Virus record (IMG/VR): IMGVR_UViG_3300042894_006225
Location: 1 to 50,483 of that record
Reading direction: 5' to 3' (one strand)
DNA from: a virus
DNA length: 50,483 nucleotides
The translations under genes were made by a program, and so were the position numbers. The notes beneath the pieces are model-generated. The model made no database searches and was not told where the DNA came from. It saw only the letters and a program-made list of their open reading frames with translations. Shown piece by piece: positions 1 through 50,483 of this stretch; position 1 is the first letter of the stretch; each line of letters starts with the position of its first letter.

Positions 1-1
1 G

Positions 2-97
2 TTTGTTGTTAAAAGTAGAAAGCCAGAACAACCAGTGGTCGAGGCTCTTGAAGAAAAAACAAGCAAGAAAAAAACAAAAAAACAAGTAACGGCTTGA
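2..97 (+). CDS. 3' end of an upstream gene (partial)
   Basis: An open frame enters from the left edge and ends at a TGA at 95-97. It leaves 31 residues whose last half is almost all lysine, glutamate, threonine and glutamine, including TSKKKTKKQVTA at the end. Such a charged tail is common at the C terminus of phage DNA-associated or scaffolding proteins, but the function cannot be told from this fragment. The -35 box of the next promoter overlaps its stop codon, so the following unit is packed directly against it. Confidence 0.6.
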   Translation, partial: FVVKSRKPEQPVVEALEEKTSKKKTKKQVTA

Positions 98-122
98 CAT
101 TCGGAACAACCGGCGCTATGAT
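94..122 (+). promoter_or_regulatory. sigma70-type promoter P1
   Basis: TTGACA at 94-99 is a perfect -35, followed by exactly 17 bases and TATGAT at 117-122 as the -10. Transcription should start near 129. It would drive the genes at 190-519 and 509-646 and tRNA-Arg. The promoter overlaps the end of the previous gene and lies inside a nested inverted repeat (105-170). Confidence 0.85.
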
Positions 123-170
123 GGGATCACCAAACGAAAGCTTGGTGATTTCTTTAAATCACCGGTTGTT
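105..170 (+). repeat. nested inverted repeat in the leader of the first operon
   Basis: AACAACCGG (105-113) pairs perfectly with CCGGTTGTT (162-170), and ATCACCAA (126-133) pairs with TTGGTGAT (142-149). Both repeats share one centre, with 12-base unpaired spacers on each side. The inner stem closes on C-GAAA-G, a GNRA-type tetraloop. A competing hairpin, GGTGATTT (144-151) with AAATCACC (156-163) over a CTTT loop, uses the same middle segment. No gene lies between 98 and 189; this structure and the promoter fill it. Confidence 0.7.
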
Positions 171-189
171 TGTTTAAAGGCGTTTTATA

Positions 190-519
190 ATGACAAATTT
201 TGATCAAGTGTCACATTTTGATTGTGACTGCCAAAGTGCAGAACATATTTTTCGTGTTACTTCTGAAGATGCTTGGGATCCGGATTTTCCACCAGACTTG
301 TTCTTAACGCTGCAACTAAACCAGTATAGAAGCGTGTTTAAACGGTTTATAACCGCCGTTAAATATCTTTTTGGATATGAGTGCAGGTTTGGACATTGGG
401 ATGTTGTAACCATCAACCAAGACGATTTAAATCGACTTATAGTATTGTTTCAGCAACATCGTATTAAACTCGAAAATCATTCCATTCAAAAAGAAAAGAA
501 AAAACAAAATGAGCAGTGA
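190..519 (+). CDS. small conserved-type phage protein, function unknown
   Basis: A 109-residue acidic-to-basic protein. The N terminus has FDCDCQSAEH, a cysteine/histidine group that could bind a metal. A central DPDFPPDLFLTLQLN segment is followed by a basic patch (FKRFITAVKYLFG) and a C-terminal lysine/glutamine tail. The general form resembles small uncharacterised proteins often seen in T4-like phages, but I know no function. AAAGG at 176-180 is a plausible ribosome site 9 bases before the ATG. It is the first gene after P1, so probably early. The next small gene overlaps its last 11 bases. Confidence 0.85.
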   Translation: MTNFDQVSHFDCDCQSAEHIFRVTSEDAWDPDFPPDLFLTLQLNQYRSVFKRFITAVKYLFGYECRFGHWDVVTINQDDLNRLIVLFQQHRIKLENHSIQKEKKKQNEQ

Positions 520-646
520 TAATTGGGCAGGCGCAACAAAAGAATTTTTTAGACAGTTCGGCGCTGTAGCTACTTTGTTAATACTGTGTTTGACTATAGG
601 ACAGTGTTCTGGATTTGTTGATATATATCGTTTGCTAGGAAAATAG
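509..646 (+). CDS. 45-residue single-span membrane protein
   Basis: A short frame starts at ATG 509, overlapping the end of the preceding gene, and stops at TAG 644-646. The N terminus is polar (MSSDNWAGATKEFFRQ). A hydrophobic stretch, roughly residues 18-38 (GAVATLLILCLTIGQCSG), could span the inner membrane, and a short C-terminal tail (VDIYRLLGK) follows. The overlap suggests translational coupling. Small one-span proteins are frequent among phage early genes, where they may act on the host membrane, but no specific role can be given. The frame is short, so chance cannot be excluded, though the clean hydrophobic block and coupling favour a real gene. Confidence 0.55.
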   Translation: MSSDNWAGATKEFFRQFGAVATLLILCLTIGQCSGFVDIYRLLGK

Positions 647-653
647 ATAATAT

Positions 654-725
654 GCCCGGTCTGACGGATTCAGGCGTTGGTCTTCTAAGCCGACTAGGAG
701 TGTTCGACTCTCTCACCGGGCGCCA
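654..725 (+). tRNA. tRNA-Arg (anticodon UCU)
   Basis: The acceptor arms GCCCGGT and ACCGGGC pair perfectly over 7 bp, followed by G and an encoded CCA. The anticodon arm is TTGGT, loop CTTCTAA, GCCGA, giving anticodon TCT, which reads AGA. The T arm is GAGTG, TTCGACT, CTCTC with one T-T mismatch. The D arm is short (CTGA with TCAG over a 5-base loop), so the molecule has 69 bases before CCA. AGA is a favoured arginine codon in this AT-rich genome, which fits a translation-boosting role. It is probably cotranscribed from P1. Confidence 0.85.
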
Positions 726-752
726 TTTAAAAACAAACATTAGGATATTTAT

Positions 753-1025
753 ATGACTAAAAAAAAGAATGCATCACAACGCTGGCTTGATAAAAAAATG
801 GAAAGCGAAACTTTTCGTGATGCTTATGAAGGTTCTAGCAAAGAGCATATTGAGCTTATCAAACAAGATACTGTCGAAGACGCCAAAATAATCTTTAAAA
901 TGTTAAGAAAGTCAATTAATCCGGTTAAAATGTGTGATTGTTGTTTAAACAATTGGACTAACTTTACTCTTCAAGAAGAAAAGCTTTGCGATGAGTGCTA
1001 TCAAGATAAATATTTAAATAAATAG
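753..1025 (+). CDS. small zinc-ribbon-like protein, function unknown
   Basis: A 90-residue, lysine-rich protein. The last third contains CDCC (residues about 71-74), then about 15 residues later CDECY, two cysteine pairs typical of a small zinc knuckle or ribbon. The N-terminal two thirds look helical and charged. TAGGA at 741-745 sits 8 bases before the ATG. It directly follows tRNA-Arg and is followed 24 bases later by another small gene. A nucleic-acid-binding role is possible from the basic character and cysteine pairs, but this is inference. Confidence 0.75.
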   Translation: MTKKKNASQRWLDKKMESETFRDAYEGSSKEHIELIKQDTVEDAKIIFKMLRKSINPVKMCDCCLNNWTNFTLQEEKLCDECYQDKYLNK

Positions 1026-1026
1026 A

Positions 1027-1034
1027 TATTTATA
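1027..1034 (+). promoter_or_regulatory. TATTTATA element (candidate late-type box)
   Basis: TATTTATA lies in the 24-base gap before the gene at 1050, just upstream of its AGAGGT ribosome site. The same octamer recurs before several structural transcription units further on (42168, 44704; TATTTATT at 25736 and 47739). It is the reverse complement of the T4 late-promoter core TATAAATA, so its direction and function are unproven. Confidence 0.25.
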
Positions 1035-1049
1035 TTAGAGGTAGTATAA

Positions 1050-1349
1050 ATGTCAAATTATGATGATAAAGAATACGAAGAAGCGCTAAGATTGGCAGAT
1101 ATGATTCAAAGAAGTATCGCCGATATATCAGAAGCAGTTTCTTACAATATTGATGAACAAGATTCTTATAGTATGTTGTCGGCATATTCTGCTTTACTGA
1201 CAGTGACTAGTTATTTTGAATATAGACTAAGAAAAAATGGATTTTCAACTTCTGCAATAGAAGGAACAAAAACAGGTTCAGAAGAATATGTTTTAAATAT
1301 GATTAGCGAAGAACTCGGCGCCGTTACACAGAAAAAAGGCAATGCGTAG
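1050..1349 (+). CDS. small hypothetical protein
   Basis: A 99-residue acidic protein, predicted mostly helical, with a YNIDEQDSYSMLSAYSALLTV core and a KTGSEEYVLNMISEELG C-terminal helix. No motif is recognised. A good ribosome site (AGAGGT, 1037-1042) precedes the ATG. Its last 8 bases overlap the start of the deaminase gene, so the two are likely translated from one message. It could be a partner of the deaminase, but nothing in the sequence shows this. Confidence 0.75.
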   Translation: MSNYDDKEYEEALRLADMIQRSIADISEAVSYNIDEQDSYSMLSAYSALLTVTSYFEYRLRKNGFSTSAIEGTKTGSEEYVLNMISEELGAVTQKKGNA

Positions 1350-1767
1350 TATTAAACTATTTTGGGATGATATCTGGATGCGTCTAGCTTATGATATCGC
1401 CACTAGATCAAACGACCCACGACTTAAAGTTGGCAGTGTTATTGTAACAGATGATAACGAAACTGTGCTAGCTATAGGTTATAATGGTGATGAAAAAGGT
1501 GGAGACAACAAACCAGACAGTCTAGAGCCTGGTTGCACTAATTTTATTCATTCAGAAATGAATGCAATTGCAAAAATGAACTATAGTGATCCAAGACCAA
1601 GAAAAATATATGTAACTCACGCACCTTGTGCTGTATGTGCAAGATTGATTATAAATGCAAGAATACAAAAAGTAACTTTTTGTGCTAACTATCGCTCACA
1701 GCAGGGTTTAGATATATTGCGCAAGCGTGGAATTCAAGTTGAACAATGTCAGTATCAAGTGGAGTAG
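1342..1767 (+). CDS. dCMP deaminase-family protein
   Basis: Zinc-dependent cytidine/deoxycytidylate deaminase fold, 141 residues. The zinc signature is complete: H70 and catalytic E72 in HSEMNAIAK, then P95-C96-A-V-C99. The N terminus has the family's helical start and RLKVGSVIVTDD strand. Phage dCMP deaminases turn dCMP into dUMP, feeding dTMP synthesis for an AT-rich genome. No thymidylate synthase is visible in this window, so that step must come from elsewhere. It overlaps the preceding gene by 8 bases and is followed 1 base later by a small gene. A close relative with another free nucleotide as substrate is possible. Confidence 0.88.
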   Translation: MRSIKLFWDDIWMRLAYDIATRSNDPRLKVGSVIVTDDNETVLAIGYNGDEKGGDNKPDSLEPGCTNFIHSEMNAIAKMNYSDPRPRKIYVTHAPCAVCARLIINARIQKVTFCANYRSQQGLDILRKRGIQVEQCQYQVE

Positions 1768-1768
1768 T

Positions 1769-2032
1769 ATGTTTGAAATAACCAAAGAGCAGCAAATCAA
1801 AATTGATTTATGGCTTAAGCAACAAGATAAAATTGCTCTTGAAAGTCAAAAGCTTTTAATGTCTGAACAAGAGTTTGAAGATCTGACTTGTGGAGGAAAA
1901 CACCCTTATTGTGGTGCTATTTCTGGCGGTATACAATACATTTTTATTCCAACTTCAATTGGAACAATCTGCAAAATAAAACATTCTTTGACTAATAAAG
2001 AATTAGACGTAACTGATTATGATATCTGGTGA
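1769..2032 (+). CDS. small hypothetical protein
   Basis: An 87-residue protein starting MFEITKEQQIKIDLW. The ATG at 1769 is preferred because GGAG (1761-1764) lies just in front and it begins right after the deaminase stop. An in-frame upstream start at 1727 would overlap the deaminase by 41 bases. The protein has a helical first half and a glycine-rich beta-like second half (CGGKHPYCGAISGGIQYIF). No family is recognised. Its position suggests cotranscription with the deaminase. Confidence 0.75.
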   Translation: MFEITKEQQIKIDLWLKQQDKIALESQKLLMSEQEFEDLTCGGKHPYCGAISGGIQYIFIPTSIGTICKIKHSLTNKELDVTDYDIW

Positions 2033-2083
2033 TACTTTACAATCACAGAAAAAAATGATAAACAACAGAGATAGATAGGGTAT

Positions 2084-2389
2084 ATGACACAGAAACATCA
2101 AATAGAATTAACATTAGAAGTCCGTAACCTAAGTCACACAGAAGACTTAACAATTAAATTAAGAAAGTATGTTCAAGCAGCTTTTATTCCACAACATGGA
2201 ATGGAAATTCCTGACAGTGGTTTAGTATTTAAAGTGCGCACTGTTGCAATGGCTGGATTAAATGACATAATGTTTTTTGGAATCCCAGAGAGCAAAGGTC
2301 TAGAAAAAAGAACAAAGATACCAGATGCACAATGGTTTACCGAACGAGTTTCATATTTTAAAAATCAAGGATGGTCAGTAGCTAAATGA
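2084..2389 (+). CDS. small hypothetical protein
   Basis: A 101-residue protein with alternating beta-like segments (QIELTLEVRNLS, LVFKVRTVAMAGLNDIMFFGI) and a C-terminal helix (AQWFTERVSYFKNQGW). No motif is recognised. The ribosome site is weak (ATAGGG just upstream). Its stop overlaps the next start as ATGA at 2386-2389, a sign of translational coupling with the 68-residue protein that follows. A 51-base gap before it holds nothing obvious. Confidence 0.75.
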   Translation: MTQKHQIELTLEVRNLSHTEDLTIKLRKYVQAAFIPQHGMEIPDSGLVFKVRTVAMAGLNDIMFFGIPESKGLEKRTKIPDAQWFTERVSYFKNQGWSVAK

Positions 2390-2592
2390 AAAAGATAGAT
2401 ATACAAACTTTTCTAGAAATGCTTCAAGAAGATTTGGTTGGGTTTGAAGAAAGTGTTAACGAAGGAACTTTTCAAAATAGAAATTCACACGAATGGTTTA
2501 AATTACTAAGCGATTGGGTGGATTATGGTTTTTCCCGTCGTGCAACGGCAGAGTGGGATGACTACACCGACGACACCGACTCTGACGAATGA
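2386..2592 (+). CDS. small acidic hypothetical protein
   Basis: A 68-residue acidic protein ending in a run of aspartates (DDYTDDTDSDE). The first part is helical (TFLEMLQEDLVGFEESV). It is coupled to the preceding gene by an ATGA overlap and has no strong ribosome site of its own. No family is recognised. Highly acidic small phage proteins often mimic DNA or bind basic host proteins, but there is no direct evidence for that here. A strong promoter begins 7 bases after its stop. Confidence 0.7.
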   Translation: MKKIDIQTFLEMLQEDLVGFEESVNEGTFQNRNSHEWFKLLSDWVDYGFSRRATAEWDDYTDDTDSDE

Positions 2593-2599
2593 TCTGCCC

Positions 2600-2628
2600 T
2601 TGACAAGTTAGAAGCCCTGTGCTAAGAT
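2600..2628 (+). promoter_or_regulatory. sigma70-type promoter P2 with extended -10
   Basis: TTGACA at 2600-2605, 17 bases, then TAAGAT at 2623-2628, preceded by TGC, which forms an extended -10 (TGN). The start site expected near 2635 lies about 3 bases before tRNA-Leu, so the tRNA is read almost from its first base. Confidence 0.85.
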
Positions 2629-2637
2629 GGGGCACAC

Positions 2638-2721
2638 GCCGAAGTGATGGAACTGGTAGACGTGTCGGTTTCAAAAACCGGTTCCCGCAAGGGAGTGGGG
2701 GTTCGATTCCCCCCTTCGGCA
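2638..2721 (+). tRNA. tRNA-Leu (anticodon CAA)
   Basis: Class II tRNA of 84 bases. The acceptor arm GCCGAAG/CTTCGGC is perfect, and the discriminator A fits leucine. The D arm has the Leu-like TGGAACTGGTAGAC. The anticodon arm is TCGGT, loop TTCAAAA, ACCGG, giving CAA, which reads UUG. The long variable arm forms TCCC-GCAA-GGGA. The T arm is GGGGG, TTCGATT, CCCCC. CCA is not encoded. It has its own promoter P2. Confidence 0.93.
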
Positions 2722-2731
2722 CTAAATAAAA

Positions 2732-2974
2732 ATGATTACAAAAAATACTATTCTACAAATTAATAGATTTATTAAATCAATGCCTGATGTTGAGAAAAGC
2801 ATCAAAAGTATTGTTATTAATTATCTAAAACTTTTTAATGAAAATGATCAGCTCAAGCAAGAAATTTCTGTTCTTACAAAATCAAATGAAGAACTCTTGA
2901 CAGACTGCGAAGATCGTGGTAAGATGATCGAAGAGCTTGAAAGAGAAATAGAACAGCTAACGCTAGTTCATTGA
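2732..2974 (+). CDS. small coiled-coil protein
   Basis: An 80-residue protein. After a short N-terminal helix, residues about 35-76 form a clear heptad pattern (NENDQLKQEISVLTKSNEELL, then IEELEREIEQL) expected to make a coiled coil, so it is probably a dimer or oligomer. The start lacks a clear ribosome site, a weakness of this call; it lies 11 bases after tRNA-Leu and may rely on P2. A second strong promoter (P3) lies inside its coding sequence at 2897-2925. No function can be assigned. Confidence 0.65.
   Translation: MITKNTILQINRFIKSMPDVEKSIKSIVINYLKLFNENDQLKQEISVLTKSNEELLTDCEDRGKMIEELEREIEQLTLVH
2897..2925 (+). promoter_or_regulatory. sigma70-type promoter P3 with extended -10, inside a gene
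   Basis: TTGACA at 2897-2902, 17 bases, TAAGAT at 2920-2925, with TGG in front of the -10. It matches P2 in both boxes and spacing although it lies within the coiled-coil gene. Its expected start near 2932 is about 50 bases before the tRNA remnant at 2983, so it probably served the original tRNA group and now also reads the HNH gene and the tRNA at 3681. Confidence 0.75.
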
Positions 2975-2982
2975 ATATTTTT

Positions 2983-3002
2983 GCCCTAATGGTGGAACGG
3001 TA
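2983..3002 (+). pseudogene. 5' remnant of a Leu-type tRNA
   Basis: The 20 bases GCCCTAATGGTGGAACGGTA align with the first 21 bases of the intact tRNA-Leu at 2638 with about 16 identities, including the D-loop TGGAAC and GGTA. The similarity stops abruptly at GGTA, and no matching anticodon arm, T arm or TTAGGGC acceptor strand follows. The sequence then passes into a late promoter and the HNH gene, so this looks like a tRNA broken by the endonuclease insertion. The short length leaves some doubt. Confidence 0.55.
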
Positions 3003-3008
3003 TAAATA
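3001..3008 (+). promoter_or_regulatory. T4-type late promoter before the HNH gene
   Basis: TATAAATA at 3001-3008 equals the T4 late-promoter consensus -10 used by gp55-bound RNA polymerase. A gp55-like protein is encoded at 15956-16723. Transcription from it would start near 3014 and give a short leader carrying the hairpin at 3022-3065. It is the only exact, correctly oriented match I noticed before a gene in this window. Confidence 0.5.
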
Positions 3009-3021
3009 CTTTTTTTGTTAA

Positions 3022-3065
3022 ATAAAGGTTTACATACTATATATTGTTGGAGCGTAAACCTTTAT
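3022..3065 (+). promoter_or_regulatory. hairpin burying the HNH start codon
   Basis: ATAAAGGTTTAC (3022-3033) is a perfect 12-base complement of GTAAACCTTTAT (3054-3065), whose last two bases are the AT of the HNH ATG. The 20-base loop holds the TTGGAG ribosome site (3048-3052). Early transcripts from P3 would carry the hairpin and be poorly translated. This resembles the hairpin control known for the T4 endonuclease I-TevI. Confidence 0.6.
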
Positions 3066-3690
3066 GAAAAAAAAGAAAATAAACAAATATTCGTTAGAAG
3101 AAATTAAAAATATAGTTGAAAATAGTCAAAGTGCCTCCGAGGCTTGTAGAAAAATGGGGATGGCTGATAAATCCGGAAACGGTACAAGATTAAGAAAAGA
3201 TTTAAAAGATTTGAATATTGATTTTTCTCATTGGACTGGGCAATTATGGTCAAAAGGAAAAACAATTTTGACTGATGAGCGAGTTTCAAAGAAGAGAAAA
3301 TTAGAAGAAATGTTTGTAGAAAATAGCGAAGTTTCTCGTAGTCACATTAGAAGCTTAATATTAAAAAATAACTTATTAGAATATAAATGTAATACATGTT
3401 GTATGTCTCCAATTTGGAATAATACAAAGCTAGCATTTCACATAGATCACATAAATGGAATTAGAAACGATCATAGATTAGAAAATTTAAGATGGTTATG
3501 TCCTAACTGTCATTCACAAACAGAAACATATTGTGGGAAAAAAAATACAGGCAGAACTAAAATTTGTGATCAAGATTTGATAGATTCATACAATAAGCAT
3601 AAAAAATGTGATAAAGCATTAAAACAATTAGGACTAGCAGGTTCTGCAAATGTTAACAGATTAAAAAAATTGCTAAATAAGGGCGCGTAG
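3064..3690 (+). CDS. HNH homing endonuclease
   Basis: A 208-residue free-standing HNH endonuclease. The core lies at about 106-152: a structural zinc site from C109/C112 and C146/C149, the catalytic FHIDHINGIRNDHRLENL segment (H126, D128, H129, N141) and a closing H150. Flanking helix-turn-helix-like segments at about 10-50 and 170-205 (QSASEACRKMGM; CDKALKQLGLAG) probably read DNA. It would cut a phage genome lacking the element and spread by repair. It is more AT-rich than its surroundings and sits between a tRNA remnant and an intact tRNA; its last 10 bases form the first 10 of that tRNA. Expression is probably late (see 3001-3065). Confidence 0.9.
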   Translation: MKKKKINKYSLEEIKNIVENSQSASEACRKMGMADKSGNGTRLRKDLKDLNIDFSHWTGQLWSKGKTILTDERVSKKRKLEEMFVENSEVSRSHIRSLILKNNLLEYKCNTCCMSPIWNNTKLAFHIDHINGIRNDHRLENLRWLCPNCHSQTETYCGKKNTGRTKICDQDLIDSYNKHKKCDKALKQLGLAGSANVNRLKKLLNKGA

Positions 3691-3759
3691 TCCAATTGGT
3701 CAGGAGACAGTTGACTTAAAATCAATACAGTGTGGGTTCGAATCCCACCGCGCCCACCA
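3681..3759 (+). tRNA. tRNA with UAA anticodon (Leu by code), short variable arm
   Basis: The acceptor GGGCGCG/CGCGCCC is perfect, with discriminator A and encoded CCA. The anticodon arm is GTTGA, loop CTTAAAA, TCAAT, giving 5'-UAA-3', which reads UUA leucine codons. The T arm GTGGG, TTCGAAT, CCCAC is perfect. The D arm pairs GTC with GAC around a large loop with TTGG, as in leucine tRNAs. The variable region is only about 5 bases, whereas bacterial tRNA-Leu has a long arm. The first 10 bases double as the end of the HNH gene. Confidence 0.85.
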
Positions 3760-3804
3760 GAGTTTAAACTTTCTCTAAAAAAGTTATTTACTAAGGAAAA
3801 CAAA

Positions 3805-4050
3805 ATGTCACTCAATCGCGCACTAACCTATCTTAAGTCCGAAATCCGTTCACGCGGTCGTGAGAATGGTGTAGTATCAGCTGCAGATGTTTCTAATGTA
3901 ATGCGCCTTCATTTTGAAGGATCAGAACGTGGAGGATTTGTAACAAAAGCTTTTCGAGATCTAATTGTTGAAGGCTTTCTTCGTCGAACTGAACGAACTG
4001 AAATTAATCAGAACACTCGCCATCAAGTAACTGTTTATCGAGTTCGCTGA
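3805..4050 (+). CDS. small basic, winged-helix-like protein
   Basis: An 81-residue basic protein. The ATG at 3805 is chosen because AAGGA (3794-3798) lies just before it; an upstream start at 3730 would run through the tRNA. The order helix (ALTYLKSEIRSRG), SAADVSNVMR, FVTKAFRDLIVEGFLRR, and a beta pair (TRHQVTVYRVR) fits a winged helix-turn-helix. It may be a small DNA-binding regulator, but this is inferred from pattern only. A terminator-like hairpin follows 27 bases after its stop. Confidence 0.75.
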   Translation: MSLNRALTYLKSEIRSRGRENGVVSAADVSNVMRLHFEGSERGGFVTKAFRDLIVEGFLRRTERTEINQNTRHQVTVYRVR

Positions 4051-4076
4051 TTCAGATAACAAAATCTAATATTACT

Positions 4077-4105
4077 GAACCCGGTTAAATGCCGGGTTCC
4101 TTTTT
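4077..4105 (+). terminator. rho-independent terminator-like hairpin
   Basis: GAACCCGG (4077-4084) and CCGGGTTC (4092-4099) form a perfect 8 bp GC-rich stem with a 7-base loop, followed by CTTTTT (4100-4105). The last T is also the first base of tRNA-Gln, so the hairpin either ends the upstream message or defines the tRNA's 5' edge. Confidence 0.8.
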
Positions 4106-4178
4106 GGGGAATCGTCTAACGGCAGGACAACGGATTTTGATTTCGTTTATCTAGGTTCAAATCCTAGTTCCCCAACCA
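4105..4178 (+). tRNA. tRNA-Gln (anticodon UUG)
   Basis: The acceptor TGGGGAA/TTCCCCA is perfect over 7 bp, then discriminator A and encoded CCA. The D arm is GTCT...GGAC. The anticodon arm is ACGGA, loop TTTTGAT, TTCGT, giving anticodon TTG, which reads CAA. The T arm CTAGG, TTCAAAT, CCTAG is perfect. CAA is heavily used in the structural genes downstream, matching a codon-compensation role. No separate promoter was found between the terminator hairpin and the tRNA, so expression may depend on readthrough. Confidence 0.92.
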
Positions 4179-4191
4179 TATGAGGTTAAAT

Positions 4192-4737
4192 ATGTCTGCG
4201 ACTTTTAGGAACGAAACTCGTCGAGAACGCTATGATAATAAAAAACAAACTTCAAACAAGCTACCAATTGAAGTTTGCACTGTTAACTTTAAAGAAGAAG
4301 TTAATGTAGCTTTTGTTTTGCGTAGTGCAGCTTGTTTTGGAGCAGCTGCAGTAAATGTAATAGGTTCAGTGCCAAATCGTAAAATACTATCTACCCGTTC
4401 TGGCACTTTGCAAGATTATATTCAGATTAATCAATTTAGTAATCCAAATGAATTTATACAATATTGTAAACAAAATCTTATTAAGATTATTAGTGCAGAA
4501 TTGGATCCAGAAGCTCTTTCAATACATCAGTATAATTTTGCAGATGTTTTAAAAGACTACAAGAAAATTTGTATTGTGGTTGGTCACGAACAAACTGGAA
4601 TCCCAGTAGAAGTTCTGCAGAATAGTTCTAAAGTTTTTATTGATATGCCAGGAATAGGGCACTGTCTCAATACAAGTCAGGCTTGTAATATTTTCTTATA
4701 TGAAGCCACCAAACAAATTCTCAGTCTTGGCAGGTAA
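4192..4737 (+). CDS. SpoU/TrmH-type RNA 2'-O-methyltransferase
   Basis: A 181-residue SPOUT-fold methyltransferase with all three SpoU motifs. Motif 1 at about 38-58 is NVAFVLRSAACFGAAAVNVIG, whose arginine is the usual catalytic residue. Motif 2 at about 129-138 is VVGHEQTGIP, and motif 3 at about 152-170 is MPGIGHCLNTSQA. Such enzymes transfer a methyl group from S-adenosylmethionine to a ribose 2'-OH in tRNA or rRNA. The ATG at 4192 follows GAGG (4182-4185); a start at 4180 lacks a site. It begins 13 bases after tRNA-Gln, so the phage tRNAs are attractive substrates. It converges on the protease gene with a 1-base gap. Confidence 0.88.
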   Translation: MSATFRNETRRERYDNKKQTSNKLPIEVCTVNFKEEVNVAFVLRSAACFGAAAVNVIGSVPNRKILSTRSGTLQDYIQINQFSNPNEFIQYCKQNLIKIISAELDPEALSIHQYNFADVLKDYKKICIVVGHEQTGIPVEVLQNSSKVFIDMPGIGHCLNTSQACNIFLYEATKQILSLGR

Positions 4738-4738
4738 A

Positions 4739-5533
4739 TCATTCTACAATTATTGGCATCTCTTCTATGATATTCAAAGCTTTAAGAAATAAAGCCATTT
4801 CTTCAAATGGTATTGATAGACATATGTGCTCAAAGTCCTTGACACCAGCATACACGATCCCAACTAGTTCGCCGTGTTCATTTAAGATAGCAGAGCCAGA
4901 ACTTCCGCTTTTGATTGGTATAGAATATAAAGCAGTTTTATTATTAACCGTAGATGCATCTGTAATACCTGCATAATAACCTTCAAATAAAAGAACTGCT
5001 TTTCCATCCGTTATACCAAGCGGTGCGGCGATATTAAAAACTTTCTCTCCTCTTCTTGGGGCAACAGGCGATATAACTACCGCCTGTTGCTCTATTTTTG
5101 CTATTGTGATAGCGCATATATCATAGGTCTTGTCAACAACCATTTTCTTTACAGTATGAATTTGTTTGTTAACATCTATAACAAAACTAGCTACTTTAAT
5201 TGGTTGTATATCTTCTGGTATTTCTAAACGATCTGTAGAATCCAAACAAAAATGTCTTGCAGATAAAATTATTGTTTCACTATCATTATGCGAAACGACC
5301 ACTCCGGAAGCCGAAGTGGTCATATAAGGATTACCATCTTTATCAGTGATTTCTTTTACTATCTTAACAAACGAATCATAAGGAAGTAAAGTTTGATTAT
5401 GCTGATGAGTAATACTTAATACAGAATCTTTTATTCCACCTAATCCTTCACAGCTGGTGCGTGAAACACAGTTTAGTGATAAAAGACACAAAAACAAAAC
5501 CGCCAATAAGTTGAACTGTTTTTTTATGACCAT
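4739..5533 (-). CDS. exported trypsin-like serine protease
   Basis: A 264-residue protein, the only gene of note on the reverse strand. It starts with a bacterial export signal: KK, then NLLAVLFLCLLSL and a cysteine at 22. LSLNC resembles a lipoprotein box but has N where G/A is usual, so lipid attachment is uncertain. The chymotrypsin/trypsin triad is complete: H94 in ILSARHFC, D138 in TYDICAITI, S212 in SGSSGSAI. It would act in the periplasm or at the outer membrane. It is divergent from phoH with a 35-base gap and convergent with the methyltransferase. The isolated reversed position suggests an acquired accessory gene. No clear ribosome site was seen. Confidence 0.85.
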   Translation of the reverse strand: MVIKKQFNLLAVLFLCLLSLNCVSRTSCEGLGGIKDSVLSITHQHNQTLLPYDSFVKIVKEITDKDGNPYMTTSASGVVVSHNDSETIILSARHFCLDSTDRLEIPEDIQPIKVASFVIDVNKQIHTVKKMVVDKTYDICAITIAKIEQQAVVISPVAPRRGEKVFNIAAPLGITDGKAVLLFEGYYAGITDASTVNNKTALYSIPIKSGSSGSAILNEHGELVGIVYAGVKDFEHICLSIPFEEMALFLKALNIIEEMPIIVE

Positions 5534-5568
5534 AAAATAAATAGTGTTCTAAAAAATAAAGGTAAAAT

Positions 5569-6888
5569 ATGAAAAAAATTTATGTCCTCGATACAAGTGT
5601 TCTTTTAACTAGCGCAAATGCCATTTACGCATTTGGCAAAGACGATATTGTTCTACCTCTCAAAGTTCTTGAAGAATTAGATAAACACAAAGGTCGTCAA
5701 GATTCTGTTGGGCAGAATGCAAGAAATTCAATTAAGATATTGGATGGCCTAAGAGAAGTCGGCTGTTTACAACAAGGTGTTAGGATTCAAAAAGGTAAAG
5801 GATTATTATTCTCTGCCGCTTTTGAAGAATCCAGCTTTCCAAAAGATCTGGATCTAACAGTCCCAGATCATATCATTATGGCTACGGCTTTTTCTCTTGC
5901 GCAAAAGCAATTAGATAAAAAAGTTGTTGTTGTTTCACGCGATGTTAATATGCGTGTTATTTGTGATGCCATCGGATTAGGCTCTGAATCCTATGATGCT
6001 AACCAAGTTCTAAACGACTCTAGCGAACTTTATAGTGGTATCTGTGAGATGGTTGTAGATGATAGTATGATCGATGATCTTTACAGTTCAGCTGGTTTAT
6101 TGCTAGATGAAAAACGATCATCAAAACTATTCCCAAATCAATTTATTACTCTTGTATCAAATACAAATGCAAATAAAACAGTAATAGCGAGATTCTTAAA
6201 CAAAGATCTACCACTTAAGAAAGTTAACGATTATAAAGGCAAAGCTAAATCTGTTTTTGGAGTTGAATCTAGAAACCGCGAACAGTCCTTTGCTATGGAC
6301 TTGCTAATGGATCCAAATGTGCCAATCGTTACTCTTGTTGGTAAAGCTGGTTCTGGTAAAACATTAACAGCAATCGCTGCAGGATTGGCTCAGTTGCTTG
6401 AGAAGAACAGTTACACCCGCTTGATAGTCTCACGACCCGTTCAGCCATTAGGACGCGATATAGGCTTCCTGCCAGGCACTCTAGAAGAGAAGATGATGCC
6501 TTGGTTGATACCCATTCAAGACAATCTACAGTTCTTGCTAGGAAACGATAAAGTAATGCTCCAAGATTATATGGATAAAGGCACAATCGAAATTGAGGCT
6601 CTTACTTATATTCGTGGTCGTTCAATTGCAAAAGCATATATGATTATTGACGAAGCACAAAACCTTTCAGCACACGAACTGAAAACAATTGTTACCCGTG
6701 TTGGTGAAGGCACCAAGATTGTGTTGACCGGTGATATCGAACAAATCGACAATATTTATGTCAACGACATTAGTAATGGTTTGGCTTATGCTGTTGAAAA
6801 GTTTAAGGATACTACTTTGGCTGGTCATGTAAGCTTACAAAAGGGCGAACGCTCTGCAGTCGCTACACTAGCTGCCAAGGTATTGTGA
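5569..6888 (+). CDS. phoH: PhoH-family ATPase with N-terminal PIN domain
   Basis: A 439-residue two-domain protein. Residues about 1-150 are a PIN nuclease domain: D8 in YVLDTSVLL, an ELDK acidic site, and VVVVSRDVNMR. Residues about 235-439 are the PhoH ATPase, with Walker A GKAGSGKT (about 258-265), Walker B YMIIDEAQN (about 356-364) and the LTGDIEQID motif. This PIN-PhoH arrangement is known in bacteria as an RNA-processing toxin-type protein (PhoH2), while phoH is a frequent gene of marine phages, often assigned to phosphate stress without proof. AAGGT precedes the ATG. The next gene follows 19 bases later. Confidence 0.95.
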   Translation: MKKIYVLDTSVLLTSANAIYAFGKDDIVLPLKVLEELDKHKGRQDSVGQNARNSIKILDGLREVGCLQQGVRIQKGKGLLFSAAFEESSFPKDLDLTVPDHIIMATAFSLAQKQLDKKVVVVSRDVNMRVICDAIGLGSESYDANQVLNDSSELYSGICEMVVDDSMIDDLYSSAGLLLDEKRSSKLFPNQFITLVSNTNANKTVIARFLNKDLPLKKVNDYKGKAKSVFGVESRNREQSFAMDLLMDPNVPIVTLVGKAGSGKTLTAIAAGLAQLLEKNSYTRLIVSRPVQPLGRDIGFLPGTLEEKMMPWLIPIQDNLQFLLGNDKVMLQDYMDKGTIEIEALTYIRGRSIAKAYMIIDEAQNLSAHELKTIVTRVGEGTKIVLTGDIEQIDNIYVNDISNGLAYAVEKFKDTTLAGHVSLQKGERSAVATLAAKVL

Positions 6889-6907
6889 TTATAAAAAAGG
6901 AACAAAA

Positions 6908-7192
6908 ATGACAGAAGAAATACAAGAAAATCCAATACTGAATAAAAGAATATTCCCAGAAGGACCACTAAAGCAAATGTTAGTGGAATATGTTGGTAAT
7001 AAACTTCAACCAGAAGACGAAAATATTACGGCACATATGATTGTAACTGTTATAGCCGAAGAATTCCCAGAATTCGTTATGTTGGTGGCAGAAGAAAATT
7101 TCCTCAGAGGATATCAGCAAGCTCTAGATGATGTTGAGAAGTTTAATGCGCAACCACCAACACAAGAGCAACAAACAACAGAAGAACAATGA
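6908..7192 (+). CDS. small acidic phage protein, function unknown
   Basis: A 94-residue acidic protein with a strong ribosome site (AAAAAAGGA). It has a helical core with MIVTVIAEEFPEFVMLVAEENFLRGYQQAL and a glutamine/glutamate-rich tail (PPTQEQQTTEEQ). It is conserved-looking, with no low-complexity body, but I know no family function. It lies between phoH and the metallopeptidase in one probable operon; the next gene starts 1 base after its stop. Confidence 0.8.
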   Translation: MTEEIQENPILNKRIFPEGPLKQMLVEYVGNKLQPEDENITAHMIVTVIAEEFPEFVMLVAEENFLRGYQQALDDVEKFNAQPPTQEQQTTEEQ

Positions 7193-7193
7193 A

Positions 7194-7865
7194 ATGTCAA
7201 AAGCCAGTAAGTATGTTTTAAAAAATAAGAACCCTATCCAAGAATATCGTATTGGTAATATGGTTCTTCTTGTTAAAAAATCTTTTACTGGCAACGTTGA
7301 CATTAATAATATAATAAAAACCTTAAAAACATTACCATTAACAATATTGAATACCACCAACACGATAAGTGTTGGTGATTTTTCTTTTCTCAAAAAACGC
7401 CAAGTTGATGCTTTATACTATGATAGTATGATTTACATAACTAACGAACAAGAAAACGAGCAAGACTTTTGCAAAAACCTTATTCATGAATTGGCTCACG
7501 GTTGCGAAGAGACTTATTATAGTGATATCTACGAAGATGGTATAATAAAGAAAGAGTTTCTTGCGAAGCGTCTTAAAATGTATGAAATATTAACAGCTTA
7601 CGGATTCACTGATTTATCTAAAGAACATTTCTTAAATCCAGAATATGAAGAAAAATTTGACTTATATCTTTATAAAAATATCGGCTATGATAAACTACAC
7701 ACTTTGGTCGGTGGGATCTTTGTATCACCATACGCAGCAACCTCATTACGAGAATATTTTGCTAACGGTTTTGAAAACTACTTCCTCAAAAGTCCTGAAG
7801 AAGTTTCAAAAATAAGCCCCGCCCTGTTCGGAAAAATAACGCTGTTCTCGGAGAAACCTGTTTAA
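7194..7865 (+). CDS. HExxH zinc metallopeptidase-like protein
   Basis: A 223-residue protein with the zinc-peptidase signature HELAH at 98-102 (H98, catalytic E99, H102). A likely third ligand, E187, lies in SLREYFANGFENYF. This spacing and the EYFANGF-type helix recall the anthrax-lethal-factor-like metallopeptidase superfamily. No signal peptide is seen, so it should act in the cytoplasm or be packaged. The ATG at 7194 is chosen because it follows the previous stop by 1 base; a start at 7128 would overlap that gene by 65 bases. The substrate is unknown. Host regulators or phage structural precursors are possible targets, but this is guesswork. Confidence 0.8.
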   Translation: MSKASKYVLKNKNPIQEYRIGNMVLLVKKSFTGNVDINNIIKTLKTLPLTILNTTNTISVGDFSFLKKRQVDALYYDSMIYITNEQENEQDFCKNLIHELAHGCEETYYSDIYEDGIIKKEFLAKRLKMYEILTAYGFTDLSKEHFLNPEYEEKFDLYLYKNIGYDKLHTLVGGIFVSPYAATSLREYFANGFENYFLKSPEEVSKISPALFGKITLFSEKPV

Positions 7866-7889
7866 TCCTCGCACGATCCGTGGTAAGCT
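7861..7889 (+). promoter_or_regulatory. possible sigma70 promoter before the nuclease gene
   Basis: TAAGCT (7884-7889) is preceded by TGG, exactly the context of P3 (CGTGG then TAAG). Seventeen bases upstream is TTTAAT, a poor -35 with three matches that overlaps the previous stop. The match is weaker than for P1-P3. Confidence 0.35.
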
Positions 7890-7898
7890 GTGGCAGAA

Positions 7899-7936
7899 GG
7901 TTTCCGCAAGGACCAACCCTCGATCTACAAGAGGTT
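7899..7936 (+). promoter_or_regulatory. structured leader masking the nuclease ribosome site
   Basis: The 74-base gap 7866-7939 has no gene. Within it, TCC-GCAA-GGA (7903-7912) makes a small hairpin with a GNRA loop that can extend through GG/CC. AACCCTC (7915-7921) can pair with GAGGTT (7931-7936), which holds the ribosome site of the next gene. Translation of the nuclease may therefore be controlled. Confidence 0.35.
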
Positions 7937-7939
7937 TAA

Positions 7940-8755
7940 ATGAGTTTAAATTATGTTTCGTATTCTGCTTGGAAAGACTGGGTTTTTTGTCCTAATAAGT
8001 ATAAGATTACAAGAGTTGACAAAGTGCGTCTTTTTCAAGGTAATGAATTTAGCACCTTTGGCACAGCTGTCCACGATACTGTAGAACAATCTTTGCTTCT
8101 TGAAATGAAGCGTTCTCAATTCGGTGGCTTGAAGGACGACAGTGAAGAAATCGATCTAAAAAAGCATTTTCTCAAATCCTTTCAAGAAGAAATTCAAAAA
8201 TTAACAGACAGTAACATTAAAGTTGATCTAAAACTGGTAGAAGATATGAAAAAACAAGGTGAAGATCTTGTTGAACTGATTATACCAGAAATCAAAAATG
8301 TTCTAGGAGAATATACAATTGTTTCAGCTGAAGAAGAAATTAGGCAAGGTATTGATGGGAATCCAAACTTTGATTTTTACGGTTTTATTGATTCTGTCTT
8401 TAAGACCCCCGATGGCAAATATCATATTGTGGACTGGAAAACCTGCTCTTGGGGATGGGACATTGAAAAGAAAACGAGCAAAGAAACAACATATCAGTTG
8501 ACTTATTACAAGCATTTCTTTTGTCAAAAACACAAGTTAGATCCAGCGATGGTAGAAACCTACTTTGGTCTTTTAAAGCGCACAGCTAGTAAAGATAAGG
8601 TCGAGATTTACCGTGTAACAAGTGGACCAAAAAAAGTAGAAAATGCTCTTAAACTTCTTGATAATTGTGTTAAAAACGTAGAAAAAGAGAACTTTATTAA
8701 GAATAAACTCTCTTGCACTAAGTGTGAATTTCACAAGACAATATATTGTCCATAA
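7940..8755 (+). CDS. PD-(D/E)XK nuclease with Cas4/AddB-type iron-sulfur cysteines
   Basis: A 271-residue RecB-family nuclease. H45 lies in FGTAVHD, the acidic metal site is D151 (YGFIDSV) and D165-W-K167 (HIVDWKT), and Q186/Y190 form the QLTYY helix. One early cysteine, C17 (FCPNKYK), and three near the end (C259, C262, C270) match the 4Fe-4S clasp of Cas4 and AddB nucleases. These enzymes process DNA ends; in a T4-like phage the likely role is recombination-dependent replication or repair. GAGG sits 5 bases before the ATG. There are no cas1/cas2 genes or repeats nearby, so it is not part of a CRISPR locus. The sugar cassette starts 13 bases downstream. Confidence 0.87.
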   Translation: MSLNYVSYSAWKDWVFCPNKYKITRVDKVRLFQGNEFSTFGTAVHDTVEQSLLLEMKRSQFGGLKDDSEEIDLKKHFLKSFQEEIQKLTDSNIKVDLKLVEDMKKQGEDLVELIIPEIKNVLGEYTIVSAEEEIRQGIDGNPNFDFYGFIDSVFKTPDGKYHIVDWKTCSWGWDIEKKTSKETTYQLTYYKHFFCQKHKLDPAMVETYFGLLKRTASKDKVEIYRVTSGPKKVENALKLLDNCVKNVEKENFIKNKLSCTKCEFHKTIYCP

Positions 8756-8768
8756 GGAATAAGAATAA

Positions 8769-10007
8769 ATGAAAAAAACGAAAATATTGATCATAAGTGA
8801 TCATGTATTAAGTCCATCTGGCGTTGGTTTACAAACCAAGCAAATGGTCGATTACCTTCACAAGACTGGTAAATATGAATTTGTTTGTTTGGGTGGTGCC
8901 GTAAAGCACAATGATTATCGTCCACAAAAATTTGATATTTATGGTGAAGATTTACTTTTAATTCCTGTTGATGGATATGGAACACCAGAACTGATTCGTG
9001 CTGTGATGAGAGATCACAAACCAGATGCTCTTTGGTTTATGACTGATCCACGTTTTTATGATTGGCTTTGGGACATGGAAGATGAAATACGCAGCAAGAT
9101 CCCAATGATTTATTATCACGTTTGGGACAACTATCCTTATCCTAAGTTTAATAAACCTTTTTATGATTCAAACGATGTAATCGCAACAATCTCTAAGTTA
9201 ACTGACGATATTGTTAAAAAAGTTTCACCTGATGTTAAATCAGTTTATCTACCACATAGCGTAGATATGAAACTGTTTAGTAAGCTACCACAACCAGAAA
9301 TTGATCGTATTCGCAAACAGTTCTTTGGTGATAAATTCTTGGTATTTTGGAATTCAAGAAATGCTCGTCGTAAAATGTCTGGTTCAGTTGTTTGGTGGTT
9401 TAAAGACTTCCTAGATATTGTTGGGCACGATAAGGCTTGCCTACTAATGCATACAGATCCAAAAGATGGTCACGGACAAGATCTAGAAGCTATTATAGCC
9501 GAACTTGGTTTGACTAATGGTGAAGTAAAATTCTCTAAGAACCGTTCACCACCACCAGAAATGGTTGCAATGTATAATGCAGCAGATGTTACGACTTGTA
9601 TATCAGACGCTGAAGGTTTTGGATTAAGCTGTATGGAATCATTAGCTTGTGAAACACCAGTAATTGCAAATATGACTGGCGGATTACAAGAACAAGTTTT
9701 CAACGGTCAGGAGTATTTCGGAGTTGGTATCAAACCAGCCTCTAAAGCCGTTATAGGCTCTCAACAAGTGCCATATATCTACGAAGATCGCATATCAAAA
9801 GAAGATTTTGTTGATGCTTTGGTGAAAATGTTCCATATGAGCAAAGAAGAACGAGCAGAACTTGGCAGAAAAGGTCGGCAACATCTTCTAGATAATTACA
9901 ATCCAGATATTCTATTACCAAAATGGGATGAACTAATACAAGAAGCGGTTCAACCCGGCGTCTGGCAAAATAGAAAATATGATCGTTGGGTTTTGAAAAC
10001 ACTTTGA
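8769..10007 (+). CDS. GT-B glycosyltransferase (family 4 type)
   Basis: A 412-residue glycosyltransferase. The N-terminal Rossmann half begins KILIISDHVLSPSGVGLQT, with the glycine-rich acceptor loop. The C-terminal donor half holds DAEGFGLSCMESLACETPV (about 280-298), the E-x7-E motif of GT4 retaining enzymes, then VIANMTGG. It would transfer a sugar from a nucleotide donor, probably in the cytoplasm because no membrane segment is seen. AAGGAAT lies 9 bases before the ATG. It opens a cassette of six genes with little or no spacing. Confidence 0.9.
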   Translation: MKKTKILIISDHVLSPSGVGLQTKQMVDYLHKTGKYEFVCLGGAVKHNDYRPQKFDIYGEDLLLIPVDGYGTPELIRAVMRDHKPDALWFMTDPRFYDWLWDMEDEIRSKIPMIYYHVWDNYPYPKFNKPFYDSNDVIATISKLTDDIVKKVSPDVKSVYLPHSVDMKLFSKLPQPEIDRIRKQFFGDKFLVFWNSRNARRKMSGSVVWWFKDFLDIVGHDKACLLMHTDPKDGHGQDLEAIIAELGLTNGEVKFSKNRSPPPEMVAMYNAADVTTCISDAEGFGLSCMESLACETPVIANMTGGLQEQVFNGQEYFGVGIKPASKAVIGSQQVPYIYEDRISKEDFVDALVKMFHMSKEERAELGRKGRQHLLDNYNPDILLPKWDELIQEAVQPGVWQNRKYDRWVLKTL

Positions 10008-10018
10008 TTGGAGAAAAG

Positions 10019-11275
10019 ATGAAAAAGAAAGTTATTGTAAGAGGACCAGCTTTAAGTCGTAGTGGTTATGGTGAGATGGCTCGTTTAGCCCTCCAATCAC
10101 TAAGGAAATACCCAGAGCATTTTGACGTTGTATTACTTTGCACTAATTGGGGAAGAACCGGCAATATATCGGATGACAACGAAGAATCAGGTTGGATTAA
10201 CTCACTTGTAGTTCAATCACAAGCAAGAATCCAAGCAAAAGAACATTTTGATATTTCAATTCAAATAAGCATACCGAATGAATTCGAAAAAATGGCTCCT
10301 GTGAATATTGGCTATACAGCTGGTATAGAAACAACAAAAGTTTCGCCACAGTGGATTGAAAAAGCTTTGTTGATGGACAAACTGATCGTTATATCAGAAC
10401 ATTCAAAACAAGTTTTCAATGATACTGTTTATCAAGCCGTAAATCAAGCAACCAATCAGCAGGTTGAGTTTAAAAACACCAAGCCAATCGATGTGGTCGG
10501 ATTCCCGGTTAAGAAGCTAACGCCCGCCATATTGGACTTGGGCTTGTCCTGTGAGTTCAATTTTCTAGCGGTAGCTCAATGGGGACCAAGAAAAAATCTA
10601 GAATCAACTGTTCGTGCCTTCGTGGAAGAATTCAAGAACGAAGAAGTTGGTTTGGTGCTTAAAACAAACTCTGTCAAGAATTGCATTATGGATAGAACAT
10701 TAACAGAACTAAGATTGAAAAATCTACTGTCAACTCTTCCACATGATAGAAAATGTAAAGTTCATCTTATCCACGGTAATATGAGTGACGAAGAAATGGC
10801 TGGTCTTTATGTGCATCCAAAAATAAAAGCCTTTGTAAGCACAACACATGGTGAAGGCTTTGGTATACCAATGTTTGAAGCAGCTGCTGCTGGATTGCCA
10901 ATCGCAGCTCCGTTTTGGAGTGGTCAAACTGATTTCCTAAAAGCCCCAAAGAAAGACAAGGACTCAGGAAAAATCAGAATGAAATCTCATTGTGTTAAAA
11001 TTGATTTTGAGTTAAAACCGGTTCAAGCAGAAGCCGTTTGGAATGGCGTTATACAAGCAGATTCTAAATGGGCTTTTGTGAAACAAAGTTCTGCCAAAGA
11101 AGCTATGAGAGAAATGGTAAAGAATCTCCCACCACAAATAGCTAATGCTAGAAAACTTCAAGAGCACGTTGTTAAAACATTCACAGAAGAAACTGTATTA
11201 AAGCAATTTGCTGAAAGTGTTTGGGGCGGCTCTTTGGATAACAATTTACAAGAAAGTGAAATAATCACGTTATGA
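10019..11275 (+). CDS. second GT-B glycosyltransferase
   Basis: A 418-residue GT-B enzyme. It starts KKKVIVRGPALSRSGYGEMAR, like the acceptor loop of the preceding gene, and its donor half has STTHGEGFGIPMFEAAAAGL (about 285-304), again E-x7-E. The ATG at 10019 follows GGAG (10010-10013); a longer frame from 9986 would overlap the previous gene by 22 bases. It probably adds a second sugar in the same glycan. Its end overlaps gmd by the ATGA at 11272. Confidence 0.9.
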   Translation: MKKKVIVRGPALSRSGYGEMARLALQSLRKYPEHFDVVLLCTNWGRTGNISDDNEESGWINSLVVQSQARIQAKEHFDISIQISIPNEFEKMAPVNIGYTAGIETTKVSPQWIEKALLMDKLIVISEHSKQVFNDTVYQAVNQATNQQVEFKNTKPIDVVGFPVKKLTPAILDLGLSCEFNFLAVAQWGPRKNLESTVRAFVEEFKNEEVGLVLKTNSVKNCIMDRTLTELRLKNLLSTLPHDRKCKVHLIHGNMSDEEMAGLYVHPKIKAFVSTTHGEGFGIPMFEAAAAGLPIAAPFWSGQTDFLKAPKKDKDSGKIRMKSHCVKIDFELKPVQAEAVWNGVIQADSKWAFVKQSSAKEAMREMVKNLPPQIANARKLQEHVVKTFTEETVLKQFAESVWGGSLDNNLQESEIITL

Positions 11276-12270
11276 AGAAACAAAAAGTAGCATTAATAAC
11301 CGGAGTCAATGGACAAGATGGCTCTTATCTTGCTGACTTTCTCTTATCAAAAGATTATAGAGTTGTTGGTCTTTTGAGATATACAGCTTCTAATGATAGC
11401 GGTAAATTGGCTAATATACAACACAATTTATCAAATCCAGACTTTTCACTTGAAACAGGAGATATAACCGATGCTTCTGCTATGTGGAGAATTATCGATA
11501 AACAACGACCGGATGAGATATATAATCTTGCTGCTCAATCTCACGTTGGCGAATCATATCGTTCTCCAATGAGCACTGCTCATATCGATGCTATTGGGCC
11601 ATTAAATATCCTAGAAACAATCAGATGTTTAGATAAGAATATTCGTTTCTACCAAGCATCTACTTCTGAGATGTATGGTGATACGCCTGGACCACAAAAT
11701 GAACAAGCATTGTTTTCGCCTATTTCTCCATATGCTTGTGCAAAAGTATTTGCACACAATTTGACTGCTACATATCGTAAATCATATGATATATTTGCTT
11801 GTTCTGGTATTCTTTTTAATCATGAATCACCGCGTCGTGGTGAACATTTCGTAACTCGTAAGATCACAAAAGCAGCAGCCAATATTGTAGCTGGTAAACA
11901 AGATAAGTTAGAATTAGGTCGTATTGACACAAGACGCGATTGGGGCTTTGCTGGAGATTATGTTGAGGCAATGTGGTTAATGTTGCAAAACAAAGAACCA
12001 ACAGATTATGTAATTGGCACTGGCGAAACACATACTGTTAAAGAATTTGTTGAAGAAGTATTTTCATTAGCAGGTTTGGATATAAACGCGCAAATGGTTT
12101 CAACAGAAGCACTTTATCGCCCTCATGATGTTGCTTTCCTCCTAGCAGATCCAGCAAAAGCTGAAACAGATTTAGGCTGGAAACGAAAAGTTGGTTTCAA
12201 GCAGTTAGCAAAAATGATGTTCGAAAACGATACTGTTTTCATTAAAGGCAAAAATGACAAATACAGATGA
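11272..12270 (+). CDS. gmd: GDP-mannose 4,6-dehydratase
   Basis: A 332-residue short-chain dehydratase. The NADP site is TGVNGQDGSYLADFLL (10-25). STSEMYGD (130-137) gives the catalytic Thr/Ser-Glu pair, and Y154-A-C-A-K158 the catalytic Tyr/Lys. The NHESPRRGEHFVTRKI stretch is characteristic of Gmd. It turns GDP-D-mannose into GDP-4-keto-6-deoxy-mannose, the precursor of fucose, rhamnose and related deoxy sugars. It is slightly shorter than bacterial Gmd. No reductase or aminotransferase for the next step lies in the window, so the host or another phage region would have to finish the sugar. It is coupled to the glycosyltransferases before and after. Confidence 0.94.
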   Translation: MKKQKVALITGVNGQDGSYLADFLLSKDYRVVGLLRYTASNDSGKLANIQHNLSNPDFSLETGDITDASAMWRIIDKQRPDEIYNLAAQSHVGESYRSPMSTAHIDAIGPLNILETIRCLDKNIRFYQASTSEMYGDTPGPQNEQALFSPISPYACAKVFAHNLTATYRKSYDIFACSGILFNHESPRRGEHFVTRKITKAAANIVAGKQDKLELGRIDTRRDWGFAGDYVEAMWLMLQNKEPTDYVIGTGETHTVKEFVEEVFSLAGLDINAQMVSTEALYRPHDVAFLLADPAKAETDLGWKRKVGFKQLAKMMFENDTVFIKGKNDKYR

Positions 12271-13300
12271 TTTCTTTAAATGTACTCTTTTTCTAGAAGA
12301 CAAACCGCTTATAGACAATTTTTCATTCAATCAAAAAGAAATCCTATATCAAGGAGAAAAACATAATAAATCTTCTTTTGCTGTTATTAATGTAGAATAT
12401 AAGTGCAGACTAAAACTATCAGAACAATTCGATGCAACGTTGCCAACAATTATAATACCCAGCAGAAATGGTATTAAACTGCTAGAATTTACTTTGAATA
12501 ACTTGATACATCATTCTATACAAAAAATATGCAACATTATGATAGTAGATGATCGTTCAACAGATGAATATTCACAAATATTAGATGACAAAAAAGATAT
12601 TTCTTATTTAAGATGCGACAATCAGAAAGGCTTTAACTTTTCTATGTTATGCAATATAGCTGCTTATGTAGTATATAAAAAAAATAGTAAAGAGATACTA
12701 CTATGGAACAACGATCTATGGATAGAAAAAAAAGAATATCTAGAAACATTGATTGCAAAACATAGACATGATAAATCAAAAATATCTGGAACTAAATTAT
12801 TATACCCATTAAAATCTTTTAATGGAAATATAGAAGACAGTCACAACATAAAGCAGCATTTTCCTGAAATGAAAGATGGCAAATGGAGAGGAACTGTCCA
12901 ATTTGGAGGTGCCTCTTGGGCACATTTTCCTGGAACTCCACTTAATCTTAGTCCAATGCATTATAAAAGATTTTCACAATCAAGCAGTGCTTTAGTTAAT
13001 TGCGACAAAGGGGACACATTTGTCACAGGAGCACTTCAGCTAATTGAGCTGGAATGGTTTATAAAAAACGGAGGATTAAATCCTTCATTATCTAAAAATT
13101 TCCAAGATGTTGATTTATGCTTAAGAGCCAACGAAAATGGTGATAATGTTATGTACTACGGAAAAGACATATTTTTCTGGCATGATGAGTCTTTAACATT
13201 TAATACTGGAAACGAGAAGAAGAATGATGCGCAAATGATTAGCGATCATTTTTTGTTTGCAAAAATATGGAATGACAAAATAGGAAAAATTGTCTTATGA
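12254..13300 (+). CDS. GT-A glycosyltransferase (family 2 type)
   Basis: A 348-residue protein. An N-terminal extension of about 60 residues precedes a GT2 nucleotide-sugar domain: LPTIIIPSRNGIKLLEFTL, IMIVDDRSTDE, and ILLWNNDLWI, where NND stands at the usual DXD metal site. A later QDVDLCLRANENG segment matches the acceptor-side ED-x-D(L/F) motif of the family. AAAGG precedes the ATG by 5 bases, and the gene overlaps gmd by 17 bases. It is AT-richer than the first two transferases, which may mean a separate origin. Confidence 0.87.
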   Translation: MTNTDDFFKCTLFLEDKPLIDNFSFNQKEILYQGEKHNKSSFAVINVEYKCRLKLSEQFDATLPTIIIPSRNGIKLLEFTLNNLIHHSIQKICNIMIVDDRSTDEYSQILDDKKDISYLRCDNQKGFNFSMLCNIAAYVVYKKNSKEILLWNNDLWIEKKEYLETLIAKHRHDKSKISGTKLLYPLKSFNGNIEDSHNIKQHFPEMKDGKWRGTVQFGGASWAHFPGTPLNLSPMHYKRFSQSSSALVNCDKGDTFVTGALQLIELEWFIKNGGLNPSLSKNFQDVDLCLRANENGDNVMYYGKDIFFWHDESLTFNTGNEKKNDAQMISDHFLFAKIWNDKIGKIVL

Positions 13301-14109
13301 AATTAGCTGCAGTTTATAATGTTTTTGATTGCGAAGAAATGCTTGAAAAAAGCATTAACAGTATTAGAAGTGAAGTAGACCTGGTAATAGTAATCTATCA
13401 AGAAGTCAGCAATTTTGGTTTTAATCATAAAATAGATATTTTAAGTTTTCTCAAAACTATTAAAACAATAGATGTTGTTGTTAAATATGACACAAATCTT
13501 TTTCATCAACCACACCAGAATGAACTTTCAAAAAGAGTCACAGGTGTCAAGATAGCCTTGGAAAAAGGGTGTACACATTTTTTGCACGTAGATTGTGATG
13601 AAATGTATGATATTAAACAATTCGCCGCCGCCAAAAGCAAAATTTTAGAAAACGATTATGATAGTGCTTGTTGTGGTATTGTGGATTATTATAAATTTGA
13701 AAATTTACAGATAGAGCCCGATGGTCATCTTTATGTTCCATTTATACATAAACTAGTAAAAGGTACTACTACATTCGGGCATAGTCTGCAGTATCCAGTT
13801 TTAGTAGATAAAACTAGAAAGTCTGGCCCAACAAACAATTTTAAAATATTTTCTAATGAAGAGCTTATGATGCATCATTACACCTGGATAAGAGAAGATC
13901 CGAAATCTAAGCTTTTAAATTCTACAGCCAGACATTCATACGAATGGTTTTTGGATAAAATAATTAAAGAATTCGATAACTTCACAAAAGAAGATGAACT
14001 GGTTAGGTTGCATACTGGTTTACTTGTACCATTAAAGCTTATCGATAAAATAAAGATACCATATGGATTTAATAAAGTAAAAACAATAATAAAAGAAATA
14101 GGAGTTTGA
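13297..14109 (+). CDS. GT-A-like glycosyltransferase
   Basis: A 270-residue protein starting KLAAVYNVFDCEEMLEKSI, the form of 'glycosyltransferase family 2/92-like' proteins. FLHVDCDEMYD (about 104-114) supplies a DXD metal-binding motif. It overlaps the previous gene by ATGA. The C-terminal HHYTWIRED and basic helices lack known motifs. Donor and acceptor cannot be read. It probably works in sequence with the other three transferases. Confidence 0.78.
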   Translation: MKLAAVYNVFDCEEMLEKSINSIRSEVDLVIVIYQEVSNFGFNHKIDILSFLKTIKTIDVVVKYDTNLFHQPHQNELSKRVTGVKIALEKGCTHFLHVDCDEMYDIKQFAAAKSKILENDYDSACCGIVDYYKFENLQIEPDGHLYVPFIHKLVKGTTTFGHSLQYPVLVDKTRKSGPTNNFKIFSNEELMMHHYTWIREDPKSKLLNSTARHSYEWFLDKIIKEFDNFTKEDELVRLHTGLLVPLKLIDKIKIPYGFNKVKTIIKEIGV

Positions 14110-14110
14110 T

Positions 14111-15223
14111 GTGCCATATAGCGATAGACAGACGGAGAAAATATTAAAAAATTATGTTCTAGAGGTTATTCCGAAAACAGCTAGAATATTGGATGTTGGT
14201 CCAGGTGCCGGAGCAAATTATGAAATGCTAAAAGAGGACTACCCAAATTTAGATTGTGTTGAAATTTTTGAGCCATATGTCGACAGATTTCAACTAAGAG
14301 AAAAATACAAAACGGTTTTTATTCAAAATATAATGGATTTTGATAATTTTCAAGATTATGATTTAGTTATAATGGGAGACGTATTGGAACATCTTACTGT
14401 TGAAGATTCGAAAAAATTATTGCAAAAGATGCACGAATCAGAAAAAACTAAATTGTTGATACAAGTCCCTTATCAATATCAGCAAGGTATAACAGAAGAA
14501 AATATACACGAAATTCATATTCAAGATGATTTAACAGAAACAATAATGGCAGACAGATATGGCGATTTTTTGGAAATTTTACACATACAATCTTATCTAG
14601 GAATTTATGTAAAAAAGTTGTCGAAGAATAATAGCGATGGCTTGCCAAGCCTTCAGGAAATTGGCCTAAAATACAATACAGATAAAGCTTTTCATCATAA
14701 ATATATGGATTTTTACGAATCCAATATACAACACCTGCGGCAACAAAAAATTTCATTGTTGGAAATAGGATATTTTAAAGGAGATTCGATTAGAGCTTGG
14801 CTTGAATATTTTCCAAATGCCAAAGTATATTGTATTGATATAATAGATGTTGATTTTAAACACGAAAGGTTTGAATATTATAAAATTTCTCAAGAAGATC
14901 GAGAATTGACAAAACTATTCCAAGATAATTTCTTTGATATCATAATCGATGACGGCAGTCACATGACTTCTCATCAAAACAAATCTCTAGAGTTATTGTG
15001 GACAAAATTAAAAAATAGCGGTTTCTATCTTCTAGAGGATCTACACACATCTTTTATCGGATATTATATTAATTCTCCAGTTACGCCATATAACTTTTTA
15101 AAAAATGGTGTTAGTATTGAAGAAATAGACCACGTTATCGACGAGGCGGCATATATTAAAATATTCCACAGGGTACCTGGTTTAAATACAGATAGTATTA
15201 CTTCTGTTATTAGAAAGAAATAA
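14111..15223 (+). CDS. two-domain SAM methyltransferase (sugar O-methyltransferase type)
   Basis: A 370-residue fusion of two class I methyltransferase-like domains. Domain 1 (about 1-170) has the SAM loop RILDVGPGAGANYEML and the LVIMGDVLEHL strand. Domain 2 (about 175-370) has YNTDKAFHHKY, LLEIGYFKGDSIRAWLEYF and FDIIIDDGSHMTSHQ, close to the MycE/ElmM-type sugar O-methyltransferases. The start is GTG at 14111, 6 bases after GGAG; an ATG at 14109 is out of frame. As the last gene of the sugar cassette it probably methylates hydroxyls of the glycan. The two domains could act on different positions, or one may be inactive. Confidence 0.85.
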   Translation: MPYSDRQTEKILKNYVLEVIPKTARILDVGPGAGANYEMLKEDYPNLDCVEIFEPYVDRFQLREKYKTVFIQNIMDFDNFQDYDLVIMGDVLEHLTVEDSKKLLQKMHESEKTKLLIQVPYQYQQGITEENIHEIHIQDDLTETIMADRYGDFLEILHIQSYLGIYVKKLSKNNSDGLPSLQEIGLKYNTDKAFHHKYMDFYESNIQHLRQQKISLLEIGYFKGDSIRAWLEYFPNAKVYCIDIIDVDFKHERFEYYKISQEDRELTKLFQDNFFDIIIDDGSHMTSHQNKSLELLWTKLKNSGFYLLEDLHTSFIGYYINSPVTPYNFLKNGVSIEEIDHVIDEAAYIKIFHRVPGLNTDSITSVIRKK

Positions 15224-15236
15224 GGAATTTAAAAAA

Positions 15237-15428
15237 ATGAAACTATCAAAACAAGCACTTGGTTCACTTATGATGGCTCTACAAAAGAGCCTTTTGGAAC
15301 AAACAGACATTGTTCCAGTATTGGAAGAGTTAGATTGGGAGAGTTTTAACAACGAACTATTCGTTAAAAACCCACCTTCGTTCTCACTAGACGATCCAGA
15401 ACAACAAAATTCAGAACAAGAAGATTGA
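15237..15428 (+). CDS. small phage protein, function unknown
   Basis: A 63-residue protein starting MKLSKQALGSLMMALQKSLL, an amphipathic helix, then a strongly acidic tail (DDPEQQNSEQED). AAGGA lies before the ATG. The stop overlaps the next gene's ATG. I recall similar short proteins near the late sigma region of T4-like phages but know no function. It opens a run of overlapping small genes leading to the sigma factor. Confidence 0.78.
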   Translation: MKLSKQALGSLMMALQKSLLEQTDIVPVLEELDWESFNNELFVKNPPSFSLDDPEQQNSEQED

Positions 15429-15676
15429 TGCCAGTCTATACATATAGGTGTAAATGCTGCGAACAACAATTTGATACTTTTCACGACATGTCAACTCGCT
15501 TAACAGATTGTGAAAAGTGTGGGAAAGTAAACTGTCTTAAAAAGCTTCTTAGTGCTTCAATCACTGTTTCAGAAAAAGATAACTCTGGTCGACTAGTGAA
15601 AAATTATATTGAAGAAACAAAAGAAGCTTTAAAAGAACAATCAAGAAGTGTCAAAAGACAGGATTATACAAAATGA
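15428..15676 (+). CDS. FmdB-type zinc-ribbon protein
   Basis: An 82-residue protein. It begins PVYTYRCKCCEQQFD and continues TDCEKCGKVNCLKKLLSA, the two cysteine pairs and downstream basic stretch of FmdB-family zinc ribbons. The C-terminal half is a charged helix. FmdB-like proteins are small and assumed to bind nucleic acid; a role in transcription is suggested by the neighbouring sigma factor but not shown. The ATG at 15428 overlaps the previous stop; a TTG at 15425 is a weaker start. Confidence 0.82.
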   Translation: MPVYTYRCKCCEQQFDTFHDMSTRLTDCEKCGKVNCLKKLLSASITVSEKDNSGRLVKNYIEETKEALKEQSRSVKRQDYTK

Positions 15677-16026
15677 TTATTATCTTATCACTTTTACTGC
15701 TACTTTCCTTTATCTCAAATTGTGTATTTGGGTGGTATGCTGTTAAAATGGTAAAAAGGTTTGTTACTGTTGAAGAAACATTTGAAATATTCGATATGCA
15801 AATGGATGAATTCGGTCAGCACTTAAAGCAAATTTATGAACTAGATTTGTTTTATGGTGACACTACTCTTGAAGCCTTGATACAACACACAAAATTTATT
15901 ACACAAGCATATTCTGAATTAAAACAAGATTATATGGTTGTTAGCGGAGAAATAGATGCCACGACCGAAGAAGAACCCCTTGAACCAAAACGATTCGAAT
16001 TCAAGCCAAATCCAAAACGCAAATAA
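15673..16026 (+). CDS. small membrane-anchored protein
   Basis: A 117-residue protein. Residues 1-25 (IIILSLLLLLSFISNCVFGWY) form one membrane helix, and the rest is a helical cytoplasmic domain (QMDEFGQHLKQIYELD) with a basic proline-rich end. It overlaps the zinc-ribbon gene by 4 bases. The sigma gene starts 71 bases inside its 3' end in another frame. No family is recognised. Confidence 0.78.
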   Translation: MIIILSLLLLLSFISNCVFGWYAVKMVKRFVTVEETFEIFDMQMDEFGQHLKQIYELDLFYGDTTLEALIQHTKFITQAYSELKQDYMVVSGEIDATTEEEPLEPKRFEFKPNPKRK

Positions 16027-16723
16027 GAAAACAACTCAACAAGTAAGAGCTACACAAGGAAAGATTTATTTTTCTAAAGTTCACGAAGATGCCATTGTGC
16101 AGTATGCGCAAACACGCGATCCAAAAGTAAGACAAGATTTATATATACGATTTATTGGACCAGTGTTTAATGAGATGGTAGATAAGATTGTTTTTACTTA
16201 TAAGTTTATAAGTCTGCCCAATATCGATGATTTGAAAAATGAATGCAAAGTTTGGTTAACCACTATTCTTGACAAGTTCGATCCATTAAAAGGCTCAAAG
16301 GCTTTTAGTTATTTTTCTGTTATAACCAAAAACTGGTTTATTCATAAAGTAAAAAGAAATTCACAGCAAGCAAAGCGTGAAGTTTATATCGATGACATTA
16401 AAAAAGAAAGTGAACAAGACGCTCTTCTTATCCACAATACTTATGATACTGATAGAGAAGGTGCAGAGTTCTGGACTGCTTTATGGCAAGAGATTAAAGT
16501 TTGGGAAGTTGACGAGATGAAGCAGAATGACGACAGAGTATTACAAGCCGTCAAGATTCTTCTTGAAAATCCAGACAAAATCGAGATTTTTAACAAAAAA
16601 GCAATTTATCTTTATATTCGCGAGATAACCAATCTAAACACAAAACAAATTGCTTCTAGTTTGAATAGGATCAAGGATAAGTATAAAGAGTTCAAGCTTG
16701 GTTGGGAAACTGACATACTATGA
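15956..16723 (+). CDS. gp55: late transcription sigma factor, gp55-like
   Basis: A 255-residue sigma70-related protein. After a polar N terminus come a region-2-like block (PVFNEMVDKIVFTYKF, LKNECKVWLTTILDKFDPLKGS) and AFSYFSVITKNWFIHKVKR, the phage gp55/sigma signature that resembles the -10-recognising region. The end (LNTKQIASSLNRIKDKYKEF) is helix-turn-helix-like. In T4, gp55 joins host core polymerase with the sliding clamp and gp33 to read TATAAATA late promoters; one such site precedes the HNH gene here. GGAG lies before the ATG at 15956, supporting the overlap with the previous gene. The length is somewhat above T4 gp55. Confidence 0.85.
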   Translation: MPRPKKNPLNQNDSNSSQIQNANKKTTQQVRATQGKIYFSKVHEDAIVQYAQTRDPKVRQDLYIRFIGPVFNEMVDKIVFTYKFISLPNIDDLKNECKVWLTTILDKFDPLKGSKAFSYFSVITKNWFIHKVKRNSQQAKREVYIDDIKKESEQDALLIHNTYDTDREGAEFWTALWQEIKVWEVDEMKQNDDRVLQAVKILLENPDKIEIFNKKAIYLYIREITNLNTKQIASSLNRIKDKYKEFKLGWETDIL

Positions 16724-17022
16724 GCGAAAATAAAATTCAAAAATATCTAGAAGAAGCAATAGATAATATAAGAGAAGATAGAAAAAAAGCTGATAGTCTT
16801 CTTAAAGATATTGCGCAATATATTGGTCAAAGCCAAGAACGGCACCGTGAAGTTGGATTGACTGCTGCCAAATATCTTGAGACTCTACAACGCTCTAATG
16901 AACAGTTAGTAAAAATTACCGATATCCTAAAAAAATCAATTAAGAGTGATTATGGTGATTTGGATGACAAAGAAAAAAGCTCTATTTATGACGAGATAGA
17001 GAGTACCAAAGAAGAAGAATAA
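16720..17022 (+). CDS. small helical protein coupled to the sigma gene
   Basis: A 100-residue, highly charged, all-helical protein with a likely coiled coil (LEEAIDNIREDRKKADSLLKD; LQRSNEQLVKITDILKKS) and an acidic end. Its ATG overlaps the sigma stop (ATGA, 16720-16723), so the two are coupled. By position it could be an accessory to late transcription in the manner of T4 gp33, but no gp33 motif can be recognised, so this is only a suggestion. Confidence 0.75.
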   Translation: MSENKIQKYLEEAIDNIREDRKKADSLLKDIAQYIGQSQERHREVGLTAAKYLETLQRSNEQLVKITDILKKSIKSDYGDLDDKEKSSIYDEIESTKEEE

Positions 17023-17054
17023 AAAACCTTTTGAAATATTTGCTGGCAGCTGTA

Positions 17055-17066
17055 ATTACTAGTAAT
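17055..17066. other. 12-base perfect palindrome before the tail module
   Basis: ATTACTAGTAAT is fully self-complementary and lies in the 61-base gap between the sigma operon and the first baseplate gene, about 18 bases before that gene's ATG. It could be an operator or a dimer-binding site. A palindrome of this length occurs by chance about a dozen times in 50 kb. Confidence 0.25.
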
Positions 17067-17083
17067 CGATTCTTGAGGGTAAT

Positions 17084-18337
17084 ATGAGCATACCGACAAA
17101 TCCAGAAGATATAGCCTTTGGTGATCTAAACTCCTTTCTAAGAAGAAAAAGAAATCCGATTAGTAATTCGGAATTAGAAAGAAGACAAAAAGAAGATCAT
17201 ATAAATCCAAATGTTCTAACTGAGATACCAGGACCATTGGTAGCTATAGCCATTAAATCTGAACGTGTTCCGTTACCTTACAGTATTACTGACAGCACTG
17301 CTACGAAAACAGGACAAGACATTCTAATAGTAAAAGCCAGAATTGTAGAACTAGATAGGTGTCCTCATCCAAACGAAAAAATTCAATTTTTAGATGGTTC
17401 CGGTGACATATCTTCGAATGAACTAGAACTTCTTCATGATGACTTTATCGCTATTAACTCTAAAATAACCGATAAGCCAAATCCAGGTGATTTCGTTTTA
17501 GTTGACTATGAAAATAGAGCTACAAGAACTGGACCAAAATATTTTGGTTTAAAAGAAATTTCCACAGCCGGAATTCCACCAGGAAAACAATCAAAAGAAC
17601 AAACCTTATTTGATAGAGCTAAAAATGCTCTCGGACTTGGTAATACTACTACGGCACCAAACGATGGCAGTCCTGTTCCAGTACAAAACTCACAAAATCC
17701 AACACCGACTTCAACTAGTGCGGAATGTCAGGCCGAAAGAGCCAAGCAAAGACAAGCAGGTTCTTTCCCTGTAACTACAGGAGGTCCACCACCTGCAGGT
17801 GGTTATGAAATGGTGGATATGGCAATTGTGGGTGACAATCAGGGGCTTGGTGTTGTTCTGTTTCCAAAAAAATATATACATGTTTTTGAAGAAATGCGCA
17901 ATGCCTACAAAAAAGAAACTGGAAACGTTATGGGAGTTACGAGCGGTTATAGAAGTATAAATTTGCAAAGATGTATGTATCAGGATTATCTGAAAAATAC
18001 AAATCCCAATAAAACACCAGTTGGAAATCCAGATAAGGTAAGACCACCAGGAACATCAGTACATACAGCTGGTACAGCAGCTGATTTAAATACCTATGCA
18101 ACAGAAAATCGTAAATTTATTAATTTTTTTACAACAACAGATAGAAGTACTTCAAATTATGCAAGAAATGTTTTTGAAAAGGAAAAAAATGGAGACTTTG
18201 GACCTGTTGCAAAATGGCTTTCAATGAATTCGGAGAAATTTGCCTTTAGATGGACCGGTTATAAATTCAAAGAATTGTGGCACTATGACTTTGATGTTGA
18301 ACTTGCTATAAGACTAGGAAAGATAAAGGAAAGATAA
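17084..18337 (+). CDS. baseplate hub-like protein with M15 (VanY-type) peptidase domain
   Basis: A 417-residue protein. Residues about 30-165 look like a gp5-type OB-fold (GDFVLVDYENRATRTGPKYFGL). A low-complexity linker follows (about 185-215). Residues about 245-417 are a peptidase M15 domain: VTSGYRSINLQ, SVHTAGTAADLNT (zinc H near 327, D near 334) and ELWHYDFDVE (second H near 399). Such enzymes cut peptide cross-links in peptidoglycan, here most likely to let the tail tube through the cell wall. It is the first gene of the tail module, with GAGGG before the ATG. A free endolysin is less likely given the OB-like part and the position. Confidence 0.8.
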   Translation: MSIPTNPEDIAFGDLNSFLRRKRNPISNSELERRQKEDHINPNVLTEIPGPLVAIAIKSERVPLPYSITDSTATKTGQDILIVKARIVELDRCPHPNEKIQFLDGSGDISSNELELLHDDFIAINSKITDKPNPGDFVLVDYENRATRTGPKYFGLKEISTAGIPPGKQSKEQTLFDRAKNALGLGNTTTAPNDGSPVPVQNSQNPTPTSTSAECQAERAKQRQAGSFPVTTGGPPPAGGYEMVDMAIVGDNQGLGVVLFPKKYIHVFEEMRNAYKKETGNVMGVTSGYRSINLQRCMYQDYLKNTNPNKTPVGNPDKVRPPGTSVHTAGTAADLNTYATENRKFINFFTTTDRSTSNYARNVFEKEKNGDFGPVAKWLSMNSEKFAFRWTGYKFKELWHYDFDVELAIRLGKIKER

Positions 18338-18339
18338 AT

Positions 18340-19341
18340 ATGTCAAACACTGCTCCCGGAAATTCAAAACTTAAAATTGATAAAAATAAAATTACTGATG
18401 TTCTTCAGCAAAACTATAACGATTTAGATAGAACATCTGGTATACTTGGCGTTAATGGAGATGATGTTGCTGAAATAAGTCCCAAATTAAAAGTCACCAA
18501 TTTTGAAACTGTAATAAATGGCAAACACGATTCAACAATTGTTTTAGGAAGAGATAGAACTGGGTTTAATACGGGTTATGGTTTAGACGGTAATACCGGG
18601 TGTGCTTCTATCGATATTGCCGTTGGCAGAAAAAGTGCTGATCCTAAATTTGATATTAAAAAAGATTATGCGTATCCAGATTTTACAACAGACGCAGCTA
18701 GATTATATATAAGTCAAAAAACAGATATTGACGCATCTTTTGGAATTCCAGAGGGTAAGGGTGGACTTTCTGTGGCTCGTTCTGGTATCGCTTTGAAAGC
18801 TGATGCAGTTAGAATAGTAGCTAGAGAAAATCTCAAGCTTATCGTTGGAACAGATCAGAAAAATTCACAAGGTGGTACAATTAATACGCTTTGTGGGATC
18901 GATTTAATCGCCGGTAATCTAGAAGATGGCAAAAGACTTATGGTAATTGAAGACACGGCAGAAATGCAAATCTTTGAAATCGAATCTGGCGGTATGCAGC
19001 CGATACCAAAAGGAATAAATACCGCTTTTGCGCTTGATCAACTAGTGGAAAAAGTTGACAAACTCAGTGCAATTGTTAGTACAGCAGGTATGTTGGTGAT
19101 TGATTATGTATACGACATGGCGTTTCATAAGCATAGAAATCTTGTAAATGAATATTTCGGAGTACCGGTGCTTCCTTCAGAAGAAGCTCTTTCTGCAAGT
19201 ACAGTAGCTGCTGTAAATTTGATGCAATACACTATTGCAGATATAAAACTGCTTAGAATGGAACTTATTGCTTATAAAAATAGTCACTTAAAACCATCTG
19301 GTGTATACTATATAAACAGCAAATATCATAGCTTAAATTAG
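18340..19341 (+). CDS. spike- or hub-like virion structural protein
   Basis: A 333-residue protein starting 2 bases after the peptidase gene. The middle has short alternating strands (SVARSGIALKADAVRIVARE, LKLIVG, GIDLIAGN), like the triple-stranded beta-helix of gp5/VgrG spikes. The C-terminal third is helical. In T4, OB-fold, lysozyme and beta-helix are one protein (gp5); here this gene may supply the spike part separately. The spike call is pattern-based and uncertain. Confidence 0.6.
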   Translation: MSNTAPGNSKLKIDKNKITDVLQQNYNDLDRTSGILGVNGDDVAEISPKLKVTNFETVINGKHDSTIVLGRDRTGFNTGYGLDGNTGCASIDIAVGRKSADPKFDIKKDYAYPDFTTDAARLYISQKTDIDASFGIPEGKGGLSVARSGIALKADAVRIVARENLKLIVGTDQKNSQGGTINTLCGIDLIAGNLEDGKRLMVIEDTAEMQIFEIESGGMQPIPKGINTAFALDQLVEKVDKLSAIVSTAGMLVIDYVYDMAFHKHRNLVNEYFGVPVLPSEEALSASTVAAVNLMQYTIADIKLLRMELIAYKNSHLKPSGVYYINSKYHSLN

Positions 19342-19348
19342 GTAAAAA

Positions 19349-22300
19349 ATGGCACAAGAAATAACACCGATCAACAGAGATCTAACAATAAAAAATAGTG
19401 TCGATTTGATTTTTCCTTTACAGACAGAAATCACAATTGAAATCGCCAAATTACCTAGCTATATTGCGCAGTTAACAAAGTTATTTGAGTTCTATAATAA
19501 ACAGTTAGCTGCTAGCGGAAAACAAGTAAAAGATTATAATATATCTTACGAGATCGCAGGACTCTTGCCTTTTCTGACTCAACTTGATACAGCTATAAAA
19601 GCTTCAAATCTAATAAAGCCCATAGTAGCATCAGATCCTGAAAAAATATCAGTTACTGATTACGAATTTATAACGATGAGAATACTTCCGGCACCAACGG
19701 ATTATTCTGCCAATACAGCATCAACAGTTGGAAGTCCCACCGTTTACGATGCCAGAAAATTTTCTGATGCTTCTTTGAGGCAGGTACTTGTTTATAATAA
19801 GATAGATTATCTTTATTTAACCAATAAGACTTATTCGCGTTCAATGGCAGTGTTAACAACTATTGAAACAACGCTTTTTGGAATTTCACCAGCTACTTTG
19901 TCTTTATTGTTTAATATCGATAAAATTGTTAATGAGCAGATTAATAGCCCAATTCCTGCAGAATTACTTTTGTGTCGTGGTAAAGAAACAGCACTTTCTA
20001 ATTTTGGAGATGGTTTTTCTATATTTGGATTCGATATAGAAGTTTTAAGTTCTAAAGTATTAGTAGAAGATTTTTTAAACGCTTATATTCATCCCGAACA
20101 AGAGATAGTTGTTGCGCCAAGACCGCCAATAGCAAAAGGATGTACGCAAGAAACAAAAGTTAGAATTGGCTTGCTAAGAGCTAGTATGAATTTGTATGAT
20201 ATACAAATTGCTTTGGCTGGCTTTAATGCAACTGTCGATCCGTCTTCAAAAAGAAAGTACGAAGATGATAAAAAAGAATTCATACAACTCACAAGACTTT
20301 GCCCAGATACTACGAGTGAAATAGCTCTTTTTGAAGGCATAAAAGATATTGATAAATTAGGAAAGCTTTTTACCGATTTTCTTGAACGTTTTAATATTGC
20401 TTGTATTGTGGATGAAGCGATTAAGTGCGTAATGCCACAAATTCCTTGTGATCAGATTCTAAGAGATTTGACTGTTGACAATTTTGAACAAAGATTGCAA
20501 ATAGCTTTTCCTCATCAAAAAAAGATAATAGAAGCTATTTCTTTAACTGTTAGACAAAAGATTGAAGATGAGAACGCTAGATTAGCAGCTGCTGGCCAGC
20601 CACAATTAGATCCTGCTGGTCAAGCCAAGGCTGTCTTAGATGGTATCAATCTTTTTATCGATTTAGAAGCATTATGTAAAATTGATATTGAAGCAATCAT
20701 TGCTCTGATAAAAGCTTTATTCAATTTTAAATTTCCAAGTTTCAACATATTTGATTGGCAATTCAACTTCAAAATTGACTTTGATGCACTGATGTTGCAA
20801 TTGATACTCGATTCTTTATTGAGCATGATAAGTCAAGTTCTCGACGAATTAGTTGGCTGTGATGCTCTTGATGGTCTTATCGCTGGAATTATCAACTCTA
20901 ATATCGAGGCACCTACTGGACTTTATGGTGATATTGCTTCAATGTTTGGTGGAGACTTTGATTTTTCAAATACCAGTGGAATATTAAAAGATAATGTAGA
21001 TAACTTCTTAACACAAAGCACAGGTTATTTAGAAAAAATAATAAAGTTTGAAACAAAACTATCAAATGGTTTATTAGGTTCTATATCAACGACTGGCAGT
21101 CTTGGTTTGGGATTAACTAATAATCCTGGTTTAGTTGGCTCTACAATAACTAATGTAGATGCTTTCGGTGGTATTGTAAGAGCATCTAACTATACAACCG
21201 GTGGCGTTGGCTTGCAAGGATTTACAGTTTCTCCACCAAAAGCCGAATTAATCTTTGATGCTACCAGATTGTCGACTTCACAAGATCAAAAGGATTTCTT
21301 AAAAGAAATCGGACAATTTCACTTGTCTGTAGAAGACGGCAATACTTCACTACAGAGAATATCGGATGATTCCATCGTCAATCTCTTATCCAGTAGCTCT
21401 GTGCCGGGTTCATACACTGGCACGGTATCTTCTGCAACAACTCAGGCATTAGTAGCTCAAACCGAACCAAATGATGTATTTAGTAGAGTTAAAATAAGAA
21501 ACAAAAACAGACATATTTTAAACGCTCTTGTAACTTTAAATGAAAGAGAAGGGACTGCATCAATGCTGGTTCCACAAAAAAGCCTTTCAGAAGAAATAAA
21601 AGATTATGTAAAAACATGTTTTTCACTACTTTCACCATCTGAAGCTATTGATTTGGTAACAGCAAACGCAAGTCAAGAAGTAAAGCTGACAATCGATAGC
21701 ATTTCCAGGATTAGATTTCCTCTTTTGCATTCAATATTGAAGTATCCTGATAGACACGCAATACTGTTTGCCTCTTTTGGTAAATTAACCGGTCTTGATA
21801 GTATTGGTCCAAGATTACAAATACTATCTTCTAGTCCAGCAGTTAAACAAACGATGGTAGATCCAAACGTCTGTTTGCCTTTTGCTTCAATCTATGATTT
21901 TAGAAAAGCGTTGATCGATCAAACTTTGCCACGCGATATGTCAAACAAGTTAATGGATGATCTCATTGAAGATGATCGTAATCGTGCCAATAAACTGGTA
22001 AATTCATTAGCAAAGAAAATCGTTCCTGCAGAGCTTATGACTAATGCCTCTGCATTGGCAGTTAATAAAACACCAGATGGTAAGCAAATAGAAGAAATAG
22101 ATAATATTATTGGTAATACTTTATCTAATATATTTGATCAAATTAAAATATCTTTCGATAACGAAATTGAAGCTTATCCGAAAGCAACGGCAGCTCCAGT
22201 TGCACAACCTGATAATATTTATGAATTTATAAATAAACCTCCAACACCTTCACTATATGGATTCAAAGAACTCAACCCGCCAAGAGTAAAAAATGATGAG

Positions 22301-25300
22301 TTCATAAAAATACAAAATATTACTAGGACGACAGCATCAGACGCTGAAGACGGAAAAGGAGAATATTATCCAAAAGTAGTTCATAAAGATAAAACGGGAG
22401 AGCTGTTTAACAAAGCTTTTGAAAACTATTCTATAACTTTTGGTCAACAACCTTTAAATTTGACGGGACGAATTAATAATATAAATCTGCCAGTTGATAT
22501 GTCTGTATTTGTAACAGGATCAGGATATCCCAACTTGCAGGTTGAAGCAGCTGGTAATTTAGCTAGTGCAAATGATACAAGTCTTTTCACTTCTACAGAA
22601 GATGAATTTGTTAATTCTATAAAAGAAACTAAACCTAAATGGGTTTTTAAATACGCAGAAAATAACAACACCTTTTCTTTCCAAATTCGAACCTCTGGAC
22701 AGATTACAACCACTACTACATCTTATCCGGTAAATTTCGCAGAAAAGATTGTTTTTTCTGGCACATTAAACGAACAAAACCAATTCATAAAGCAAGAAAT
22801 ACAACAAGTCGGAGGAATACCATCAGAATTAACTGGTTCTAGACAGGGCGTATTTTATGGTTTAATGCGTTATCCTTTGACGCAGATTGGTGGTTATTTA
22901 AATAAAACGCAATCGGAATCAGACAAACTCAGAAAAGAAGAAATATCTAATATCTATAAAAGACTAGTTGAAAACGGCTTATTGGTAAAACTTGACTCTA
23001 AACTTCTAAAAGAAGTTAAAGGTTCTGAGCAGTCAAATAGTCCAAGTAGTGTTTTTCTTAATCTGATTGATTTTTCGCCTCTACCAACGGCAGATGAAAA
23101 AGCGAGATGTATAGATGTTCATTTATTACAAACACAAAATGTAATAAAAAGAATAAAAGAACAAATCAATTCAACAACTCCGGAAAATATCGTTAATACA
23201 AATTCAAGAATAAACACAAGATATTCAGATGGCAAACCTGGTCACGTATCAGAGAAAATAATGACCGGCTTGGCAGATATCTTTATTAGAACATCGGTCA
23301 TCCACAATATCTTCAAAGGCTTATTTATCTTTGATCAATACGGCTATACTATCGATAGCTTTAGCTTACCAGAAACAATCTATTCATTTTTCGAAAATAG
23401 AGTGAAAATGGATATAAAGAATTTTAAATTGGCTGATGATTTTGGTCCTCAAATAGAACGGTTATACGAGCTTTATAAAAACGAACAAGAACCTTTAATA
23501 CCGCAACAAGATAACGGCTCTAATAAACTTCGTAGTTTAATAAAATATCATATTTCTTCGGTATTAGATATGATCAAAAAGAGCGTTGATACGTATAGAC
23601 AAAAACAAAATGTTAGACCAAGTTCTCTTCCTCTTCAACAAGCCATTACGGCTATCGCTACCCCAGACACAATAGCAGCCTTATATGATATACAACCTCC
23701 AATAAATACTTTATTGGATGATACTTCAAGAAGGAACACTTTTTTCAATTCGCTTCCAAAAGTAAAACCATATTCTAATTTCTGGAAACAAGAAGAGTTC
23801 ACTGCAACAGTAGAAGCAACTCTCCCGCCAGCTGCATATGTTTCTCACGAAGGAGCGGAACCATTGGGAGGCACCGAAGAAACGGCAATTATAAGAACAA
23901 TTACTACTAGTGGATATTCACCTGAGTTAAATTTTACGAGCAATATTGGACTTTCTGATATTTCTGGAAGATCTTTATCAATAGGATTGGGTGACTGTAG
24001 AATTATAATTGAAGAATATGTTCGATTAGATTTTAAAAAATTACCAAGTGATATACCTGTAGACTTCAAGCGTTATCAAGACGCGATTAGAACATCGCAA
24101 GCCAATGGCATTGTTAATTTGGATAACTTCGAAGAAATTATGAAAAGCATTGTTTCTGAAATTGAATACGATCCGTTGACCGGTAACAAGCCAGAAAGGA
24201 CTTATCTATTTAAAAAAGATAGAGAAGATTTGAGAAAAGGTTTCTGGTTTAATTCTGCTCCTAAATACGGCATCAGAATGAGTATTATAAAATCTGTAAA
24301 AATACCAAACCACAACAATACCGAGTTTATAGTTAACAAAGGTTTTTATAACGGTCTAATTCTTGATAGCGCATTAGCAGTGTTTGTAGATCAACAAACT
24401 CTTAATACTTTTGATCGTAACACACAGGAAAAAAGAGGACTACTTCAAACCTATGATGAGATTCCACTTCCTGCTCCATACTTGTCGCAATATCCAAATT
24501 CAAGGTTGCTTTCTGATAACACGACAATACAAATAATACCGGTAATAAGTGAAGAGATTGAATTACCAGAAAAAATGTATGATTTTGACAATACCGAGAT
24601 TATCAAAAGTTCGCAAATTGTTGCTGGAGACATTACTTTAAATCCTGTTGCTAATAACAACCCCTATTCAGCAGGTTATGTCAATAGAGAGTTGGTACTT
24701 CTAAAGTCTATTGCCGAACAACGATTGAAAAATAATCCAATATTCGATTTGATGGTAAATTTTTGTTTACCACTACAACTTGGTCCTAATTTTGCTTTGT
24801 TTAATAATCTGATTGGTATGGCCAATGAACCAGTGATTAAACTTTTAGACGGAACAAAACAAGTAATAAAAAATAATTTCACACTTCAGAAGAACAGTGG
24901 AAATTTTAAAAATCGAACAAATAACAGTGGCTATGAAAAACAAAAGAAGGCAACGACAGAAGGACCATCGTCAGTAGATCTTTTGAAAGCAGCCACAACG
25001 ATACCAATTGGTATACTGAAAGGTCTAGCTACGACTGTCGACCCAAATATCTTTTTAGCAGATAAAATCGTATTAGCTGGAAAGATGGGTTTTATACAAC
25101 CAAAATACAGAAGAGTCCAAGCTGGAGAAGTTGTAAAAATACAGGGCTCTACTGAAACAAAGACGATCACGTCAGAAGAAAGTGGTGTGGCTTATGACGG
25201 ATATTATAAGTTATTAGAAAGTGGAGAGTTGGAAGTAATAACAAATCCAACGCCATCTTCACAAGGTATGCCAATAAATGAATTAACAATTGTAGCAGAT

Positions 25301-25714
25301 GTTGAAAATGGTAAGATAAAAAAAGTTAACGGAAAAACTGTTACTATGCAAGGAAATGGAAAATCTGGCGTCCCATGGGATATTGTCTCAGACAAGCCGG
25401 TTGATGATAGTGTTGATCAAGAAGATATTTCTTCTTTTGATATACGACCTTCAACTGTTATTTTTCCTGGAGAAAAAATTAATATTCCTTACTCTGTTGC
25501 TTCGCTGTCATTAGCACCATTTCCTATATTCAGTCCTGGGTTAACATCTTATAATATTGCGATGCCATTTGGTCCATTATTTTTGGCTTTAGAACCATTG
25601 ATTCTTGAGACTCCACAGTTCAAGGCTTCAATTCCAAGAACTGCTTCGACGGCATCACAAGAACCAATACAACCAGGAGTAATAACTTGTCAAGATAATA
25701 GTCAAGAAGAATAA
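19349..25714 (+). CDS. 2121-residue virion structural protein
   Basis: The longest gene of the window. The N-terminal 500 residues are largely helical, and residues about 430-520 hold hydrophobic amphipathic blocks (ALFNFKFPSFNIFDWQF, LMLQLILDSLLSMISQVLDE) that may interact with membrane or oligomerise. Glycine/serine-rich and mixed domains follow. The C terminus has a beta-rich segment with AGEVVKIQGSTETKTI and a hydrophobic proline-rich end (SLAPFPIFSPGLTS). No family could be named. It sits between the spike-like protein and gp25, where some cyanophages also carry a very large structural gene; homology is untested. AGGT lies before the ATG. It is probably a baseplate component. Confidence 0.75.
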   Translation: MAQEITPINRDLTIKNSVDLIFPLQTEITIEIAKLPSYIAQLTKLFEFYNKQLAASGKQVKDYNISYEIAGLLPFLTQLDTAIKASNLIKPIVASDPEKISVTDYEFITMRILPAPTDYSANTASTVGSPTVYDARKFSDASLRQVLVYNKIDYLYLTNKTYSRSMAVLTTIETTLFGISPATLSLLFNIDKIVNEQINSPIPAELLLCRGKETALSNFGDGFSIFGFDIEVLSSKVLVEDFLNAYIHPEQEIVVAPRPPIAKGCTQETKVRIGLLRASMNLYDIQIALAGFNATVDPSSKRKYEDDKKEFIQLTRLCPDTTSEIALFEGIKDIDKLGKLFTDFLERFNIACIVDEAIKCVMPQIPCDQILRDLTVDNFEQRLQIAFPHQKKIIEAISLTVRQKIEDENARLAAAGQPQLDPAGQAKAVLDGINLFIDLEALCKIDIEAIIALIKALFNFKFPSFNIFDWQFNFKIDFDALMLQLILDSLLSMISQVLDELVGCDALDGLIAGIINSNIEAPTGLYGDIASMFGGDFDFSNTSGILKDNVDNFLTQSTGYLEKIIKFETKLSNGLLGSISTTGSLGLGLTNNPGLVGSTITNVDAFGGIVRASNYTTGGVGLQGFTVSPPKAELIFDATRLSTSQDQKDFLKEIGQFHLSVEDGNTSLQRISDDSIVNLLSSSSVPGSYTGTVSSATTQALVAQTEPNDVFSRVKIRNKNRHILNALVTLNEREGTASMLVPQKSLSEEIKDYVKTCFSLLSPSEAIDLVTANASQEVKLTIDSISRIRFPLLHSILKYPDRHAILFASFGKLTGLDSIGPRLQILSSSPAVKQTMVDPNVCLPFASIYDFRKALIDQTLPRDMSNKLMDDLIEDDRNRANKLVNSLAKKIVPAELMTNASALAVNKTPDGKQIEEIDNIIGNTLSNIFDQIKISFDNEIEAYPKATAAPVAQPDNIYEFINKPPTPSLYGFKELNPPRVKNDEFIKIQNITRTTASDAEDGKGEYYPKVVHKDKTGELFNKAFENYSITFGQQPLNLTGRINNINLPVDMSVFVTGSGYPNLQVEAAGNLASANDTSLFTSTEDEFVNSIKETKPKWVFKYAENNNTFSFQIRTSGQITTTTTSYPVNFAEKIVFSGTLNEQNQFIKQEIQQVGGIPSELTGSRQGVFYGLMRYPLTQIGGYLNKTQSESDKLRKEEISNIYKRLVENGLLVKLDSKLLKEVKGSEQSNSPSSVFLNLIDFSPLPTADEKARCIDVHLLQTQNVIKRIKEQINSTTPENIVNTNSRINTRYSDGKPGHVSEKIMTGLADIFIRTSVIHNIFKGLFIFDQYGYTIDSFSLPETIYSFFENRVKMDIKNFKLADDFGPQIERLYELYKNEQEPLIPQQDNGSNKLRSLIKYHISSVLDMIKKSVDTYRQKQNVRPSSLPLQQAITAIATPDTIAALYDIQPPINTLLDDTSRRNTFFNSLPKVKPYSNFWKQEEFTATVEATLPPAAYVSHEGAEPLGGTEETAIIRTITTSGYSPELNFTSNIGLSDISGRSLSIGLGDCRIIIEEYVRLDFKKLPSDIPVDFKRYQDAIRTSQANGIVNLDNFEEIMKSIVSEIEYDPLTGNKPERTYLFKKDREDLRKGFWFNSAPKYGIRMSIIKSVKIPNHNNTEFIVNKGFYNGLILDSALAVFVDQQTLNTFDRNTQEKRGLLQTYDEIPLPAPYLSQYPNSRLLSDNTTIQIIPVISEEIELPEKMYDFDNTEIIKSSQIVAGDITLNPVANNNPYSAGYVNRELVLLKSIAEQRLKNNPIFDLMVNFCLPLQLGPNFALFNNLIGMANEPVIKLLDGTKQVIKNNFTLQKNSGNFKNRTNNSGYEKQKKATTEGPSSVDLLKAATTIPIGILKGLATTVDPNIFLADKIVLAGKMGFIQPKYRRVQAGEVVKIQGSTETKTITSEESGVAYDGYYKLLESGELEVITNPTPSSQGMPINELTIVADVENGKIKKVNGKTVTMQGNGKSGVPWDIVSDKPVDDSVDQEDISSFDIRPSTVIFPGEKINIPYSVASLSLAPFPIFSPGLTSYNIAMPFGPLFLALEPLILETPQFKASIPRTASTASQEPIQPGVITCQDNSQEE

Positions 25715-25748
25715 AACAAAAATACTTTGGAAGTATATTTATTGTATT

Positions 25749-26153
25749 ATGCATACTGGCTTAACACCTTCTTTTCCATTCCAAATTGATACAGACGATA
25801 GTGATTACATTTTAATAAAAAAGACCGAAGACTTAGTTAGACAAAATCTTACTAATCTTTTATTAACATCGCCTGGTGAAAGGATAATGGATCCTGATTT
25901 TGGTGCTGGTATAAAAAGATTTTTATTTGAGAATAGAACTAACACGCTAACATCTACAATCAGAAGCATTATTAACGCGCAAGTAAAAAAATATATGCCG
26001 TTCATAAGTGTTGATCAAGTTTTATTTTCAACATCAGAAGAAAATTCAAACTTTCTTGGTATTACTATATCTTATACGATCATACCATCTAGAACAACAG
26101 ATTTGTTACGACTAAATTTTGATTTGGTTAGTAGCGGTTTGATAAGAAGTTAA
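25749..26153 (+). CDS. gp25: baseplate wedge protein gp25
   Basis: A 134-residue protein matching the gp25/GPW family in length (T4 gp25 has 132). Typical features are PFQIDTDDSDYILIKKTEDLVRQNL, then LLTSPGERIMDPDFGAGIKRFLFE, the family's central signature. It links sheath to baseplate wedge and helps start sheath assembly. The old 'lysozyme' label of this family does not imply activity. The ribosome site is weak and the gap before it holds a small AT-rich hairpin (ATACTT/AAGTAT near 25722-25736) and TATTTATT. Confidence 0.92.
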   Translation: MHTGLTPSFPFQIDTDDSDYILIKKTEDLVRQNLTNLLLTSPGERIMDPDFGAGIKRFLFENRTNTLTSTIRSIINAQVKKYMPFISVDQVLFSTSEENSNFLGITISYTIIPSRTTDLLRLNFDLVSSGLIRS

Positions 26154-26184
26154 AACAACTATTTAATAGTCGAGGTTTATTAGA

Positions 26185-27987
26185 ATGCCAAAGAAAAACG
26201 TACCAATCAACTATTCAGCCAGAGATTATGCTAGCATAAAACAATCTCTAGTTCAGCACGCAAAAAGATACTATCCTGAGTCCTTCAAGGATTTTAATGA
26301 AGCAGGATTTGGTTCTCTGATGTTAGATACTGTTTCTTACGTCGGCGACGTTCTTTCTTTTTATCTTGATTATCAGGCAAATGAAAGTTTTTTAGATACT
26401 GCAAATGAATTTTATAATGTCGAAAAACTCGCAAGACAGATGGGCTTTAAAGAAATTGAGGCTCCTACTTCACAGGGTATAGCAACCTTCTTTCTTTTGA
26501 TTCCAGCTTCTCAATCTGGTTTGGGACCAGATACCACTTATTTACCTATTTTAAAAAAAGGAAGTCTTTTCTCCACATCAACTAATAATCAATTTATATT
26601 GAATGAAGATGTGTTTTTTAACTCATCTAATAACGAAACGGTTGTAGCCAGAACAAATGCTCAAACAGGATTGCCAACGTTTTATGCTGTTAAAGCATAT
26701 GGTAAAGTAATTTCTGGCGTTTTTGAACAATCCATATTACAAGTTGGTGAATTCGAAAGATTTAAAAAGATAAGATTACCAATTTCTAATCTAGCTGAAG
26801 TTATTAAAGTTGAAGATCAAGAAGGCAACGAATATTTCCAGGTAGATTATTTAACACAAGATGTAATATATAAGCCTATCATAAACAGAGCAGGCTCTAA
26901 TCAGGTCAGCAGTAATACTGCATACTTGCGTCCTTTCACGGTGCCAAGAAGATTTGTGCTTGATAAAATACAAGCAAGTTATTATTTACAATTCGGCCAA
27001 GGACAAGATACTGGAGATAAAAATAAAGAAAGTATTGCTGATCCTTCCACTGTAGCTTTGAGTGTATATGGTAAAAATTATATTTCTGGCGATTCATTTG
27101 ATCCAACAAACTTGATCGAAACCGATAAGTTTGGTGTTGTTCCTGTAAATACAAAACTTATAGTAACAGCGAGAACCAACACTTCCACTAACGTTAATGC
27201 TTCAGCGGGTGGTTTAAGCAGAGTTGTCGCTGCTACTTTTGAATTTCCAAATCCAGCTGCATTAGATCCGGCAGTCAAAAATCAAATTAAAAAGTCTATC
27301 GAAGTCACTAATGATGAACCAATCGTCGGCGACGTGAAACTTCGAACATCAAATGAATTAAAAACAATAGCGGGCACTTCTTATGCTGCACAAAGTAGAG
27401 CAGTAACCAAAGAAGACTACACAGCATTAATATATAAAATGCCACCAGAATATGGCAGAGTGAAAAGAGCCAATATTGTAAGAGATCAAAATTCTTTTAA
27501 AAGAAACTTAAATTTATATGTTATTTCGCTCGATGAAGACGGATACCTTGTAAATACAAATGCGGTTGTAAAGCAAAATATAAAAATATGGTTAAACAAA
27601 AATCGTATGATTAATGATACTATCGATATACTGGATGCCAAAGTAGTTAATTTTGGTATTGATTTCACAGTAATTGGCGATTTAGAAACAAATAAATATG
27701 ATGTTTTAAATGCTTGTAAGAATGCTCTTGTTACTGATTTTACTAGAGTGAGAGATTTGGGAGAACCTTTATACTATAATGATATATTTAAAATTATCAA
27801 AGAAGTTAAAGGAGTAGTAGATGTTGTTAAGGTTAAAGTATATAATAAATACGGCGGTTTATATTCGAACATGTATTACGATATGGACAAATATCAATCG
27901 CATGATGGCAGATATCTTAATGTTCCAGACAATGTTGTTCTTGAATTAAAATTTCCATCAACAGATATTAAAGGAGTTGTGTTGTAA
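26185..27987 (+). CDS. gp6: baseplate wedge protein gp6 (baseplate J-like)
   Basis: A 600-residue protein close to T4 gp6 (660). It starts INYSARDYASIKQSLVQHAK, then DTVSYVGDVLSFYLDYQANE, the characteristic gp6/baseplate J N terminus. A J-like core follows (TSYAAQSRAVTKEDYTALIY), then a C-terminal domain ending in the knob region (DVVKVKVYNKYGG). It forms the ring of the inner baseplate. CGAGG lies before the ATG. It directly follows gp25, as expected, and its stop overlaps the next start by 1 base. Confidence 0.92.
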   Translation: MPKKNVPINYSARDYASIKQSLVQHAKRYYPESFKDFNEAGFGSLMLDTVSYVGDVLSFYLDYQANESFLDTANEFYNVEKLARQMGFKEIEAPTSQGIATFFLLIPASQSGLGPDTTYLPILKKGSLFSTSTNNQFILNEDVFFNSSNNETVVARTNAQTGLPTFYAVKAYGKVISGVFEQSILQVGEFERFKKIRLPISNLAEVIKVEDQEGNEYFQVDYLTQDVIYKPIINRAGSNQVSSNTAYLRPFTVPRRFVLDKIQASYYLQFGQGQDTGDKNKESIADPSTVALSVYGKNYISGDSFDPTNLIETDKFGVVPVNTKLIVTARTNTSTNVNASAGGLSRVVAATFEFPNPAALDPAVKNQIKKSIEVTNDEPIVGDVKLRTSNELKTIAGTSYAAQSRAVTKEDYTALIYKMPPEYGRVKRANIVRDQNSFKRNLNLYVISLDEDGYLVNTNAVVKQNIKIWLNKNRMINDTIDILDAKVVNFGIDFTVIGDLETNKYDVLNACKNALVTDFTRVRDLGEPLYYNDIFKIIKEVKGVVDVVKVKVYNKYGGLYSNMYYDMDKYQSHDGRYLNVPDNVVLELKFPSTDIKGVVL

Positions 27988-29417
27988 TGAGTATTAAAAG
28001 ATATAATGCCAACAAAGATACTACGATCACAGATGCCTTTATGGCCAATCTTAGTACAAGAGCAGTCAAATCTAATATGGGCGAATCAGATATATTAGAA
28101 GTTTTTTCTATTTTTGCACAGGCCAATACAAGTTCTTTAGAAACAGCAAGAATTCTAGTTGATTTCCCAATATCAGAAATTTCTGCAGACAGAAGTCAAT
28201 TGAAAATCCCAGCCAGCGGTAGTGTTCAATTTATGTTAAAATTGAGCAACGCAGAACACGGCGGCACCACGCCAAGAAAGTTTAATCTTGTTGTCCATCC
28301 TATTTCTGGTTCCTGGGAAGAAGGAAGAGGATTAGATATGGAGGGATATAGCGATTTGGATACAGCTAATTGGCTATCTTCTTCTATAACTTCTAGTTGG
28401 GTATCTCAAGGTGCTGATTTTATAACTTCTTCACAGGTTTCACAATATTTTGAACGTGGCACTGAAGATCTTGAAGTTGATATCACGGCAATTGTGGAAA
28501 GCTGGTTGACAGGCTCCACAGCTTCGAATGGTTTAATAGTTAAGCTTCCAGATACTTTAGAAGTAGAAGAACGCTCATATTATAACAAAAAGTTTTTTGC
28601 AAGAGATAGTCAATTCTTCTTTAAGCGTCCTTGGATTGAAGCCAGATATGATGAATCTATACGCGACGACAGAAATTCTTTTTATAAAAGTAGTTCACTA
28701 GCACCACCAGAAGATAATATCAATAGACTGTATTTATACAATCGCCACCGTGGCATATTGTCAGATATTGGCGGTAATCTCACTAGTTCACTTTTTTGTA
28801 GCATATATTCCGGGACACTTGGACCAGCTGGCTTACCAATCCCATTAAACAATAACTCTAACTTGGGTTTTATTGAAGCCACCAGAATCCGAAAAGGTAT
28901 TTATGAAGCAGAGATAGTGGTAGACACAGATGCTCAGATTTTGTTTGATGTGTGGCACGATGGCAATAATATTTATTATTATACCGGTAGTGCTTTTGAT
29001 GTTAAGACTGGCGACGGTGATGATGAGAGTGACTTCCAAGTTACAGATTATTCAATTAATATTACAAATTTAAAAACTGTATATTCTAATAAAGAACAAG
29101 CACGTTTTAATGTATACGTTAGAGATAGAAACTGGGATCCAACAATATACACTATTGCAAAATCAAATGCAGAAAATCACACTGTTCGTCTTGCTTATTA
29201 TAAAATCTATCGTATTGTTGATAGCTTAACTATAATACCATATGGAGACAGTGCAATTGAATTTACTAGACTGTCATATGACGACATTGGCAACTACTTT
29301 GATTTAGATATGTCAATTTTTGAACCAAGCTATACGTATGGTATAAAACTTATGTTTAAAGAATTTGGATTAGAAACAGAACAGCGTGAATTATTTAAAT
29401 TCCGTGTTGAGGAATAA
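27987..29417 (+). CDS. virion protein with DNRLRE-like domain
   Basis: A 476-residue protein. Residues about 70-185 read as a DNRLRE-type domain: SWEEGRGLDMEGYSD, TANWLSSS, then VDITAIVESWLTGSTASNGL. Such beta-sandwich domains are known in bacterial secreted and adhesive proteins. The rest is beta-rich. AAAGGAG is an excellent ribosome site. It follows gp6, where T4 has other wedge genes (gp7, gp8), but no resemblance to those is seen. It is probably a peripheral baseplate or attachment protein. Confidence 0.72.
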   Translation: MSIKRYNANKDTTITDAFMANLSTRAVKSNMGESDILEVFSIFAQANTSSLETARILVDFPISEISADRSQLKIPASGSVQFMLKLSNAEHGGTTPRKFNLVVHPISGSWEEGRGLDMEGYSDLDTANWLSSSITSSWVSQGADFITSSQVSQYFERGTEDLEVDITAIVESWLTGSTASNGLIVKLPDTLEVEERSYYNKKFFARDSQFFFKRPWIEARYDESIRDDRNSFYKSSSLAPPEDNINRLYLYNRHRGILSDIGGNLTSSLFCSIYSGTLGPAGLPIPLNNNSNLGFIEATRIRKGIYEAEIVVDTDAQILFDVWHDGNNIYYYTGSAFDVKTGDGDDESDFQVTDYSINITNLKTVYSNKEQARFNVYVRDRNWDPTIYTIAKSNAENHTVRLAYYKIYRIVDSLTIIPYGDSAIEFTRLSYDDIGNYFDLDMSIFEPSYTYGIKLMFKEFGLETEQRELFKFRVEE

Positions 29418-29420
29418 AAA

Positions 29421-32400
29421 ATGTCGATTAAATCGCTCTTTGGTAAAAGTTCTGGTAAAGTTCTATCATCAACTGATTCCGAAACTGTCGGAAAGGTCAT
29501 AGAATCTGACAAGCTTTTAGACAGCTTAAAAATAGAAAAAGACAAGTTCAAACCAGATGTTGATTTTTCAAATCCAAAGAGCTTTGCAAAGTTTGGCTCT
29601 GCATCAAAATATTATGAAGATGCAGTCAGATTAATTTATAAAACATACCCATATGATGGTTCAAAAAATGAAAAAGTAGAGTGGCAGAATAGTGCTTCTT
29701 TATTAACGAACTATGTGTTAAATGAACTATATCCAACAAATACCGGATATATAAATCTTGGCTTAAATTATGGTAATATTGTATCAAGCACTTCCTCATA
29801 TACACTAACTGACAAACCAGAATATATTCTTATTAAAGGTGGTCCAAACACTTATAGCGAAACAGATACAGCAAAAAGCTTATTTGGTAAGTCAAATTAT
29901 TATAATGATGCTTACAAAAGAGCTAGTAATTTAAATCTAGATGGCGACAGTGGAGTCACGGTAGAATTCTATCTTAGAAAGAATGACACAAGCGGTTCTT
30001 CAAAACAATGTGTATTTGATTTGTGGAATAGCTCTTCCCTAACTTCCTCAGAATATGGAAGATTTAAAATAGAAACTCACCCTGGAATTGTTGGTGAAGA
30101 AAATAAATTTTATATCTCATTTAACTCTGGCTCTTTTGGAGCAACAGAAGTTGAATTGAGTGCATCAAGTTTTATTGATCAAAGTTGGCATCACTTTGGT
30201 ATCGCAGCGATAAACACTGGTTCTGAAGTATTATTCCAGCTATTCCAAGACGGTGTATTAACGTCAGAAGCTATAACTGGTTCTAGTGTTTCTCAGGTTG
30301 AAGGCCCAATGATGGCTACTATTGGTTCTTTGATAACCGAAGAATATGCTGGTGGCCCTTCTTTGGGATGGGGAAAACTTTCTGGTTCTATTGATGAATT
30401 TCGTTTCTGGAAAATAAAGAGAGTAGATAAAGAGATATCAAGATATTATTTTACAGAAATATATGGTGGAACAAATACTGACGATGCCAATACAGATCTT
30501 GGCGTGTATTTTAAATTTAACGAAGGTATTTTTGATACTGGTTCTATAAACAATTACGATAAAAATATAATAGATTATTCTGGTCGTATTTCTAATGCTA
30601 CTTGGACAGGATATTCATTGGGTGCCCGTGAAACCGGTTCAGCTTTAATAGAAAGTGGTTTTACTCAAGAAGAGCCAGCCGATCCTATTATTTATCAAAA
30701 TCACCCGCAAGTATTAGCTTTGATAGATAGTTTAGAAAAAAAGACTATTTCTTATGATCAGTTAAACAACTCCTCTATCTACAATTCTTATGCAAGTTGG
30801 ATCCTAGAAGAAGATGAAAAAAATGGCAGCACACTGTCTGAGCTTACACAAATATCTTCTGAGTTTTTTGATGAATTGTATTTTTATATTCAATCTTTGC
30901 CAGGGCTAAAAGATCACACATATAAAAATAAAAATCCATTACCATTTGCAAAACGCTTGGTTGAATCACACGGTCTTAGCACAGTAGAACTATTTTCTGA
31001 TTCAACTGCTTTGGAAATCTTTTTATCAAGAAATGAAAAAGATGTTTTTGAACAAAAGATCGATCATATTAAAAATACGATATATCAGAACATATATAAT
31101 AACTTATTGTATATCTATCGTTCCAAAGGCACAGAAAAATCAATTCGCAATCTCTTAAGATGCTTCGGTGTTGATACGGAATTGGTTAAACTTAATTTAT
31201 ACGCTAATGATCAAAAATTCATTTTTGAAGATAGATACGAATTCACTTCTCAAAAACGAAAATACGTAGACTTTAACGATCCTGACAGATTTGAAGGGAC
31301 AGTCTATCAAGTTACTCAATCTGGCGATACAAACAGTTCTGAATTTATAAAAGGAGATATAGCTTCAAGATATTTTGGTAATACTCTTGAAACAGAAATT
31401 ATCTTTCCAAGAAAATTCAAAACAAACGAAGATTTCTATTTTGAAACATCATTCTTAACCAGTTCGTTGTTCGGTATGCACGAACCAGATATAACTACTG
31501 ACAAATTCACTTGGACAAGTCCTGATCGTGCAAACTTACAAGTTTTCTCAATCAGACCAGAAAAAGAATCAGATGATGTTTACTTTATGTTATCTTCTTC
31601 TTATTTGAACGTTGTATTAACTTCTTCGCTGTTTAAAGACGTCTACACTGATCAAAAATGGCTTTTCTCATACAGAATAAGGCATGAAAACTATCCACTA
31701 GCTGGTGGCGTTTTAGGCGCTTCTACGGGCAATTATATTGTAGAGTTCGGTGGCTTAAATACCACTATGGATATTCTACAAAATAGTTTTAGTGTTTCTG
31801 GCACTGTAGACCTCACTACTGCAGAACAATATTTCACATCTCCGAAAAAGATTTATCTTGGCGCACATCATGAAAACTTTACTGGTTCCACAGTCGATGG
31901 CTTAGATGGCCAAGAACAACTTTCCGATGTTCAGATAGGCGCAGCAAGATTTTGGCTAAATTACCTGCCAGATACTGTATTGGATATGCACGCGAAAGAC
32001 ATGACAAGTCATGGTCCAGAATACTACCAGAAAAATGTTGAAAATTATTTGGATGTTAGTGCGCAAGGATTAACTGTTCCGCAAGCGGATTCTCTTATTT
32101 TACATTGGAATTTCGAACTTGTAACTGGTTCAGATAACGGTGCTGGAACACTAGTATTGAATCTAAACGATGCAGGCTTTAATATCGTTGATATGTCTTC
32201 TGGTTCACAACAACAATTAACAGATTATCCGGTGCTATCAGAAATTGGCAGACAAAATCACCCAGCCAGAGCTGACTTCTTTTTAAGAAACAATACTGAT
32301 GTTGTTTCCACCGAGTATATACCGAATGCAAGAAGAAGACTACCAGAAATATTAAACAATGATGATTTGGTAAATATTTTACAGCGTGATGATGAAACTT

Positions 32401-33131
32401 ATATAAGAGATCAAACTCCGGTAAATCATTATTTCTCCGTTGAGAAAAGTATGTATCAAAACATTTCTGAAGAAATGCTAAGATGGATGGGAACCATAAC
32501 TCAGTTCAATAATCTGATTGGTAAGCCAACGGATAGATATGAAGCAAGTTATCGCGATTTAAATTTCTTAAGAACCCTCTTTTTTAAGAATGTTAGTAAC
32601 ACGCCAGATTTTGAGAAATTCGTGGACTTCTATAAATGGATAGACGAATCCGTAGCCAGAATAATTATGGAACTAATACCGGCTTCTTTGTCGACAACTA
32701 CTGTTGCTTCAAATGTCGTTGAAAGTCACATACTGGAAAGAAACAAATATAGGCACAAACTTCCTACAATTGAATTTAAAGGCAAGGAGCCTGTTGCTGC
32801 CATAAGAACAATTAACGAACTTAAATATAACTGGAAGTTTGGCCACGCACCAATACCGTTGCAAGAAAACAACAATTGTTTGTGGTGGAAAGAGCGTGAA
32901 GAAAAAGAAACTGATAGAGAAAAAATATTTGCAGCATTAAAATCAACGTATGAGCGTAATTTTACAACCGTTTATGACTTAAACATTGATGCAGTTGTGA
33001 TAATAAATAAATCACCTAAAGAATATGATATAATCAAAACAATAACAAAATTTGGTTCTGGTGAGTATTTAGAGATCGATATACCATTGGCTGTTCCTGA
33101 TGATATAGACTGCAATGATGATAACAAATAA
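29421..33131 (+). CDS. 1236-residue virion protein with LamG-like domains
   Basis: A large structural protein. Residues about 165-330 form a LamG/concanavalin-like module: GVTVEFYLRKND, SWHHFGIAAINTGSEVLFQLFQDG, LSGSIDEFRFWKI. A second, more degraded copy seems present at about 660-860 (DFYFETSFLTSS, KKIYLGAHHENFTG, VQIGAARFWLNYLPD). LamG folds usually bind carbohydrates. The region between is helical, with KGTEKSIRNLLRCFGVD, which recalls tail fibre-attachment proteins. It probably takes part in surface sugar recognition. Gap to the previous gene: 3 bases. Confidence 0.75.
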   Translation: MSIKSLFGKSSGKVLSSTDSETVGKVIESDKLLDSLKIEKDKFKPDVDFSNPKSFAKFGSASKYYEDAVRLIYKTYPYDGSKNEKVEWQNSASLLTNYVLNELYPTNTGYINLGLNYGNIVSSTSSYTLTDKPEYILIKGGPNTYSETDTAKSLFGKSNYYNDAYKRASNLNLDGDSGVTVEFYLRKNDTSGSSKQCVFDLWNSSSLTSSEYGRFKIETHPGIVGEENKFYISFNSGSFGATEVELSASSFIDQSWHHFGIAAINTGSEVLFQLFQDGVLTSEAITGSSVSQVEGPMMATIGSLITEEYAGGPSLGWGKLSGSIDEFRFWKIKRVDKEISRYYFTEIYGGTNTDDANTDLGVYFKFNEGIFDTGSINNYDKNIIDYSGRISNATWTGYSLGARETGSALIESGFTQEEPADPIIYQNHPQVLALIDSLEKKTISYDQLNNSSIYNSYASWILEEDEKNGSTLSELTQISSEFFDELYFYIQSLPGLKDHTYKNKNPLPFAKRLVESHGLSTVELFSDSTALEIFLSRNEKDVFEQKIDHIKNTIYQNIYNNLLYIYRSKGTEKSIRNLLRCFGVDTELVKLNLYANDQKFIFEDRYEFTSQKRKYVDFNDPDRFEGTVYQVTQSGDTNSSEFIKGDIASRYFGNTLETEIIFPRKFKTNEDFYFETSFLTSSLFGMHEPDITTDKFTWTSPDRANLQVFSIRPEKESDDVYFMLSSSYLNVVLTSSLFKDVYTDQKWLFSYRIRHENYPLAGGVLGASTGNYIVEFGGLNTTMDILQNSFSVSGTVDLTTAEQYFTSPKKIYLGAHHENFTGSTVDGLDGQEQLSDVQIGAARFWLNYLPDTVLDMHAKDMTSHGPEYYQKNVENYLDVSAQGLTVPQADSLILHWNFELVTGSDNGAGTLVLNLNDAGFNIVDMSSGSQQQLTDYPVLSEIGRQNHPARADFFLRNNTDVVSTEYIPNARRRLPEILNNDDLVNILQRDDETYIRDQTPVNHYFSVEKSMYQNISEEMLRWMGTITQFNNLIGKPTDRYEASYRDLNFLRTLFFKNVSNTPDFEKFVDFYKWIDESVARIIMELIPASLSTTTVASNVVESHILERNKYRHKLPTIEFKGKEPVAAIRTINELKYNWKFGHAPIPLQENNNCLWWKEREEKETDREKIFAALKSTYERNFTTVYDLNIDAVVIINKSPKEYDIIKTITKFGSGEYLEIDIPLAVPDDIDCNDDNK

Positions 33132-33142
33132 GAGGTTAGTAA

Positions 33143-36100
33143 ATGTCTGATTTTAACTATCGTGGAAAGCTTCCTTTCCGGATCATAAGTTCCTCTGTAA
33201 ATACTGGCTATAATGCAGAACTAACTACATCAGTTGGACGTAATATAGAAGTTGCTGATCAGCATACAGATCATTATGCTGCTTTGCAAGATTCTCCAAT
33301 GCAAGGACCATTCACAGAAACTTGGGTCGGTGGCAATCAACACAGACATGTTAATTTAAACGACGGCACTGATGATGCGTCAAACAGGCCAGAAGCCTTT
33401 TTAATTAGCGGCTCGTCTAATAAGATTCGTGTTTATGGTCCAGCTCATTTTGATGAAATGGCACCAAAAGCAGTCTTGACAAGAGAAGAAGTAGCTAAAA
33501 GACCACTTAACATAAAAAACATTGCAACTGTAGATGGCAAGCTTGGTAACTTTTCACTTAATTATGAAGTAGTTCAAACATCTGGCAGAGACATAAACCA
33601 AAGTTTAATACAAAACAATTTAACTGCGTCTGGCGTTTTAACAACCAAATTTGTTGAAGGTGTCGAGGAATATACCTTACCTGATTTGCCAAATAAAAAT
33701 AAATCTGTTTTCGTAGAAAGATTTAGTGCTCCTGGAGATAAAAAAGAAAGTTCTCGCGGAGCATTAGATAGAGAAAGCGAACAATATTCGCCAAACAATT
33801 CTCTTACAACAAGAAACATTTCAGTCCGTCAGGCTTTTAATTCTCAGCTAACTCAACACAGCGCCCAATTTGGTAGCGGAAGTGTCGAAGGTGTAAGCAC
33901 ACATAAAGTAAACAGAAACACTAGTTTTGGTGTTGAACTAAGTGGCGCAACATTTGTAACCGCTTCTGATTATGATAACTTCCATATCCAACATTCAATC
34001 CCAAGAACAGATTTAAGATATAAGTGGATAGCTGATTCTTATGTGCCTTCGTTGACCTCACCTTTTTTTGAATATCAAAGAATAGGAACTGATTCCGAAG
34101 AGATTATATTTAACAGTTCTAGTTTTACAAGAAGTGGCTCAAGTAACGTATTTACTGTTGATAACATTGGTTTAAACAGTCTTATAAAAGACAAAAAATC
34201 GATTAATATAACAAACAATACTTTTACTGTTGTAAATCCTTCTTTATCTGCTTCCTACAGTGAAATTGTAAATACACCATATGGTTTTTCAACTTGGAAA
34301 CAACTGCGCACTGGTGAGCATCCTGTTGCGCGTAAGCTACGAGAAAACAATGTTGTCTCAATCGAAGATAGCAACTCAAAGGTTATAAATGGCACACAGC
34401 TATCATCGCGCTATTCAGATAGTGTAAGACAATATACAGAACCACCGGTTACAAGCAAGTTTAAGCCACTCCAGCAAACATTGCAGTTAAAAGCTAATAA
34501 TCAAAATTATGTTTTTACTTATACTCACGGAAATAATCTTTCAACTTTTGTAAATACAGAAATTTTAGATCGTCTTGGAATTAACGAAAATTCTCAACAA
34601 ATGCACGACTTGTTGAGAAAATATTATATTGCACAAAATCGTAAAAACGATATAAAAAATCCTTTTAATGATTTGATAAATTACAAATACAGTGAAACAC
34701 TCTACCCACGCGAAATAAATGCCTATATGGCAGAAACACGCGGAAGAACACAGTATATATTGAATCAAGCAGGAACAGCAAGCCGCGATGGGTTCGATAT
34801 TCAATTAGGAACCCAACGTGCTTTCTGGAGAGACAGATTAGAAGATAGAAAACGTAGCTCAACCGGTTTTTATAATTCTATGAATTATCTTATAACACAA
34901 AGCACTCCTTTGGATATACAAGATTTTGCTTATGGTTGGGATTCCGAATTGGTTGCTACTCCTCCGTATATTTACTATCAGCTTATACATAATAATTATT
35001 TTAAGGAAAGTCGTTTAGATTCTATAAAATTGTTTGATAATAATCCATCAAACCAAACAAATGAACTCGGAGATGTTCGAACAATATTAGAATTCTTACC
35101 TAGTTCCGCTGTTGACGGTAATATTATCGCTACATTAATGACAGATAATGGTTGCAGTGGTGAATTGAATGGAGAGATTTTTTATGATTATTATTATACT
35201 TCAAGCATTAATCCAATAAAAAGTCAACTGACCAGAGTAACAGATATGAGTGTTCTGTTACAATTTGATAATGGAATAACCGAATCATATGGAACTTTAT
35301 CTAGCATAATAGAATTGGCAAAAAAACCAAGAACAAACTACTTGGCATTTTTAGGTGGATTTGAGAGCGGTTCCAGAGTGAGAGGTAGCTCAAGTCCATC
35401 AGAGGAGGTAGGTGACTATGATTTTTATACAAGTAAACCAACGGGACAAATTTTATCTACTCTAGATTCGGGTCTAAGATATGCCACGGAATCTTTTGGA
35501 GATAAAAAGTCGTGGTTCGACACATATGAAGATTATATTGACGATATTAAGCCATCAGCAAAAGATCATTCTATAATACCTGAATTCCGTATTTCTAGTA
35601 ATATGCCTTATTATGTTACAAGCAAAGGTGGAAATTTTAGATCTCCCAATAAAGCTTTCCTGGAGATTGATGGAATCGGCCAGAACTACAGAAGTGCTGC
35701 AATACCGCAGCTACAAGTTTATGATCAAAACTTTATAAATTCGTATGTTACTACCGATACTGCTGATTATGTTACAAAATTAGAAAGTGATAATCGACCG
35801 GTCACAAAACCAGAAAGTATTAAATTTACTATTTCTGGTATCAAAAAACTATTACCATATAATGGTTTCTATCCTCAAGAAAGAACTATACAATTGGCTA
35901 ATTTGTTTAATGATTTTCTTGATCAAAATGTTGGAGGAGGCTTTTTCCGACTTAATAGTGGCGACAATTCTACCCAGTTGTTAGTAGACGTCACACAATC
36001 TTCTGATTTATTCGTGAAAAACACAGTAAATCCATATTTTTTTGCACCAGGAATTTTATACAATACGATCAAAAGCGGAATATCTGTAGATTTTCCTTCA

Positions 36101-38236
36101 GTAACTGCCAGCTATTCTACTTTGCCACGACAACGAGGCGAATACTCAGTATCAAAACAGGTAGATATTACATCACTAGGTGTCACTGCCTCGTATTTGG
36201 CTGTTCCAATAAACTCGCGAGCATCTTTTGAAACATTAATATTTCCGGAAACATTCCTACCGGCTAAATCAAACTTTACTTCTTCCTTTAATATATATCA
36301 TGATGATACGGCTGACGATGTAACAGAACTCTTCAATCAAACAGTTTCAGAAACATTACTTAATATTAAGATAGACGCCAATTCAAAACCGGACAAGTTT
36401 TTTGGCGATGTTGGAAGATACTGGAAAAACACCGTTCCTTTTGCTTTCTTGAAGAAGGATTCCATTATCGATCCTTCTTACAGTATGGCAATGAGTAATT
36501 TCTTGGCAGAAATACCAACCTTCTTCTTGAAACAGCAATCAGCCGAGAGAGATCAACATTTAAATGTTTTTAGAAGTTCTGAACTTAAAGACTGGAAACC
36601 ATTTCAAATAGGCAAAAAATATTATCTTGATATTAGGATGAAAAAGTCAAGCGACCTTGTAATGATGGAAGCTTATAGATCGGAAGTTCATGTTACAGGC
36701 AATAACGCCATCGAAAAGACTTTTAATGGTAGATATTTTGGTTGGCCAGTTAGTAAAATGTCTGGCACAGTTACCCCTTCTTATGTGGTTCATAATGATC
36801 CTGCATATGCTCCATTCACGCCTCCTTATTTTGAAGGTGAAGCTATATTAAGATTTGAACTTTCTGCTGCTAGTGCGTCATACAACACAGTTGGAGAATT
36901 ATTTAAGGATCTTCGTTTAACTGATATTTTTAATGAACTTGGACAGTCAGCGCATACTGCTTCAGAAGCTTATCTTAATAAAATGTCTATTCAAGACTGT
37001 ATGGAAGTTTTTGGAATAGGCGCTAATCCTGTTCCAACCTTTGAAACGAATGGCACTGCAAGAAGCCAAGACGCAACGCCAAATTCACAAACACAATATT
37101 GGGCTATATCACCAAAGTTAGAAACACCGGTATTAGATTTTAGTGATCAAGAATTTGTAGCTCATACTGGCTCTTACTGGGTTTCTAGTGGGTATGGTCG
37201 TGGTATGTGGAGTGGTTATGGAAAAATTCCAACCGGTTCAAAAGGAATTACAATTGAAATGGCAGAAAGTTTTCCATTACAAAATAGTGGTAGATTTAAT
37301 AACTTCACAAACCCTGCTAATCCTAAACTAACCGGCTCTTTATTAGATCAAGTTGGCTTTAAGGCACAATCTTCAAAGATTGGACAACTAGCAGATACAA
37401 AAGAAATATCAGAAGCAATAGTTGCTATACCTTATGTAGATAAAGCTATTGATGGTGTAACAACTTTTATTGATGGTCATCATTTCATATCCATAAACGA
37501 AAATATCTATAGGAATTTTAAAAATTCTATAGATAATAATTCGCCACTTATTATCTTTGGTCAGTCACAAGACTATGATAATTCCATTGCAAAAATGATT
37601 ATAGCTATGGATAAATATGTTATTCCTCCTAATTTCAATTTTTCAAAATATACCAATATCGATCCATTCGTAATGTATTTCTTTGAGTTTAAACACACAC
37701 TAGATCAACAAGATTTGGCAGATATTTGGCAAGGTGTTATGCCGAAAATAGCCTATAAAGCCGAAGAAGATCAAGTCGTTATTGATCACAAATTCGGACC
37801 ACACGAATTATTTGGAGGAAATTATACAACACCAGAAAATCTAAGATGGATGATTTTTAAAGTTAAGAAAAAGGCTGAATGGAATTACTTTGCGATTACT
37901 GAAAATATCGGAGACGATAACAGGTTTAAATTTAATTTTGCAAATGGCGAAGTAGCACAAACACCAGATTATAGTTATAACTGGCCTTATGATTATTTCT
38001 CTCTTGTTGAATTGGCAAAAGTAGATATAACTATGGAATACAGTGGAAGTCAACCAATGCCATTACAAACTGCTGTGACAATTGTCAACGGCAATACAGT
38101 CCCGTTGCAAACTGCAATTACTGTTGTTGATAATACACCACCGGTAACAACAAACACGAACCCAATAACCAGAAAAAGAGCGACCAAAGGTGTAAGTCTG
38201 GACTTAGCTCAAAAAACTGCTGGTAAATTTAAATGA
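33143..38236 (+). CDS. 1697-residue virion structural protein
   Basis: A very long protein of mixed beta and loop character. It starts SDFNYRGKLPFRIISSS and soon carries GPFTETWVGGNQHRHVNLND, a segment I associate with large structural proteins of marine T4-like phages. Repeated serine/glycine stretches and TGS motifs occur. The end holds two near copies of PLQTAVTIV (PLQTAITVV) and a basic tail (ITRKRATKG). No enzymatic motif was seen. It is likely a baseplate or long tail appendage component. AGAGG lies before the ATG. Confidence 0.75.
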   Translation: MSDFNYRGKLPFRIISSSVNTGYNAELTTSVGRNIEVADQHTDHYAALQDSPMQGPFTETWVGGNQHRHVNLNDGTDDASNRPEAFLISGSSNKIRVYGPAHFDEMAPKAVLTREEVAKRPLNIKNIATVDGKLGNFSLNYEVVQTSGRDINQSLIQNNLTASGVLTTKFVEGVEEYTLPDLPNKNKSVFVERFSAPGDKKESSRGALDRESEQYSPNNSLTTRNISVRQAFNSQLTQHSAQFGSGSVEGVSTHKVNRNTSFGVELSGATFVTASDYDNFHIQHSIPRTDLRYKWIADSYVPSLTSPFFEYQRIGTDSEEIIFNSSSFTRSGSSNVFTVDNIGLNSLIKDKKSINITNNTFTVVNPSLSASYSEIVNTPYGFSTWKQLRTGEHPVARKLRENNVVSIEDSNSKVINGTQLSSRYSDSVRQYTEPPVTSKFKPLQQTLQLKANNQNYVFTYTHGNNLSTFVNTEILDRLGINENSQQMHDLLRKYYIAQNRKNDIKNPFNDLINYKYSETLYPREINAYMAETRGRTQYILNQAGTASRDGFDIQLGTQRAFWRDRLEDRKRSSTGFYNSMNYLITQSTPLDIQDFAYGWDSELVATPPYIYYQLIHNNYFKESRLDSIKLFDNNPSNQTNELGDVRTILEFLPSSAVDGNIIATLMTDNGCSGELNGEIFYDYYYTSSINPIKSQLTRVTDMSVLLQFDNGITESYGTLSSIIELAKKPRTNYLAFLGGFESGSRVRGSSSPSEEVGDYDFYTSKPTGQILSTLDSGLRYATESFGDKKSWFDTYEDYIDDIKPSAKDHSIIPEFRISSNMPYYVTSKGGNFRSPNKAFLEIDGIGQNYRSAAIPQLQVYDQNFINSYVTTDTADYVTKLESDNRPVTKPESIKFTISGIKKLLPYNGFYPQERTIQLANLFNDFLDQNVGGGFFRLNSGDNSTQLLVDVTQSSDLFVKNTVNPYFFAPGILYNTIKSGISVDFPSVTASYSTLPRQRGEYSVSKQVDITSLGVTASYLAVPINSRASFETLIFPETFLPAKSNFTSSFNIYHDDTADDVTELFNQTVSETLLNIKIDANSKPDKFFGDVGRYWKNTVPFAFLKKDSIIDPSYSMAMSNFLAEIPTFFLKQQSAERDQHLNVFRSSELKDWKPFQIGKKYYLDIRMKKSSDLVMMEAYRSEVHVTGNNAIEKTFNGRYFGWPVSKMSGTVTPSYVVHNDPAYAPFTPPYFEGEAILRFELSAASASYNTVGELFKDLRLTDIFNELGQSAHTASEAYLNKMSIQDCMEVFGIGANPVPTFETNGTARSQDATPNSQTQYWAISPKLETPVLDFSDQEFVAHTGSYWVSSGYGRGMWSGYGKIPTGSKGITIEMAESFPLQNSGRFNNFTNPANPKLTGSLLDQVGFKAQSSKIGQLADTKEISEAIVAIPYVDKAIDGVTTFIDGHHFISINENIYRNFKNSIDNNSPLIIFGQSQDYDNSIAKMIIAMDKYVIPPNFNFSKYTNIDPFVMYFFEFKHTLDQQDLADIWQGVMPKIAYKAEEDQVVIDHKFGPHELFGGNYTTPENLRWMIFKVKKKAEWNYFAITENIGDDNRFKFNFANGEVAQTPDYSYNWPYDYFSLVELAKVDITMEYSGSQPMPLQTAVTIVNGNTVPLQTAITVVDNTPPVTTNTNPITRKRATKGVSLDLAQKTAGKFK

Positions 38237-38253
38237 TTTGTAGTAATTAAGAT

Positions 38254-39303
38254 ATGACATTTTTTAATAAGCAAGAAGAGGTTCTAGACATAGAACTTAC
38301 CCAACACGGTAAGTATCTTCTTTCTTTGGGTAAATTTAAGCCAGCTTATTACGAGTTCTTCGACGACGACATTATTTATGATATTGGTTATTCCGGAGAA
38401 CCACAAGAACTACAAAGAGAAATACAAGATAGAATTAAACAGTCTGCAAGACCACATACACAATATACTTTTGTAAGTTCTGAAGAAGATATTAAAAAAC
38501 AAAAAGAACAAGTGAGGTCTAACAAACTAGGCTCTTTTACTGATACTTACGTTCCTTTTAATGTTAAACAGCGAGTGTTAAATCTACCACTAGCTTCTTC
38601 AGAATTGGGCCAACAAAAAACAGCTGCTTGGTATATACGCTCAAGAAAAGGCGAAATATCTGATACGATAACATTTATTACAGGTTCTTATTCAAACATT
38701 AGAATTCCTCGTTTAACTTTAAAAGATGTTGAATATAAAATAGCTGTTTCAACGGACGTAGATGATATTGCTTATGTGCCAGCAGATACTACTGACACAC
38801 AAACAGAAACTAGTTTTAAACCAACCAGCGATCTAAATAATCTCACATCTAGATTTAAAGATAATACTTTTTTACAAATTCAAGAAGACTACATACTACT
38901 TGATTTGCAAGAAATTAACTCACTTATGATGCAGGAAAATTTTGAGATTGAACTTTTTGAAGTGGAAAATACTTTAGTAAAAGGTGAGAATGTAGAAGTG
39001 TTGAAGCAGCTTTATTTTAATAAAAAGCAAGAAGCTGTGGTAGATAATTTGTTGTTAGATACTGATGCAGAGATTAGCGACTACAAACCAAATGCTGCCG
39101 AAATGGCTGAAACATATTTTATCATACAAGCAGATAAAGAAATAGATCCTAATGTATTGTGTCAAAACTTGACAATTGAAGAAAAACAAACTTTGGTTGC
39201 AACAAACCAACTCGATCTAGAATGTTCAGAACTTTATGGAACATTAACAGATCCAAGAATAACCAGTGATGTTAAACCAGAAGATCTCTTGGAGAAGTGC
39301 TAA
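38254..39303 (+). CDS. virion protein with the module shared with 44733-45650
   Basis: A 349-residue acidic protein. Its N terminus (EVLDIELTQHGKYLLSLGKF, then KPAYYEFFDDDIIYDI) matches in order the N terminus of the protein at 44733 (LTDTG-like, RY-L-K-G, FK-A, DD-I-Y). This shows a duplicated structural module. The remainder is helical and acidic, with two cysteines near the end. The ribosome site is poor. Its stop overlaps the next start (TAATG). Confidence 0.7.
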   Translation: MTFFNKQEEVLDIELTQHGKYLLSLGKFKPAYYEFFDDDIIYDIGYSGEPQELQREIQDRIKQSARPHTQYTFVSSEEDIKKQKEQVRSNKLGSFTDTYVPFNVKQRVLNLPLASSELGQQKTAAWYIRSRKGEISDTITFITGSYSNIRIPRLTLKDVEYKIAVSTDVDDIAYVPADTTDTQTETSFKPTSDLNNLTSRFKDNTFLQIQEDYILLDLQEINSLMMQENFEIELFEVENTLVKGENVEVLKQLYFNKKQEAVVDNLLLDTDAEISDYKPNAAEMAETYFIIQADKEIDPNVLCQNLTIEEKQTLVATNQLDLECSELYGTLTDPRITSDVKPEDLLEKC

Positions 39304-42152
39304 TGTTGAATAATGAAGACTTGATTAACAATTTAATACCAAATGCTGAATTGTCAAGAGTAATCTTACAATCTGATAGAAATGACAAGCTATTAACTAA
39401 TATTCAATTTGTTTTACGAGAAACTTATACAAACGACAACGTTTCGTCTTGGCTAGAAGACGCACAAATCTTAAAATATCTTAAAATTTTTGTTATTGAA
39501 AGTGCAGATAAACGACTCACTAATGATTTAAATCGGTATTTCTCTAATCTTGAAAACCGCATAACCATACAAAATGGCGATGCTGTTTCATTAATAAGAA
39601 GTTTGCCTTTTGTTTCACAAAAGCGAAATAAAATAAAAATAAAAACAATTGATTTAAACTCACTTATTAATAATGGTCAAAATACAAACAATATAACAGA
39701 GTTGGTTAAAAAAGGACTAGCAGAAAAAACAGACAATTCTGACGGTTCAACAACTTATGATATTTTTATTGATACGAATTTTACTGCCGTTCCAGGTGAG
39801 GAACAAATACTCAGAGAAGATGCCGAACACTTAAGTTATATTTTTGCTACAACATATAATTTAAGAGAATTATTCGGCGATTTGATAGACACCAACGAAC
39901 CTATTTTTGGTACTGGTAATATTGGCAAATTTGTTACTGAAACAATAATCGACAACAGCGAAGTAAACAACACTAAAGCACAAGACTTTAGAGAAGTTAA
40001 AAAAAGTATTAGTAGTTTGGACATACAATTAGAAGAACTTGGTCAGTCATTAACAGAATTTGAACCGGTTCAGATAGAACAGAACTTAATCGATGCTAAT
40101 GACAATTCTTGTATATCTGAACTTTATGGTTCTATCAATAATGATCGAGACGCATCTATTAGCTTCGCAATAGATTTCCGTAAAATGTTTATTAAGAATT
40201 CTGTTTACGGAAACGTATTATCGAAAACTAAAAATTCTATATCTAATTCTTTTATAGATAGAATGTATAAAGCTGCGGTGATTGATTCGATAGTCTTGAA
40301 GGCAAAAAGAATTGATATAGATGATGCTCTTTCTAACATAAAACAAAACGAAATTGTTGTTAAAGAAATCCAATCCAGTAATCTAGCTTCGATAGAAAAG
40401 CCTTTAATATTCAAAAATTTAACTGCATTACAAAGTGAGCAAATAAGATTTTTTTCTATTTCTGATAACAGAAAGTTGGCTGGCACATATCAATATTCTG
40501 TTGAAATTTCCTACAGAGATAGTGTCAAAGAATTGCTTGACGGTATTATAACTCAGCTAAAAACAGAGAAACTAAAATTTGAAGAATATTATAAAGCATC
40601 AACAATGCCGGGAGTTTTCAATGTTGTTACGGGTCGTTTCCGAAGTAGGAATATCGCTGCGATAAGTCTTGTTGATTCTCTTCGTGATTTTAGAATGCAA
40701 TATGAAGGTTTAAGAGATATTAGGACTTCAGCACGCGCTTATTTAGAAACACTTACCTCCTTGTATTCAGCTAGCAGAGAGAAAATAGAACTACTCTTTG
40801 AACAGTGGTTAAGACCCCAACTAACAACTCCGGAATTAATTAATAGCGTCGTTAGATTATATGATGCACTAATAGAGCAGCTTACCAAGAATATATCTTC
40901 AACTCCTTTTATTAATAATAGTTTAAACGAAAAGGGTGAAGGTTCACAAACAATAGAGAAAGTGCAATCTACTTCTAAAACGGTGGTAATAAAAAAAGTG
41001 TTTAATAACACGATAACTTTGGACAAAGATTATCTGTATGAATATTTAGACTCAAGTAGATCCGATACAACTAACAATAGAACTGCTTTTTCTTTTGAAG
41101 CTATTAAAACAGATTTGCTTTTTAAAAAAATACAAGCTACAAGCAATTTGTCAGCAGGCAGAAATTCGGCTGATCTAAATGCTTCTGTTTTTAAAGATCT
41201 ACAAAATATGTTTTATGATTTATCGAGCTTGTATATCCAAAGGCAGATAGATGTGCAACCATCAACAAGCGCAAGACAATCTGGTCAAACATCATATTTC
41301 GCAACACCACAAGGTTTTATCAATCAAATAACAAGACAAGATCCTGCAGATATAATGCAGGATACCGATAAGCAAGTCTTGAATAATACTTTGTTGACAT
41401 TGCTTGGACCAACAGTCAGACTGTCTCCACAAAATTTAGAATTAATTATCGATACCTCTAACAACGAAAATCTGTTAGACAGAATTCAGCCAAATGTAGC
41501 AACAACTGCGGTGCCTAATGGTAGTGACAGATATATTACTAATTTATTTAAGGACACAGAAATTAATAGCCGATTGATAAACAGCTTTCCAAATCAAATA
41601 AAGTCTTTAATCAAATTAAAGATAGAATCTCCCGATACACTAATTGACGATGCCAAAATTCGTTTTAAGTATGAGATGTTAAAACAAATAAAAGTTCTTA
41701 ACGGCTTTGCCTATGATAATATAAATAAAACTTTTAGTCTACAACAACCAATCTGGGAAGTGCTGGATGGAATAGAACTTTTACTACAGCCAACAAACAC
41801 CAATAAAAGATTTTTCTGTTCCATTAAAGATTATGAAAATTCTGATATTAAATACAGTTTCAATAAAGCTCTAAGAGAAAAATGTTCAAATGAACACTTT
41901 TTTATAAATGCTGCTGCAATAAACAATCGTGGTGCGATTTTAGACTCAGCTACAGATATAAGCGCTGTATCTTTTGAAAGAAGATGTGAAAAAGAATTAG
42001 CCGATTTCTTCAGTGGACAGACGCAGCCAGATGTAGCCTTTGATATAGACGGACGTCGTGCCAACCCAGCAGACTCATATGCTATAACAAAGTATACTTA
42101 TCTATCACCACACGGTGTTTATTTCGATACTCAATTTGTTAGATTTCAATAA
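39303..42152 (+). CDS. 949-residue helical virion protein
   Basis: A long, mostly helical protein. The ATG at 39303 is chosen because GGAGAAG (39291-39297) lies just before it and it overlaps the previous stop; a GTG at 39297 would start inside the ribosome site. Coiled-coil-like stretches occur at about 230-260 and 410-500 (LDGIITQLKTEKLKFEEYYK). A distinctive PGVFNVVTGRFRSRN segment lies in the middle. No family is recognised. It is probably structural by position. Confidence 0.72.
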   Translation: MLNNEDLINNLIPNAELSRVILQSDRNDKLLTNIQFVLRETYTNDNVSSWLEDAQILKYLKIFVIESADKRLTNDLNRYFSNLENRITIQNGDAVSLIRSLPFVSQKRNKIKIKTIDLNSLINNGQNTNNITELVKKGLAEKTDNSDGSTTYDIFIDTNFTAVPGEEQILREDAEHLSYIFATTYNLRELFGDLIDTNEPIFGTGNIGKFVTETIIDNSEVNNTKAQDFREVKKSISSLDIQLEELGQSLTEFEPVQIEQNLIDANDNSCISELYGSINNDRDASISFAIDFRKMFIKNSVYGNVLSKTKNSISNSFIDRMYKAAVIDSIVLKAKRIDIDDALSNIKQNEIVVKEIQSSNLASIEKPLIFKNLTALQSEQIRFFSISDNRKLAGTYQYSVEISYRDSVKELLDGIITQLKTEKLKFEEYYKASTMPGVFNVVTGRFRSRNIAAISLVDSLRDFRMQYEGLRDIRTSARAYLETLTSLYSASREKIELLFEQWLRPQLTTPELINSVVRLYDALIEQLTKNISSTPFINNSLNEKGEGSQTIEKVQSTSKTVVIKKVFNNTITLDKDYLYEYLDSSRSDTTNNRTAFSFEAIKTDLLFKKIQATSNLSAGRNSADLNASVFKDLQNMFYDLSSLYIQRQIDVQPSTSARQSGQTSYFATPQGFINQITRQDPADIMQDTDKQVLNNTLLTLLGPTVRLSPQNLELIIDTSNNENLLDRIQPNVATTAVPNGSDRYITNLFKDTEINSRLINSFPNQIKSLIKLKIESPDTLIDDAKIRFKYEMLKQIKVLNGFAYDNINKTFSLQQPIWEVLDGIELLLQPTNTNKRFFCSIKDYENSDIKYSFNKALREKCSNEHFFINAAAINNRGAILDSATDISAVSFERRCEKELADFFSGQTQPDVAFDIDGRRANPADSYAITKYTYLSPHGVYFDTQFVRFQ

Positions 42153-42167
42153 TACTGCAAATACCGC

Positions 42168-42175
42168 TATTTATA
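42168..42175 (+). promoter_or_regulatory. TATTTATA element
   Basis: It lies in the 65-base gap before the gene at 42218. It is the same octamer as at 1027 and 44704. A second AT-rich stretch (ATATATTACGATAGG) lies between it and the ATG. It is a candidate late start signal with unproven orientation. Confidence 0.25.
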
Positions 42176-42217
42176 CAAGAAACATATCTTCAACATATAT
42201 TACGATAGGATTTAAAA

Positions 42218-44686
42218 ATGGCTAATGAAAGGGACCGACGCACAGCAGACCAAATGGCGCAAGAAGCGCAGCAACAAGCCAGTGGTCAAGCTGGCGGTAT
42301 TGAATTTACTGGTGGGGTACGAGACTTCTTAGATGCAAGAGATAGATTAGTAGAAAATGCTATTACTACACAAGCAGCTGCTAATAATTCGGGTGGAACT
42401 GTAGATAATCCTAATATTGGTCAGCAGACTATTCCTCCACCGATTAGCTTGACACAGCAATATCTTGATATCATTTCCGCTTTATTGACTGCTTCTTTAC
42501 CTTTTTTTGGCACAGGCTCTGAAACTGTAAAAATTGAAATACCTACGGAAGAAACTTTAGTATCTGAATTAAGTTACGTTAATTCCGCCACTTATAAACT
42601 CAGTGCAAACTATAATTTTTACACAGACTATTTTGAAGATATATCCAAAAATAGCGCTCAAGTGCTTGAGGCAGCTTTACCAAGTTTGTATATTGTTGGT
42701 GATGAAGCTAATAGAAAAACAATTTATGAACCTATAATAACAATATCTGGCAATCTGGATATTGATCCATCTGATGGATCGGCTCAATATGAATATTTTG
42801 ACGAATTTGCAAAGCTATATAATAAACAAATTAAATCTCCATTGCCAGACACTCTATTCGTTCCACTGGCGAATATGCAAAGTCGCGTTTATTATACGAA
42901 ACAAGGTGTAAAAAGACTGGAAGAAATTAATCAAAACCGCTATCTAATGCCTTTTACAAACAAGATTAATTTTAAAAAAATCGGCTTGAGTGCAATTACT
43001 GCTATTTTAGAAGATACAGACTTTCTAGACGGTTTTTGCAAATCCATAATACAAAATTTTGAAACCAGCTTGAGTGCCATACAAATGCAATTCTTGTTGC
43101 AGAGTTTGTCGATCAACCAGGATCAAATAATAATCAATGAAGAATCCGCTCAACAAACAGTTAACGGACGAAGGTTTGCAAACATAAACGAGTTTATTGA
43201 TTCTTTAAATCGCCAATCTTCTATTACTTCTTTAGGTGATATACATTCTGATATACAGGCTCAACAAACACAAAGCCAAAGTAGTTCTTTATCACAAGCA
43301 ATTCGTAAAATGATATTCTTAAAGAAATTACGACAGTTAATGGACTTAAAAAAACAAACCATAGAACAGTTTTTATCAAGATTTCCTGCCCTCAAAGGAC
43401 AGCCAAATAATAAACCATCACCTCTTTATTCAGAGATATTGATGTATGAACTCAATAAATCCGCCAGTAATCAAAGACTACAATCTTTTTATATACCGAA
43501 TTTAAACGAACAAACTGCTATTAACCTATTCGATGCTCAAATTAAATTTGGTAAAGAATACAATTATACTATGAATACTGTCGAAATCGCGTTTGGACAG
43601 AAATTGAATTTTGATTTATCTTCTTGGTCCAATAAAATAGCACTCAGTAATTTAACGCAATTACTTAGTCAGTTAAATGAACAGCTAACTGCAATTGGTG
43701 CCACAGATTTTCTGCAGCGTATTAAAAATGATCCTTCTTTCGCCACTCTCAGTCCATCTGTTTATAGACTGTGCTTAGAGATCGTTTTAAAATGGGCAGC
43801 GAAAAACAATATCCAAGCATTTGTATATTACCCTATAATTTTCAAAAAAGAAATATTTTCTGATGTTATTACGGTATATGATAATCCACCACCACCACCA
43901 GAAGTAGAAATTGATGGCATGATAGGAATTGACGATAAAATACTTATTAGATTGAACAGTTCAATAAGTGAATTCAAATCAAGCCCGATTATTATACAAT
44001 CGGAAGATATACAGGTATATCAAAAAAATGTAGCCTCACAAAAGTTAGAAAATTTTGAAGACGAGATGATGTTTGATGGTGATGACAGAATTGATTATTT
44101 TCAAATTTTTAGAATTAAAGAACATCCAAAACAATATACAGATTTCAAAGATAGCTTTGTCACTGCGTCCACTACAACACAAATTTATAAAGACGTTAAT
44201 TTTGGTGCCTGTGATTCCTTAAAAGCCAACCATTCATCATATACGGATACTATCGAGGCAAATCAGGAATATTATTATATTTTTAGATCAGTCGACGTAC
44301 ACGGTAATATTTCGAATCCTTCACCAATCTATAATATAAATATGGTAAACCAAGATGGCACCATTTACCCTATAATTAAAATTGTAGATCTGTTAAAACA
44401 AGATGGTGTCAAAAATACAAAAGAAGCTAAAAGATTTTTATATATTTCACCAAATGCCATACAAGCTTTAATCAACGAGCAAGAGACTGGCTTTTTTACA
44501 GCCGAAGGTAATATAAAAGACACAGCAGACTTGGCTAAGGACAACATAGTTCTGGGACTTTCAGAGCAAAGACTTTGGAACAAAAACTATCGATTAAAAA
44601 TTCGCTCTAAGAATACTGGCAAGACAGTTGAAGTTGATTTTAAATTTATCCACAAAATTCTAACTAATGATGCCAATTGCAAGTAA
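42218..44686 (+). CDS. 822-residue virion structural protein
   Basis: It starts with a glutamine/alanine-rich, likely disordered segment (RRTADQMAQEAQQQASGQAG). A helical body follows to about 560, then a beta-rich end with EANQEYYYIFRSVDVHGNIS (about 680-700), which has the look of a fibronectin-type III strand pair. A PPPPPEVE proline run at about 562-570 separates the parts. No enzyme motif was seen. AGGA precedes the ATG. It is probably a tail or baseplate appendage protein. Confidence 0.72.
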   Translation: MANERDRRTADQMAQEAQQQASGQAGGIEFTGGVRDFLDARDRLVENAITTQAAANNSGGTVDNPNIGQQTIPPPISLTQQYLDIISALLTASLPFFGTGSETVKIEIPTEETLVSELSYVNSATYKLSANYNFYTDYFEDISKNSAQVLEAALPSLYIVGDEANRKTIYEPIITISGNLDIDPSDGSAQYEYFDEFAKLYNKQIKSPLPDTLFVPLANMQSRVYYTKQGVKRLEEINQNRYLMPFTNKINFKKIGLSAITAILEDTDFLDGFCKSIIQNFETSLSAIQMQFLLQSLSINQDQIIINEESAQQTVNGRRFANINEFIDSLNRQSSITSLGDIHSDIQAQQTQSQSSSLSQAIRKMIFLKKLRQLMDLKKQTIEQFLSRFPALKGQPNNKPSPLYSEILMYELNKSASNQRLQSFYIPNLNEQTAINLFDAQIKFGKEYNYTMNTVEIAFGQKLNFDLSSWSNKIALSNLTQLLSQLNEQLTAIGATDFLQRIKNDPSFATLSPSVYRLCLEIVLKWAAKNNIQAFVYYPIIFKKEIFSDVITVYDNPPPPPEVEIDGMIGIDDKILIRLNSSISEFKSSPIIIQSEDIQVYQKNVASQKLENFEDEMMFDGDDRIDYFQIFRIKEHPKQYTDFKDSFVTASTTTQIYKDVNFGACDSLKANHSSYTDTIEANQEYYYIFRSVDVHGNISNPSPIYNINMVNQDGTIYPIIKIVDLLKQDGVKNTKEAKRFLYISPNAIQALINEQETGFFTAEGNIKDTADLAKDNIVLGLSEQRLWNKNYRLKIRSKNTGKTVEVDFKFIHKILTNDANCK

Positions 44687-44703
44687 AAAGAAAATAAACA
44701 GTA

Positions 44704-44711
44704 TATTTATA
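44704..44711 (+). promoter_or_regulatory. TATTTATA element
   Basis: It lies in the 46-base gap before the gene at 44733, and is followed by AAGAG and the strong AAAGGAG ribosome site. The spacing to the ATG (22 bases) would suit a short-leader late transcript. Orientation is unproven. Confidence 0.3.
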
Positions 44712-44732
44712 AGAGATTAAAGGAGATATATA

Positions 44733-45650
44733 ATGGCATTTTTAGATAACAGCGGCGATATAATTCTTGACGCAGTCATGACTGACACAGGTCGCTATCG
44801 TTTGGCAAAAGGAGATGGTTCTTTTAAAATAGCCAAATTTGCTCTTGGTGACGATGAGATTGATTATTCGCTGTATGATAAAGATAATGCTAGCGGTAGT
44901 GCTTATTATGATCTCAATATACTTCAAACTCCTATTCTTGAAGCTTTAACTGATAATTCTTCTGCACTTAAATCGCACTTATTGACTATTTCCCAAACTG
45001 ATTTACTTTTCCTGCCAGTAATAAAATTATTTGAAGGTCCATCAGGAAACGGAAGCTTTAATAATCAGAAATATTTTGCAGTTGCAGCGGATGCAGCTAC
45101 AGAAAATGATTTTAAAATCAACGACTCTGTGGTTGCTGGCATATTTTTCACATCAGATAAAGATCCTACAAGTAAAAATAATATAGTTTTGGATCAAGGA
45201 CTGGACACTCCTAAAATCAGTCCAACTCAGGCTTTACCGACAGATCTGCAAGAAACTAGTTATATGGTCGAAATGGATAACAGACTTGGCGCTCTTTATG
45301 GTCAAGCATTAACTGAATTAGATCGCTCTTATATTGATGACGATCAAATGGCAACATATCTTTTATCAATTCAAAGAAACCCAACCGAACTTATTGCAAT
45401 ACCGTCTGCTACTGCCACGTCACAAGGATCGGCTTCAGGACTCTCTTCAATACGTGGGCCAAGAGGAACAAGATTGAATCTTAAACTAGCAGCTAGTTTG
45501 GAATTACAAACAAGCACTTATCTTTTTGAAGAGTTGGGATTTGTATCTGGTAGCTATAATGTTATTGATACAAATTTAAGAGTTACTGGTGCAACGACCG
45601 GATATAGAATCGATATACCAATCAGATACATCAAGAAAATAACACCATAA
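44733..45650 (+). CDS. tail structural protein, paralogous N-terminal module
   Basis: A 305-residue protein. The N terminus (NSGDIILDAVMTDTGRYRLA, then KGDGSFKIAKFALGDDEIDY) is a recognisable pattern in structural proteins of marine T4-like phages and parallels the protein at 38254. A central beta-rich part and a serine/threonine-rich segment (ATATSQGSASGLSSIRGPRG) follow. AAAGGAG is a strong ribosome site. It is followed 16 bases later by the paralogous pair at 45667 and 46721, so the genes likely build one appendage. Confidence 0.75.
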   Translation: MAFLDNSGDIILDAVMTDTGRYRLAKGDGSFKIAKFALGDDEIDYSLYDKDNASGSAYYDLNILQTPILEALTDNSSALKSHLLTISQTDLLFLPVIKLFEGPSGNGSFNNQKYFAVAADAATENDFKINDSVVAGIFFTSDKDPTSKNNIVLDQGLDTPKISPTQALPTDLQETSYMVEMDNRLGALYGQALTELDRSYIDDDQMATYLLSIQRNPTELIAIPSATATSQGSASGLSSIRGPRGTRLNLKLAASLELQTSTYLFEELGFVSGSYNVIDTNLRVTGATTGYRIDIPIRYIKKITP

Positions 45651-45666
45651 AGAGGATAATTAAATA

Positions 45667-46683
45667 ATGGCTACAATATACAAAAATTTAACCAGCGATG
45701 ACGTAATTTCGACTAGAACATTGCTTCACGAAGCTATTCCTATAACTGGTTCAATAGTTTCCGGAACATACGGTGTTTCGAACATCAAGAATTACTCACA
45801 CGGCAGATTTCAAAGTGTTTATGATTATCCTGTTTTAAGTTCATCAGCAAATCATATTTTTGATTTAACGGTTGGACTAGCGCCAGATTCTGTTCTTTCT
45901 GCTTCTGGCGTTACAGACCTATCAAAGAAAATACAAACCTATAATCAAATGGCTCAACTATTAGTTGGTCACGATATTACTGGCAGTATATTACGTTTTG
46001 ATCAGGACGGCAATTTAATTCTTGGCGGAACAAAGATGAATGAAGTTGTCTTTGTTAACTTTTCAAGACTTCTAGCAAAAGACGAAATCAAAAAAGGCTC
46101 TTTTCAATTTACTGTTGGAACCGGTTCTTCTGGCACGCCAAACGCAAACACTGTGTTACTAGCTGATCACTTTGCGCAAAACGATTATAGAGTTAACTCA
46201 CCAGCTGGTGAATATGGTGTATTGTATACAAGTTCTGTAAATATTACAACCGGTTCTGGTGCAGGTTTAATCTTCTATCAGGCTGGTATCGCAGTTATAT
46301 CTGCTTCTGTGTTTAGTGCAGCTACTTTCAGTGGCTCAAACAATATAGGTCCAGCTTTGCAAACTTCTTCAATACAAGATGTTTGTGACTCACTCAGACA
46401 ACGTTGGGTTAATTGTTCTTTTAACAACACAACTGAATTAAACTCAACAATATATTTCTGCAGATTAAATCACAACGAATTTAACTATAGTGCAAATCCT
46501 ACTTACCTATCTGAAAGCCAGATAAGAGTAAAAGAAACATCATTAGACTCACCTATAAGTTATGTCACCACCATTGGGCTTTATTCGTCTGCTAACGAGC
46601 TTTTGGCTGTTGCCAAGCTAAGTGAACCACTTAAAAAAGATCCAACAAATGAGATGATTTTACGCTGCCGTTTAGACTTCTGA
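45667..46683 (+). CDS. tail structural protein, first of a paralogous pair
   Basis: A 338-residue protein rich in TGS motifs. The middle has KDEIKKGSFQFTVGTG, and the end has FNYSANPTYL then TTIGLYSSANELLAVAKLSEPL and RCRLDF. This end matches that of the next gene (FNHSNNPTFI; SKIGIYDEMKNLIGIAKLATPV; KCDF). The two clearly share a C-terminal domain. AGAGGA precedes the ATG. It is likely a virion surface or fibre protein; no enzyme motif was seen. Confidence 0.76.
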   Translation: MATIYKNLTSDDVISTRTLLHEAIPITGSIVSGTYGVSNIKNYSHGRFQSVYDYPVLSSSANHIFDLTVGLAPDSVLSASGVTDLSKKIQTYNQMAQLLVGHDITGSILRFDQDGNLILGGTKMNEVVFVNFSRLLAKDEIKKGSFQFTVGTGSSGTPNANTVLLADHFAQNDYRVNSPAGEYGVLYTSSVNITTGSGAGLIFYQAGIAVISASVFSAATFSGSNNIGPALQTSSIQDVCDSLRQRWVNCSFNNTTELNSTIYFCRLNHNEFNYSANPTYLSESQIRVKETSLDSPISYVTTIGLYSSANELLAVAKLSEPLKKDPTNEMILRCRLDF

Positions 46684-46720
46684 TTTTACTATATTTTAAT
46701 ATATTGACCAAAGGAAGCCT

Positions 46721-47698
46721 ATGTTAACTTCAAGTGTTTATCCTTTTGTTACTAAAGACGGAAGCCTATCTTCTTTTAAAACAGTAGATACTGATTCTTT
46801 TAATGGCGATTTTTTATACGGTGATATAATCACCGGTTCAAACTATCCACTAACAGCTTCTATCTCAAGTGACTTATATTTAGCTGGCGAACCAGTGCCT
46901 TCTTATCCCAAGAAGCATATACTAACTCTTAAAAATACCTTAGAATATTACAAACACAGAAGTCCCCATTATGCTTTTAGTAGCTCTTTGGGAGATAAAA
47001 AAACACAAATCCTAAGACTTATAAGTATACCATCTATTTTCTATGGCAAGACAATCCGTAAAGGTTCGTTGAATTGCAAATGGTATGTCACTGGCACTTT
47101 AATAGGGCACTTACAAGATTCAAAAAGAAATGGCGAAATGGTTGAAACTTTTGGACCCAACAGCGGTTCAACAGCCGGTGTAGTGTTATATTCAGAAGGC
47201 TTTGTTCTTTTAACTGGTTCTTGGGATATAAACAATAGTTATACTGATACCTTCAATGTTTTTGATCCTCTGACACAATATGCACCTAAATGGTATTATT
47301 TTTTAACAACCGGTTCAGAAGGTGATGGCATTGTTCCTTCTTCAAGTTTTGACTTTTATTTTGAAGGCACAGAAGAAATTCCAACAATTACTGTATTTGC
47401 CCACGCTGAAAAGGGTGAGTTTAATCATTCAAACAATCCTACTTTTATTGAATATGGACAGCCAGATATAAAATCAACTGGATCCTATACTTTTCTAGAA
47501 AACGATAACGCTATAATAAAAAATATTGTTAACGTTAACTACGACGAAGTTGATCCTCCTTTCGAGAAAACAACTTTTATTTCAAAGATAGGTATTTATG
47601 ACGAGATGAAAAACTTAATTGGTATTGCAAAATTAGCAACACCCGTTAGAAAACGAGAGATAGATAGCATTACTTTTAAAATTAAATGCGATTTTTAG
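46721..47698 (+). CDS. tail structural protein, second of a paralogous pair
   Basis: A 325-residue protein paralogous to the preceding gene over its second half (GKTIRKGSLNCKWYVTGTLI, then VVLYSEGFVLLTGSW, FNHSNNPTF and the IGIYDEMKNLIGIAKLATPV end). The N-terminal half is different. TGS occurs several times. AAAGGA precedes the ATG. This gene and its neighbour look like a tandem duplication that diverged at the N terminus, perhaps to bind different partners in the same appendage. Confidence 0.76.
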   Translation: MLTSSVYPFVTKDGSLSSFKTVDTDSFNGDFLYGDIITGSNYPLTASISSDLYLAGEPVPSYPKKHILTLKNTLEYYKHRSPHYAFSSSLGDKKTQILRLISIPSIFYGKTIRKGSLNCKWYVTGTLIGHLQDSKRNGEMVETFGPNSGSTAGVVLYSEGFVLLTGSWDINNSYTDTFNVFDPLTQYAPKWYYFLTTGSEGDGIVPSSSFDFYFEGTEEIPTITVFAHAEKGEFNHSNNPTFIEYGQPDIKSTGSYTFLENDNAIIKNIVNVNYDEVDPPFEKTTFISKIGIYDEMKNLIGIAKLATPVRKREIDSITFKIKCDF

Positions 47699-47738
47699 AC
47701 CTCATGACTTACAAGTCAGAAAAAATCGATTTTGCTTG

Positions 47739-47746
47739 TATTTATT
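47739..47746 (+). promoter_or_regulatory. TATTTATT element
   Basis: It lies in the 64-base gap 47699-47762 and is directly followed by AGAGG, the ribosome site of the next gene. Upstream in the gap are a 5 bp hairpin (TGACT/AGTCA, 47705-47718) and the palindrome AAAATCGATTTT (47722-47733). It has the same layout as at 1027 (box, then AGAGG). Function unproven. Confidence 0.25.
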
Positions 47747-47762
47747 AGAGGTATAAAAAATA

Positions 47763-48008
47763 ATGAAGAAGTTTGGAACAGGAGACATAATTTATAATGC
47801 AATTAAAACTTATCCCAAGGTAAGGTTTTTTGCAAATTCTGGTTCTGTTTCGTATAATAACGACACTACTAACGAAGGAAATGCCGTATTATTTGATTTT
47901 TTAAAAATACCACAAGAAATAGTGCTTGGCGATTGCTTTATATTACAAGAAAACAGTGATCTAATTTTAACAGAAGACGGTAATTCATTGATAATTGAAG
48001 ATTGCTAG
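47763..48008 (+). CDS. small tail-associated protein, function unknown
   Basis: An 81-residue beta-rich, acidic protein starting MKKFGTGDIIYNAIKTYPKV. The end holds repeated strand pairs (DLILTEDGNSLIIEDC). AGAGG precedes the ATG. The N terminus vaguely recalls short structural proteins that sit at fibre joints. No family is recognised; a minor virion component is inferred from position. Confidence 0.7.
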   Translation: MKKFGTGDIIYNAIKTYPKVRFFANSGSVSYNNDTTNEGNAVLFDFLKIPQEIVLGDCFILQENSDLILTEDGNSLIIEDC

Positions 48009-48058
48009 AAAGAATTTACTGATTAGAGATAGCTAAACTATATATAGAAGGAATTACA

Positions 48059-48742
48059 ATGGCAAATTTGAAGATATCTCAATTACCGTCCGCATCGTCT
48101 GTAACCTCTGATGATATATTCCCTATTGTTGATAGTGGAAGCCTTACAACACAAAAAGCTAGTGCCCAACAAGTATTAAATTTTGTAACTGGTTCTACCT
48201 TTAATACATTAACTGTCAACAATCTAACTGCATCCAGCGTTACAGGAAGTCTTGCAAAGTTTACAACAATAAGTGCAAGCACAGCAGAATTCAGCGGTAG
48301 TGTTCTTATCTATGGAACTGCTAGTTTATCTTCAAATCCATCTGCAGCTTATATAGTATATTCTAGTTCCATAGATAAACTAGTTGCATATCCTGGTTTA
48401 TTTGTTTCTGGTACCATATCAGCTTCAAGTTATTTAGGTCTTCCAACCTCTTCTGATGTTTTACCTAAGTTGATTGTTAGTTCTTCTGTGACTCTAACTT
48501 CAACACAAAGAGCGGTGTTCGCAAATAATTCTATTTCCTCATCAGTTTCTATTACACTTCCAAGTGCTGCTACAGCCGATTCTAGAGACTATTTTATCAT
48601 AAAAGCTGATTCTTTAACCGGTACCATATTTGTTTCCGGTAGTTCACCTGATCTGATTAACGGTGCCGCCGTTTATGAATTAAATGGTCCTTATCAGTCA
48701 ATCACTTTAATTATTGATGGCACTAACTGGTTTGTATTCTAA
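48059..48742 (+). CDS. short tail-fibre-like protein
   Basis: A 227-residue protein starting NLKISQLPSASSVTSDDIFP, the classic start of small phage tail/adhesin proteins (KISxLP...DxxPIVD). The middle has VSGTISASSYLGLP-type beta-solenoid or trimeric repeats. The C-terminal domain (SVTLTSTQRAVF, then ELNGPYQSITLIIDGTNWFV) is shared with the next gene (QLNGPFQSITLVADGTSNWF). GAAGGA lies before the ATG. It is probably a trimeric fibre or tip protein. Confidence 0.8.
   Translation: MANLKISQLPSASSVTSDDIFPIVDSGSLTTQKASAQQVLNFVTGSTFNTLTVNNLTASSVTGSLAKFTTISASTAEFSGSVLIYGTASLSSNPSAAYIVYSSSIDKLVAYPGLFVSGTISASSYLGLPTSSDVLPKLIVSSSVTLTSTQRAVFANNSISSSVSITLPSAATADSRDYFIIKADSLTGTIFVSGSSPDLINGAAVYELNGPYQSITLIIDGTNWFVF
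48256..48328 (+). repeat. coding repeat, copy 1 (with 49236-49308)
   Basis: A 73-base stretch of the 48059 gene, from AAAGTTTACAAC to GGAACTGCTAGTTTA, closely matches 49236-49308 in the next gene, including long identical runs such as TCTTATCTATGGAAC. Both encode the same FTT-SAS-AEFSG-LIYGTASL block in frame, so the two fibre genes share a duplicated segment. Confidence 0.7.
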
Positions 48743-48759
48743 AAAAAGGAGTTTAAAAA

Positions 48760-50097
48760 ATGGCAAATATATCGAATGTTAAAGTATTGGCTGGGAACCA
48801 AGTTCAAGTAAGTGGTTCATCGGTTCAATTGACAGGTTCTGGCGCTAGCGTCACAGTAAGTTCTTCACAGATAATTTTAACCGGAACAGTTAGTGCTTCT
48901 GGTGATGTTTTTGTTGCTGGTAGATTAACAGCAAACGAATTCCACACACTGATCACCACGGCTTCCGTAATTTACCAAAGTGGTTCCACCAAATTTGGCG
49001 ATGACCCCCTTGATAATCACCAATTTACCGGTTCTGTCTTTGTTACCGGCGCTTTAAGTGCATCATCCTTTACTGGTTCTGGTGCCGGTTTAACCGGTGT
49101 TGTAACTTCTTTAAATCTTGGTCCTACTAGTAATCTTTCTGCAAGCGCAACTTCTGGTGCAATAACTATCGCACTATCACAATCACTAGACGTTACCAAT
49201 GTGACTGCCTCAAACACGGTGAGTGCTTCTGTTGGTAAATTTACTACACTAAGTGCAAGTAATGCCGAATTCAGTGGCAATATTCTTATCTATGGAACAG
49301 CAAGTCTAGCAAACGCAGATGCGGCTTATGTAAGATATGTTTCTAGTATCGACAGAGTAAGAGTATTTCCAGGATTAGATGTTTCTGGTAGTTCAACGAT
49401 CTCGGGTAATCTTAATGTAACGGGCTCAGTAAGCGCATCTATATTTACAGGTAGTGGTGCTGGCTTAACAAACCTACCAGCAGCAAATTTAAGTGGCACT
49501 GTTGCTATTTCACAAGGTGGCACTGGCCAAACAGCAACACCAACCAACGGTCAATTATTAATTGGTAGTGGTTCATCTTTTGTTCTTAATACTTTAACGC
49601 CAGGTTCTGGTGTTACTATTCAAAATGGCTCTGGCAGTATTACAATTACTGCAACAGGAAGCGGCGGCACAGTAACCAGTGTTAGTGCTGGAGATAATAT
49701 TGGCGTCGTAAGTGGCTCCACTACACCAATCGTATCACTTAGTGCTTCTCTTACTGGCTTAACGAATGTTAGTTCAAGTAACTTAACAGCTAGTGTTGGC
49801 TTATTGGCTGGTGGCACCTTTGTTGTGCAAGCCAGAACAGTAACAAGTGCTCATACAATCGACAGTGTTACCCAGGATCATGTAGTTTTTGCTGATGCTT
49901 CAGGTGGAGCAGTTACAGTTACATTAGTAAATCCTACCACAAAAGGTCGTCAATTGGTTGTTAAAAAAGTCGACGCATCTGTTTTCACAGTAACAGTATC
50001 AGGCACAATCGACAGTGCAGCTAACTTCCAATTAAATGGCCCTTTTCAATCAATTACTTTGGTTGCTGATGGCACTTCAAACTGGTTTATAGTCTGA
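48760..50097 (+). CDS. tail-fibre-like protein with solenoid repeats
   Basis: A 445-residue serine/threonine/glycine-rich protein. Repeated units contain VTGSVSASIFTGSGAGLTN (also ALSASSFTGSGAGLTG) and the fibre motif AISQGGTGQTATPTNGQ, all typical of trimeric phage fibres that fold into beta-structure. It shares the YGTASL block and the C-terminal NGPFQSITLV domain with the previous gene. AAAAGGAG is a strong ribosome site. The role is most likely host receptor binding or fibre-tip assembly. Confidence 0.82.
   Translation: MANISNVKVLAGNQVQVSGSSVQLTGSGASVTVSSSQIILTGTVSASGDVFVAGRLTANEFHTLITTASVIYQSGSTKFGDDPLDNHQFTGSVFVTGALSASSFTGSGAGLTGVVTSLNLGPTSNLSASATSGAITIALSQSLDVTNVTASNTVSASVGKFTTLSASNAEFSGNILIYGTASLANADAAYVRYVSSIDRVRVFPGLDVSGSSTISGNLNVTGSVSASIFTGSGAGLTNLPAANLSGTVAISQGGTGQTATPTNGQLLIGSGSSFVLNTLTPGSGVTIQNGSGSITITATGSGGTVTSVSAGDNIGVVSGSTTPIVSLSASLTGLTNVSSSNLTASVGLLAGGTFVVQARTVTSAHTIDSVTQDHVVFADASGGAVTVTLVNPTTKGRQLVVKKVDASVFTVTVSGTIDSAANFQLNGPFQSITLVADGTSNWFIV
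49236..49308 (+). repeat. coding repeat, copy 2 (with 48256-48328)
   Basis: The second copy of the segment described at 48256-48328, in the following fibre gene, in the same reading frame. Differences are mainly at third codon positions, so the protein block is under selection. Confidence 0.7.
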
Positions 50098-50135
50098 TAG
50101 CAAATTGTTAAATAAGTTAGTAAAAGAGGTGAATT

Positions 50136-50483
50136 GTGGCATATAACAAGAATTTAAATATAAGTCCAAATAATGTAGTCAATATAAGTGGTTCTTTAAT
50201 TACACTTACTGGTTCACTATATGGCTCACAAGTTTCTGGAACTACGGCACAATTCACCTCTTTTACTGCTTCTAACTTCAAAGTAGAAAATGATTTATAT
50301 GTTAGTGGTGGCTTAACTGTTGGTAAATATATTCAAATGTTGCCAGTTGGAGCAGAAGTGCTACCAACTAATCAAACAGCTAGCTATCTTTATACTTCTG
50401 GCTCAACAAACGATCTGTATGTTACACAATATCAGCCAATAACTAATCTTAAAAATGTAACTCGCTTTCGTTGGTTAGAAGGT
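50136..50483 (+). CDS. third tail-fibre-like protein (cut by window edge)
   Basis: A frame begins at GTG 50136 and runs open to the last base (116 codons). AGAGGTG (50124-50130) lies 5 bases before GTG, which makes the start convincing. The product has VVNISGSLITLTGSLYGSQVS, then FTASNFKVENDLYVSGGLTV, the same serine/TGS style as the preceding two genes. It is likely another fibre component; the C-terminal part lies outside the window. Confidence 0.75.
   Translation, partial: MAYNKNLNISPNNVVNISGSLITLTGSLYGSQVSGTTAQFTSFTASNFKVENDLYVSGGLTVGKYIQMLPVGAEVLPTNQTASYLYTSGSTNDLYVTQYQPITNLKNVTRFRWLEG

Follow-up and report, generated by a model that had tools for sequence, protein, structure and literature searches.

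Homing endonucleases usually spare the gene that hosts them, being encoded within introns or inteins or between genes, and in the case of the phage endonuclease SegF the donor's linked gene 56 allele resists cutting. SegF itself is free-standing and targets the neighbouring gene 56 (PMC2988022); in this instance of intronless homing with localized exclusion, described for T4 versus T2, gene 56 is left whole and one homologous allele is swapped for another. SegB of T4 and T6 is encoded by a free-standing gene in a phage tRNA cluster, promotes the inheritance or amplification of tRNA segments, and is preceded by a hairpin that sequesters its ribosome-binding site (PMC2988022, PMC13096335). It is a GIY-YIG enzyme, encoded between tRNAs, with an intergenic target and no tRNA isotype preference. 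Group I introns in the anticodon loops of tRNA-Leu genes are accompanied by HNH proteins of the family that we consider here and have the same tRNA as their target. Lastly, engineered Cleave-and-Rescue and home-and-rescue drives link a nuclease to a recoded, presumably uncuttable copy of the gene that it attacks (PMC7951863, PMC7968924).

We describe a phage locus that shares features with each of these systems and departs from each of them. Unlike at the SegB locus, an HNH gene here breaks a tRNA-Leu gene and carries a substitute with the same anticodon. In contrast to SegF, which also acts on a neighbouring gene, the target is truncated, and the substitute comes from another sequence family and sometimes from another tRNA class. 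There is no intron in the window, unlike in the intron-bearing tRNA-Leu genes, and a spare tRNA, not splicing, would preserve function. Compared with the engineered drives, the element is natural, phage-borne, and protein-guided, its rescue is a tRNA gene, and we infer both its cutting and the resistance of its rescue. The locus is best read as intronless homing of the SegB/SegF type, laid out like a natural cleave-and-rescue system. In the open literature, we found no description of a tRNA-breaking endonuclease that brings along a substitute with the same anticodon; with respect to subscription journals, this negative is weak evidence.

The window, i.e., the whole stretch of DNA that was analysed, is a 50.5-kb linear IMG/VR contig from a phage with a contractile tail (myovirus-like), and it encodes a PhoH-like protein and a baseplate wedge subunit. 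Apart from short HNH and tRNA patches, no phage record was found to match it closely. Relatives, given below as L numbers, were found via the PhoH and SpoU genes and show ~67-78% nucleotide identity across the locus. The locus has the following features:

2638..2722, + strand: intact class II tRNA-Leu(CAA) (ARAGORN, Rfam), syntenic in L002-L004 and L006
2732..2974, + strand: 80-aa ORF, the left synteny anchor, which precedes tRNA-Leu(UAA) in HNH-free relatives
2983..3002, + strand: 5' stub of a class II tRNA-Leu(UAA), comprising the acceptor strand and the start of the D-arm; an intact orthologue is in the same place in L002, L003, and L004
3010..3077, + strand: hairpin with arms at 3010-3033 and 3054-3077, in which both the GGAG-containing leader and the HNH start codon are paired
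3064..3690, + strand: HNH endonuclease of 208 aa, phrog_10822 (ORF and profile match)
3681..3759, + strand: intact tRNA-Leu(UAA), class I-shaped, 79 nt, with a 5-nt variable loop (ARAGORN, Rfam), overlapping the HNH stop
3753..3759, + strand: CCCACCA junction, the apparent site of a tRNA-Tyr deletion (sequence comparison with L002-L006 and L090)
3811..4050, + strand: 79-aa ORF, MSLNRALTYLKSEIRSR..., the right synteny anchor (ORF list; synteny with relatives)

A sequence-only reading of this DNA had placed a tRNA fragment at 2983-3002, followed by an HNH gene, and these coordinates hold: GCCCTAATGGTGGAACGGTA is at 2983-3002 and the HNH ORF at 3064-3690. Its observation that the final codons of the HNH gene contain the start of an intact tRNA (3681-3759; Rfam tRNA score of 63.8 bits) holds as well. 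The fragment does match a tRNA, but the tRNA at 2638, which had been taken as the reference, is only a paralogue that is identical at ~16 of 21 positions over the stub. The true counterpart of the fragment is an intact 87-nt class II tRNA-Leu(UAA) that occupies the syntenic position in relatives lacking the HNH gene, 3' of the same 80-aa ORF (3531-3617 in L002 and L003; 3551-3637 in L004). In an alignment, the tRNA-Leu(UAA) of L002-L004 (GCTCTGATGGTGGAACAGGTAGAC...) begins where the window fragment begins. We also ran the check that had been proposed, a comparison with endonuclease-free relatives, and L002-L004 have an intact tRNA-Leu(UAA) exactly where GCCCTAATGG begins. Hence, 2983-3002 is the broken 5' end of this orthologous gene. 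The match had been said to stop at 3002, but its end is not that sharp: GGTATAAATAC, extending to ~3009, still resembles the D-arm GGTAGACAC, and the tRNA remnant in the window is 20-27 nt long. The orthologous position of the stub and the excess of tRNA fragments in the flanks of this HNH family (see below) place it beyond chance. A perfect match to the T4-type late promoter core, TATAAATA, lies at 3001-3008, where the stub degenerates and just 5' of the hairpin. The window contains 9 copies of this motif where 6.9 would be expected; it is therefore not enriched, possibly occurs here by chance, and was given no weight.

That the arrival of an HNH gene broke one tRNA is thus supported, whereas the tRNA that it abuts is not the mere neighbour that it had been taken for: it serves the same codon and replaces the broken tRNA. 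The tRNA at 3681 has the anticodon UAA of the broken tRNA, but it has a 5-nt variable loop, and its D- and anticodon arms differ. Old and new tRNAs of the window group have the anticodon-loop core GACTTAAAATC in common, so resistance to cutting would have to lie in the arms. Across 28 long ORFs with 1272 leucine codons, UUA is the commonest of these codons (456), and given this usage the substitute tRNA-Leu(UAA) probably matters to the phage. Between the same two anchors, we found three alleles: the old tRNA (L002-L004); the stub, HNH gene, and new tRNA (window); and the new tRNA alone (L006, L013, and L014, which are probably one virus population). In this last allele, the new tRNA replaces the class II gene, with neither stub nor HNH gene upstream. 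A second site, 3' of the SpoU gene, has the old tRNA in L009 and L010, tRNA fragments followed by an HNH gene and the new tRNA in L089, and the new tRNA alone in L008. The HNH protein of L089 is 73% identical to that of the window, and L090 has an HNH gene with the same new tRNA, its left side being lost at the contig end. Upstream of the L089 HNH gene lie two tandem tRNA-like 5' fragments (3870-3960), suggestive of two successive invasions or a partial duplication.

Similar allele series were present in GenBank phages. At an Ounavirinae site with high flank identity, between tRNA-Ser(UGA) and tRNA-Lys(CUU), Sf13 and SUSP2 have an intact tRNA-Leu(UAG) (GGGAGATTGACGG...; GGGAGATTGACGGTAATTGG...); mistaenkt, Michonne, and ECML-1 have the stub GGGAGATTGAC, an HNH gene, and then a different tRNA-Leu(UAG) (GCACCTATAGCCCAATTGG...); and Sf17 and radambza carry this second tRNA-Leu(UAG) alone. 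By short junction queries, the old allele is present in ~151 records, the cassette in ~10, and the new tRNA alone in ~81; these counts are rough and include duplicates. A 9-bp repeat, GATTTAATG, brackets the stub and the HNH gene, so a clean loss of the nuclease would be possible. Enterococcus Schiekvirus phages, again with high flank identity, keep a class II tRNA-Leu(UAG) in GVEsP-1 and EFGrNG, whereas EFDG1 has exactly the first 35 nt of this gene (to the base preceding the anticodon), then an HNH gene and a class I tRNA-Leu(UAG). In EFGrKN, the stub is longer and the HNH gene is truncated and decayed, and Bop has the class I tRNA-Leu(UAG) alone. The old and new tRNA-Leu(UAG) of these phages have their acceptor and T-arm in common.

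Two further contigs extend the pattern. L174 has a class I tRNA-Leu(UAA) that is split at the anticodon loop, its 5' and 3' halves enclosing an HNH gene and an intact class II tRNA-Leu(UAA); joined minus a 3-nt overlap, the halves give a tRNA-Leu(UAA), and the HNH frame contains a stop. A search for an empty-site relative of L174 recovered only the same contig. In L133, the 5' half of a tRNA-Gln(UUG) is followed by another intact tRNA-Gln(UUG) and an HNH gene; a tRNA-Leu origin of this stub was ruled out by the relatives L206 and L207, which identify it as tRNA-Gln(UUG). Members of the L133 group also have an HNH gene and a class I tRNA-Leu(CAA) (L206, L207, and L211) in place of a class II tRNA-Leu(CAA) (L204 and L212), in this case with no stub. 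Linkage of an HNH gene to a tRNA that shares the anticodon of the broken gene but diverges in sequence is seen in the window group, L089, Ounavirinae, Schiekvirus, L174, and L133, and the class changes from II to I in most cases and from I to II in L174. Stub ends vary by case (11, ~20-27, 35, and at least 57 nt); they do not point to a single fixed cut-and-insert site, and they show that the joints were not made by one precise reaction. Most cases lack the 3' part of the old tRNA, and the junctions thus reflect insertion together with deletion.

To survey the phrog_10822 family, we used a profile search that yielded 80 HNH loci, or 74 after duplicate removal, ~30-45% identical to the window protein. 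A tRNA lies within -60 to +100 nt of the HNH gene at 55 of the 74 loci, 15 tRNAs overlap an HNH stop, and a 3'-adjacent tRNA was found at 42% of HNH loci, the figure for random positions drawn from these loci being 11%. Among these loci, gathered with a query alignment that included members already known beside tRNA-Leu, tRNA-Leu accounts for 30/74 HNH-adjacent tRNAs but 35/321 elsewhere (p=1.6e-8), and tRNA-Gln for 18/74 versus 20/321 (p=1.9e-5). Partial tRNAs are present in 22 of 148 HNH flanks compared to 32 of 870 control windows from the same loci (p=1.1e-6), remnants thus also occurring away from HNH genes (4% of control windows). At a threshold of >=30 bits, 14 five-prime flanks contain a tRNA fragment versus 0.1 in shuffles, and many of the tRNA breaks fall at positions 33-38, in the anticodon loop; several of these breaks are group I introns that interrupt a tRNA-Leu next to the HNH gene (L111, L125, L165, and L160). 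The earlier suggestion that tRNA genes are the homing site of such HNH genes draws support from the Ounavirinae and Schiekvirus series and from the isotype enrichment across the 74 loci. The best reading of the glutamine bias and of L133 is that some family members may also target tRNA-Gln.

The window HNH protein matches the phrog_10822 profile over residues 5-184 (E=6e-47), and its Zn/HNH residues (C109, C112, H129, N141, C146, C149, and H150), invariant in 16 members, are intact. HNH families alone matched this protein, with no GIY-YIG domain. In the predicted structure (pLDDT 82, pTM 0.44), helical N- and C-terminal domains surround the HNH core, and these helical ends may be DNA-binding-like. 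Among solved structures (PDB), no sequence relative of the whole protein was found, and Foldseek returned weak matches only, confined to the HNH core. The gene is outside any intron or intein: there is no group I intron, the ORF has its own start and leader, and HNH-minus relatives have an uninterrupted site (L002-L004, Sf13/SUSP2, and GVEsP-1/EFGrNG). A tRNA-targeting integrative element was considered and rejected, HNH being the sole ORF between stub and tRNA, the stub and tRNA sequences differing, and no direct repeat linking them. The hairpin at 3010-3077 (83% complementary arms, -19.2 kcal/mol, z -4.9) covers the leader and the start codon, and upstream hairpins with z<-2 precede 20/75 HNH family genes versus 3/75 control windows. 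In T4 endonuclease genes, such hairpins keep the ribosome-binding site masked until late in infection (PMC2988022), and by analogy with these homing endonucleases the window hairpin is a probable translational brake.

We suggest that the locus is probably a free-standing homing element that consists of an HNH gene joined 3' to a replacement tRNA, and that it targets tRNA-Leu while supplying a synonymous, presumably uncuttable tRNA. The HNH enzyme would recognise the tRNA-Leu gene (the D-arm to anticodon-arm region) in a co-infecting phage and break it, after which repair would copy the cassette in, destroying the old tRNA-Leu and leaving a 5' stub. The joints could be explained by a cut in or near the tRNA, then trimming and recombination, the right joint lying at the 3' end of the tRNA or past it. 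The cassette would provide a tRNA with the same anticodon but another sequence, and we propose that because of this different sequence the new tRNA is not recut. The phage would thereby keep its decoding capacity while the endonuclease spreads in mixed infections, and the endonuclease might later decay or be deleted, with the substitute tRNA remaining. The allele series, the same-anticodon rule, the two directions of class change, and the decaying HNH genes fit a mechanism in which HNH targets tRNA-Leu, and the coexistence of intact, broken-and-replaced, and replaced-only alleles in related phages looks like a natural selfish element that cuts a gene and brings a substitute. Here, the host gene is broken and the cost is paid by a spare with the same job, the layout that synthetic biologists devised for cleave-and-rescue drives. 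Should the enzyme step prove right, these cassettes would be a natural example of cleave-and-rescue in lab-tractable phages and would account for odd phage tRNA-Leu genes and for the fast turnover of phage tRNA arrays. A broader claim, that of a widespread natural cleave-and-rescue drive on phage tRNA-Leu (and tRNA-Gln) whose repeated sweeps replaced long-variable-arm tRNA-Leu by class I-shaped tRNA-Leu, is tentative, and we put it at slightly under an even chance.

Passive insertion could also produce a stub, an HNH gene, and a second tRNA, if an ancestor had the old and new tRNA-Leu in tandem, an HNH gene inserted between them, a deletion clipped the old tRNA, and HNH-free phages lost one of the two. 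Such arrays are fluid, remnants occur without HNH genes, and phage HNH genes often mark recombination boundaries (PMC10448857), but no HNH-free phage with tandem old and new tRNAs was seen at these sites. Background same-anticodon neighbours at these loci are rare (13/332 consecutive pairs, and 0/48 if the first is tRNA-Leu), so the repeated same-anticodon replacement is not background. The coincidence would have to recur in at least four phage groups, and in L174 the old-tRNA halves lie on both sides of the HNH gene and new tRNA. On balance, we regard passive insertion as unlikely.

A group I intron relic is less probable still. The stub would then be a 5' exon, the ribozyme and 3' exon having been lost and the intron's HNH gene left behind, and HNH relatives are indeed found next to or within tRNA-Leu genes interrupted by introns (RF00028 in L111, L125, L165, and L160). 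Split tRNAs are also present in L120, L178, and L211, and several breaks are at the anticodon loop, the position of those introns. However, window 2500-4300 has no RF00028 match, even at E<=1, and no 3' exon; the 11-nt and ~20-27-nt stubs end short of the intron site; HNH-free relatives carry uninterrupted tRNAs at three sites; and the same-anticodon substitute and substitute-only alleles are left unexplained. Under selection by tRNA-cutting defences, the substitute would be favoured for evading a host tRNA nuclease, and the HNH gene would be a hitch-hiker or, like SegB with tRNA-Tyr, an amplifier. Such selection is compatible with the homing cassette, yet as the main cause it seems very improbable. 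By amplifying tRNA-Tyr, SegB overcomes Septu, which cleaves this tRNA in its variable loop (PMC13096335), and most substitutes here are without a long variable arm, but the direction is reversed in L174 (class II substitute), broken stubs and a tight HNH overlap are not predicted, and no tRNA-Leu-specific nuclease is implicated here.

Several other features of these tRNA arrays were observed. A tRNA-Tyr(GUA) lies 3' of tRNA-Leu in L002-L006 and L090 and is absent from the window (3753-3800); CCCACCA at the junction is common to both tRNA 3' ends, and the loss thus looks like a deletion between tRNA ends. ARAGORN calls a tRNA-Arg(UCU) at window 654-725, below the Rfam threshold, and L006 and L013 have a 77-nt tRNA-Arg(UCU) close to the corresponding position. 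In L002 (3531-4083) and L004 (3551-4103), a PD-(D/E)XK endonuclease-like ORF (PF11645, E=8e-28) occupies the gap that separates tRNA-Leu(UAA) from tRNA-Tyr, and the stop of this ORF overlaps tRNA-Tyr in L002-L004. In L006 (3466-4089), the same gap holds a second phrog_10822 HNH gene, i.e., different nucleases at one spot. Relatives of the class I tRNA are nearly absent from plasmids (2 records), and class I-shaped tRNA-Leu with a short variable loop occurs in many unrelated phages (of Enterococcus, Lactobacillus, Pseudomonas, Streptomyces, and Vibrio, and cyanophages). The anticodon loop of tRNA-Leu is interrupted by a group I intron in L111 (2179-2364), L125 (2937-3134), L165 (2189-2380), and L160 (2197-2383), and in each of them the HNH gene lies immediately beyond the intron, which resembles collaborative homing. 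Finally, tRNAs in L150 (2271-2400) and L120 (362-489) have ~50-nt inserts at the anticodon loop; the L150 insert is unlike a group I intron and has an acceptor-like stem and a T-arm-like GGTTCAAATCC.
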